Below, in pieces: positions 1-36,650 of a stretch of 36,650 bases of DNA. Below the pieces are notes generated by a model. It saw only the letters and a list, made by a program, of their open reading frames with translations. It was not told where the DNA came from and searched no databases. Each line of letters opens with the position of its first letter. The first letter of the stretch is position 1. Source of the stretch: Pseudomonas sp. ACM7 (GTDB lineage: Bacteria; Pseudomonadota; Gammaproteobacteria; Pseudomonadales; Pseudomonadaceae); the NCBI RefSeq assembly GCF_004136015.1, contig NZ_CP024866.1:3804280-3840929 (forward strand). Direction: 5' to 3'. The translations under genes were made by a program, and so were the position numbers.

Positions 1-1
1 C

Positions 2-259
2 GTCGCCATCTATTTTTGCGACCCGCACAGCCCTTGGCAGCGCGGCAGCAACGAGAACATCAATGGTTTGATCCGCCAGTACCTACCCAAGGGCACAGAC
101 TTGTCGAAACACAGCCAGGAAGAACTGGATGCCATAGCCCTGCAATTGAACATGCGCCCACGTAAGCGTTTCGATTTCAAATGCCCCATCGAAATGATGG
201 GCCAAGTGATGCAAGAGGCCATCGCTTGGCGGCATGATGCCCCAACTTCAATTCAATAA
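2..259 (+). CDS. IS30-family transposase, C-terminal fragment (5' end outside window)
   Basis: The frame is open from the first bases and ends at a stop at 257-259, giving about 85 residues. It contains DPHSPWQRGSNENINGLIRQ, then a PKGTDLS stretch, a SQEELDAIA stretch and an LNMRPRK stretch. This is the end of the DDE catalytic domain of IS30-type transposases; the E of the SNEN motif is the last catalytic acid. The element enters from outside the window, so it cannot be judged complete or broken. It sits where a normal chromosomal neighbour of ychF would be expected, so it marks an insertion or rearrangement at this edge. Family call is firm; exact element unknown. Confidence 0.85.
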   Translation, partial: VAIYFCDPHSPWQRGSNENINGLIRQYLPKGTDLSKHSQEELDAIALQLNMRPRKRFDFKCPIEMMGQVMQEAIAWRHDAPTSIQ

Positions 260-502
260 CCGTGTTGCACTCAGCTCCAGCATCCGCCAAGTATATTTGA
301 ACCTTGATGGCTCTCATTGGACGCTGTGTGAATTGTTTGTTTTGCTACAGCCATTTTTGCAATTCCTTTTGTATTCCAATGAGCGTGATCATCTCCGGTA
401 CACATTTAGCTTTGTGCCTTCGTTGCCACACCTTCTGCTCTTGGTGATGCTGTGAGGGATACTGATTCAGATAGTAGCTTGGAATCAATTACTTTGTGAT
501 TT

Positions 503-513
503 GGGGGGGGGGG
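503..513. repeat. Homopolymer run of 11 G
   Basis: Eleven consecutive G lie in non-coding DNA between the IS30 fragment and ychF, followed directly by GAATTC. No gene reads through it, so a frame effect is unlikely. Confidence 0.9.
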
Positions 514-536
514 AATTCGACGGAGGGCACGCTGCT

Positions 537-578
537 AAAAGCTCACACATGCCTCATATTGGAGCAGAGGTGTGAGCT
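537..578 (-). terminator. Probable intrinsic terminator of ychF
   Basis: AGCTCACAC (540-548) and GTGTGAGCT (570-578) form a perfect 9-bp stem with a 21-base loop. Read on the minus strand, the stem is followed by four T (complement of 537-540), 36 bases after the ychF stop. The long loop and short T run make it a moderate terminator. Confidence 0.55.
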
Positions 579-613
579 AACGGTTTGGTTTAACTATTTG
601 AATCGAATTTTTG

Positions 614-1714
614 TTACACGTTGAAACGGAAGTGCATCACATCGCCGTCTTTAACGATGTAATCCTTGCCTTCCAGACGCCATTTGCCAGCTTCTTTGGT
701 GCCCGCTTCACCCTTGTACTGAATGAAGTCGTCGTAGGCGATGACTTCGGCGCGGATGAAACCTTTTTCGAAGTCGGTGTGGATCACGCCAGCGGCTTGT
801 GGTGCGGTGGCACCCACGCGGACGGTCCAGGCGCGGACTTCTTCGACACCGGCGGTGAAGTAGGTCTGCAGGTGCAGCATTTCGTAGCCGGCGCGGATTA
901 CGCGGTTCAGGCCAGGTTCTTCGAGGCCCAGGGCTTCGAGGAACATGTCTTTCTCTTCGCCGTCATCCAGCTCGGCGATTTCGGCTTCGATCTTGTTGCA
1001 GACCGGAACCACCATGGCGCCTTCTTCTTCGGCGATGGCTTTGACGATGTCCAGCAGCGGGTTGTTCTCGAAACCGTCTTCAGCGACGTTGGCGATGTAC
1101 ATGACCGGCTTGGTGGTCAGCAGGTGGAAACCACGAATCACCGCTTTGTCGTCGGCGCCCATGGTTTTCATCAGCGTACGCGCAGGCTTGCCGAGGGTGA
1201 AGTGAGCGATCAATTGCTCCAGCAGGCCTTTCTGGGCCACGGCGTCCTTGTCGCCACCCTTGGCGTTTCGGGCGACTTTCTGCAGTTGCTTCTCGCAGCT
1301 GTCGAGGTCGGCGAAGATCAGTTCCAGGTCGATGATTTCGATGTCGCGTTTCGGGTCGACGCTGTTGGAGACGTGAATCACGTTCTCGTCTTCGAAGCAG
1401 CGGACTACGTGCGCGATGGCATCGGTTTCACGGATGTTGGCGAGGAACTTGTTGCCCAGGCCTTCACCTTTCGAGGCGCCGGCTACCAGGCCTGCGATGT
1501 CGACGAATTCCATGGTGGTCGGCAGGATGCGCTTGGGATTGACGATGGCCGCCAGGGCTTCCAGACGCGAATCCGGCATCGGCACGATACCGGTGTTCGG
1601 TTCGATGGTGCAGAAGGGGAAGTTCTCGGCCGCGATCCCGGATTTGGTCAGGGCGTTGAACAGGGTGGACTTGCCGACGTTAGGCAGGCCGACGATGCCG
1701 CAATTGAATCCCAT
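614..1714 (-). CDS. ychF: Ribosome-binding ATPase YchF (Obg family)
   Basis: 366 residues, the usual family length. YchF is a universal TRAFAC-class P-loop protein that binds ribosomes and hydrolyses ATP rather than GTP; it is linked to stress responses. The P-loop GLPNVGKST is at residues 9-17 and the Walker B/G3 motif DIAG at 72-75. A C-terminal TGS domain ends in [12 protein letters not shown]. The start at 1714 gives MGFNCGIVG, the conserved N-terminus; a longer in-frame version beginning at 1780 would overlap pth and adds no family sequence. It lies 23 bases after pth and is the last gene of the lolB-to-ychF block. Confidence 0.97.
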
Positions 1715-1737
1715 GGTGTTTTCCCCGAGGAGTAGAG

Positions 1738-2322
1738 TCAGGCCTTCTGGCTGTGCAGGTTTTTCATCGCGCGGTTCCATTCACCGGCGAGGATATCCGG
1801 CAGCACGCCGAGGGCAAAGTCGATGCTGGCATCGAGTTTTTCCTGTTCGGCGCGTGGCGCACGACCCAGGACGAAATTTGAAACCATACTGGCAACGCCC
1901 GGGTGGCCAATGCCAAGCCGCAAGCGGTGAAAGGTATTCTGATTGCCCAGTTGCGCGATGATGTCGCGCAACCCGTTGTGACCGCCATGGCCGCCGCCCT
2001 GTTTGAGCTTGGCTACACCCGGTGGCAGGTCGAGTTCGTCATGCGCCACCAGGATTTCTTCAGGCGTAATGCGGAAGAAGCCGGCAAGTGCCGCGACGGC
2101 TTGGCCGCTGCGGTTCATGTAGGTGGTGGGAATCAGCAGACGAACATCCTGACCCTGATGCGAGTAGCGCCCGGTCAGGCCGAAATATTTGCGATCCGCC
2201 ACAAGGTTTACGCCTTGTGCGTTCGCGATGCGCTCAACAAAAAGGGCCCCTGCGTTATGCCGGGTCTGTTCGTATTCAGCGCCTGGATTTCCCAGGCCAA
2301 CGATCAGTTTGATGGCAGTCAC
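1738..2322 (-). CDS. pth: Peptidyl-tRNA hydrolase
   Basis: 194 residues. Pth releases peptides from prematurely dropped peptidyl-tRNAs in the cytoplasm and so recycles tRNA. The N-terminus is [11 protein letters not shown], with the substrate-binding Asn at residue 12. The catalytic His is at 22, in TRHNAG. TYMNRSG and the DELDLPPG loop follow, all diagnostic of the family. It lies between rplY and ychF on the same strand, the standard gamma-proteobacterial order. Confidence 0.97.
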
Positions 2323-2490
2323 GATAGGGGCCCTTCCTTGGAGTGGTGGATAACATCGCCGCGACAGTTGTGTGCGGCGAAAGTGGACGACAAGTGCTCA
2401 TTTACCATTATGTAAACTCCGCGTTCTCGCCCGCTTTCTCGCTACGCTCTAGTCCGCGATGTTTCCGGTCACTCCGGCGAACAGAGTGAA

Positions 2491-3093
2491 TTACTCTGCT
2501 GCGCCTTCTTCGGTAGCTTCTGGAGCAACACGTGGAGCGTGGACGTTGGCAACAGCCTTGTCATCGCCGTGTGCCAGAGCAACAAACTCAACGCCTTTAG
2601 GGGCTTTGAGGTCAGACAGGTGAATGATCGAACCGATTTCGGCGTTAGCCAGGTCGACTTCGATGAATTCAGGCAGGTCTTTTGGCAGGCACGAAACTTC
2701 GATTTCAGCAACAACGTGCGAAACTTCGCCGCCTTTCTTGATCGGAGCTTCTTCACCAACAAAGTGTACAGGCACGATAGCGGTCAGTTTCTGGCCAGCT
2801 ACAACGCGTACGAAGTCAGCGTGCATCACGTGGCCTTTAGCCGGGTGACGCTGCAGAGCTTTGATGATTACGTTTTGCTTGGTGCCGCCAACGTTCAGCT
2901 CGATGATGTGGCTGTAAGCCGCTTCGTTTTCGAGCAGTTTGGCAACTTCTTTAGCCAGCATGCTGATGGATTCAGGGGCTTTTTCGCCACCGTAAACTAC
3001 AGCAGGTACCAGGCTTGCGAGACGACGCAGGCGGCGGCTCGCACCTTTCCCCAGGTCGGAACGCACTTCAGCATTCAGAGTAAAATCGTTCAT
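2491..3093 (-). CDS. rplY: 50S ribosomal protein L25 (CTC form)
   Basis: 200 residues. L25 binds 5S rRNA in the large ribosomal subunit. This is the long Ctc/TL5 form: an N-terminal L25 domain (about residues 1-95) followed by a beta-rich C-terminal domain, with an acidic/Ala-rich tail ending TEEGAAE. The start at 3093 gives [20 protein letters not shown] and has GGAG (3101-3104) at good distance. Codon use is strongly biased, as expected for a ribosomal protein. It follows prs, separated by a strong terminator hairpin. Confidence 0.97.
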
Positions 3094-3158
3094 GTTGTAT
3101 CTCCAAAATAACCACATTCGCCCCAGCGTTTGCGACCAGCGCTAAAGGCGATATGGGC

Positions 3159-3196
3159 AAAAAAGCCCCGCCCCGACAGGAATGCCGGGGCGGGGC
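3159..3196 (-). terminator. Strong intrinsic terminator after prs
   Basis: GCCCCGCCCCG (3165-3175) pairs perfectly with CGGGGCGGGGC (3186-3196), with a 10-base loop. On the minus strand it is followed by six T (complement of 3159-3164). It lies 39 bases past the prs stop and should separate prs from rplY, at least partly. Confidence 0.9.
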
Positions 3197-3234
3197 GCTT
3201 TTCGTCAACGAGATATTCGAGAAGGGCAGGGCCC

Positions 3235-4176
3235 TTAACGGAACATCGCGCTGATCGATTCTTCGTTGCTGATGCGGCGAACCGCTTCGGCAACTACCGG
3301 CGCGATATCCAGTTGACGGATACGCGAGCAGGCTTGAGCAGCAGCGGACAACGGGATGGTGTTAGTCACCACCAGTTCGTCCAGCATGGAATTTTCGATG
3401 TTTTCGATCGCCCGACCGGACAGCACAGGGTGTGTGCAGTAGGCGAAAACCTTGGCAGCGCCATGCTCTTTCAGGGCCTTGGCCGCGTGGCACAGAGTGC
3501 CGGCGGTATCGACCATGTCATCGACCAGAATACAGGTACGCCCTTCGACATCACCGATGATATGCATCACTTCAGAGTGATTGGCTTTCTCACGGCGTTT
3601 GTCGATGATCCCGAGATCCACGCCCAGGGATTTGGCAACAGCACGTGCACGCACGACGCCGCCAATGTCCGGGGACACGATCATCAGGTTTTCGAAGCGC
3701 TGATCTTCAATGTCATCCACCAGTACCGGGGAGCCGTAGATGTTATCTACCGGAATATCGAAGAAACCCTGGATTTGGTCAGCATGCAGATCAACCGTGA
3801 GAACACGGTCGATGCCGACTACGGTAAGCATGTCAGCAACGACTTTCGCGCTGATAGCCACACGTGCGGAACGCGGACGGCGATCCTGACGGGCATAACC
3901 AAAGTAAGGAATAACAGCAGTGATACGAGTAGCCGAGGAGCGGCGGAAGGCATCAGCCATCACTACCAGTTCCATCAGGTTGTCGTTGGTCGGAGCGCAA
4001 GTCGGCTGAATAATGAAAACATCTTTACCGCGGACGTTTTCATTGATCTCGGCAGTAATTTCGCCGTCGGAGAACTTACCGACAGAGATGTCACCGAGAG
4101 GGATATGCAGCTGACGTACAACACGCCGAGCCAGATCGGGGTTAGCGTTCCCCGTAAAGACCATCATCTTGGACAC
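3235..4176 (-). CDS. prs: Ribose-phosphate pyrophosphokinase (PRPP synthetase)
   Basis: 313 residues. Prs makes PRPP from ribose-5-phosphate and ATP, the precursor for purine, pyrimidine, NAD, His and Trp synthesis. The N-terminal sequence [14 protein letters not shown] and the GKFSDGE ribose-phosphate loop are present. The catalytic-flexible-loop segment FGYARQDRR, the [12 protein letters not shown] signature and the PRPP-binding loop [12 protein letters not shown] are also intact. In the same window upp and hpt consume PRPP. It sits directly behind tRNA-Gln on the same strand. Confidence 0.98.
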
Positions 4177-4221
4177 GCGCAGTACCTAGAGGCTGAGGGT
4201 AACCTGGATGAGTATAGAAAA

Positions 4222-4296
4222 TGGCAGGGGCGGCTGGATTCGAACCAACGCATGGCAGGATCAAAACCTGCTGCCTTACCGCTTGGCGACGCCCCT
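4222..4296 (-). tRNA. tRNA-Gln (anticodon TTG)
   Basis: Read on the minus strand this is a 75-base cloverleaf with CCA encoded. The acceptor stem is AGGGGCG/CGCCCCT with discriminator G. The anticodon stem is GCAGG/CCTGC with loop TTTTGAT (anticodon TTG), and the T-loop is GGTTCGAATCC. The first acceptor pair is A1-U72, the reverse of the U1-A72 known in E. coli tRNA-Gln, but equally weak as GlnRS prefers. It lies 37 bases after ispE and 45 bases before prs, so it is probably cut from a longer transcript. Confidence 0.96.
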
Positions 4297-4333
4297 GTAT
4301 CTGTTGCAACGAGTACCCAGTACTCGGTTCCTT

Positions 4334-5185
4334 TTAGAGCAGACTTTGCAGCTTGCGATGCAACATCGAAACGTTGCTTCCCTTTGCTACAAACCCTGTA
4401 AGGGTCTCTGTAAGAAGGGCCGAGACTTTATCAGCTTCAGCTTTGCTTGGGAAGCCCCCAAACACACAACTTCCAGTTCCGGTGAGTTTTGCTTCGGTAA
4501 ATTTACCTAACAAATTCAATACGTTACGTACATCTGGGTAACGCCTTGCTACCACCGGTAAGCAGTCATTTCGACTGTTTCCCTTGGGAACGGGGCGCAC
4601 TTTAATGGGAGAAGAGTTACGTGTCAACAACGGATCTGAAAAAATTTCTGCTGTACTTACAGAGACTTGCGGCACAAGCACGAGATACCACCGTTCTTCG
4701 GGGTCTACGGGGGTCAGTTTCTCCCCCACGCCTTCGGCAAAAGCCGCGTGCCCACGCACGAAAACCGGGACGTCGGCGCCAAGCGTCAGGCCCAGCACGG
4801 CCAGTCGATCCTCATCCCAACCCAATTGCCAAAGATGATTGAGGCCGAGCAAAGTCGTGGCGGCATTTGAACTGCCGCCACCGATTCCACCGCCCATGGG
4901 CAGAATTTTTTCGATCCAGATGTCGATACCGAGCGAACAACCGGATTGCTCCTGAAGTTTTTTTGCAGCTCGAACGATCAGATTGCTGTCGTGAGGAACA
5001 CCATCAAATTCGGTGTGCAACCGAATCACGCCGTCATCGCGAACAGCGAACGTGATTTCATCGCCATAATCGAGGAACTGAAAAATAGTCTGCAGTTCGT
5101 GGTAGCCGTCTTCACGGCGACCGAGGATGTGCAGCATCAGATTGAGTTTGGCCGGGGAGGGCAGCGTCAAGCGCGGAGTGGTCAT
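4334..5185 (-). CDS. ispE: 4-diphosphocytidyl-2-C-methyl-D-erythritol kinase
   Basis: 283 residues. IspE phosphorylates CDP-ME in the MEP pathway of isoprenoid precursor synthesis. It is a GHMP kinase: N-terminal [20 protein letters not shown], then the ATP-binding glycine loop [17 protein letters not shown]. The start at 5185 ([15 protein letters not shown]) matches the family N-terminus and leaves a 2-base gap after the lolB stop. An upstream in-frame ATG at 5215 would overlap lolB by 28 bases and is less likely. Confidence 0.96.
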
Positions 5186-5187
5186 GT

Positions 5188-5805
5188 TCACCGCCCCAAT
5201 TTGCGTGGTTGCCATTCCTTGATCACCAGCGTGATATCAAGGTCGGTGCCGTGCAGTTTGATCCGCTCGGGCAACCAATAACCGTTTTGCTCGGCGTAAC
5301 TCAGGTATTCGACCTGCCAGCCATCCTGTTCGAGATTGGCCAGGCGGCTATCGGCATCCAGGGTCAGGCGACTTTTGCTGTCCGGTGCCGGGAGCCCGCG
5401 AACCCACCAGGCCAGGTTGGAAACGGGTAACTTCCAGCCGAGCTGTTCTTCGACCAGCGCCTCTGGTGTCGTTGCGTCATAACGGCCCTGATTGGCCACT
5501 TCCAGCGAGACTTTGCCAGGGTGACCCGTCAAGCGAGCTGCGCCGCGACCCAGGGGGCCGGAAAGCCGGATGTCGTAGTAATCCTGTCGCTGCAACCAGA
5601 ACAGCGTGCCGCTGCCTGAATCTTTTGGCGCGCGAATGCCGATCTTGCCGTTGATCTGCCAGCCGTCGAGGCTGGTCAGTTGCTGTTTGTACTCGCGCCA
5701 TTGGGCCGGGTTGCCTTGACCCTGGACCGATTCGCGGGCACCGAAGCCCGCGCAACCGGCGAGCAGGGCGATGAAGCTGAAAACAATGAGGTGGCGCAAA
5801 AACAT
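5188..5805 (-). CDS. lolB: Outer-membrane lipoprotein insertion protein LolB
   Basis: 205 residues. LolB accepts lipoproteins from LolA and anchors them in the inner leaflet of the outer membrane. The signal peptide ends in the lipobox LAGC, with the lipidated Cys at residue 18. The mature part has [12 protein letters not shown] and a later [14 protein letters not shown] segment typical of the LolA/LolB barrel. Four bases separate it from the upstream TPR lipoprotein and two from ispE, so these three genes are likely one operon. Confidence 0.95.
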
Positions 5806-5809
5806 AATC

Positions 5810-7534
5810 TTAAAGAGTCTCTGATCCGGTCAGGCGCTTGATGGTGCTGCGCAGGATGGGGCTGTCGGGCTGCTCCTTGAGGAACTTGCTCCAGATTTGT
5901 TTGGCTTCCCGTTGTTTGCCATTGGCCCACAGGACTTCACCCAGGTGCGCGGCGACTTCCTGATCGGGGAAGCGCTCCAGCGCCTTGCGCAGCAAGCGTT
6001 CGGCTTCGTCGAGATTGCCCATGCGGAAGTTCACCCAGCCGAGGCTGTCGAGTACCGCCGGGTCTTCCGGATTGATCTGGTGCGCCTGATCGATCAAGGC
6101 CTTGGCTTCGGCGTAGCGCGTCGTGCGGTCGGACAGGGTGTAGCCGAGGGCGTTCAGCGCCATCGCGTTGTCCGGGTCGCGCTTGATGATCATGCGCAAG
6201 TCTTTTTCCATCTGCGCCAGGTCATTGCGTTTTTCCGCCTGCATGGCGCGGGTGTACAGCAAATTCAGATCGTCCGGGTATTGCTGCAAGGCTTGCTTCA
6301 ATACATTCCAGGCCTTGTCGGGCTGTTTATTGGCGGACAAGGTTTCAGCTTCGATCAAATACAACTGAATCGCGTAATCGGGCTGCTCGTCGCGCTCCGC
6401 CGCCAGACGGCTTTGGGCTTCGGCGGTCTTGCCGTTGTTCATCAGGATATCGGCCTGACGCAATTGCGCCGGCAGGTAATCGTTGCCCGGCCCGACCTGG
6501 GCGTACTCGATCAGCGCGCCTTGAGGGTCATTGCGCTCTTCAGCGATACGACCGAGGTTCAAGTGCGCCGAATCGACGTGGCTTTCCCGGGCGATCAGGT
6601 CTTCCAGATAGCCCTTGGCCTCATTCCAGGCCTTGGCTTCCAGGCAGACCAGCGCCAGGGAGTAACGCAGTTCGTCGTCATCCGGGTACTGCTGAACCAG
6701 GCTCGAGAACTCGGCTTTGGCATCGTCCATGCGGTCCTGTTCAACCAGCATGCGCGCGTAAGTCAGGCGCAGGCGTTTGTCGTCCGGGTATTTCTTGATG
6801 CTTTTTTGCAGCAGCGGCAAGGCTTCATCGCCACGACTGAGGGTTTGCAGCAGGCGCGCGCGCAGCAGAATCGGTGCTATTTCGCCTTCGTCCGGCGGAT
6901 TGTCTTCCAGCAGGCCCAACGCACCCTTGGCGTCACCGTCCTGTTGCAGCAGTAAGGCTTTGCCGAAAATCAGCTGGCCGTTGTTCGGATGGCGCTGCAA
7001 CAAGCGGTCAAAACCTTTCATCAAGCCGTTGCGCGTGTCCTGGTCGGTATCGGCCGCAGACAGGGCGAGGAAGTCGAAATGCGTGTCGCCCTTGCCTTGC
7101 AGGACTTTCTCCATATAGACCATGGAGTCGTCATAACGCCCGGCACGAGCCAGTTGCACGGCAGCGGCCCGTTGCGCCTCTAGGTCGTCCGGGGCGTTTT
7201 TTGCCCAGATCAAAGCAGTGTCCAGGGCAGCCTGATCGGCGCCCAGGTACTCGGCAATGCGGAATGCCCGTTCGGAGATGCCCGGATCCTGAGTGTTGAT
7301 GGCCTGGGTCACGTAGTTGTCCAGGGCAATGTCGAAACGATTGCGCTGGCCAGCCAGTTCGGCGCTCAACAGACTGAAGATGGTTTCTTCACTGAATGAG
7401 CTGTAAACCTTGGGCTTTTCAGGGGCCGGAGTGCTGTCTTCGACCGGCGGCGTACCGTCCGACGAAACGGGTGCCAAGGCCTGGCAGCCGCTGAGGAAGA
7501 CAAAAGCGAGGAGCAACGCGGAAGATCTATTCAT
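5810..7534 (-). CDS. Tetratricopeptide-repeat lipoprotein
   Basis: 574 residues. The N-terminus [20 protein letters not shown] is a lipoprotein signal with Cys at residue 17. The rest is a chain of TPR-like helical pairs; for instance [20 protein letters not shown] and [20 protein letters not shown] (each about 34 residues apart) carry the A/G/Y/P spacing of TPRs. TPR arrays serve as protein-binding scaffolds; the partner is unknown. It is known in Pseudomonas as a conserved gene before lolB. No good ribosome-binding site is visible before the ATG. Function beyond an envelope scaffold cannot be read. Confidence 0.88.
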
Positions 7535-7644
7535 ATAGGAAGAGGACGACTAACCTGCGGTCGGATCATCATGACACAAGCCTTCGGCCAAACATAACCG
7601 AGTCTCAATTGGCGCCTTTATAGAGGCAGGTCATTGGGACAATC

Positions 7645-7733
7645 GTAGGAGCTGCCGCAGGCTGCGATCTTTTGATCTTGCATGTGCGGCACCTTTGAAA
7701 CCTGAAAAGATCGCAGCCTTCGGCAGCTCCTAC
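7645..7733. repeat. Inverted repeat of the GCTGCGATC family
   Basis: Arms 7645-7673 and 7705-7733 are 29 bases each and complementary with one mismatch. The outer part reads GTAGGAGCTGCCG and the inner part GGCTGCGATCTTTT. The same outer and inner words occur in the repeats at 29474 and 33789. This copy lies between the divergent TPR-lipoprotein and hemA genes, so it may sit in or near their promoters. Confidence 0.9.
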
Positions 7734-7816
7734 AGGAGCGATAGATATCGAATAGTTGTTCTGGCTCTGTCGAAGTAGGACAATTGCCGGCTTCACGTCA
7801 CTATCAGCGACCTTGA

Positions 7817-9106
7817 ATGGCCTTCCTTGCACTCGGTATTAACCACAAGACTGCTTCAGTAGACGTCCGCGAGCGCGTGGCCTTTACCCCTGAGCAGCTG
7901 GTGGAGGCCTTGCAGCAGCTCTGCCGACTCACCGACAGCCGCGAAGCTGCGATCCTCTCCACCTGCAATCGCAGTGAACTCTATATAGAACAGGATCACC
8001 TTTCGGCTGACGTTATTTTGCGCTGGCTGGCTGATTATCACCATTTGAGCCTCGAAGAGCTGCGCGCGAGCGCTTATGTGCACGAAGATGATGCGGCAGT
8101 TCGTCACATGATGCGGGTGGCCTCCGGGCTTGATTCGCTGGTGTTGGGCGAACCGCAGATTCTCGGTCAGATGAAATCGGCCTACGCCGTGGCCCGCGAG
8201 GCCGGCACCATCGGTCCGTTGCTCGGGCGGCTGTTCCAGGCCACGTTCAATGCGGCCAAACAGGTGCGCACCGACACCGCCATCGGCGAGAACCCGGTGT
8301 CCGTGGCGTTTGCCGCGGTCAGTCTGGCGAAACAGATTTTCAGCGACCTGCAACGTAGCCAGGCCTTGCTGATCGGCGCCGGCGAGACCATCACCCTGGT
8401 CGCCCGCCATCTGCACGAACTGGGTGTAAAGCGCATCGTCGTCGCCAACCGCACCCTGGAGCGCGCGAGCATTCTGGCCGAGCAGTTCGGCGCCCACGCG
8501 GTGTTGCTTTCGGAAATCCCGGCGGAACTGGTGCGCAGCGACATCGTCATCAGCTCCACCGCCAGCCAGTTGCCGATCCTGGGCAAGGGCGCGGTGGAAA
8601 GCGCCTTGAAACTGCGCAAGCACAAGCCGATCTTCATGGTAGACATCGCCGTCCCCCGGGATATCGAGCCGGAAGTCGGCGAACTGGACGACGTTTACCT
8701 TTATAGCGTCGACGATCTCCACGAAGTGGTCGCCGAGAACCTCAAGAGTCGCCAGGGCGCAGCCCAGGCGGCAGAGGAGATGGTCTCGGTCGGTGCCGAA
8801 GATTTCATGGTCCGCCTGCGTGAGCTGGCGGCGGTGGATGTGCTCAAGGCCTATCGCCAACAAAGCGAGCGCATGCGCGACGAAGAATTGCAGAAGGCCC
8901 AGCGCATGCTGGCCAATGGCATCAGCGCCGAAGACGTGCTGGTGCAACTGGCGCGGGGGCTGACCAACAAACTCTTGCACGCACCGAGCGTGCAATTGAA
9001 AAAGCTCTCTGCCGAAGGCCGCCTCGATGCGCTGGCCATGGCCCAGGAACTCTTTGCCCTGAATGAGGGCTCATCGGATAGCTTTTCGGATAAGAAACCG
9101 CAATGA
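7817..9106 (+). CDS. hemA: Glutamyl-tRNA reductase
   Basis: 429 residues. HemA reduces Glu-tRNA(Glu) with NADPH to glutamate-1-semialdehyde, the committed and usually regulated step of tetrapyrrole synthesis. N-terminal [16 protein letters not shown] and the catalytic Cys50 in STCNRSELY are present. An NADPH-binding [13 protein letters not shown] motif lies in the middle and a C-terminal dimerisation helix at the end. Its stop overlaps the prfA start as ATGA, the classical hemA-prfA arrangement. hemH lies in the same window. Confidence 0.98.
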
Positions 9107-10185
9107 AAGCGTCACTGCTCAATAAGCTGGACATCCTCCAGGACCGTTTCGAGGAATTGACTGCCTTGCTTGGCGACGGCGAAGTCATTTCCGATCAGAA
9201 CAAATTCCGCACCTATTCCAAGGAATACGCGGAAGTCGAACCGATTGTCGAAACCTATAAACAGTTGCTCAAGGTACAAGGCGATCTCGAGGGCGCTCAG
9301 GCGCTGCTCAAGGACAGCGACCCGGACATGCGCGAAATGGCCGTGGAAGAAGTTCGCGAAGCCAAAGAGCAATTGATCGAAATCGAAGCCAGTCTGCAAC
9401 GCATGCTGCTGCCCAAGGATCCGAACGATGGGCGCAACGTGTTCCTCGAAATCCGCGCCGGCACCGGCGGTGACGAGGCGGCGATTTTCTCTGGCGACCT
9501 GTTCCGCATGTATTCGCGTTACGCCGAGCGTCGTGGCTGGCGGGTGGAAATCCTCTCGGAGAACATCGGTGAACACGGCGGCTTTAAAGAAGTCATCGCC
9601 CGCGTCGAAGGCGACAACGTCTACGGCAAGCTGAAATTCGAATCCGGTGCCCACCGCGTACAACGGGTTCCGGCTACCGAATCCCAGGGTCGCATCCACA
9701 CTTCGGCCTGCACCGTAGCCGTGTTGCCCGAGCCGGACGAGCAGGAAGCGATCGAGATCAACCCCTCGGATTTGCGCATCGATACCTACAAATCCTCCGG
9801 TGCCGGTGGTCAGCACGTCAACAAGACGGACTCGGCGATCCGCATCACGCACTTGCCGTCCGGTATCGTCGTCGAGTGCCAGGAAGAACGTTCCCAGCAC
9901 AAGAACCGCGCCCGGGCGATGTCCTGGCTGTCGGCCAAGCTCAACGATCAGCAGACCAGCGCCGCCGCGAACGCTATCGCTAGCGAGCGTAAATTGCTGG
10001 TCGGTTCGGGCGATCGCTCGGAGCGGATCCGCACGTATAACTTTGCCCAGGGGCGGGTCACCGACCACCGGGTCAACCTGACGCTGTATTCCCTCGACGA
10101 AATCCTCGCGGGTGGCGTCGATGCGGTGATCGAGCCGTTGCTGGCCGAATACCAGGCCGACCAATTGGCAGCGATAGGTGAGTAA
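9103..10185 (+). CDS. prfA: Peptide chain release factor 1
   Basis: 360 residues, the standard length. RF1 recognises UAA and UAG and triggers peptide release. The codon-recognition PAT motif is in [15 protein letters not shown] (near residue 188), and the catalytic GGQ is in [17 protein letters not shown] (near 234). The start overlaps hemA, and the stop is directly adjacent to prmC, whose product methylates the Gln of this GGQ motif, so enzyme and substrate are encoded side by side. Confidence 0.98.
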
Positions 10186-11016
10186 ATGACGATCATTGCC
10201 AGTTTGTTACGCGCCGCCGACCTGCCGGATTCGCCCACCGCGCGCCTGGATGCCGAATTGTTGCTGGCCGCTGCGTTGGGCAAGTCTCGCAGTTTTCTAC
10301 ACACCTGGCCCGAGCGCATCGTTCCGAGCGAAGCGGCGCTTAAATTTGCCGAGTATTTGCAGCGCCGCCGTGGCGGTGAGCCAGTGGCGTACATCCTCGG
10401 TCAGCAAGGTTTCTGGAAGCTTGATCTGGAAGTCGCGCCGCACACGCTGATCCCGCGCCCGGACACCGAATTGCTGGTGGAAGCCGCACTGGAATTGTTG
10501 CCCGCGACACCTGCCAAGGTCCTCGATCTCGGCACCGGCAGCGGCGCCATTGCGTTGGCCCTGGCCAGCGAGCGTCCAGCCTGGAAGGTTACCGCCGTGG
10601 ATCGCGTGCTCGAAGCCGTGGCCCTGGCCGAGCGCAATCGCCAGCGACTTCACCTGAACAACGCCACCGTGCTGAGCAGTCATTGGTTCAGCGCCCTGGA
10701 AGGTCAGCGCTTTCAGCTGATCATCAGCAATCCACCTTACATCGCCTCCGCCGACCCGCATCTGGTGGAAGGCGATGTGCGTTTTGAGCCAGCCAGTGCC
10801 TTGGTGGCCGGCATCGATGGGCTCGACGATTTGCGTCTGATCGTCGCCCAGTCGCCGGATTATCTGGAGGCGGGCGGTTGGCTGATGCTTGAACACGGTT
10901 ACGATCAAGCCACTGCAGTACGCGATTTGCTGCTGACCCGCGGCTTTGAAGAAGTCCACAGCCGCACCGATCTGGGCGGTCACGAACGTATCAGCCTGGG
11001 GCGCCTGCCGTGCTGA
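10186..11016 (+). CDS. prmC: Release-factor glutamine N5-methyltransferase (PrmC/HemK)
   Basis: 276 residues. PrmC uses SAM to methylate the GGQ glutamine of RF1 and RF2. The SAM-binding motif VLDLGTGSGAIALALA is visible, as is the catalytic NPPY at residues 182-185 (SNPPYIASADPHL). An N-terminal helical domain for substrate recognition precedes them. It starts immediately after the prfA stop and overlaps the GTG start of moeB by 7 bases, so translation is probably coupled. Confidence 0.97.
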   Translation: MTIIASLLRAADLPDSPTARLDAELLLAAALGKSRSFLHTWPERIVPSEAALKFAEYLQRRRGGEPVAYILGQQGFWKLDLEVAPHTLIPRPDTELLVEAALELLPATPAKVLDLGTGSGAIALALASERPAWKVTAVDRVLEAVALAERNRQRLHLNNATVLSSHWFSALEGQRFQLIISNPPYIASADPHLVEGDVRFEPASALVAGIDGLDDLRLIVAQSPDYLEAGGWLMLEHGYDQATAVRDLLLTRGFEEVHSRTDLGGHERISLGRLPC

Positions 11017-11765
11017 ATGATCAGGAATTGTTGCGCTACAGTCGGCAGATTCTGTTGCAACACGTCGACATCGACGGCCAGTTGCGACTGAAAGAAAGCC
11101 GCGTGTTGATCGTCGGTCTCGGCGGCCTCGGCTCGCCGGTTGCGCTGTATCTGGCAGCCGCCGGCGTCGGTGAGTTGCATCTGGCGGATTTCGACACGGT
11201 CGACCTGACCAACCTGCAACGCCAGATCGTTCACGACACTGACAGCGTCGGCCTGAGCAAGGTCGATTCGGCTATTCGCCGACTGACTGCAATCAATCCC
11301 GAGATTCAGTTGATCGCCCATCGCACTGCGCTGGACGAAGATTCCCTGGTCGCCGCCGTGACTGCGGTGGATCTGGTGCTGGACTGTTCCGACAATTTCT
11401 CCACCCGCGAAGCGGTCAATGCTGCGTGTGTCGCCGCCTGCAAACCGCTGGTCAGTGGCGCTGCGATTCGGCTGGAAGGGCAGTTGTCGGTGTTTGACCC
11501 GCGCCGTCCGGAAAGCCCGTGCTACCACTGTTTATATGGTCACGGCAGCGAAGCCGAACTGACCTGCAGCGAAGCCGGTGTCGTGGGGCCTTTGGTTGGC
11601 CTGGTGGGCAGCCTTCAGGCGCTGGAAGCCATGAAATTGCTGGTGGGTTTCGGCGAGCCGCTGGTGGGGCGCCTGTTGTTGATCGATGCCTTGGGCTCGC
11701 GCTTTCGCGAATTGCGGGTCAAGCGTGATCCGGGCTGCAGCGTCTGTGGTTCGAAGCATGCGTGA
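11010..11765 (+). CDS. moeB: Molybdopterin-synthase adenylyltransferase (MoeB/ThiF family)
   Basis: 251 residues. E1-like enzymes of this group adenylate the C-terminal glycine of MoaD or a related sulfur carrier. The nucleotide loop GLGGLGS is at residues 36-42, [13 protein letters not shown] follows, and two zinc-binding CxxC pairs are at C171/C174 and C243/C246. The start is GTG at 11010, inside the end of prmC. Position in the hemA-prfA-prmC operon is standard in Pseudomonas. A ThiF role in thiamine synthesis cannot be excluded from sequence alone. Confidence 0.93.
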
Positions 11766-12549
11766 AGCGCCGATTGGCGTGTTCGACTCCGGTGTCGGTG
11801 GGCTTTCGGTGCTGGCCGAGATCCAGCGTTTGCTGCCCAACGAATCACTGTTGTATGTCGCCGATTGCGGGAATATTCCCTACGGCGAGAAAACCCCGGA
11901 ATTCATCCGTCATCGCTGCAGCGTGATGGCCGGTTTTTTTCAGCAGCAGGGCGCCAAGGCCTTGGTGCTGGCCTGCAATACGGCGACTGTCGCTGGCGTT
12001 GCCGACTTGCGGCGCGATTATCCCGAGTGGCCCATCGTCGGCATGGAGCCGGCGGTCAAACCGGCCGCTGCCGCCACCCGCAGCGGTGTGGTCGGTGTGC
12101 TCGCCACCACCGGCACGTTGCAGAGTGCCAAGTTCGCCGCGTTGCTCGACCGATTCGCCACCGATGTGCGAGTCATCACTCAGCCGTGCCCCGGCCTGGT
12201 GGAGCTGATCGAAAACGGCGATCTGCACAGCCCAGCCCTGCGCCAGTTGCTGGCCAGGTATGTCGAACCGCTGCTCGGCGCCGGGTGCGACACGATAATT
12301 CTCGGCTGCACGCATTACCCCTTCCTAAAGCCGTTGCTAAAGCAGATGATCCCCGATGACATCAGCCTGATTGACACCGGCGCCGCTGTAGCGCGGCAAC
12401 TTCAGCGTCTGTTGGCTGAGCGTGATTTGTTCGCCCAAGGGCCTGCACGTGCTGCGCAGTTCTGGACGAGTGCCGATCCGCAGCATTTCAGAAATATCTT
12501 GCCGATACTGTGGAATACCGCTGGCGTTGTGCAAAGCTTCAAGGAGTAA
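11758..12549 (+). CDS. murI: Glutamate racemase
   Basis: 263 residues. MurI makes D-glutamate for peptidoglycan in the cytoplasm. N-terminal [16 protein letters not shown], the first catalytic Cys in [11 protein letters not shown] and the second in [12 protein letters not shown] are all present. The start at 11758 lies 8 bases inside moeB; a longer frame from 11686 would overlap moeB much more and adds no family sequence. It is the last gene of the hemA operon before an 83-base gap. Confidence 0.97.
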
Positions 12550-12632
12550 ACAAATCTTGGGGCAAGTGAGTCATTGGGGTGCGTCAAGCAACAAAAAAAC
12601 CACACGAAATCGTTCGGAAAAGGATGTTTCTA

Positions 12633-13151
12633 ATGAAGCGACTATTCTGCTTGGCCGCGATTGCGGCCGCACTGATGGGGCACAGTTTTACCGCACAGGC
12701 GGCAGGCGTGGAGTTCGCGGTCGGCGAGACCAGCGACTCGACCCTGACCTATAGACTGGGCATGCAATTCGATTGGGACAAGAGCTGGTTGCAGAGTGAT
12801 GTCGGTCGCTTGACCGGTTACTGGAGCGGTGCCTACACCTATTGGGAAGGCGACAAGACCTCCAGCAACCACAGCCTGTCGTTCTCGCCAGTGTTTGTTT
12901 ACGAGTTTGCCGGTCAGAACGTCAAGCCGTACCTGGAGGCCGGGATTGGCGTGGCGTTGTTCTCTCATAGCGAACTTGAAAGCAACAACCTCGGTGGTGC
13001 TTTTCAGTTCGAAGACCGATTCGGCTTTGGTGTGCGCTTTGCGGGCGGACATGAAGTCGGGATTCGTGCGACGCACTACTCCAATGCCGGTCTTAACAGT
13101 TACAACGACGGCGTAGAAAGCTACTCGCTGCACTACACGATGCCGTTGTAA
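12633..13151 (+). CDS. pagL: PagL-type lipid A 3-O-deacylase
   Basis: 172 residues. PagL removes the 3-position acyl chain from lipid A in the outer membrane. A signal peptide, MKRLFCLAAIAAALMGHSFTAQA, here abbreviated by its positions 1-23, is followed by an 8-strand beta-barrel pattern ending in the aromatic/Leu terminus YTMPL. The catalytic triad is readable: His148, Ser150 (THYSNAG) and Glu162, with the same spacing (2 and 12) as His126/Ser128/Glu140 of mature P. aeruginosa PagL. AAGGA at 12619-12623 supports the ATG at 12633 over the one at 12624. It has its own 5' gap after murI. Confidence 0.9.
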   Translation: MKRLFCLAAIAAALMGHSFTAQAAGVEFAVGETSDSTLTYRLGMQFDWDKSWLQSDVGRLTGYWSGAYTYWEGDKTSSNHSLSFSPVFVYEFAGQNVKPYLEAGIGVALFSHSELESNNLGGAFQFEDRFGFGVRFAGGHEVGIRATHYSNAGLNSYNDGVESYSLHYTMPL

Positions 13152-13165
13152 GCCTCGGTGCTCTA

Positions 13166-13259
13166 AATGTGGGAGCGAGCCTGCTCGCGAAAGCGGTGTA
13201 CCAAGCAACATCAATGTTGAATGTTAAACCTCTTTCGCGAGCAGGCTCGCTCCCACATT
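13166..13259. repeat. REP pair (REPIN-like), perfect 28-bp arms
   Basis: Arms 13166-13193 and 13232-13259 are exact reverse complements, with core GGGAGCGAGCCTGCTCGCGA and a 38-base loop. This is the well-known Pseudomonas REP family. It lies between the convergent pagL and Cys-cluster genes and may also end their transcription. Confidence 0.95.
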
Positions 13260-13280
13260 GGATTTTCGGTGACTTCGACT

Positions 13281-13586
13281 TCACCGATACGCCGTGGTAA
13301 TCCCTTGGCGCTCATCGATGCATTCTGGTGCGCCCATCTCGAACTCCCGGCAGATCAGCGGGCGTTTTTCGTAGATGGTGCACATCATCGTGTTGCGATC
13401 CAGCGCGGCGCACCAGCCGTCATCCAGGCGCAGCATGACTTCCCCACCCCAGTCATCAGTATCGATAAAACGTTCGGGCACGCCTGTGTCGGTGATCAGC
13501 ATGACTTCGAGCTGACAGCAGCAAGCTGCGCAGGTCGAGCAAGTGACCACCGGTTCGACGATTTGCGTGTGGGGAATGGTTTTCAT
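13281..13586 (-). CDS. YkgJ-type cysteine-cluster protein
   Basis: 101 residues. It has a CSTCAACCC cluster near the N-terminus and further Cys in DDGWCAAL, MMCTIY, LICREF and APEC. This is the CxxCxxCC pattern of the YkgJ/UPF0153 family, thought to bind zinc or an Fe-S cluster; function unknown. The start at 13586 (MKTIPHTQIVEP) is the only sensible one; the frame extends far upstream over DUF2878 but with no family sequence. It is convergent with pagL, and on the same strand 53 bases after the DUF2878 gene. Confidence 0.85.
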   Translation of the reverse strand: MKTIPHTQIVEPVVTCSTCAACCCQLEVMLITDTGVPERFIDTDDWGGEVMLRLDDGWCAALDRNTMMCTIYEKRPLICREFEMGAPECIDERQGITTAYR

Positions 13587-13639
13587 GGCTCGCAGTGTAA
13601 GGCAGTGGGCCGGGGCTGTGTGAAAGGCCTGACGGACGC

Positions 13640-14143
13640 TCAGCTGTGGGTGTCGGACGCTAGCCGCTGAGACATGAAATGCAGCGTGGGAAACAGCAGC
13701 GCCCACAGTAATCCGATGCCGATCAGTGTCGGCGATTGCCCGAAGGGAAATTGCACCCCGGCCAATTGTCCTCCCGCGTAATACGACAGCGGCCCACCGA
13801 CGGCGCCCAGTAGGCTGCCGAGCCACCAGGGATTGGCGGTCCATTGCAGGCAATGGCGCAAAGTGGTTGCCAGCAACGCCCACAACAGCATCAGCCACGG
13901 CGGAATCAGCGGCGCGACATCGTTGAAGTCGAACACCCCAAGCCAGCGCAACGAACTGTCGACCGTCGTTCCCAGCAGCACCACGCTGAGGATCAGTCGG
14001 CCTTCATCGGCCCCGCGACTTATCCACAACAGATGAATCACCAGCACCGCCAACGCCACCAGCAACCACAGACCACTGCCTCCGATCACGCAGGCAAACC
14101 AGCCGATCTGAAATAGCGCGGCATTTGCCAATCGTTCATGCAT
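13640..14143 (-). CDS. DUF2878 family membrane protein
   Basis: 167 residues, mostly hydrophobic, with about five to six membrane segments (for example WFACVIGGSGLWLLVALAVL and LIPPWLMLLWALLATTL). It resembles DUF2878 proteins, which have no known function. The start at 14143 overlaps the end of the CFA-synthase-like gene by 8 bases, so it is translated as the last member of the photoprotection operon. Its fixed place beside DUF1365 and CFA-type genes suggests a role with membrane lipids, but that is inference from position. Confidence 0.8.
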   Translation of the reverse strand: MHERLANAALFQIGWFACVIGGSGLWLLVALAVLVIHLLWISRGADEGRLILSVVLLGTTVDSSLRWLGVFDFNDVAPLIPPWLMLLWALLATTLRHCLQWTANPWWLGSLLGAVGGPLSYYAGGQLAGVQFPFGQSPTLIGIGLLWALLFPTLHFMSQRLASDTHS

Positions 14144-15407
14144 CGAATCGGCCGAGCAGCGGCGCCGGCATTGCGGCGGGTTTGGCCAGTAGCAATTGCG
14201 CCGTGCCGATGGTGCGTTCCAGGAAACCACCTTCGCAGTAGCACAGATAAAATTCCCACAGCCGCAGGAAATAGTCGTCGTAGCCCATTTCGCTCAAGCG
14301 ACCGTGGGCGCGGCGAAAATTCTCATGCCACAGGCGCAAGGTTTGGGCGTAGTGCAGGCCGAAATCCTCCATGTGCAGCAGGTTCATGTCGGTGTCACGG
14401 CTGACAATCTCCAGCATTTTCTGCACGCAGGGCAGGGCGCCGCCGGGGAAGATGTAACGCTGGATGAAATCGACATTGCTCTTGGCTTGTTCGTAGCGCT
14501 GCTCGCGGATGGTGATCGCTTGCAACAGCATCAAACCGTTGCTCTTGAGCAGATGCGCGCATTGCTTGAAGTAGGTCGGCAGGAAGCGATGACCAACCGC
14601 CTCGATCATCTCGATCGACACCAGTTTGTCGTACTGCCCGCTCAGGTCGCGATAATCGGACAGCAGCAGTGTGACCTGGTCCTGCAAACCCAGGGCTTCG
14701 ATCCGTTGCGCGGTGTAGGCGTACTGCTTTTTCGACAGCGTGGTGGTGGTGACTTTGCAGCCGTAATTCTGGGCGGCGTAAAGCGCCATGCTGCCCCAGC
14801 CAGTGCCGATTTCCAGCAGGTGATCGCTGGGTTGCAGCGCGAGTTTCTGGCAGATACGTTCGAGCTTGTTCAGTTGCGCCTGTTCCAGGGTGTCTTCAGG
14901 GGTGAGGAACTGCGCGGCGGAATACATCATGGTCGGGTCGAGAAACTGCTCGAACAAGTCATTGCCGAGGTCGTAATGTGCAGCGATGTTTTTCTGCGAG
15001 CCCTTGCGCGTGTTGCGATTGAGCCAGTGCAGGCTCTGCACGAACGGGCGGCTCAGTTTTGCCAGTCCACCTTCCAGCGCATCCAGCACGTCAAGGTTGC
15101 TGACGAAGACACGCACCACTGCCGTCAAATCCGGCGAACTCCAGTAGCCGTGGATAAATGCTTCGCCCGCGCCAATCGAGCCGTTACTCGCCACCAGTCC
15201 CCAGACCGCGGCGTCGAGGATATGGATTTCGCCCACGGGATGGCTGCCGGCGGTACCGAAGACGTGCCGTTCGCCGTCTTCGAAGACCACCAGTTGCCCG
15301 TGTTTGAGCTGCGCCATCTGCCGCAACACACCACGGCGCAGCAACGATCCGGTCAGGCTGTTGGTACTTAACAGGCTGGTTTTGGCCGAGACACTAGAGG
15401 ATTTCAT
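14136..15407 (-). CDS. Cyclopropane-fatty-acyl-phospholipid synthase family methyltransferase
   Basis: 423 residues. Enzymes of this family transfer a carbon from SAM to the double bond of phospholipid acyl chains at the inner membrane. The SAM loop LLEIGTGWGSM is at about 197-207, IAAHYDLGNDLFEQFLDPTM is at about 141-160, and the family's active-site Cys is at 391 in CYCEGGF. The start at 15407 has AAGGA upstream (15416-15420) and overlaps the DUF1365 gene by 14 bases. Its place beside FAD-oxidoreductase and DUF1365 genes fits UfaM-like methylation in furan fatty acid synthesis rather than the main stationary-phase Cfa. That choice is inference. Confidence 0.9.
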   Translation of the reverse strand: MKSSSVSAKTSLLSTNSLTGSLLRRGVLRQMAQLKHGQLVVFEDGERHVFGTAGSHPVGEIHILDAAVWGLVASNGSIGAGEAFIHGYWSSPDLTAVVRVFVSNLDVLDALEGGLAKLSRPFVQSLHWLNRNTRKGSQKNIAAHYDLGNDLFEQFLDPTMMYSAAQFLTPEDTLEQAQLNKLERICQKLALQPSDHLLEIGTGWGSMALYAAQNYGCKVTTTTLSKKQYAYTAQRIEALGLQDQVTLLLSDYRDLSGQYDKLVSIEMIEAVGHRFLPTYFKQCAHLLKSNGLMLLQAITIREQRYEQAKSNVDFIQRYIFPGGALPCVQKMLEIVSRDTDMNLLHMEDFGLHYAQTLRLWHENFRRAHGRLSEMGYDDYFLRLWEFYLCYCEGGFLERTIGTAQLLLAKPAAMPAPLLGRFDA

Positions 15408-16209
15408 GGCGGCGATCCTTGGGGGGAACAATGGTGGTCTGAAATCTGCCATCGGCAGCAGGATGAGCAAATATCGGTGTGCGTTTCAGTAACAAGCGCA
15501 CGGCCTGCCAATAAATCGCCAGACAGGTTTTCGCGGTCATCCACGGAAAGCGCCGCAAGTAACGGTGCAGGCTGCCGCGGGTGAGGGCTTCGCGGTGCAG
15601 GTTGAGCGTGGCGTCGAACAGTTTCAGTTCGCCTTGCCAGTCCGCCATGTGCACGCCGAGTTTTTGCGCGGCGGGGCTGAAGCTCATGCGGTATTCAATA
15701 TCGCGCGGTAGAAACGGCGACACATGAAACGCCTTGGCCACGGCGAAATGCTGGTGGAAGTCCTGCACGTTCGTCGGTGCCTTGGCCGGCAACACGTAGT
15801 GGTAACGCTCGCGCCACGGCGTATTGGTGACTTCGCAGAGAATCGCCGCCAGTTGGCCGTCGGCCTCATGGCAGTAGAAAAAACTCACCGGGTTGAACGA
15901 CAGGCCCCAACTGCGGGCCTGGGTCAGGAGGCAGATCGAGCCGTGTGGCACATGGCCGATTACCTCGGCGACTTGCTGGCGTACCGCGTCGATCAAACGC
16001 ATGCCACTGCCAGTGAAGGCTTTCAAGTAATCGGTTTCGCGAAACGAAAACGGCGCGAAACGGCTGGTGCCCGACAGCGGCGACAAGCCAAGCACCGCGT
16101 CCTGTTCATCGAGGTCCAGGTACAGCAGACCGATCCGGTAACGGAATTCATGGCGCCGCGGGGCAAACCGCCGATGGGCGATCCAGCCGCTATAAAGGGC
16201 GCTGTTCAC
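15394..16209 (-). CDS. DUF1365 family protein
   Basis: 271 residues, with GTG start at 16209 (overlap TGA/GTG with the upstream FAD gene). N-terminal NSALYSGWIAHRRFAPRRHE and the SWGLSFNPVSFFYCHEADG and EVTNTPWRERYHYVLP segments are diagnostic of DUF1365. The family is found beside CFA-type methyltransferases and FAD amine-oxidase-like proteins in many bacteria. Its biochemical role is not established as far as I know. No signal peptide is seen. Four-base overlap upstream and 14-base overlap downstream put it inside the operon. Confidence 0.9.
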   Translation of the reverse strand: MNSALYSGWIAHRRFAPRRHEFRYRIGLLYLDLDEQDAVLGLSPLSGTSRFAPFSFRETDYLKAFTGSGMRLIDAVRQQVAEVIGHVPHGSICLLTQARSWGLSFNPVSFFYCHEADGQLAAILCEVTNTPWRERYHYVLPAKAPTNVQDFHQHFAVAKAFHVSPFLPRDIEYRMSFSPAAQKLGVHMADWQGELKLFDATLNLHREALTRGSLHRYLRRFPWMTAKTCLAIYWQAVRLLLKRTPIFAHPAADGRFQTTIVPPKDRRHEIL

Positions 16210-17453
16210 AACACTTCTCCCAGCGAGCGAGCAACCCGCAGCGCACTGACCACACCGTCTTCATGGAAACCACTGGCCCAATAAGCGCCGCAAAACCAGG
16301 TGTGCTGCGCGCCGTCCAATTCATCCCAACGCGCTTGCGCGGCGACGGCAGCCAGGCTGTATTGCGGATGGGCGTAGGTGAATTTGGCCAGCACTTTGTT
16401 CGGGGTGATGCCGGCGCTCTGATTGAGGCTGATGCAAAACGTGGTGTCGCTCTGGATGCCTTGCAGAATGTTCATGTCGTAAGTGACGGCGGCCAGCGTG
16501 TGACCGGGACCACCGAGGCGATAATTCCAGCTTGCCCAGGCAAGTTTTCGCACCGGCAGCAAGCGCGTGTCGGTGTGCAACACCACTTCGTTGTCGGCGT
16601 AGGGCAGGGCACCGAGGATCGACTGTTCGGCGCTGCTCGGTTTGGCCAGCAGTTTGAGGGCCTGATCGCTGTGGCAGGCGAACACCACTTTGTCGAAACG
16701 CTCGCTGCCGGCGGCACTGTGGATAACGACGCCGTCTTCATCGCGTTCAACGCGGGTCACCGGGCAATTGAGGCGGATCTTGCCTTTAAAAGACGCGGTC
16801 AGAGGTGCGACATAAGCGCTTGAGCCACCCTCGATCACACTCCATTGCGGACGATTGCTGACGGACAGCAAGCCGTGATTCTTGAAAAACCGGATGAAGA
16901 ACTGCAACGGGAAACCGAGCATGTCGGCCATGGACATGGACCAGATCGCCGCGCCCATCGGCACGATGTAATGCAGGATAAAGCGCTCGCCGTAGCCGCC
17001 GGCCTTCAGGTATTGATCGAGGGTGGTGTCGGCGGCGATCCGTTGTTCTTCGAGGTCGCGCTGGGCTTCTTTGTTGAAGCGCAGGATGTCCCGCAACATG
17101 CCCCAGAACCCTGGCGACATCAGGTTGCGACGTTGGGCGAACAAGCTGTTGAGGTTGTTGCCGTTGTACTCAAGGCCCGAGTCCGGGTCGGTGACCGAGA
17201 AACTCATCTCGGTGGGTTTGAAGCCCACGCCGAGCTGGCCCAGCAGGCGAATGAAATTCGGGTAGGTCCAGTCGTTGAACACAATAAAACCAGTGTCCAC
17301 TGCATAGCGTTGGCCATCGACAGTCACGTCCACCGTGTGGGTGTGACCGCCGACCCAGTCGCTGGCCTCGAACAGAGTGATCTCGTGCCTGCGATTGAGC
17401 AGGTAGGCGCTGGTCAGCCCCGAGATCCCGCTGCCGATGATGGCGATGTTCAA
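16206..17453 (-). CDS. FAD-dependent oxidoreductase (amine-oxidase-like, UfaD-like)
   Basis: 415 residues, TTG start at 17453 overlapping the SDR stop by 4 bases. The N-terminal Rossmann motif IIGSGISGLTSAYLL is followed by ITLFEASDWVGGHTHTV, the FAD-binding GxGxxG...E...GG pattern. The family is amine-oxidase/phytoene-desaturase-like. In alphaproteobacteria a related FAD protein (UfaD) acts with a CFA-like methyltransferase in furan fatty acid synthesis, and this gene is only separated from such a methyltransferase by DUF1365. The exact reaction here is inferred. Confidence 0.88.
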   Translation of the reverse strand: MNIAIIGSGISGLTSAYLLNRRHEITLFEASDWVGGHTHTVDVTVDGQRYAVDTGFIVFNDWTYPNFIRLLGQLGVGFKPTEMSFSVTDPDSGLEYNGNNLNSLFAQRRNLMSPGFWGMLRDILRFNKEAQRDLEEQRIAADTTLDQYLKAGGYGERFILHYIVPMGAAIWSMSMADMLGFPLQFFIRFFKNHGLLSVSNRPQWSVIEGGSSAYVAPLTASFKGKIRLNCPVTRVERDEDGVVIHSAAGSERFDKVVFACHSDQALKLLAKPSSAEQSILGALPYADNEVVLHTDTRLLPVRKLAWASWNYRLGGPGHTLAAVTYDMNILQGIQSDTTFCISLNQSAGITPNKVLAKFTYAHPQYSLAAVAAQARWDELDGAQHTWFCGAYWASGFHEDGVVSALRVARSLGEVL

Positions 17454-18232
17454 GGGACATCCTTGATCGGCGGACTGCTGCGCACCATGCGCTTGCCGAT
17501 GGCCAGTTTCACGCCGTTGGGCATTTTTGACAGCGGCCAGAGCGCGGCCATGAACAGTCCGGGAAACGCGATCTCCAGTGGGCGTTTTTTGAGTTTGGCG
17601 AAGATGTGCTGCGCAGCTTTATCCACAGGCCAACTGAGCGGCATCGGGAAATCGTTCTTCGCCGTCAACGGTGTTTCGACAAACCCCGGGCTGACCACGG
17701 TGACTTCAATGCCTTCCGGCGCCAGATCAATGCGCAACGATTCGAACAAGTAGCGCAGCCCGGCCTTTGACGCGCCATAAGCTTCGGCGCGGGGTAGCGG
17801 CAAATACGTCACCGAACTGGCGACGCCCACCAAGTGCGGCGCGGTACCCTTGCGCAGCAGCGGTAAGGCCACCTCGATGCAGTACGCGCTGGCGAGCAAA
17901 TTGGTGCGCACCACATGCTCGACAATCGACGAATCGAATTGCTGAACGTCGACGTATTCGCAGGTGCCTGCGTTGAGAATCACCGTGTCCAGGGATCCCC
18001 AGTCTTCGGCAATTTGCGCGCCGATTTCGCGGACTGTCTGGCTGTTGGTCAAGTCACCGGGCACCACCAGCACTTGCCCCGGATAACGCAGGGACAAGAC
18101 CTTCAGCACTGCCGCCGAGCGTGAACTGACGGCGACGTGGGCGCCGGTTTTCAGTATTTCTTCGGCCAGCGAGGCGCCAATGCCGCTGCTGGCGCCGGTT
18201 AACCAGTATCGCCGTGGTGGTGTAAAACTCAT
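17450..18232 (-). CDS. Short-chain dehydrogenase/reductase
   Basis: 260 residues. TGASSGIG at 12-19 is the NAD(P)-binding motif, NAG follows near residue 90, and the catalytic YGASK (Tyr and Lys four apart) comes after the Ser in VASSVTYLP. The C-terminus has a hydrophobic segment, PGLFMAALWPLSKMPNG, which may touch the membrane. Substrate unknown. It overlaps both neighbours by 4 bases, so it is part of the operon and may process a lipid intermediate. Confidence 0.9.
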   Translation of the reverse strand: MSFTPPRRYWLTGASSGIGASLAEEILKTGAHVAVSSRSAAVLKVLSLRYPGQVLVVPGDLTNSQTVREIGAQIAEDWGSLDTVILNAGTCEYVDVQQFDSSIVEHVVRTNLLASAYCIEVALPLLRKGTAPHLVGVASSVTYLPLPRAEAYGASKAGLRYLFESLRIDLAPEGIEVTVVSPGFVETPLTAKNDFPMPLSWPVDKAAQHIFAKLKKRPLEIAFPGLFMAALWPLSKMPNGVKLAIGKRMVRSSPPIKDVP

Positions 18233-18651
18233 CCCATTCTCCTTTTCAGCCAGGCAATCGCCCGACCCAATACGGGTACATGTTCGTAAAGCAGCGCCCC
18301 GGCATCGAAGTAATCCCGATGGCGATAAACCTTATCGCGCCAAAGCAGGTGCGAGCAGCCATCGACCCGAATCAACTGACCGCCCGCCAGACGCGGATGG
18401 CGATAACTCATGACCCAGCGCAAATAGCCCTCGCCTTCGCTGATCTGGTCTAAGCCATGAAAGTCGAAGTGCAGATCGCTGACGTTGGCGTAGAGCTCGG
18501 CGAAGTAGCTGCGCATTTGCACCAGGCCCTGAACTTCGTGCAGAGGATCGGTGAAGTGCACGTCGTGGGTGTAGAGCTGATCTAGGCGTAGCAGGTTGTC
18601 CTTGTCCAAGGCTGCAAACTGTTGGGCAAAACGGCGCAGGAAATCACTCAT
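18229..18651 (-). CDS. SnoaL-like / NTF2-fold protein
   Basis: 140 residues. The layout (N-terminal helices FLRRFAQQFAALDKDNLLRLDQLY, then HDVHFTDPLHEVQG, then beta strands with FDFHGLDQISEGEGYLRW) is that of the SnoaL/nuclear-transport-factor-2 cone fold. These small proteins bind hydrophobic ligands or act as isomerases. No specific function can be assigned. It overlaps phrB by 8 bases and the SDR by 4. Confidence 0.82.
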   Translation of the reverse strand: MSDFLRRFAQQFAALDKDNLLRLDQLYTHDVHFTDPLHEVQGLVQMRSYFAELYANVSDLHFDFHGLDQISEGEGYLRWVMSYRHPRLAGGQLIRVDGCSHLLWRDKVYRHRDYFDAGALLYEHVPVLGRAIAWLKRRMG

Positions 18652-20089
18652 CGTGTCCTCCGGCCTGCTGTCTTGATGGCAGGTTCTTGAACGCGGCCAG
18701 CGCCCGTTGGCGCGAGGTGCTTAGGTTGACGATTGGCGACGGATAATCTGCCACGCCGAACAACCCACCAAGGTTGGCCGGGTTGTGCACGTCCTTTTTG
18801 TTCAGCCCGGCCAGTTCCGGCAGCCAGTGCTTGATGAACACGCCTTCGCTGTCGAATTTTTCCGACTGGCTCAACGGATTGAAAATCCGGAAGTAGGGCG
18901 CCGAGTCGGTGCCAGTAGACGAGCTCCACTGCCAGCCACCGTTGTTCGCCGCGAGGTCGCCGTCGATCAGGTGCCGCATGAAAAAGCGCTCGCCTTCACG
19001 CCAGTCAATCAGCAGGTTTTTGGTCAGGAACATCGCCACGACCATGCGTAGTCGGTTGTGCATCCAACCGGTTTCGAGCAATTGGCGCATGGCCGCGTCG
19101 ATGATCGGCAGGCCGGTGCGGGCTTCTTGCCACGCCAGCAGTTCTTCCGGGGCGTCGCGCCAGGCCAGGGCTTCGGTTTCCGGGCGGAAAGCACGGTGAC
19201 GCGAGACCCGTGGGTAGCCCACCAGAATGTGTTTGTAGAACTCGCGCCACAGCAGTTCGTTGATCCAGGTCACCGCGCCGACCTTGCCGCTTTCGAACTC
19301 CCCTTGATTGCTTTGCAGGGCAGCGTGCAGGCATTGGCGAGGGGAAATCACCCCGGCGGCAAGATAAGCCGAGAGCTGACTGGTACCCGGTTTGGCCGGG
19401 AAGTCTCGCTCGTTTTTGTAATAGTCAATCTGGGCGTCGGCGAAGGTGTCGAGACGGCGCCGGGCTTCGGCTTCACCGGCAGGCCAGAGTGTGCGCAGGC
19501 TGAGGATCGGCGTTTTGAAACCTTCAACGCTTGATGGGATTTTGTCGCTGCCGATAGCAAGTGGCACCTGAACCGCGGGTGCGACGACCAGCCCTGGTAA
19601 CGACGCGCGCAGACGGTCGTAGCAGGCTTTGCGGAACTGGCTGAAGACTTGAAAGTAAGTGCCGGTCTTGGTTAGCACGCTGCCCGGTTTGAACAGCAGT
19701 TGATCGAGGTAGCTATAGAAGTCGATGCCATGGGCCTTGAGCGATTCGCCCACGGCGTCATCACGACGGCTTTCATGAATGCCGTATTCCTCGTTGACGT
19801 GCACCGCGTCGATCTTCAATTGCTGACACAGTTCAAGCAGCACCTTCGGCGCTTCATCCCAGCGTGATGACGTGCGGATCAGCAAAGGAATATTCAGTTC
19901 GCCCAGCGTACGGCTCAACTCGCCAAGATTGCGCAACCAGAAATCCACTTTGCACGGCGCATCGTCATGCTCCAGCCATTGGTCCGGGCTCAGCAGGTAC
20001 ACCGCTACCGTCGGACCGCGAGCAGCGGCCGCCGAAAGGGCGGTGTTGTCATGTAGGCGCAAGTCGCTGCGCAACCAGATCAATTGCAT
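18644..20089 (-). CDS. phrB: Class I CPD photolyase
   Basis: 481 residues from the ATG at 20089 (MQLIWLRSDLRLHDNTALSA), the family N-terminus. It splits cyclobutane pyrimidine dimers with blue light through FADH-. The antenna-domain start HDNTAL is followed by the FAD-domain segments FPAKPGTSQLSAYLAAGVIS, TWINELLWREFYKH, WMHNRLRMVVAMFLTK and DGDLAANNGGWQWSSSTGTD, all intact. An in-frame ATG at 20110 forms TAATG with the merR stop and could be used through coupling, adding seven residues. Co-transcription with the LitR-type regulator fits light induction. Confidence 0.96.
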   Translation of the reverse strand: MQLIWLRSDLRLHDNTALSAAAARGPTVAVYLLSPDQWLEHDDAPCKVDFWLRNLGELSRTLGELNIPLLIRTSSRWDEAPKVLLELCQQLKIDAVHVNEEYGIHESRRDDAVGESLKAHGIDFYSYLDQLLFKPGSVLTKTGTYFQVFSQFRKACYDRLRASLPGLVVAPAVQVPLAIGSDKIPSSVEGFKTPILSLRTLWPAGEAEARRRLDTFADAQIDYYKNERDFPAKPGTSQLSAYLAAGVISPRQCLHAALQSNQGEFESGKVGAVTWINELLWREFYKHILVGYPRVSRHRAFRPETEALAWRDAPEELLAWQEARTGLPIIDAAMRQLLETGWMHNRLRMVVAMFLTKNLLIDWREGERFFMRHLIDGDLAANNGGWQWSSSTGTDSAPYFRIFNPLSQSEKFDSEGVFIKHWLPELAGLNKKDVHNPANLGGLFGVADYPSPIVNLSTSRQRALAAFKNLPSRQQAGGHDE

Positions 20090-20109
20090 GGTGGTGTCCG
20101 TACGTTTCA

Positions 20110-21051
20110 TTAAATTAGTCCACGCTGAACCAGGTCCTGATGGACGATTAACGGGTCTTCGGCCAAGAACAAATCAGCGATCTCAGTAGTTTTTACGGAC
20201 AACTCGGCGTGGTGGATGCATACCGTTGGTCCGGCAATCATTTTTGGGCAACTGACACCATTCAAAAGTTTCGGCAACTGCGAAAGGTTCATGGCTTTGC
20301 TGGAATACAGCAGTACGCCGCGGGCTTGCAGATGATCGACCGCCAGCGCGAGTTCGCCGGCGGGGAGTGGCCAGTCGAACACTTCCACCGGGCAATCGGC
20401 GCTGCTGATCAACCAGGCGGTCAGCCATAGGTGAGGTTCCAGTGGCAGGTCCGAGTGATTGATCAACAACAGTGGCGCGGTGCGTAACTGACGGTTGTTA
20501 TGGTAGATGCGTGCTCCAAATTTGCTGCGTAACCAGGAGTAAAAAAACACCCGCTCCATCTGCGCGCCGAACTGTCCTTGCCAGCGTTGTTCCAGTTCAG
20601 CCAGCAGCGGCATCAGCAGTTGTGCGCACAAGGTCCGTGGTGGATACAGCGCCATGGCCTGATTGACGGTGTCGTCAAGAGTGCGCTCGTTCAGTTGAGT
20701 GACCGCCTGCAGCAGCGTATGGCGCAGCACTTGCCAATCGTTTTCGACGGATTCGGTAAAGGCCTGGGGGGTGTCGAGTAGTTGCTTGACCTGGCTGACG
20801 GCCACGCCGCGGTTGAGCCAGGTGAGGATCGTCAGGATGCGTTGAACGTGTTCGGCAGAAAACAGCCGATGCCCCTTGGGCGTGCGTTGCGGCACGATCA
20901 GGCCATAACGCCGTTCCCAGGCCCGCAGGGTGACGGCGTTGACGCCGGTCTGCCGCGCGACCTCACGGATCGGCAGCCAGCCTTCGTCGAGGGCTTTCTT
21001 GAAGTCGGCGCCGAGGTCTTCGCTGGCGCTGGTGTCGAGTGGGCTTTTCAT
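20110..21051 (-). CDS. MerR-family regulator, LitR/CarH type without a full B12 site
   Basis: 313 residues. The winged helix-turn-helix IREVARQTGVNAVTLRAWER is at about 28-47, followed by RYGLIVPQRTPKGHRLFS. The C-terminal half resembles the B12-binding region of CarH/LitR but is degenerate. The W...EH helix reads W-QGQFGAQM-ER, so both histidines expected there are gone; an E-x-H survives in LEPHLWL but the following Gly is Leu. In P. putida, such class II LitR proteins (known from memory) sense light through a separate LOV protein. It probably represses the promoters at 22044-22117 and 23161-23194. Start at 21051 is 10 bases after the previous stop. Confidence 0.9.
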   Translation of the reverse strand: MKSPLDTSASEDLGADFKKALDEGWLPIREVARQTGVNAVTLRAWERRYGLIVPQRTPKGHRLFSAEHVQRILTILTWLNRGVAVSQVKQLLDTPQAFTESVENDWQVLRHTLLQAVTQLNERTLDDTVNQAMALYPPRTLCAQLLMPLLAELEQRWQGQFGAQMERVFFYSWLRSKFGARIYHNNRQLRTAPLLLINHSDLPLEPHLWLTAWLISSADCPVEVFDWPLPAGELALAVDHLQARGVLLYSSKAMNLSQLPKLLNGVSCPKMIAGPTVCIHHAELSVKTTEIADLFLAEDPLIVHQDLVQRGLI

Positions 21052-21061
21052 TGGATTGTCA

Positions 21062-22021
21062 TTAGATCGCGTTTCGCAGACTGAGATTTTCCGGATGCGG
21101 TTGCAGGTAAACCTGTTGCGCAATGTACGGATCCGGATGTTGGCGAAAGTAGTGTTTGAGCAGCGTCAACGGCACCACTAACGGCACGATGCCGTGGCGG
21201 TATTGCCCGATGACGTGCTGCACTTCCTGTTTGTCTTCAGGGCTGATTGCCTGTTTGAGATAGCCACTGATGTGTTGCAGGACGTTGGTGTGGCTGCGGC
21301 GTGTGGCGCATTTTTTCAAGGCCGTCATCAGCTCGCTGAAATAGCGTGGACCGAGTTCGTTCGGGTCGGTCTGGCCCATGTTGCCCAGCAGGGTGCCCAG
21401 GGTTTTGTATTGCACCGGGTTGTGGGCCATCAGCAGGTATTTGTAGCGCGAGTGAAAGTCCGTGAGGCCACGGCGAGTCAGGCCTTCACGCAACAACTGC
21501 TGCCAGGCGCTGTAGGCGAACACGCGGGTGAGGAAGTTTTCTCGCAGCACCGGGTCGTTGAGCCGGCCGTCTTCTTCCACCGGTAAATCCGGATGCAGCG
21601 CGCAGAACGTCTTGGCGTAGATGCCACGGCCACCTCCGTCCACCGGCGCGCCGTTGGCGTGGTAGACCTTGACCCGATCCAGGCCGCATGACGGGGATTT
21701 CTGCATGAAGATATAGCCGCAGAGGTCGACCAGTTCTGCGGCCATTTTCTGACCGTATTCGGCCAGTGGCCGGGTGACATTGAGTGTTGTGTTAACGGTG
21801 CCGACGGCTTCGGGATGTTGTGGATCACCCACCAGACGGATCGGTTCACGGGGAATGCCGAGGCCAATGGCGACTTCGGGGCAAACCGGGACAAAATCGA
21901 AATAGTCAGTGAGGGTGCGACTGCACAGCCGCGATTCCTTGTGCCCGCCGTTAAAACGCACTTCTGCGCCCATCAGGCAGGCGCTGATGGCGATCTTCGG
22001 TTTCACGGTGATGTGGGGCAT
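21062..22021 (-). CDS. rudS: TudS (DUF523)-DUF1722 fusion, RudS-like tRNA 4-thiouridine desulfidase
   Basis: 319 residues. The N-terminal DUF523/TudS domain carries the three cluster cysteines: C15 (ISACLMG), C47 (VPVCPEV) and C112 (KSPSCGLDRV). The C-terminal DUF1722 domain includes SRYKYLLMAHNPVQYKTLG. Fused TudS-DUF1722 proteins have been described as RudS enzymes that strip sulfur from s4U in tRNA, lowering UVA sensitivity. GAGG stands before the ATG at 22021. As first gene of the light-type operon with photolyase, its placement fits removal of the near-UV-absorbing nucleoside. Domain call is firm; substrate is transferred from the family. Confidence 0.88.
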   Translation of the reverse strand: MPHITVKPKIAISACLMGAEVRFNGGHKESRLCSRTLTDYFDFVPVCPEVAIGLGIPREPIRLVGDPQHPEAVGTVNTTLNVTRPLAEYGQKMAAELVDLCGYIFMQKSPSCGLDRVKVYHANGAPVDGGGRGIYAKTFCALHPDLPVEEDGRLNDPVLRENFLTRVFAYSAWQQLLREGLTRRGLTDFHSRYKYLLMAHNPVQYKTLGTLLGNMGQTDPNELGPRYFSELMTALKKCATRRSHTNVLQHISGYLKQAISPEDKQEVQHVIGQYRHGIVPLVVPLTLLKHYFRQHPDPYIAQQVYLQPHPENLSLRNAI

Positions 22022-22043
22022 CGGAGCACCTCGAATCTAAACC

Positions 22044-22117
22044 TGTACAGACTGTTCGGTCTGTACAACATAACTTCATCATAGATTCAAAGGTGTACAA
22101 GTCAAACTATTTGTATA
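22044..22117 (-). promoter_or_regulatory. Promoter with LitR-type TGTACA operators ahead of the photoprotection operon
   Basis: On the minus strand, TTGACT (22100-22105) and TATGAT (22078-22083) are 16 bases apart, a good sigma70-type promoter. TGTACAGAC (22044-22052) and GTCTGTACA (22059-22067) form a perfect 9-bp palindrome with a 6-base spacer just downstream of the expected start. TGTACAA (22094-22100) and TTGTATA (22111-22117) form a second, imperfect one over the -35. TGTACA-type half-sites are typical of CarH/LitR operators. Confidence 0.75.
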
Positions 22118-22153
22118 GGTTTTACCGTCGGCCTCCTACCGGATTGATGCGGT

Positions 22154-23215
<1,062 letters not shown>

Positions 23216-23336
23216 TTAGCGTTCTCGTTCTGACAGCTTGGCCTATTGTTAATCACAGAGCCTGCCCGATAACAAAGATCCCTGCTTATAAAAATAGACT
23301 AGTGATCAGGGTTAAACGCCACGCGAGGAAGTAGTC

Positions 23337-24239
23337 ATGCACATATTGCTGACCGGCGGTACTGGTTTGATAGGACGTCAGCTCTGCGGACTCTGGTTGA
23401 GTCAGGGGCATCGCCTGACGGTCTGGAGTCGCAAGCCTGAAAAAGTTGCGAAAATCTGCGGTGCCCAAGTGCGCGGAGTGGCCCGCCTCGAGGACATCGG
23501 CCAGGAGCCGGTGGATGCGATTATCAATCTGGCAGGCGCACCGATTGCCGATCGGCCTTGGACAACCAGACGCAAAGCGCTGTTGTGGAGTAGCCGCATC
23601 ACCCTGACCGAAACCCTGCTGGCCTGGCTCGAAACCTGTGAACAAAAACCGCAGGTGTTGATTTCGGGGTCTGCGGTCGGTTGGTACGGTGACGGGGGCG
23701 AGCGGGAATTGACCGAGAAATCGCCACCGGTCATCGATGATTTTGCCAGCCAGTTGTGCATCGCCTGGGAAGAAACCGCCCAGCGTGCCGAAGGCTTGGG
23801 CCTTCGCGTGATCTTCATTCGTACCGGGCTGGTGTTGTCGGCCGAGGGCGGCTTTTTGTCGCGGCTGTTGCTACCGTTCAAAGTGGGGCTGGGCGGGCCT
23901 ATCGGCAATGGCCGGCAGTGGATGCCGTGGATCCATATCAACGATCAAATCGCCCTGATTGATTTTCTTCTGCATCAGGAAGACACCAGTGGTCCTTATA
24001 ATGCCTGCGCGCCCAAACCGGTGCGCAACCGCGAGTTTGCCAAGACATTGGGTAGCGTGCTGCACCGCCCGACGTTCATGCCCATGCCGGCCTTGGCGTT
24101 AAAGGTGTGTCTGGGCGAGTTGTCATTGTTATTGCTGGGCGGCCAGAAGGCCGTACCGGCTCGCTTGCTGGACGCGGGTTTCACTTTCCAGTTCACTGAT
24201 TTGCGCGCGGCTCTGGACGACCTTTCCAGCCGCCTTTGA
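23337..24239 (+). CDS. TIGR01777-type NAD-dependent epimerase/dehydratase (YfcH-like)
   Basis: 300 residues. [15 protein letters not shown] at the N-terminus binds the dinucleotide. [37 protein letters not shown] and [17 protein letters not shown] are diagnostic of this YfcH/SulA-like extended SDR group. The final part carries a DUF1731-like C-terminal domain ([15 protein letters not shown]). Substrate is not known. GAGGAAG precedes the ATG. It lies 13 bases before hemH on the same strand, so the two are probably co-transcribed. Confidence 0.9.
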
Positions 24240-24252
24240 AATAGGACGTTGC

Positions 24253-25278
24253 ATGACCGATCACGCATTGCTTCTGGTCAATCTGGGCTCACCAGCCTCC
24301 ACCTCGGTGGCGGATGTGCGCAGTTACCTCAATCAATTTCTGATGGACCCGTATGTGATCGACCTGCCATGGCCGGTGCGACGTTTGCTGGTGTCGCTGA
24401 TCCTGTTCAAGCGCCCGGAGCAGTCTGCCCACGCCTACGCCTCGATCTGGTGGGAAGAGGGCTCGCCGTTGGTGGTGCTCAGCCGTCGCCTGCAACGGGC
24501 CATGACTGCCCAGTGGACCCACGGTCCGGTGGAACTGGCGATGCGTTACGGTGAGCCGTCGATGGAGTCGGTGCTGGTGCGCATGGCAGGGCAGGGGGTC
24601 AAACGTATTACGTTGGCGCCTCTGTACCCGCAGTTCGCTGACAGCACCGTGACCACGGTGATCGAAGAAGCCAAACGGGTCGTGCGGGAGAAGAATCTTG
24701 ACCTGCAGTTTTCGATTCTCCAGCCGTTTTACGATCAGCCGGAATACCTCGATGCGCTGGTGGCCAGCGCCAAGCCGCATCTGGCGCAGGAGCACGATCA
24801 CCTGTTGCTAAGCTTTCACGGATTGCCAGAGCGGCACCTGACCAAGATCGACCCTACCGGTCACCATTGCTTCAAAAGCGATAATTGCTGCCTGAACGCT
24901 TCGCCAGAAGTATTGGTGACCTGCTACCGCGCCCAATGCCTGCGCACGGCGTCCGAGTTTGCCAAGCGGCTGGGGCTGCCGGACGGCAAGTGGTCGGTGT
25001 CGTTCCAGTCGCGTCTGGGTCGAGCGAAATGGATCGAACCCTACACCGAAGCGCGCCTCGATGAGTTGGCTGGAATGGGCGTGAAGAAGGTACTGGTGAT
25101 GTGCCCGGCGTTCGTTGCCGATTGCATCGAGACCCTGGAAGAGATCGGTGATCGCGGGCGGGAGCAGTTCCGCGAGGCGGGGGGAGAGGAGTTGGTGCTG
25201 GTGCCGTGTCTTAACGACGATCCGCAGTGGGCGCGGGCGTTGAGCACCTTGTGTGAAAGAGCCCCGTTGGCCCTTTAA
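24253..25278 (+). CDS. hemH: Ferrochelatase
   Basis: 341 residues. HemH inserts Fe2+ into protoporphyrin IX, the last step of protoheme synthesis. [12 protein letters not shown] at the N-terminus, the metal/active-site His189 in [11 protein letters not shown], and [20 protein letters not shown] with the conserved glutamates are present. Free protoporphyrin is a strong photosensitiser, so closeness to the light-type regulon is suggestive, but no TGTACA operator is seen in front of hemH. It is convergent with uraA across a REP pair. Confidence 0.97.
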
Positions 25279-25300
25279 AAGCATCGTCGGATCGCCGCCC

Positions 25301-25376
25301 GGAGCCAGCTCGCTCTCACATTTGATCTTTGTGCTCACTGAAGATCCAGTGTGGGAGCGAGCTTGCTCGCGATGGC
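25301..25376. repeat. REP pair, one copy degenerate
   Basis: A good REP, GTGGGAGCGAGCTTGCTCGC followed by GATGGC, occupies 25351-25376. A decayed inverted copy, GGAGCCAGCTCGCTCTCACA, is at 25301-25320. They lie between the convergent hemH and uraA genes. Confidence 0.8.
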
Positions 25377-25405
25377 TATCTCACTGCAATAAAGACCTTA
25401 AGTCT

Positions 25406-26680
25406 TCAAAGCAACTGATCATTCGCCTTCTTGTGCTTCCAGCTGTCATTACCCGGCAGCAACAGGTTCAGCGCAATCGCCGTCACGGCGCACAGCGCGA
25501 TGCCTTTGAGGCCGAAGTCGTCCGGCCCTGTGCCGGTGCCGACCAGTACGCCGCCAATCCCGAACACCAGGGTCACCGAGACAATCACCAGATTGCGCGC
25601 TTCGCCCAGGTCGATCTTGTGGCGAATCAACGTGTTCATGCCCACCGCCGCGATCGAACCGAACAACAGGCACAGAATCCCGCCCATCACCGGCACCGGA
25701 ATGCTTTGCAGCAGCGCGCCGAACTTGCCGACGAACGCCAGGCTGATGGCAAAAATCGCCGCCCAGGTCATGATCTTCGGGTTGTAGTTCTTGGTCAGCA
25801 TCACCGCGCCGGTCACTTCGGCGTAGGTGGTGTTGGGTGGACCGCCGAACAAACCAGCCGCGGTGGTGGCAATGCCATCGCCGAGCAGGGTGCGGTGCAG
25901 GCCGGGCTTCTTCAGGTAATCGCGACCGGTCACGCTACCGACGGCGATCACGCCGCCGATGTGCTCGATGGCCGGGGCCAGCGCTACCGGAACGATGAAC
26001 AGAATCGCCTGCCAGTTGAATTCCGGCGCGGTGAAGTGCGGGATGGCAAACCACGGTGCGGCGGCAATTTTCGCGGTATCAACGACGCCAAAATAGAACG
26101 CCATCGCAAAACCCACCAGCACGCCGGAGATAATGGGCACCAGGCGGAAAATGCCTTTACCGAACACCGCGACGATCAGGGTGGTCAGCAGCGCTGGCAT
26201 CGAGATCAACATTGCCGTTTGGTAATGAATCAGCTCAGTGCCGTCGCCAGCCTTGCCCATCGCCATGTTGGCGGCGATCGGCGCCATGGCCAAGCCGATG
26301 GAGATGATCACCGGGCCAATCACCACCGGTGGCAGCAGACGGTCAATGAAACCGGTGCCTTTGATCTTCACGGCAAGGCCGAGGAAGGTGTAGACGAACC
26401 CCGCCGCCATCACGCCGCCCATGGTCGCCGCGAGGCCGAACTGGCCCTTGGCGAGAATGATCGGGGTGATGAAGGCAAAACTCGACGCCAGGAACACCGG
26501 CACCTGACGCCCGGTGACGATCTGGAACAGAATCGTCCCCAGGCCTGCGGTGAACAGCGCCACGTTCGGGTCGAGGCCGGTAATCAGCGGCATCAACACC
26601 AGGGCGCCGAAGGCCACGAACAGCATCTGCGCACCCGACAGCACCGTGCGCCAGAGCGGATCGTTGAACTCTTGCTGCAT
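25406..26680 (-). CDS. uraA: Uracil:H+ symporter (NCS2 family)
   Basis: 424 residues from the ATG at 26680 (MQQEFNDPLWRTVLSGAQML), with AAGGACG upstream; an in-frame TTG at 26686 is weaker. It is an inner-membrane protein with many hydrophobic segments. The NCS2 signature is seen in APAIEHIGGVIAVGSVTGRD (substrate-site Glu) and LFGGPPNTTYAEVTGAV. It follows upp by 2 bases, so uptake and PRPP-dependent salvage of uracil are made together. Confidence 0.95.
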   Translation of the reverse strand: MQQEFNDPLWRTVLSGAQMLFVAFGALVLMPLITGLDPNVALFTAGLGTILFQIVTGRQVPVFLASSFAFITPIILAKGQFGLAATMGGVMAAGFVYTFLGLAVKIKGTGFIDRLLPPVVIGPVIISIGLAMAPIAANMAMGKAGDGTELIHYQTAMLISMPALLTTLIVAVFGKGIFRLVPIISGVLVGFAMAFYFGVVDTAKIAAAPWFAIPHFTAPEFNWQAILFIVPVALAPAIEHIGGVIAVGSVTGRDYLKKPGLHRTLLGDGIATTAAGLFGGPPNTTYAEVTGAVMLTKNYNPKIMTWAAIFAISLAFVGKFGALLQSIPVPVMGGILCLLFGSIAAVGMNTLIRHKIDLGEARNLVIVSVTLVFGIGGVLVGTGTGPDDFGLKGIALCAVTAIALNLLLPGNDSWKHKKANDQLL

Positions 26681-26682
26681 GC

Positions 26683-27321
26683 TCAAGCGTCCTTCTGCTT
26701 GGTGCCGAAGATCTTGTCACCGGCATCGCCCAGGCCTGGAATGATGTAACCGTGTTCGTTCAGTCTCTCGTCAATGGAAGCGGTGTAGATGGTCACATCC
26801 GGGTGAGCCTTCTCAACGGCGGCAATGCCTTCAGGGGCAGCCACCAGCACCATCGCGCGGATATCCCGGCAACCGGCCTTTTTCAGCAGGTCGATGGTAG
26901 CGACCATGGAGCTGCCGGTGGCGAGCATCGGGTCGATGATCATCGCCAGGCGTTCGTTGATTTCCGGAACCAGTTTTTCCAGATAGGTGTGGGCCTGCAG
27001 GGTCTGTTCGTTGCGGGCCACGCCGACGGCGCTGACTTTGGCGCCCGGGATCAGGCTCAGCACGCCTTCGAGCATGCCGATACCGGCGCGCAGGATCGGT
27101 ACTACAGTAATTTTCTTGCCGGCGATTTTCTCGACCGACACAGTGCCGGCCCAGCCTTGGATATCGTAGGTTTCCAGCGGCAGGTCTTTGGTGGCTTCAT
27201 AGGTCAGCAGGGCACCGACTTCCTGAGCGAGCTCGCGGAAATTCTTTGTGCTGATGTCGGCGCGGCGCATAAGGCCAAGTTTATGACGGATCAGCGGATG
27301 GCGGATCTCGAGGATGGGCAT
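26683..27321 (-). CDS. upp: Uracil phosphoribosyltransferase
   Basis: 212 residues. Upp converts uracil and PRPP to UMP in the cytoplasm. N-terminal [24 protein letters not shown] and the PRPP loop [10 protein letters not shown] at 130-139 are intact, and the uracil-binding [12 protein letters not shown] closes the protein. The start at 27321 ([10 protein letters not shown]) has GGAG in front; a longer frame to 27345 is not needed. It is divergent from hpt, with the 15-C tract between them. Confidence 0.97.
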
Positions 27322-27469
27322 GGGAAAGGCTCCGGCGGCGGGCAAAAAAACCGGCCTAGATTAATCTATCCGAGGGTGTTGTCCTATAGACATACAGTAC
27401 GTTAGTCCACAAACGCTTGATCTGGCCTCGCTTGATGCGTACCTTTGCCCGCTTTTCCTGAATCCGCCA

Positions 27470-27484
27470 CCCCCCCCCCCCCCC
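27470..27484. repeat. Homopolymer run of 15 C directly upstream of the hpt ribosome-binding site
   Basis: Fifteen C in a row end one base before TGGAG, the hpt ribosome-binding site. The run lies between the likely promoter region and the start codon of hpt, so its length could change leader structure or spacing. Confidence 0.9.
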
Positions 27485-27495
27485 TGGAGAGCGCC

Positions 27496-28053
27496 ATGTC
27501 CGCTGATCTCGAGCATATCCGTCAAATCATGCGAGAGGCTGACTGCCTGTACACCGAAGCTGAAGTCGAGGCGGCCATCGCCCGCGTCGGTGCACAAATC
27601 AACGATCAACTGGCGGATTCCAACCCGGTGGTGTTCTGTGTGATGAACGGCGGGCTGATTTTCTCTGGCAAGCTGCTGACCTATCTGAACTTCCCGCTGG
27701 AAGCGTCCTACCTGCACGCCACCCGTTATCGCAACGAAACCAGCGGCGGCGATCTGTTCTGGAAAGCCAAGCCGGAAGTGTCGTTCATCGACCGTGACGT
27801 GCTGATCATCGACGACATCCTCGACGAAGGTCACACCCTGGGCGCGATCATCGACTTCTGCAAACACGCCGGTGCCCGCGCTGTGCACACCGCCGTGCTG
27901 ATCGACAAGGACCACGACCGCAAGGCTCGCCCGGACCTGAAAGCCGATTTCGTCGGCCTGCCATGCATCGACCGTTACATCTTCGGTTACGGCATGGACT
28001 ACAAAGGCTACTGGCGTAACGCCAACGGGATTTTTGCCGTTAAAGGAATGTAA
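27496..28053 (+). CDS. hpt: Hypoxanthine-guanine phosphoribosyltransferase
   Basis: 185 residues, the Pseudomonas length. It salvages hypoxanthine and guanine with PRPP. VFCVMNGGLIFSGKLL, the PRPP loop VLIIDDILDEGHTLGAI at 102-118, and the base-binding end FGYGMDYKGYWRN are visible. The ATG at 27496 has GGAG at 27486-27489. An in-frame TTG at 27445 would read through the 15-C tract as prolines; this is unlikely. Purine salvage faces the divergent uracil salvage pair. Confidence 0.95.
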   Translation: MSADLEHIRQIMREADCLYTEAEVEAAIARVGAQINDQLADSNPVVFCVMNGGLIFSGKLLTYLNFPLEASYLHATRYRNETSGGDLFWKAKPEVSFIDRDVLIIDDILDEGHTLGAIIDFCKHAGARAVHTAVLIDKDHDRKARPDLKADFVGLPCIDRYIFGYGMDYKGYWRNANGIFAVKGM

Positions 28054-28057
28054 GAAC

Positions 28058-28531
28058 ATGACCGCGCCAAGCTTTCTTGATCAAACACTGTTCGCCGGGT
28101 TGGCCGAGAAAGCGGCGGCGAATCCTCGCGGGCGTCAGCATCACAACTTCCATCAGATGGAAGAGTCGTGCCACCGCATGGCGGTGGGCTTGCAGCCAAA
28201 CACGTATATCCCGCCTCACCGACACTTGGGCGACAACAAGGCTGAAACCTTGTTGGTCCTCAAAGGGCGGCTCGGTTTGCTGATCTTCGATGAGTCTGGC
28301 GTGGTCGTGACGAAACAAGTCCTCGTAGCCGGTGGTGACTGTGTCGGCGTGGATCTGCCAACCGGTGTGTTCCATGGCTTGGTGGTACTGGAAGCTGACA
28401 GCCTGATGTTCGAGTGCAAGGCCGGCCCTTATCGTCCGGTTGGTGAGGGTGAACTTGCGCACTGGGCACCGCGTGAAGGCGAGCCGGGTGTGGCCGAGTA
28501 TCAGGCGTGGATGCGCGCGCAGTTCGATTGA
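28058..28531 (+). CDS. WbuC-family cupin-fold protein
   Basis: 157 residues. Central YIPPHRHLGDNKAETLLVLKG carries the cupin metal-binding histidines and Glu, and VDLPTGVFHGLVVLE the second cupin motif with its His. The family name comes from WbuC of O-antigen clusters, but here no such cluster is near; function unknown. AAGGA lies 10 bases before the ATG at 28058, just 4 bases after the hpt stop, so it is likely co-transcribed with hpt. Confidence 0.87.
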   Translation: MTAPSFLDQTLFAGLAEKAAANPRGRQHHNFHQMEESCHRMAVGLQPNTYIPPHRHLGDNKAETLLVLKGRLGLLIFDESGVVVTKQVLVAGGDCVGVDLPTGVFHGLVVLEADSLMFECKAGPYRPVGEGELAHWAPREGEPGVAEYQAWMRAQFD

Positions 28532-28633
28532 TCTTCAGCCCGCCGCAGACTTCTGTAATTGGATGGACTCGCCCAAGTCGGACGCAGGCTGCGCCAGCTG
28601 CTACAGTGCTCGGCTTCGCCTTGGGAGCCTGTC

Positions 28634-29119
28634 ATGAGCCTTTTGATCCGCAGATGCGCCGCCCTGTTGCTGACCGTCAGCCTGCCTCTGGCTGCCGCCC
28701 CGGCGCCGATGCACGCGCAGTTCCTGCCCCCCGATGACCTGACCCTGCGTGACGCGGAGCCCGAGCAACAACAGCTGTTGCAGGTTACCGAGTACTCGGT
28801 GGTGGTCGGCAGCCAGCGCCAGTCCAACCAGCAGCCGATTCCGGTGACCTCACCATTGCTGATCCGTCTCAAGGGCAAATCCTTGAACAAGGGCGCGACC
28901 ATCAACCAGGTGCTGGTCAATTTCGATGGCGAAAGCAAAAGCCTGAAAAAGCCGATCTTTGACGAAAGGAGCAAAACCCTGACGCTGTTTTACCCGATGG
29001 CCCAGTACCGGGTGGTGATCGACTTGTTGCGCAATGACACGGTGTATTGCCAATTCCTCAGCTATGCCAACGGCCATATCTGGGCCGATCTGCACACGGG
29101 CGCTGTTCGTCCGCGTTGA
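28634..29119 (+). CDS. Uncharacterised secreted protein
   Basis: 161 residues. N-terminal RRCAALLLTVSLPLAAAPAP followed by AQF looks like a cleavable signal peptide. The rest is beta-rich without a motif I recognise; it includes a charged stretch (DGESKSLKKPIFDERSK) and an end DLHTGAVRPR. GGGAG at 28623-28627 supports the ATG at 28634. It is conserved in Pseudomonas beside hpt and mqo, as far as I recall. No function can be given. Confidence 0.75.
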   Translation: MSLLIRRCAALLLTVSLPLAAAPAPMHAQFLPPDDLTLRDAEPEQQQLLQVTEYSVVVGSQRQSNQQPIPVTSPLLIRLKGKSLNKGATINQVLVNFDGESKSLKKPIFDERSKTLTLFYPMAQYRVVIDLLRNDTVYCQFLSYANGHIWADLHTGAVRPR

Positions 29120-29182
29120 GCCCGGTGGCAAGGGAGGGGTAAACTGCCCGCCCCGTGAAATGTCTGCGAGCTGGAGTCGGCA

Positions 29183-29470
29183 ATGCGTAAAGATAAGAAG
29201 CAAGTGATTGGTGACGAGATCGGCGATGAGCAGATCAAGCTGTTCCTCGATTTCGAACCGGTCGACGCCACGTCGCCGTCGCTGCACAAACTGATCAAGG
29301 CCTATCGCGGCCTGCGCATCGATGACTTCGAGCGTTTTCTGACGTTCTTTGTTGAGGCCGGTCTGGATCTGGACGGCAAGGATGAGCACGGCGATGACTT
29401 CGTCGCCCTGATCAAGGATCAGCGCAACGCGGCCGAGTACATCGAACTGATCGAAAAGGCTCGCGGTTAA
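29183..29470 (+). CDS. PA4642-family small protein
   Basis: 95 residues, acidic and helical, with no signal peptide: starts MRKDKKQVIGDEIGDEQIKL and ends YIELIEKARG. It resembles the conserved Pseudomonas protein PA4642, which is also near mqo and hpt. CTGGAG precedes the ATG. The pattern of short helices (LHKLIKAYRGLRIDDFERF; GDDFVALIKDQRNAAEY) recalls ankyrin-like pairs, but this is weak. Function unknown. Confidence 0.8.
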   Translation: MRKDKKQVIGDEIGDEQIKLFLDFEPVDATSPSLHKLIKAYRGLRIDDFERFLTFFVEAGLDLDGKDEHGDDFVALIKDQRNAAEYIELIEKARG

Positions 29471-29473
29471 GAT

Positions 29474-29568
29474 CAAAAGATCGCAGCCTCGCTACGCTCG
29501 ACAGCTCCTACAAATGGTTCGCTCATACCTGTAGGAGCTGTCGAGCGTAGCGAGGCTGCGATCTTTTG
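29474..29568. repeat. Perfect 38-bp inverted repeat, GCTGCGATC family
   Basis: Arms 29474-29511 and 29531-29568 are exact reverse complements around a 19-base loop. The left arm contains AAAAGATCGCAGCCTCGCT and ACAGCTCCTAC. It lies between the convergent PA4642-family gene and mqo. Confidence 0.95.
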
Positions 29569-29576
29569 AGCGGCAC

Positions 29577-29616
29577 AAAAAAACGCCCGGCTCTCAATGA
29601 GAACGGGGCGTTTTTT
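29577..29616. terminator. Bidirectional intrinsic terminator between PA4642-family gene and mqo
   Basis: ACGCCC and GGGCGT form a stem around CTCTCAATGAGA, which pairs further as CTC/GAG. An A-run (29577-29583) on one side and a T-run (29611-29616) on the other give U tails in both directions, so it can end both convergent genes. Confidence 0.85.
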
Positions 29617-29627
29617 ATGCGGCCGAA

Positions 29628-31136
29628 TCAAGCGTAGCTTTCGGTCTCGTTGCTGGCTTCAACCAGTTCCAGCGCGACGTTGTTCTGCACATTGATCTTG
29701 CGATACAGCGCAGCATCGGTCTCCAGAACCTTTTCCCGAGCCGGGAAGATTTCCGCGAGCTTGGCAGCCCACTCACCGGACGCCTTGTTCGGGAAGCATT
29801 TTTCGATCAGTTCCAGCATGATCGAAACAGTCACCGACGCACCTGGCGAAGCGCCGAGCAGGGCAGCAAGTGTACCGTCCTTGGCCGCGACCAGTTCGGT
29901 ACCGAACTGCAGAACGCCGCCCTTTTTCGGGTCTTTCTTGATGATCTGCACGCGTTGGCCGGCCACTTCCAGGCGCCAGTCTTCGGCTTTCGCTTCAGGG
30001 TAGAAGCGACGCAGGGAATCCAGGCGCTGCTCCATCGACTGCATCACTTCGCTGACCAGGTACTTGGTCAGGTCCATGTTGTTTTTCGCCACGGCCAGCA
30101 TCGGGCCGATATTGCCGGCGCGAACCGACATCGGCAGGTCCATGAAGGAGCCATGCTTGAGGAACTTGGTGGTGAAACCGGCGTAAGGTCCGAACAACAG
30201 GGACTTCTTGCCATCGACGACGCGGGTGTCCAGGTGCGGCACCGACATCGGAGGCGAACCCACGGCCGCCTGGCTGTAAACCTTGGCCTGGTGGTGTTTG
30301 ACCACTTCCGGGTTGTCGCAACGCAGCCACTGGCCACTGATCGGGAAGCCGCCGAAGCCTTTACTTTCTTCGATGCCCGAAGCTTGCAGCAGCGGCAGTG
30401 CCGCGCCACCGGCGCCGAGGAACACGAATTTCGCGTCGACGTCACGGGAACTACCGCTGTTGACGTCCTTGATACTGACGGTCCAGCCACTGCCGTTACG
30501 CTTGAGGCCGGTCACGCGCTTGCAGTACTTGACCTGGGCATCGGGTGCGCTGGTCAGGTGCTTGAGCAGTTGATTGGTCAGGGCGCCGAAATTGACGTCG
30601 GTGCCGTTCATGATGCGGGTGGCGGCGACGACTTCGTCGGTCGGCCGGCCAGGCATCATCAGCGGCATCCACTCGGCCATGGTGGCCTTGTCTTCGGTGT
30701 ATTCCATGTCCGAGAAGGCGTGGTGCTTGCTCAGCGTCTTGAAGCGTTCCTTGAGGAAGGAAACGCCATCGTCGTTCTGGACGAAGCTCAGGTGTGGCAC
30801 CGGGCTGATGAACGTCTTGCACGAGCCGAAGGTGCTTTTCTTGGTCAGGTAGGACCAGAACTGCTTCGACACCTCGAACTGGGTGTTGATGTGCACGGCT
30901 TTCTTGATGTCGACGGTGCCGTCGGCGGCCTGCGGCGTGTAGTTGAGCTCACACAGCCCGGCGTGACCGGTACCGGCGTTGTTCCACGGGTTCGAACTCT
31001 CCGCGGCACCGGAATCCATCAGCTCGACGACTTCCAGCTTGATCGCGGGGTCGAGCTCTTTGAGCAGTACAGCGAGGGTGGCACTCATGATGCCGGCCCC
31101 AACCAGTACTACGTCGACTGCTTCGTTATGCGCCAT
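29628..31136 (-). CDS. mqo: Malate:quinone oxidoreductase
   Basis: 502 residues. Mqo is a peripheral inner-membrane FAD enzyme that oxidises malate to oxaloacetate and passes electrons to quinone, the main malate-oxidising step of the TCA cycle in Pseudomonas. The N-terminal FAD motif [19 protein letters not shown] is followed by [20 protein letters not shown], which is diagnostic. The C-terminal [20 protein letters not shown] is also typical. ATG at 31136. A long non-coding stretch lies upstream and likely holds its promoter. Confidence 0.97.
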
Positions 31137-31875
31137 TTAACGCGTCTCCAAAATCTGCAGCACCAAATTGTCGGCATGGCTGCCAGGCGTTCAGGGGCGT
31201 GTCAGTGATGCCCCAGGTACCCATGGCAGTATCGCCATGTCCGAATCTTCGCAATTTTTCGCAACTTCGACGGACGCTACCGGCCGGGTCTAAAAGAGTT
31301 ACATGAACTCACTTCAACGCGCGGCTGGCAATTCGACTTATGGTCGATACATCCGTTTGTGCAACCAAATCCGTAGAGGACAGGCTTCAGGCTCCGGTGT
31401 TCGAGGCGTACTCGGTCCTGTGTCGTTGGGCTGTTTCAGACGCTAATGGTGCATATTCAGACGCAAAACTATTCATTTGCTCGCCACACTCTTGTGAAGT
31501 TGTGAAAACCCGTTTTTTTCACGCTCTTTTGAAGACGTGAACCTCAAAAAAGGGCTGCCCCAGCCTGGCACCGTGCCCGGATGGATTGCCGCCATGGGAT
31601 ACATGACAGGCAAAACGGGCAAACAGCTCAGTGACCGAGCGTAATGACAGCTCTGCAGATTCGCGAAAAGTGGGGTTTTTGCTCAAGGAACAGCAAGCGC
31701 GCCAGCTTCACTCGATCTGTGTGGGCGGCTCTCTGTGGGCGGTGCGGGGTGTCAATACAAGCGCATTGACGATGCTGCGAGGCCCGATCAGGAGACGTCC
31801 TTATAATCGGGGGGAGATTGTAGCGAAGAAACGCAGGGAAATGGTCGTGTTTAATGACTTTTATTAGGTGTTCGG
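31137..31875. other. About 740 bases without a convincing gene upstream of mqo
   Basis: Short open frames exist (for example 31340-31540 and 31631-31867) but have no recognisable protein sequence or ribosome-binding site. A sigma70-like TATAAT is at 31802-31807, but the nearest TTGACG (31766-31771) is 30 bases away. A T7 run in GTTTTTTTCACG (31513-31519) has only a short possible hairpin, GTGAA...TTCAC. The mqo promoter should be in the 31137-31340 part. A small RNA cannot be excluded. Confidence 0.5.
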
Positions 31876-32109
31876 TCAGGTGGTCCACAGGTGTTGAGCC
31901 CGCGCACGTGGCTGGCGCTGGTTGACACGGGCGCTAGGGGGCAGGGGATGGTGCAGCCAGTTGAGACGGATTTCTTCGATTTCGACCCAGCCATCGCCCA
32001 TCGGCTGGAGGCTGCACTGTTTGAATGCCTGGCAGTGGCCGTTGCGGTCGAGCAGGGCGAAGCAGCGATGCAGAGGGCGAGGGTTGAACAGCGAGATGAG
32101 ATAGCGCAT
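31876..32109 (-). CDS. Small uncharacterised Pseudomonas protein
   Basis: 77 residues: MRYLISLFNPRPLHRCFALL at the N-terminus, DGWVEIEEIRLNWLHHPLPP in the middle, and a basic tail (PRARAQHLW). I recall similar short proteins in other Pseudomonas genomes at the same place; no function is known. Conserved aromatic and Pro residues suggest a folded protein, but the ribosome-binding site is weak. Confidence 0.65.
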   Translation of the reverse strand: MRYLISLFNPRPLHRCFALLDRNGHCQAFKQCSLQPMGDGWVEIEEIRLNWLHHPLPPSARVNQRQPRARAQHLWTT

Positions 32110-32313
32110 GGCGAAGTACCTTGTAGGTGACTGCTATGAAGATAGCTAGCAAACCGTGACGTGCAAGTGTATAGGCGGTGACATCTATGTGACAGGAACC
32201 CGCTTCCCAAGGGTTTGTCAGACATTTCAGTAATCACTGAAGGGCTCTAGTTAGCCGCAGTGGCGCACCGCTATACTGCGGGCCTGTTTGTGCCTGATTC
32301 TGGAGAGAAGAGC

Positions 32314-32898
32314 ATGTTGCAACGCCTGTTGTTCGGTTTGATCACTGTGACCAGTTTGACCCTGGTTGGCTGCGCCCACAGCCCGCAACAACTGAATCCG
32401 GAACCCAAGCTGACGACTCAGCTGGCACCGGTCGGCCATGGTCAGCCGGTGGTGGTGCGTGTGGTGGACGGTCGTCCGTCGCCGACTTTGGGCACCCGTG
32501 GTGGCCTGTACCCTGAAACCAGCGCGATCACCGTGCAGGGCGCGCAAATTCTGCCGAAGTTGCAGGCTCAGGCCGAAGCAGCCGTGCGGTTATTGGGCTT
32601 CACCCCAACCTCCAATGCGCTGAATGCTCCGCAGTTGACCGTGACGCTGGCCGAGCTGAAGTATCAGTCGCCTAAAGAAGGCATGTATGTGACTGAAGCC
32701 ACCATTGGCGCGACCTTCCGCTCCGATGTGCAGAATGCCAATCGTCGTTACAGCGGTCGTTACGGTGCGTCCCTGGATCAGCGTTTTGGTATGGCGCCGA
32801 ATCAGGAAACCAATACCAAGCTGGTCAGCGATGTGTTGAGCGATGCGTTGACGCGTCTGTTCAAGGATCCGACGATTGGTCAGATTCTCGGCGAATAA
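32314..32898 (+). CDS. YajG family lipoprotein
   Basis: 194 residues. The signal peptide ends in the lipobox LVGC with Cys at residue 20. The mature part, with VVVRVVDGRPSPTLGTRGG and a C-terminal LVSDVLSDALTRLFKDP, matches YajG-type lipoproteins, which are of unknown function and probably outer-membrane. GGAGAG lies at 32302-32307, before the ATG at 32314. A strong terminator follows, so it is a single-gene unit. Confidence 0.87.
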   Translation: MLQRLLFGLITVTSLTLVGCAHSPQQLNPEPKLTTQLAPVGHGQPVVVRVVDGRPSPTLGTRGGLYPETSAITVQGAQILPKLQAQAEAAVRLLGFTPTSNALNAPQLTVTLAELKYQSPKEGMYVTEATIGATFRSDVQNANRRYSGRYGASLDQRFGMAPNQETNTKLVSDVLSDALTRLFKDPTIGQILGE

Positions 32899-32913
32899 AC
32901 GTTCGCTGGATTC

Positions 32914-32950
32914 AAAAAAGCCCGGTGCCAGCAATGGCCCCGGGCTTTTT
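32914..32950. terminator. Intrinsic terminator after the YajG lipoprotein gene
   Basis: GCCCGG (32920-32925) pairs with CCGGGC (32940-32945), with an inner TGCCA/TGGC extension, followed by five T on the plus strand and preceded by six A, so it may work in both directions. Confidence 0.9.
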
Positions 32951-32987
32951 CATGTCTGTCAATTTCCCACGGACCTGCACTGAACAA

Positions 32988-33078
32988 CTGTGTGTGCGGG
33001 CTTGCTCGCGAAGGCGGAGTGTCAGTCAACATCAATGCAGCTGACACACCGCCTTCGCGAGCAAGCCCGCTCCCACAG
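32988..33078. repeat. REP pair (REPIN-like), 38-bp arms with three mismatches
   Basis: Arms 32988-33025 and 33041-33078 share the core GCGGGCTTGCTCGCGAAGGC and enclose a 15-base loop. They lie between the convergent YajG and 68-residue protein genes. Confidence 0.93.
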
Positions 33079-33091
33079 GGGTTCAGCGGTG

Positions 33092-33298
33092 TCAGGCGGC
33101 CTGCGAATAAAAATCCAGAACACTCACGCCCGTCAGTAAATCCGTCTCCGGCAAATCCGCATGCTGATGCCCACCCAATGCGCAATACACCAACCAGTGG
33201 CGGTCCTGAACGTTGAAGGCGAGGCTGCCAACGAGGTTTTGTTGTTCGTCGCTTTGGGCAATAAGGTAGAGGCGATCCTGGTTTTCGGCGTGCAGCAT
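33092..33298 (-). CDS. Small uncharacterised protein (68 residues)
   Basis: Starts MLHAENQDRLYLIAQSDEQQ and ends DLLTGVSVLDFYSQAA. It has no membrane segment or known motif. I recall near-identical short proteins in other Pseudomonas genomes. The ATG at 33298 has GGAAA eight bases upstream; the frame continues far upstream (to 33694) but over the divergent membrane-protein gene, so the longer version is rejected. Function unknown. Confidence 0.7.
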   Translation of the reverse strand: MLHAENQDRLYLIAQSDEQQNLVGSLAFNVQDRHWLVYCALGGHQHADLPETDLLTGVSVLDFYSQAA

Positions 33299-33488
33299 GA
33301 CGGTTTCCGTGTCGGTTTCGAGGGGCGCCAGACTGGCGTGTTCAGATGACGGCGCCGTGACACAGGACAGGATTCGGTCAAATGGTTCGTTATTTGTCGG
33401 AAAGCAAGGGCAGGAGGGGAGGCTTTCGGTAGAATTCGCGCCGCGGTCGTCGGTTCGGCGTCTGCCACCTGTTTTGCTGAGGTCCGTG

Positions 33489-33773
33489 ATGTCGTTGCAT
33501 TTGATTTCGCTATTTACCAACCATCCCGCCAAGTTGATCAACCTGTTGGCCTTGTTGTTTGCCTTTCCGGGCGGATGGTTGCTGCATGCCACTCGTCGCC
33601 GCGAACAGCGCGCGTTGGCCACTCTCGAAGCGCAAAGCCAGAGCCGTCGTATCGATGAACCGACGTTGATGCTGGACGGCGCGACCTTGCGCATGAACCG
33701 GTTTTTCTATCGTTTCGGTTTTGCCTGCCTGGGGTTGGCGCTGCTGGTGTCGTGGATCAGCACTCGGGTTTGA
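33489..33773 (+). CDS. Small membrane protein (94 residues)
   Basis: Two hydrophobic segments, LINLLALLFAFPGGWLL and FACLGLALLVSWIS, flank a charged middle (RRREQRALATLEAQSQSRR). The likely topology is a hairpin with the loop on one side of the inner membrane. GAGG at 33478-33481 supports the ATG at 33489. No function is known to me; a longer frame begins at 33297 but has no membrane or family signal. Confidence 0.72.
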   Translation: MSLHLISLFTNHPAKLINLLALLFAFPGGWLLHATRRREQRALATLEAQSQSRRIDEPTLMLDGATLRMNRFFYRFGFACLGLALLVSWISTRV

Positions 33774-33788
33774 ATCGCTAAAAAGCAA

Positions 33789-33881
33789 AAAAGATCGCAG
33801 CCTCGTTTCACTCGACAGCTCCTACAGGGGATAGCGTTCGCCCTGTAGGAGCTGTCGAGTGAAACGAGGCTGCGATCTTTT
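33789..33881. repeat. Perfect 41-bp inverted repeat, GCTGCGATC family
   Basis: Arms 33789-33829 and 33841-33881 are exact reverse complements with an 11-base loop. Outer word AAAAGATCGCAGCCTCG and inner word GACAGCTCCTAC match the repeat at 29474, but the middle differs and differs in both arms together. Between two convergent genes. Confidence 0.95.
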
Positions 33882-33901
33882 GATCTCGCTTCAAAAAAAC
33901 C

Positions 33902-35068
33902 TTACAGCGGCAAACCTGCTTTCACACGGTACTGATTGCGCACCGGCGTCGCGTATTGCAGGACCATGAACGGACGATGCTCCTCAGGGCACGCGTCCAG
34001 GCGCTGTTGCCATTGCTCCTGAGCCTTGGCCAGTTCGTCGGCCGCAAACACTTCAGAGGCTTTCGGCACCTGCAATTGCGGGTCGGCGTCTTTCCACTGG
34101 GCGTAGGCCAGGTAGTGCACCGGGAACAGGCGGTAGCCGCCGAGGATCTGCCGGTCCATCTCGATCGCCAATTGCTTGGTGTCGTCGAACAGCTCGGTGA
34201 TCGGCGAGGCGAAGTTCACATGCACCCGGCCCTTGTAGCCGGTGATGCCCTTGGCGATGCTCACATCGTCCTCGCCCGGCACTTTGGTGTAGCTGCCGGT
34301 GGTGGCGCGGATGAACAGCTCGCGCGCCTTGGCTTGATCGCACGGGTCATATTCGTAGCTGATCGACACCGGGGTGACGTTCAGCGAACGAATGACTTCG
34401 CCGAACGGCTCGTCCTTGCGGCTCATGTGGAACATCTTGAGGATGGCCGACTCGGTGCGGTCGTCGCCGTCTTTGGCCCGGCCTTCGGCCTGGGCGATCC
34501 AGATCGAGGCGCAATCCTTGCGGATCGAGTGGTTGATGTAGGCCGACAGCAGCTGATACGCCGCCATCTTCTCGCGTCGACCGGTGATCGAGCGGTGCAC
34601 GATAAAGCTCTTGTTCAGGCGCATCAGATCGCTGACGAAGGGCTTTTGCAGCAGGTTGTCGCCGATCGCGATGCGCGGTGTCGGCAGGCCGGCGTGGTAC
34701 ACGGCGTAGTTGACGAAGGCCGGGTCCATCACGATGTCGCGATGGTTGGCGATGAACAGGTAGGCGCTGCCGGACTTGAACTGTTCGACGCCGGTGTACG
34801 TCACCCCGTCCGTGGCTCGCTCGATGGTGTGGTCGACGTACATCTCGACTTTATCCTGCAACGTGGCCACCGACGTGACGTCAGCGAACTCACGGCGCAG
34901 CCGATGAGCTATAAGAGGTTTGAGCATCCAGCCGAAAGCACCGGCAAAACGCGGGAAGCGGAAGTGGATGAGGATATCTAGAAACGCCTTGTCGCCGAGC
35001 AGCCGGTCCAGCACTGCCGGGACTTCGCTGTCATTGTAAGGTCGGATGGCATCGAATTCGCCCATCAT
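33902..35068 (-). CDS. 1-acylglycerol-3-phosphate acyltransferase-like protein
   Basis: 388 residues, longer than PlsC (about 240). The acyltransferase block lies at about residues 100-200. It starts with IANHRDIVMDPAF, where H109 and D115 are six apart (HX5D instead of the usual HX4D); D111 is a second acid. Further on come FIVHRSITGRREKM and the IWIAQAEGRAKDGDD segment, like the family's glycerol-phosphate-binding E-G motif. No clear membrane segment is seen. The acyl acceptor cannot be read. Two adjacent ATGs (35068, 35065) are possible starts. Confidence 0.85.
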   Translation of the reverse strand: MMGEFDAIRPYNDSEVPAVLDRLLGDKAFLDILIHFRFPRFAGAFGWMLKPLIAHRLRREFADVTSVATLQDKVEMYVDHTIERATDGVTYTGVEQFKSGSAYLFIANHRDIVMDPAFVNYAVYHAGLPTPRIAIGDNLLQKPFVSDLMRLNKSFIVHRSITGRREKMAAYQLLSAYINHSIRKDCASIWIAQAEGRAKDGDDRTESAILKMFHMSRKDEPFGEVIRSLNVTPVSISYEYDPCDQAKARELFIRATTGSYTKVPGEDDVSIAKGITGYKGRVHVNFASPITELFDDTKQLAIEMDRQILGGYRLFPVHYLAYAQWKDADPQLQVPKASEVFAADELAKAQEQWQQRLDACPEEHRPFMVLQYATPVRNQYRVKAGLPL

Positions 35069-35207
35069 GCTCTCTTGTTAGAAACGGCTAGGGTAAGTAA
35101 AGGTTTTGATCGAAAACCAACGGGGCACGGTCTGAAAAGTTAGCCAGACAAAAATAGCCCTGCAAATAGACCGGCGATTATACGCACAAGTCACCTGGGA
35201 GACCGCG

Positions 35208-35390
35208 ATGCTGGAAACCGAGCGCTACGAATGTCCGTATTGTGGTGAAGAGGCTGAGGCCGTTCTGGACTTGTCCGGTGGCGATCAGACCTATATCGAA
35301 GACTGTCCGGTGTGTTGTCGCCCCATCACGTTTGTTCTGCAGACTGACGGTCACGAATGGTTGCTCGAAGTTCACAGCGAAAACGAATGA
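35208..35390 (+). CDS. CPXCG-motif cysteine-rich protein
   Basis: 60 residues with YECPYCGEE near the start and EDCPVCCRPI in the middle, i.e. two CPxC pairs that likely bind one zinc ion. This is the CPXCG family of small cytoplasmic proteins of unknown role. GGGAGA precedes the ATG. It is followed after 12 bases by the DUF2007 gene and is probably co-transcribed with it. Confidence 0.87.
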   Translation: MLETERYECPYCGEEAEAVLDLSGGDQTYIEDCPVCCRPITFVLQTDGHEWLLEVHSENE

Positions 35391-35402
35391 AAGGGGCACC
35401 CC

Positions 35403-35663
35403 ATGCAGCGAATCTACGAGCCGGAAAACCTCATGGAAGGTGAGTTGCTGCAAAGCATGTTGGCCAGCGAGGGCATCGAAGCGCATCTGGTGGGGCGCGA
35501 TTTGCTCGGTGGCAGCGGCGAATTGCCGATCTTTGGCCTGCTGGGCCTGTCAGTCGATAACGACGAGGCCGAGTACGCCCGGGAGTTGATCACCGCGTAC
35601 AATGCCGCGCTGCCACTGCCAGGCGATGAACCGGAAAGTTTTCCCGGCACGCTGGTCTGTTAG
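35403..35663 (+). CDS. DUF2007 family protein (putative signal-transducing)
   Basis: 86 residues. RIYEPENLMEGELLQSMLAS and GIEAHLVGRDLLGGSGELPI match DUF2007, a small GlnB-like alpha/beta domain of unknown ligand. The end has an acidic Pro-rich tail. GAAAGGGG stands before the ATG. It forms a two-gene unit with the CPXCG protein and perhaps extends to the YedK-like gene 35 bases downstream. Confidence 0.85.
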   Translation: MQRIYEPENLMEGELLQSMLASEGIEAHLVGRDLLGGSGELPIFGLLGLSVDNDEAEYARELITAYNAALPLPGDEPESFPGTLVC

Positions 35664-35698
35664 GCTGACGTTCGTTTTATCAAGAGTCGTGTTGCCCC

Positions 35699-36322
35699 AT
35701 GTGTGGACGTTATGCCCTGTTTCGCTGGAACCCCGCCTTCGCGGCCCTGCCTGGTTTCCCCGCCGATCAGCAGGCCCAGTGGAATATTTCTCCCAACGAT
35801 TCGGTGTTGATGCTGCGCGCGGGTGTTGACGGTCAGCGTGAGTTGGCCCGAGCGCGCTGGGGGTTGACGCCGCCGTGGCTGACCGATTTGTCCCGTACGC
35901 CAGCCCATGCCCGGGCCGAAACCGTTGCCGAACAACCGATGTTTCGCCAGGCCCTGCGCGAACGCCGTTGCCTGCTGCCGGCCAATGGTTTTTACGAATG
36001 GCGCGGCACGACCCGCAAGCGACCGTACTGGCTGACACCGGGGGAGGGCTCGACGCTGTTCTTTGCGGCGATTTGGGAAGCGTATCCAGTGCAGGAGCAG
36101 GTGTGGTTGAGTACAGCGGTGATCACGCAGCCGGCGGCGAGTCAGCGCCGGCCGTTGATTCTCGATGCGGCGGGGCAGGAGGCGTGGCTCAATCCAGAGA
36201 CGCCGTTGCATGCCTTGCAAGCGTTGCTCGCCAGTGAACCCGCGGCATTGCGCGAGCGGGTGTTGGCGAATCTGGTGAATGATCCGAAGCTTAATGGGCC
36301 GGAGTGTCTTACCCCCGGCTGA
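35699..36322 (+). CDS. SOS-response-associated peptidase (SRAP/YedK/HMCES) family, catalytic His missing
   Basis: 207 residues. SRAP proteins crosslink through Cys2 to abasic sites in single-stranded DNA. Seen here: Cys2 (MCGRYALF), Asn29 (WNISPND), WGLTPPWL, the ARAET block, RRCLLPANGFYEW with Glu100, and a conserved end. The usual His-x-RMP motif (His160 in YedK) is replaced by ASQRRPLIL, with Ser148 about where His should be and a few residues missing before it. So it may crosslink more slowly or have a changed role. The start must be this ATG because Cys has to be residue 2. Confidence 0.87.
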   Translation: MCGRYALFRWNPAFAALPGFPADQQAQWNISPNDSVLMLRAGVDGQRELARARWGLTPPWLTDLSRTPAHARAETVAEQPMFRQALRERRCLLPANGFYEWRGTTRKRPYWLTPGEGSTLFFAAIWEAYPVQEQVWLSTAVITQPAASQRRPLILDAAGQEAWLNPETPLHALQALLASEPAALRERVLANLVNDPKLNGPECLTPG

Positions 36323-36340
36323 TTGGGCGCTTGTACCGCC

Positions 36341-36361
36341 GCCATCGCGAGCAAGCTCGCT
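36341..36361. repeat. Interrupted REP sequence at the IS110 left boundary
   Basis: GCCATCGCGAGCAAGCTCGC at 36341-36360 plus one T matches the complement of the REP at 25351-25376, then breaks: TGTATG instead of the expected CCCACA. The break at about 36361/36362 marks the IS insertion point. Confidence 0.85.
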
Positions 36362-36384
36362 TGTATGTTTAGACTTGAAGGGGT

Positions 36385-36540
36385 GGGCGGGACTAAAAGC
36401 TCGATTCTGACTCTGACCAGTACAGACCGTGGGAGACTTCTCGTCCCGCCCTTTCTACCCAAAGCGCCGATAAGGAATTCATCGGTAAAACCGACGATAG
36501 AGGCAAGCCAGCGCAACGGTAGACCCCGACAAGCTCTTAA
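36385..36540 (+). ncRNA. Candidate bridge RNA in the IS110 left end
   Basis: GGGCGGGAC (36385-36393) pairs with GTCCCGCCC (36443-36451). CCGAT (36467-36471) pairs with ATCGG (36481-36485), which can alternatively pair with ACCGACGAT further on. IS110 elements encode a structured guide RNA in this non-coding end. The boundaries are approximate and I could not identify the target and donor loops with certainty. Confidence 0.4.
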
Positions 36541-36562
36541 ACCCTAGCTCCGAGGATTCGTC

Positions 36563-36650
36563 ATGACAATCCTTACTTCGCAGACGGTTGTTGGCATCGA
36601 TATCGCCAAGGCTGAAATAGTTATCTATCGCTCCGACCTGCCCGACCTGC
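36563..36650 (+). CDS. IS110-family transposase, N-terminal fragment (3' end outside window)
   Basis: 29 residues are visible: MTILTSQTVVGIDIAKAEIV followed by IYRSDLPDL. VGIDIAK carries the first Asp of the RuvC-like DEDD active site of IS110 transposases. The gene runs past the window end, so integrity is unknown. About 200 bases of left end precede it. Confidence 0.85.
   Translation, partial: MTILTSQTVVGIDIAKAEIVIYRSDLPDL

Follow-up and report, generated by a model that had tools for sequence, protein, structure and literature searches.

What do a DNA photolyase, a predicted tRNA desulfidase and a set of lipid genes share that places them in a single block of the Pseudomonas sp. ACM7 chromosome, and how far does the control that governs them reach? 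The window is the whole stretch of DNA analysed here, 36,650 nucleotides of contig NZ_CP024866.1 (positions 3,804,280 to 3,840,929 of the forward strand). Within it, nine genes run from 22021 to 13640 on the minus strand, each a complete open frame that either overlaps its neighbour or is spaced by 10 bases or less:

21062-22021, minus: RudS (TudS-DUF1722), predicted tRNA 4-thiouridine desulfidase (Pfam, cysteines)
20110-21051, minus: class II LitR, MerR HTH plus B12-binding_2 helix bundle, without PF02310 (Pfam)
18644-20110, minus: CPD photolyase PhrB (Pfam, PRK10674 score)
18229-18651, minus: SnoaL-like protein of NTF2 fold that opens the furan cassette (Pfam, fold)
17450-18232, minus: SDR oxidoreductase of the furan-fatty-acid cassette (Pfam)
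16206-17453, minus: UfaD-like FAD oxidoreductase, predicted methylated-acyl-chain desaturase (Pfam; role from PMC7380195)
15394-16209, minus: UfaO-like DUF1365 protein, predicted O2-dependent furan former (Pfam; role from PMC7380195)
14136-15407, minus: UfaM-like CMAS methyltransferase (Pfam; name from the matching operon, PMC9758184)
13640-14143, minus: DUF2878, predicted membrane protein with six long helices (Pfam)

The distance to the preceding gene is +10 bases for LitR, -1 for PhrB, -8 for SnoaL, -4 for each of SDR, UfaD and UfaO, -14 for UfaM and -8 for DUF2878. A sequence-only reading of this DNA had described a tight nine-gene minus-strand block, which is correct because all nine genes lie where it had placed them and the measured gaps agree. 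Pfam assigns 2-thiour_desulf and DUF1722 to the first gene, MerR and B12-binding_2 only to the second and DNA_photolyase with FAD_binding_7 to the third, followed by SnoaL_2, adh_short, Amino_oxidase, DUF1365, CMAS and DUF2878. The two RudS domains (PF04463 and PF08349) amount to TudS fused to DUF1722, and the cluster cysteines Cys15, Cys47 and Cys112 are all present, with the same numbers as in RudS_PU (PMC11417400); the P. putida RudS (PP_0741) acts on tRNA 4-thiouridine (PMC11417400). PhrB reaches 523 bits with the deoxyribodipyrimidine photolyase model PRK10674, whose cut-off is 506 bits.

Promoter and predicted LitR operators

The region ahead of rudS displays three elements:

22078-22105, minus: sigma-70-type promoter TTGACT-N16-TATGAT, equal to P6650 of P. 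mendocina (promoter scan)
22094-22117, minus: predicted LitR Site 1, TATACA-N12-TGTACA, overlapping the -35 hexamer (consensus from PMC9758184)
22044-22067, minus: predicted LitR Site 2, TGTACA-N12-TGTACA, past the predicted transcript start and ahead of the first ATG (consensus match)

Scanning 12500-23500 on both strands gave a single site, this promoter (22105 to 22078, minus), as the sequence-only reading had it, but shuffled sequences average 2.8 sites and the scan by itself therefore proves little. The operators were searched with the P. mendocina-derived consensus T(G/A)TACA-N12-TGTA(C/T)A (PMC9758184). Exact matches number three in the 6.6 Mb genome, two of them being Sites 1 and 2, and no LitR-type site lies within the nine genes when one mismatch is allowed. 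In a genus sample of 40 loci plus the window (41 rows, one mismatch allowed), Site 1 was found in 33/41 and Site 2 in 37/41, with Site 2 half-sites conserved at 0.98 when compared to 0.40 for the spacer. Among 80 named loci (one mismatch), Site 1 is present in 79, 77 of them exact, and Site 2 in 77, every one exact; the background in the named loci is one LitR-type site in 1,624,240 other positions.

A light-induced relative and competing signals

The pmlR1 operon of P. mendocina NBRC 14162 (PME6650-PME6610) comprises nine genes, is likely a polycistron and is light-induced (Maruyama 2022, PMC9758184). Compared by published gene names, and by position only for the unnamed ORFs there, it has the same nine gene types in the same order as the block described here. 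Light induction measured by qRT-PCR at 6, 14 and 21 h was 10.1 to 5.7 fold for pmlR1, 26.7 to 33.2 fold for phrB and 25.0 to 33.2 fold for ufaM; the operon promoter was footprinted with PmlR2, and LitR binds DNA there, the binding being lost with illuminated LOV (PMC9758184). The hexamers and N16 spacing of P6650 are identical to those found here. Both operons also have two N12-spaced TGTACA-type sites. In each, Site 1 falls on the -35 and Site 2 ahead of the ATG; the left half of Site 1 is TATACA here and TGTACA in P. mendocina.

This match, the light induction observed there and the LitR sites largely uphold the earlier proposal of a light operon, but the idea was already in print. Since the nine-gene operon itself is already known, its value here is confirmatory, while the edge of the regulon could matter. 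The proposed union of DNA, tRNA and membrane genes in one light-responsive operon is likewise supported, through the photolyase, RudS, the furan genes and the P. mendocina operon. Our preferred reading, given with high confidence, is that the nine genes form an operon with a single promoter and two LitR-type operators, whose expression is predicted to be off in darkness and induced by blue light. In the dark, class II LitR would occupy the operators and keep the operon silent; under blue light, a LOV photoreceptor would likely remove it from the DNA and so free RNA polymerase at the promoter. PhrB would then repair pyrimidine dimers, RudS would remove near-UV-sensitive 4-thiouridine, and UfaM, UfaD and UfaO would convert the 18:1 chains of phospholipids to furan fatty acids, quenchers of singlet oxygen, with SnoaL, SDR and DUF2878 presumably in the service of this lipid branch.

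In P. putida KT2440, phr is PP_0739, pplR1 is PP_0740 and rudS is PP_0741. The PplR regulon of this strain is reportedly the subject of work by Sumi in 2020, and others have shown light induction in P. putida. When illumination was kept the same, co-culture raised PP_0738 to PP_0742 as a group; the authors assumed lower light per cell there, so cues other than light may contribute. Such a rise under unchanged illumination would suit a general stress operon, in which light is one cue among several and photoprotection is not the main role, as would the nitrosative induction of a V. cholerae photolyase that the title of PMC11976125 reports. We consider this unlikely, as the presence of photolyase, RudS and furan-lipid genes indicates light, and so does the LOV-LitR control of P. 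mendocina.

Singlet oxygen acting through ECF sigma-E/ChrR, with LitR as a minor modulator, is another candidate driver. Across species, the furan genes fall within the core ChrR regulon (PMC6852236); they are so controlled in Rhodobacter, and VC1122 of Vibrio cholerae may be. VC1122 is blue-light induced, and ChrR is needed by 159/222 blue-light genes of V. cholerae (PMC5241685). However, the promoter found here is sigma-70-like with LitR sites on top, and that of P. mendocina, with its start mapped, is sigma-70-like too (PMC9758184), which makes sigma-E control highly improbable. No match to the sigma-E pattern TGATC-N18-CGTAT (PMC5241685), one mismatch allowed, was found upstream of rudS or of the renalase gene described below; the window as a whole has four one-mismatch matches when 1.1 are expected, a count that 2/100 shuffles reach. 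Genome-wide, the ChrR cupin family PF12973 matches only two short ORFs (139 and 146 aa), one of which scores above the cut-off. Both are, we assume, too short for a two-domain ChrR.

Class of the operon LitR and route of light

Within the light-switched operon that we favour, the next question is which protein senses light. The regulator does not fit the CarH type of B12 photosensor: a MerR-type N-terminal DNA-binding domain (PF13411, E 1.3e-17) is followed by B12-binding_2 (PF02607, E 7.3e-9), and the cobalamin domain PF02310 is absent in Pfam at E up to 0.01, as in class II LitR. Proteins of this class keep the helix bundle only, their binding of B12 is suggested to be impossible, and LOV is the shown partner in P. 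mendocina (PMC9758184). These observations make it very improbable that the operon LitR is its own light sensor through adenosyl-cobalamin, even though it contains PF02607 and the published RudS work terms class II LitR adenosyl-B12-dependent.

Elsewhere in the genome (C1, 1613-1615 kb), a PAS/LOV-type gene, a hypothetical gene and a second LitR gene, LitR2, are arranged like pmSB-LOV, PME15565 and pmlR2 of P. mendocina, and in both genomes this locus is unlinked to the operon. The PAS/LOV-type ORF is 158 aa long and displays PAS_9 (E 1.2e-21) and a DCRFLQ motif. LitR2 shares the DNA-reading stretch VTLRAWERRYGLI with the operon LitR; it displays the MerR domain only, PF02607 not being found at E <=0.001, in contrast to PmlR2, which shows PF02607. 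The operon LitR without PF02310, together with a short PAS/LOV-type protein encoded near the second LitR, makes it likely that light enters via a LOV photoreceptor and not through LitR itself.

The predicted furan-fatty-acid cassette

DUF1365 had been counted among the genes with no known role, but it is UfaO-like, UfaO being a protein of furan-fatty-acid synthesis (PMC7380195). In the operon, the FAD oxidoreductase and the CMAS methylase are encoded close to it, and across the class 58 of 60 DUF1365 loci have a UfaD-like gene and 58 a UfaM-like one. The UfaM-like protein scores 284, 278 and 244 bits, under the cyclopropane synthase cut-offs of 400, 600 and 650. By family, Rhodobacter sphaeroides shares the SAM-dependent methylase, UfaD and the DUF1365 protein UfaO; its furan genes lie in two loci, RSP2144 and RSP1087-1091, under sigma-E/ChrR (PMC7380195), whereas here a single LitR operon holds them along with SnoaL, SDR and DUF2878.

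Judged by sequence, SnoaL-SDR-UfaD-UfaO-UfaM-DUF2878 is a separable cassette. It stands alone, elsewhere than in the light operon, in 12/79 genus genomes, counting a second copy in this genome that is decayed and has a LitR operator. The genomes with a stand-alone cassette are presumably mostly of the putida group. Aeromonas salmonicida has the same six genes (SnoaL-SDR-FAD-DUF1365-cfa-DUF2878), an operon by prediction that came to notice through its lowering by riboflavin and was given no experimental function (PMC10012899). The SnoaL subfamily is strong in 32/276 class genomes; 31 of these 32 also have DUF1365, and in 28 of the 31 the two are at most 10 kb apart (Fisher 6e-18). DUF2878 occurs without DUF1365 in 10/44 genomes, and no confident fold match for it was found in the PDB. 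The near-exclusive pairing of this SnoaL subfamily with the DUF1365 furan pathway offers a target for the fate of furan fatty acids once they have absorbed singlet oxygen. Single deletions of RSP1087, RSP1088 or RSP1089 in R. sphaeroides left the fatty acid profile unchanged (PMC7380195), and accessory genes may therefore not act in synthesis.

The predicted SnoaL model (pLDDT 91.5) is nearest in fold to limonene-epoxide hydrolase and other KSI-like proteins (Foldseek 5aii, E 2.2e-7, TMq 0.63; profile match to 5aif, E 5.3e-8). Among the presumed catalytic positions, the profile pairs the invariant D34 with the EDP Asp of steroid isomerase and D112 with the Asp in the RDY motif of epoxide hydrolase, while the Arg and Asp of the hydrolase ERTD stand opposite W78 and a non-acidic residue. 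The most likely role of SnoaL is acid-base catalysis of the KSI type, in which it would act with the SDR on oxidised furan chains.

An upstream renalase with a LitR-type site

Upstream of rudS, two features had been missed by the sequence-only reading, both beyond the limits that it drew:

22154-23140, minus: renalase (FAD), 328 aa (similarity to PDB 4zcc)
23188-23211, minus: LitR-type site TATACC-N12-TGTACA, one mismatch, starting 71 bases upstream of the renalase start codon

A boundary of 22021 to 13640 is drawn too tightly, since it leaves out the renalase gene, which has an operator of this kind as well. The protein resembles PDB 4zcc, 4zcd and 5krq, and matches the crystallised 4zcc end to end (E 1.3e-183, 266/328 identical, 81%). 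We take 4zcc to be the P. phaseolicola enzyme, which reportedly oxidises 2- and 6-dihydro-NAD(P), and the same activity is predicted here. The main text on the P. mendocina operon does not mention renalase (PMC9758184), and our literature searches returned no paper linking renalase to blue light.

Divergent genes flank the site on both sides, and with TATACC one mismatch off it could be weak in the clade of the window. It may serve the divergent epimerase gene (23337-24239) or be an inherited relic, renalase then not being light-controlled. This we find doubtful. The site occurs in all 79 named loci having the gene (each with one mismatch, 0/79 exact) and in 35/38 genus rows having it, and it is exact in 15 of the 37 fetched genus loci that carry renalase. 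Relative to the renalase start, its position hardly varies: -71 in 71/79 named loci and -69 to -78 in 35/41 rows. Of the genus loci, one (L133) has it only at -175, and two with the gene (L148 and L156) show none within one mismatch over the 250 bases covered. Besides, the half-sites (0.91 and 0.98) are better kept than the spacer (0.69), although this contrast is smaller than at Site 2 and shared ancestry therefore explains part of the conservation. Finally, PP_0742, which would be the renalase by gene order since PP_0741 is rudS, rose along with PP_0738-0741.

Because the same type of control site stands before it, renalase is likely under the same light switch as the operon. It would form a separate LitR-repressed unit that regenerates NAD(P)+ from the dead-end forms 2- and 6-dihydro-NAD(P). 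The evidence leaves us evenly divided on the broader proposal that light also threatens redox cofactors, that the LitR/LOV switch activates renalase as well, and that SnoaL and SDR clean up furan chains that singlet oxygen has broken. To our knowledge, renalase is known from enzymology only. If the proposal is true, the bacterial enzyme gains a physiological signal; the conserved LitR-type site would imply a cellular role for it under light, that of repairing mis-reduced NAD(P)H, and this fourth, cofactor-repair arm would be the novelty of the locus.

At the other end of the block, the sequence-only reading had also passed over one gene:

13281-13586, minus: CxxCxxCC small protein (PF03692, YkgJ-like)

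It begins 53 bases downstream of DUF2878 and may be a tenth member of the operon.

A predicted nine-gene light operon and its promoter

Between 22021 and 13640 the minus strand carries nine intact, tightly packed genes, with intergenic gaps of 10, -1, -8, -4, -4, -4, -14 and -8 bases in operon order, as the sequence-only reading had described them.

Features of the operon and its promoter
22105..22078, minus strand: promoter TTGACT-N16-TATGAT, the sole promoter-like site found in a scan of 12500-23500
22117..22094, minus strand: Site 1, TATACA-N12-TGTACA, predicted LitR-type operator, covering the -35
22067..22044, minus strand: Site 2, TGTACA-N12-TGTACA, predicted LitR-type operator
22021 to 13640, minus strand: genes in the order RudS, LitR, PhrB, SnoaL, SDR, UfaD-like, UfaO-like (DUF1365), UfaM-like (CMAS), DUF2878

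The accessible text of PMC9758184 describes nine genes of the same types in P. mendocina (PME6650 to PME6610), likely a polycistron, and reports light induction of pmlR1, phrB and ufaM. The promoter there, TTGACT-N16-TATGAT with two N12-spaced sites, was footprinted with PmlR2, whose DNA binding is inhibited by illuminated LOV; the hexamers, the N16 spacing and the two N12-spaced sites are all common to both operons. RudS desulfurates tRNA 4-thiouridine, and its location in LitR operons has been remarked (PMC11417400, available in part), while furan fatty acids are made by UfaM, UfaD and UfaO, DUF1365 lying in UfaO, and the furan fatty acid disappears once cells meet singlet oxygen (PMC7380195, partial text). 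Taken together, these papers show that the core idea of a light-induced photoprotection operon is mostly right, but that it is not new, having been published for relatives. The accompanying claim that SnoaL, DUF1365 and DUF2878 all lack a known role fails for DUF1365, which is UfaO according to the same portion of PMC7380195. A literature search for a PhrR regulon returned no match.

The Site 2 palindrome (22068..22043, minus strand) was also scored as a terminator-like hairpin just past the predicted transcript start, and might act in RNA as well. At the other end, a small CxxCxxCC gene (PF03692; 13281-13586, minus strand) starts 53 bases after DUF2878 and is a possible tenth operon member; in some species that have no cassette of furan-fatty-acid genes (loci L131, L132, L154, L156) it follows PhrB. 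Converging on the operon end is a gene for a lipid A deacylase of the PagL family (PF09411; 12579-13151, plus strand).

LitR-type sites are conserved at the operon promoter

In 40 genus loci, picked for spread from 77 RudS-bearing genomes, plus the window, Site 1 was present in 33/41 and Site 2 in 37/41 with one mismatch allowed, and the half-sites of Site 2 were conserved at 0.98 versus 0.40 for the spacer. Among named Pseudomonas loci (the 80 with the highest UfaO identity among 249, a sample in which the window's own clade is over-represented), Site 1 was found in 79/80 and Site 2 in 77/80, with a background outside the two upstream regions of one LitR-type site per 1,624,240 positions. A whole-genome pattern scan placed the exact consensus at three positions, two of them in the operon promoter. 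With one mismatch, the true pattern gave 15 hits per strand and the reversed-pattern control 12; because the control is nearly as frequent, a wide LitR regulon based on one-mismatch sites alone was rejected, and only position-conserved sites are claimed. The idea that LitR operators generally precede the chalcone-isomerase-like gene (PF16036) was also discarded, as a site lay within 300 bases in only 5 of 30 genus loci. Where the furan cassette stands alone, elsewhere in the genome, a site precedes this gene in 7 of 12 loci, five of them exact.

The operon could instead be driven by an oxidative sigma-E/ChrR route. We now hold this to be very improbable, somewhat more so than at the outset, because no match to the sigma-E pattern of PMC5241685, even with one mismatch allowed, lies upstream of rudS or renalase and because the ChrR cupin family matched only two short ORFs in the genome, with no long ChrR cupin ORF.

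Probable light input through LitR and LOV

As to LitR, the operon-encoded protein carries a MerR domain and B12-binding_2 with no PF02310 (Pfam), which is the class II pattern as given in the accessible part of PMC9758184, and CarH-type B12 sensing was therefore rejected. On the B12 dependence of class II LitR the available texts contradict each other: PMC11417400 calls it adenosyl-B12-dependent, while PMC9758184 suggests that it is unable to bind B12. A second LitR gene, LitR2, unlinked to the operon, encodes a protein 35% identical to the operon LitR (BLASTP), with the stretch VTLRAWERRYGLI common to both and no PF02607 match at E 0.001 or better (Pfam). It lies near a 158-residue PAS-domain ORF (PAS_9 E 1.2e-21, motif DCRFLQ), with one hypothetical gene between, an order equal to that of pmSB-LOV, PME15565 and pmlR2 reported in the same part of PMC9758184. 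We infer that LOV releases LitR from DNA in this strain.

A predicted LitR-type operator precedes the renalase gene

Features upstream of the operon
22154-23140, minus strand: renalase gene, same direction as the operon, 266/328 identical to PDB 4zcc, Renalase
23211..23188, minus strand: predicted LitR-type site of the renalase gene, its own site, apart from the operon promoter

This site was present in 35/38 genus rows having the gene, exact in 15/37 fetched genus loci having it, and found in 79/79 named loci with the gene (best 80 of 249), with one mismatch each. To go by a paper's title, bacterial renalase is reportedly a 2- and 6-dihydro-NAD(P) oxidase. Among the papers that our literature search listed, none joins renalase with blue light. 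The predicted operator is an addition made here, and a light link of renalase would be new on condition that the light-gene lists of two key papers do not already name the gene. PP_0738 to PP_0742 rise together (PMC11014904, partial text) and PP_0741 is rudS (PMC11417400, in the part available), so that PP_0742 is, by gene order, a putative renalase. An epimerase gene (PF01370 + DUF1731; 23337-24239, plus strand) diverges from renalase across the operator, which it could share.

The furan cassette is separable from the photolyase operon

We examined 60 DUF1365 loci of the class, drawn mostly one per genus from 81 genomes with a match. UfaD-like and UfaM-like genes each lay within about 9 kb in 58/60, and SnoaL, SDR and DUF2878 were near DUF1365 in 26, 30 and 22, some loci ending at contig ends and being shorter than 18.7 kb. 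By self-set per-family thresholds, PhrB, LitR, RudS and LOV were all below threshold in 37/60, and 13 of these 37 kept SnoaL. The SnoaL subfamily was strong (E <= 1e-30) in 32 of 276 genomes, 31 of which have DUF1365, 28 within 10 kb (Fisher 6e-18, a p-value too kind since the genomes are related); adding weaker matches, DUF1365 occurs in 32/35, figures that come from a profile built on loci beside DUF1365 or RudS, which favours the pairing, and from scoring only the best 14 candidates in many genomes. DUF2878 is looser, with DUF1365 in 34 of its 44 genomes. A cassette without photolyase is described for Aeromonas salmonicida in the accessible part of PMC10012899.

Within the genus, RudS was found in 77/79 genomes and SnoaL in 60/79. 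The cassette (SnoaL-SDR-UfaD-UfaO-UfaM-DUF2878) is embedded in the photolyase operon in 49 and lies elsewhere in 12; the raw count was 48 and 13, and genome G289 was reassigned because its locus L172, which gave no RudS match, carries the cassette together with the photolyase. In each of the 12 stand-alone cassettes, the SnoaL gene has one or more exact LitR-type sites nearby. This separability is one of the additions made here. At six loci (L123, L126, L131, L132, L138, L160) the stretch from PhrB to the CxxCxxCC gene has lost part or all of the cassette.

The window's genome is the only one of the 79 that holds an embedded and a stand-alone cassette together, and this decayed copy is a further addition.

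Feature outside the window
C1:5564.9-5570 kb (contig coordinates; locus L030, cassette 5566-5570 kb): second cassette copy, decayed

Here SDR and UfaD are interrupted, UfaO is shortened and run into DUF2878, and UfaM gave no match; SnoaL is intact and the LitR operator exact. This SnoaL clusters with that of another genus in the family, a hint from a small tree of one short gene whose only printed support, 0.87, is at a node mixing both locus kinds. The locus also holds a convergent chalcone-isomerase-like (PF16036) and DUF3833 pair behind a one-mismatch site.

SnoaL, DUF2878 and UfaD proteins

The SnoaL model is confident (pLDDT 91.5); its fold is of the NTF2/KSI type, and limonene-epoxide hydrolases are the nearest. 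Across 37 sequences, F32, D34, W78, G97, H110, D112 and D115 never vary. In a profile alignment, D34 falls on the EDP-motif Asp of steroid isomerase, the catalytic base of that enzyme. Because of this match, and because the middle-strand Arg and Asp of the hydrolases are not kept, we favour a SnoaL that would catalyse an acid-base reaction of an acyl chain, either oxidised or conjugated; this is the weakest link of our reading. The Rhodobacter accessory genes RSP1087-1089 are dispensable for synthesis (PMC7380195, partial text), which would fit an accessory-gene role after furan synthesis. The fold search with DUF2878 yielded nothing at E 0.001 or better. For the UfaD-like protein (16206-17453, minus strand), the closest solved structure is LkcE, an amine oxidase.
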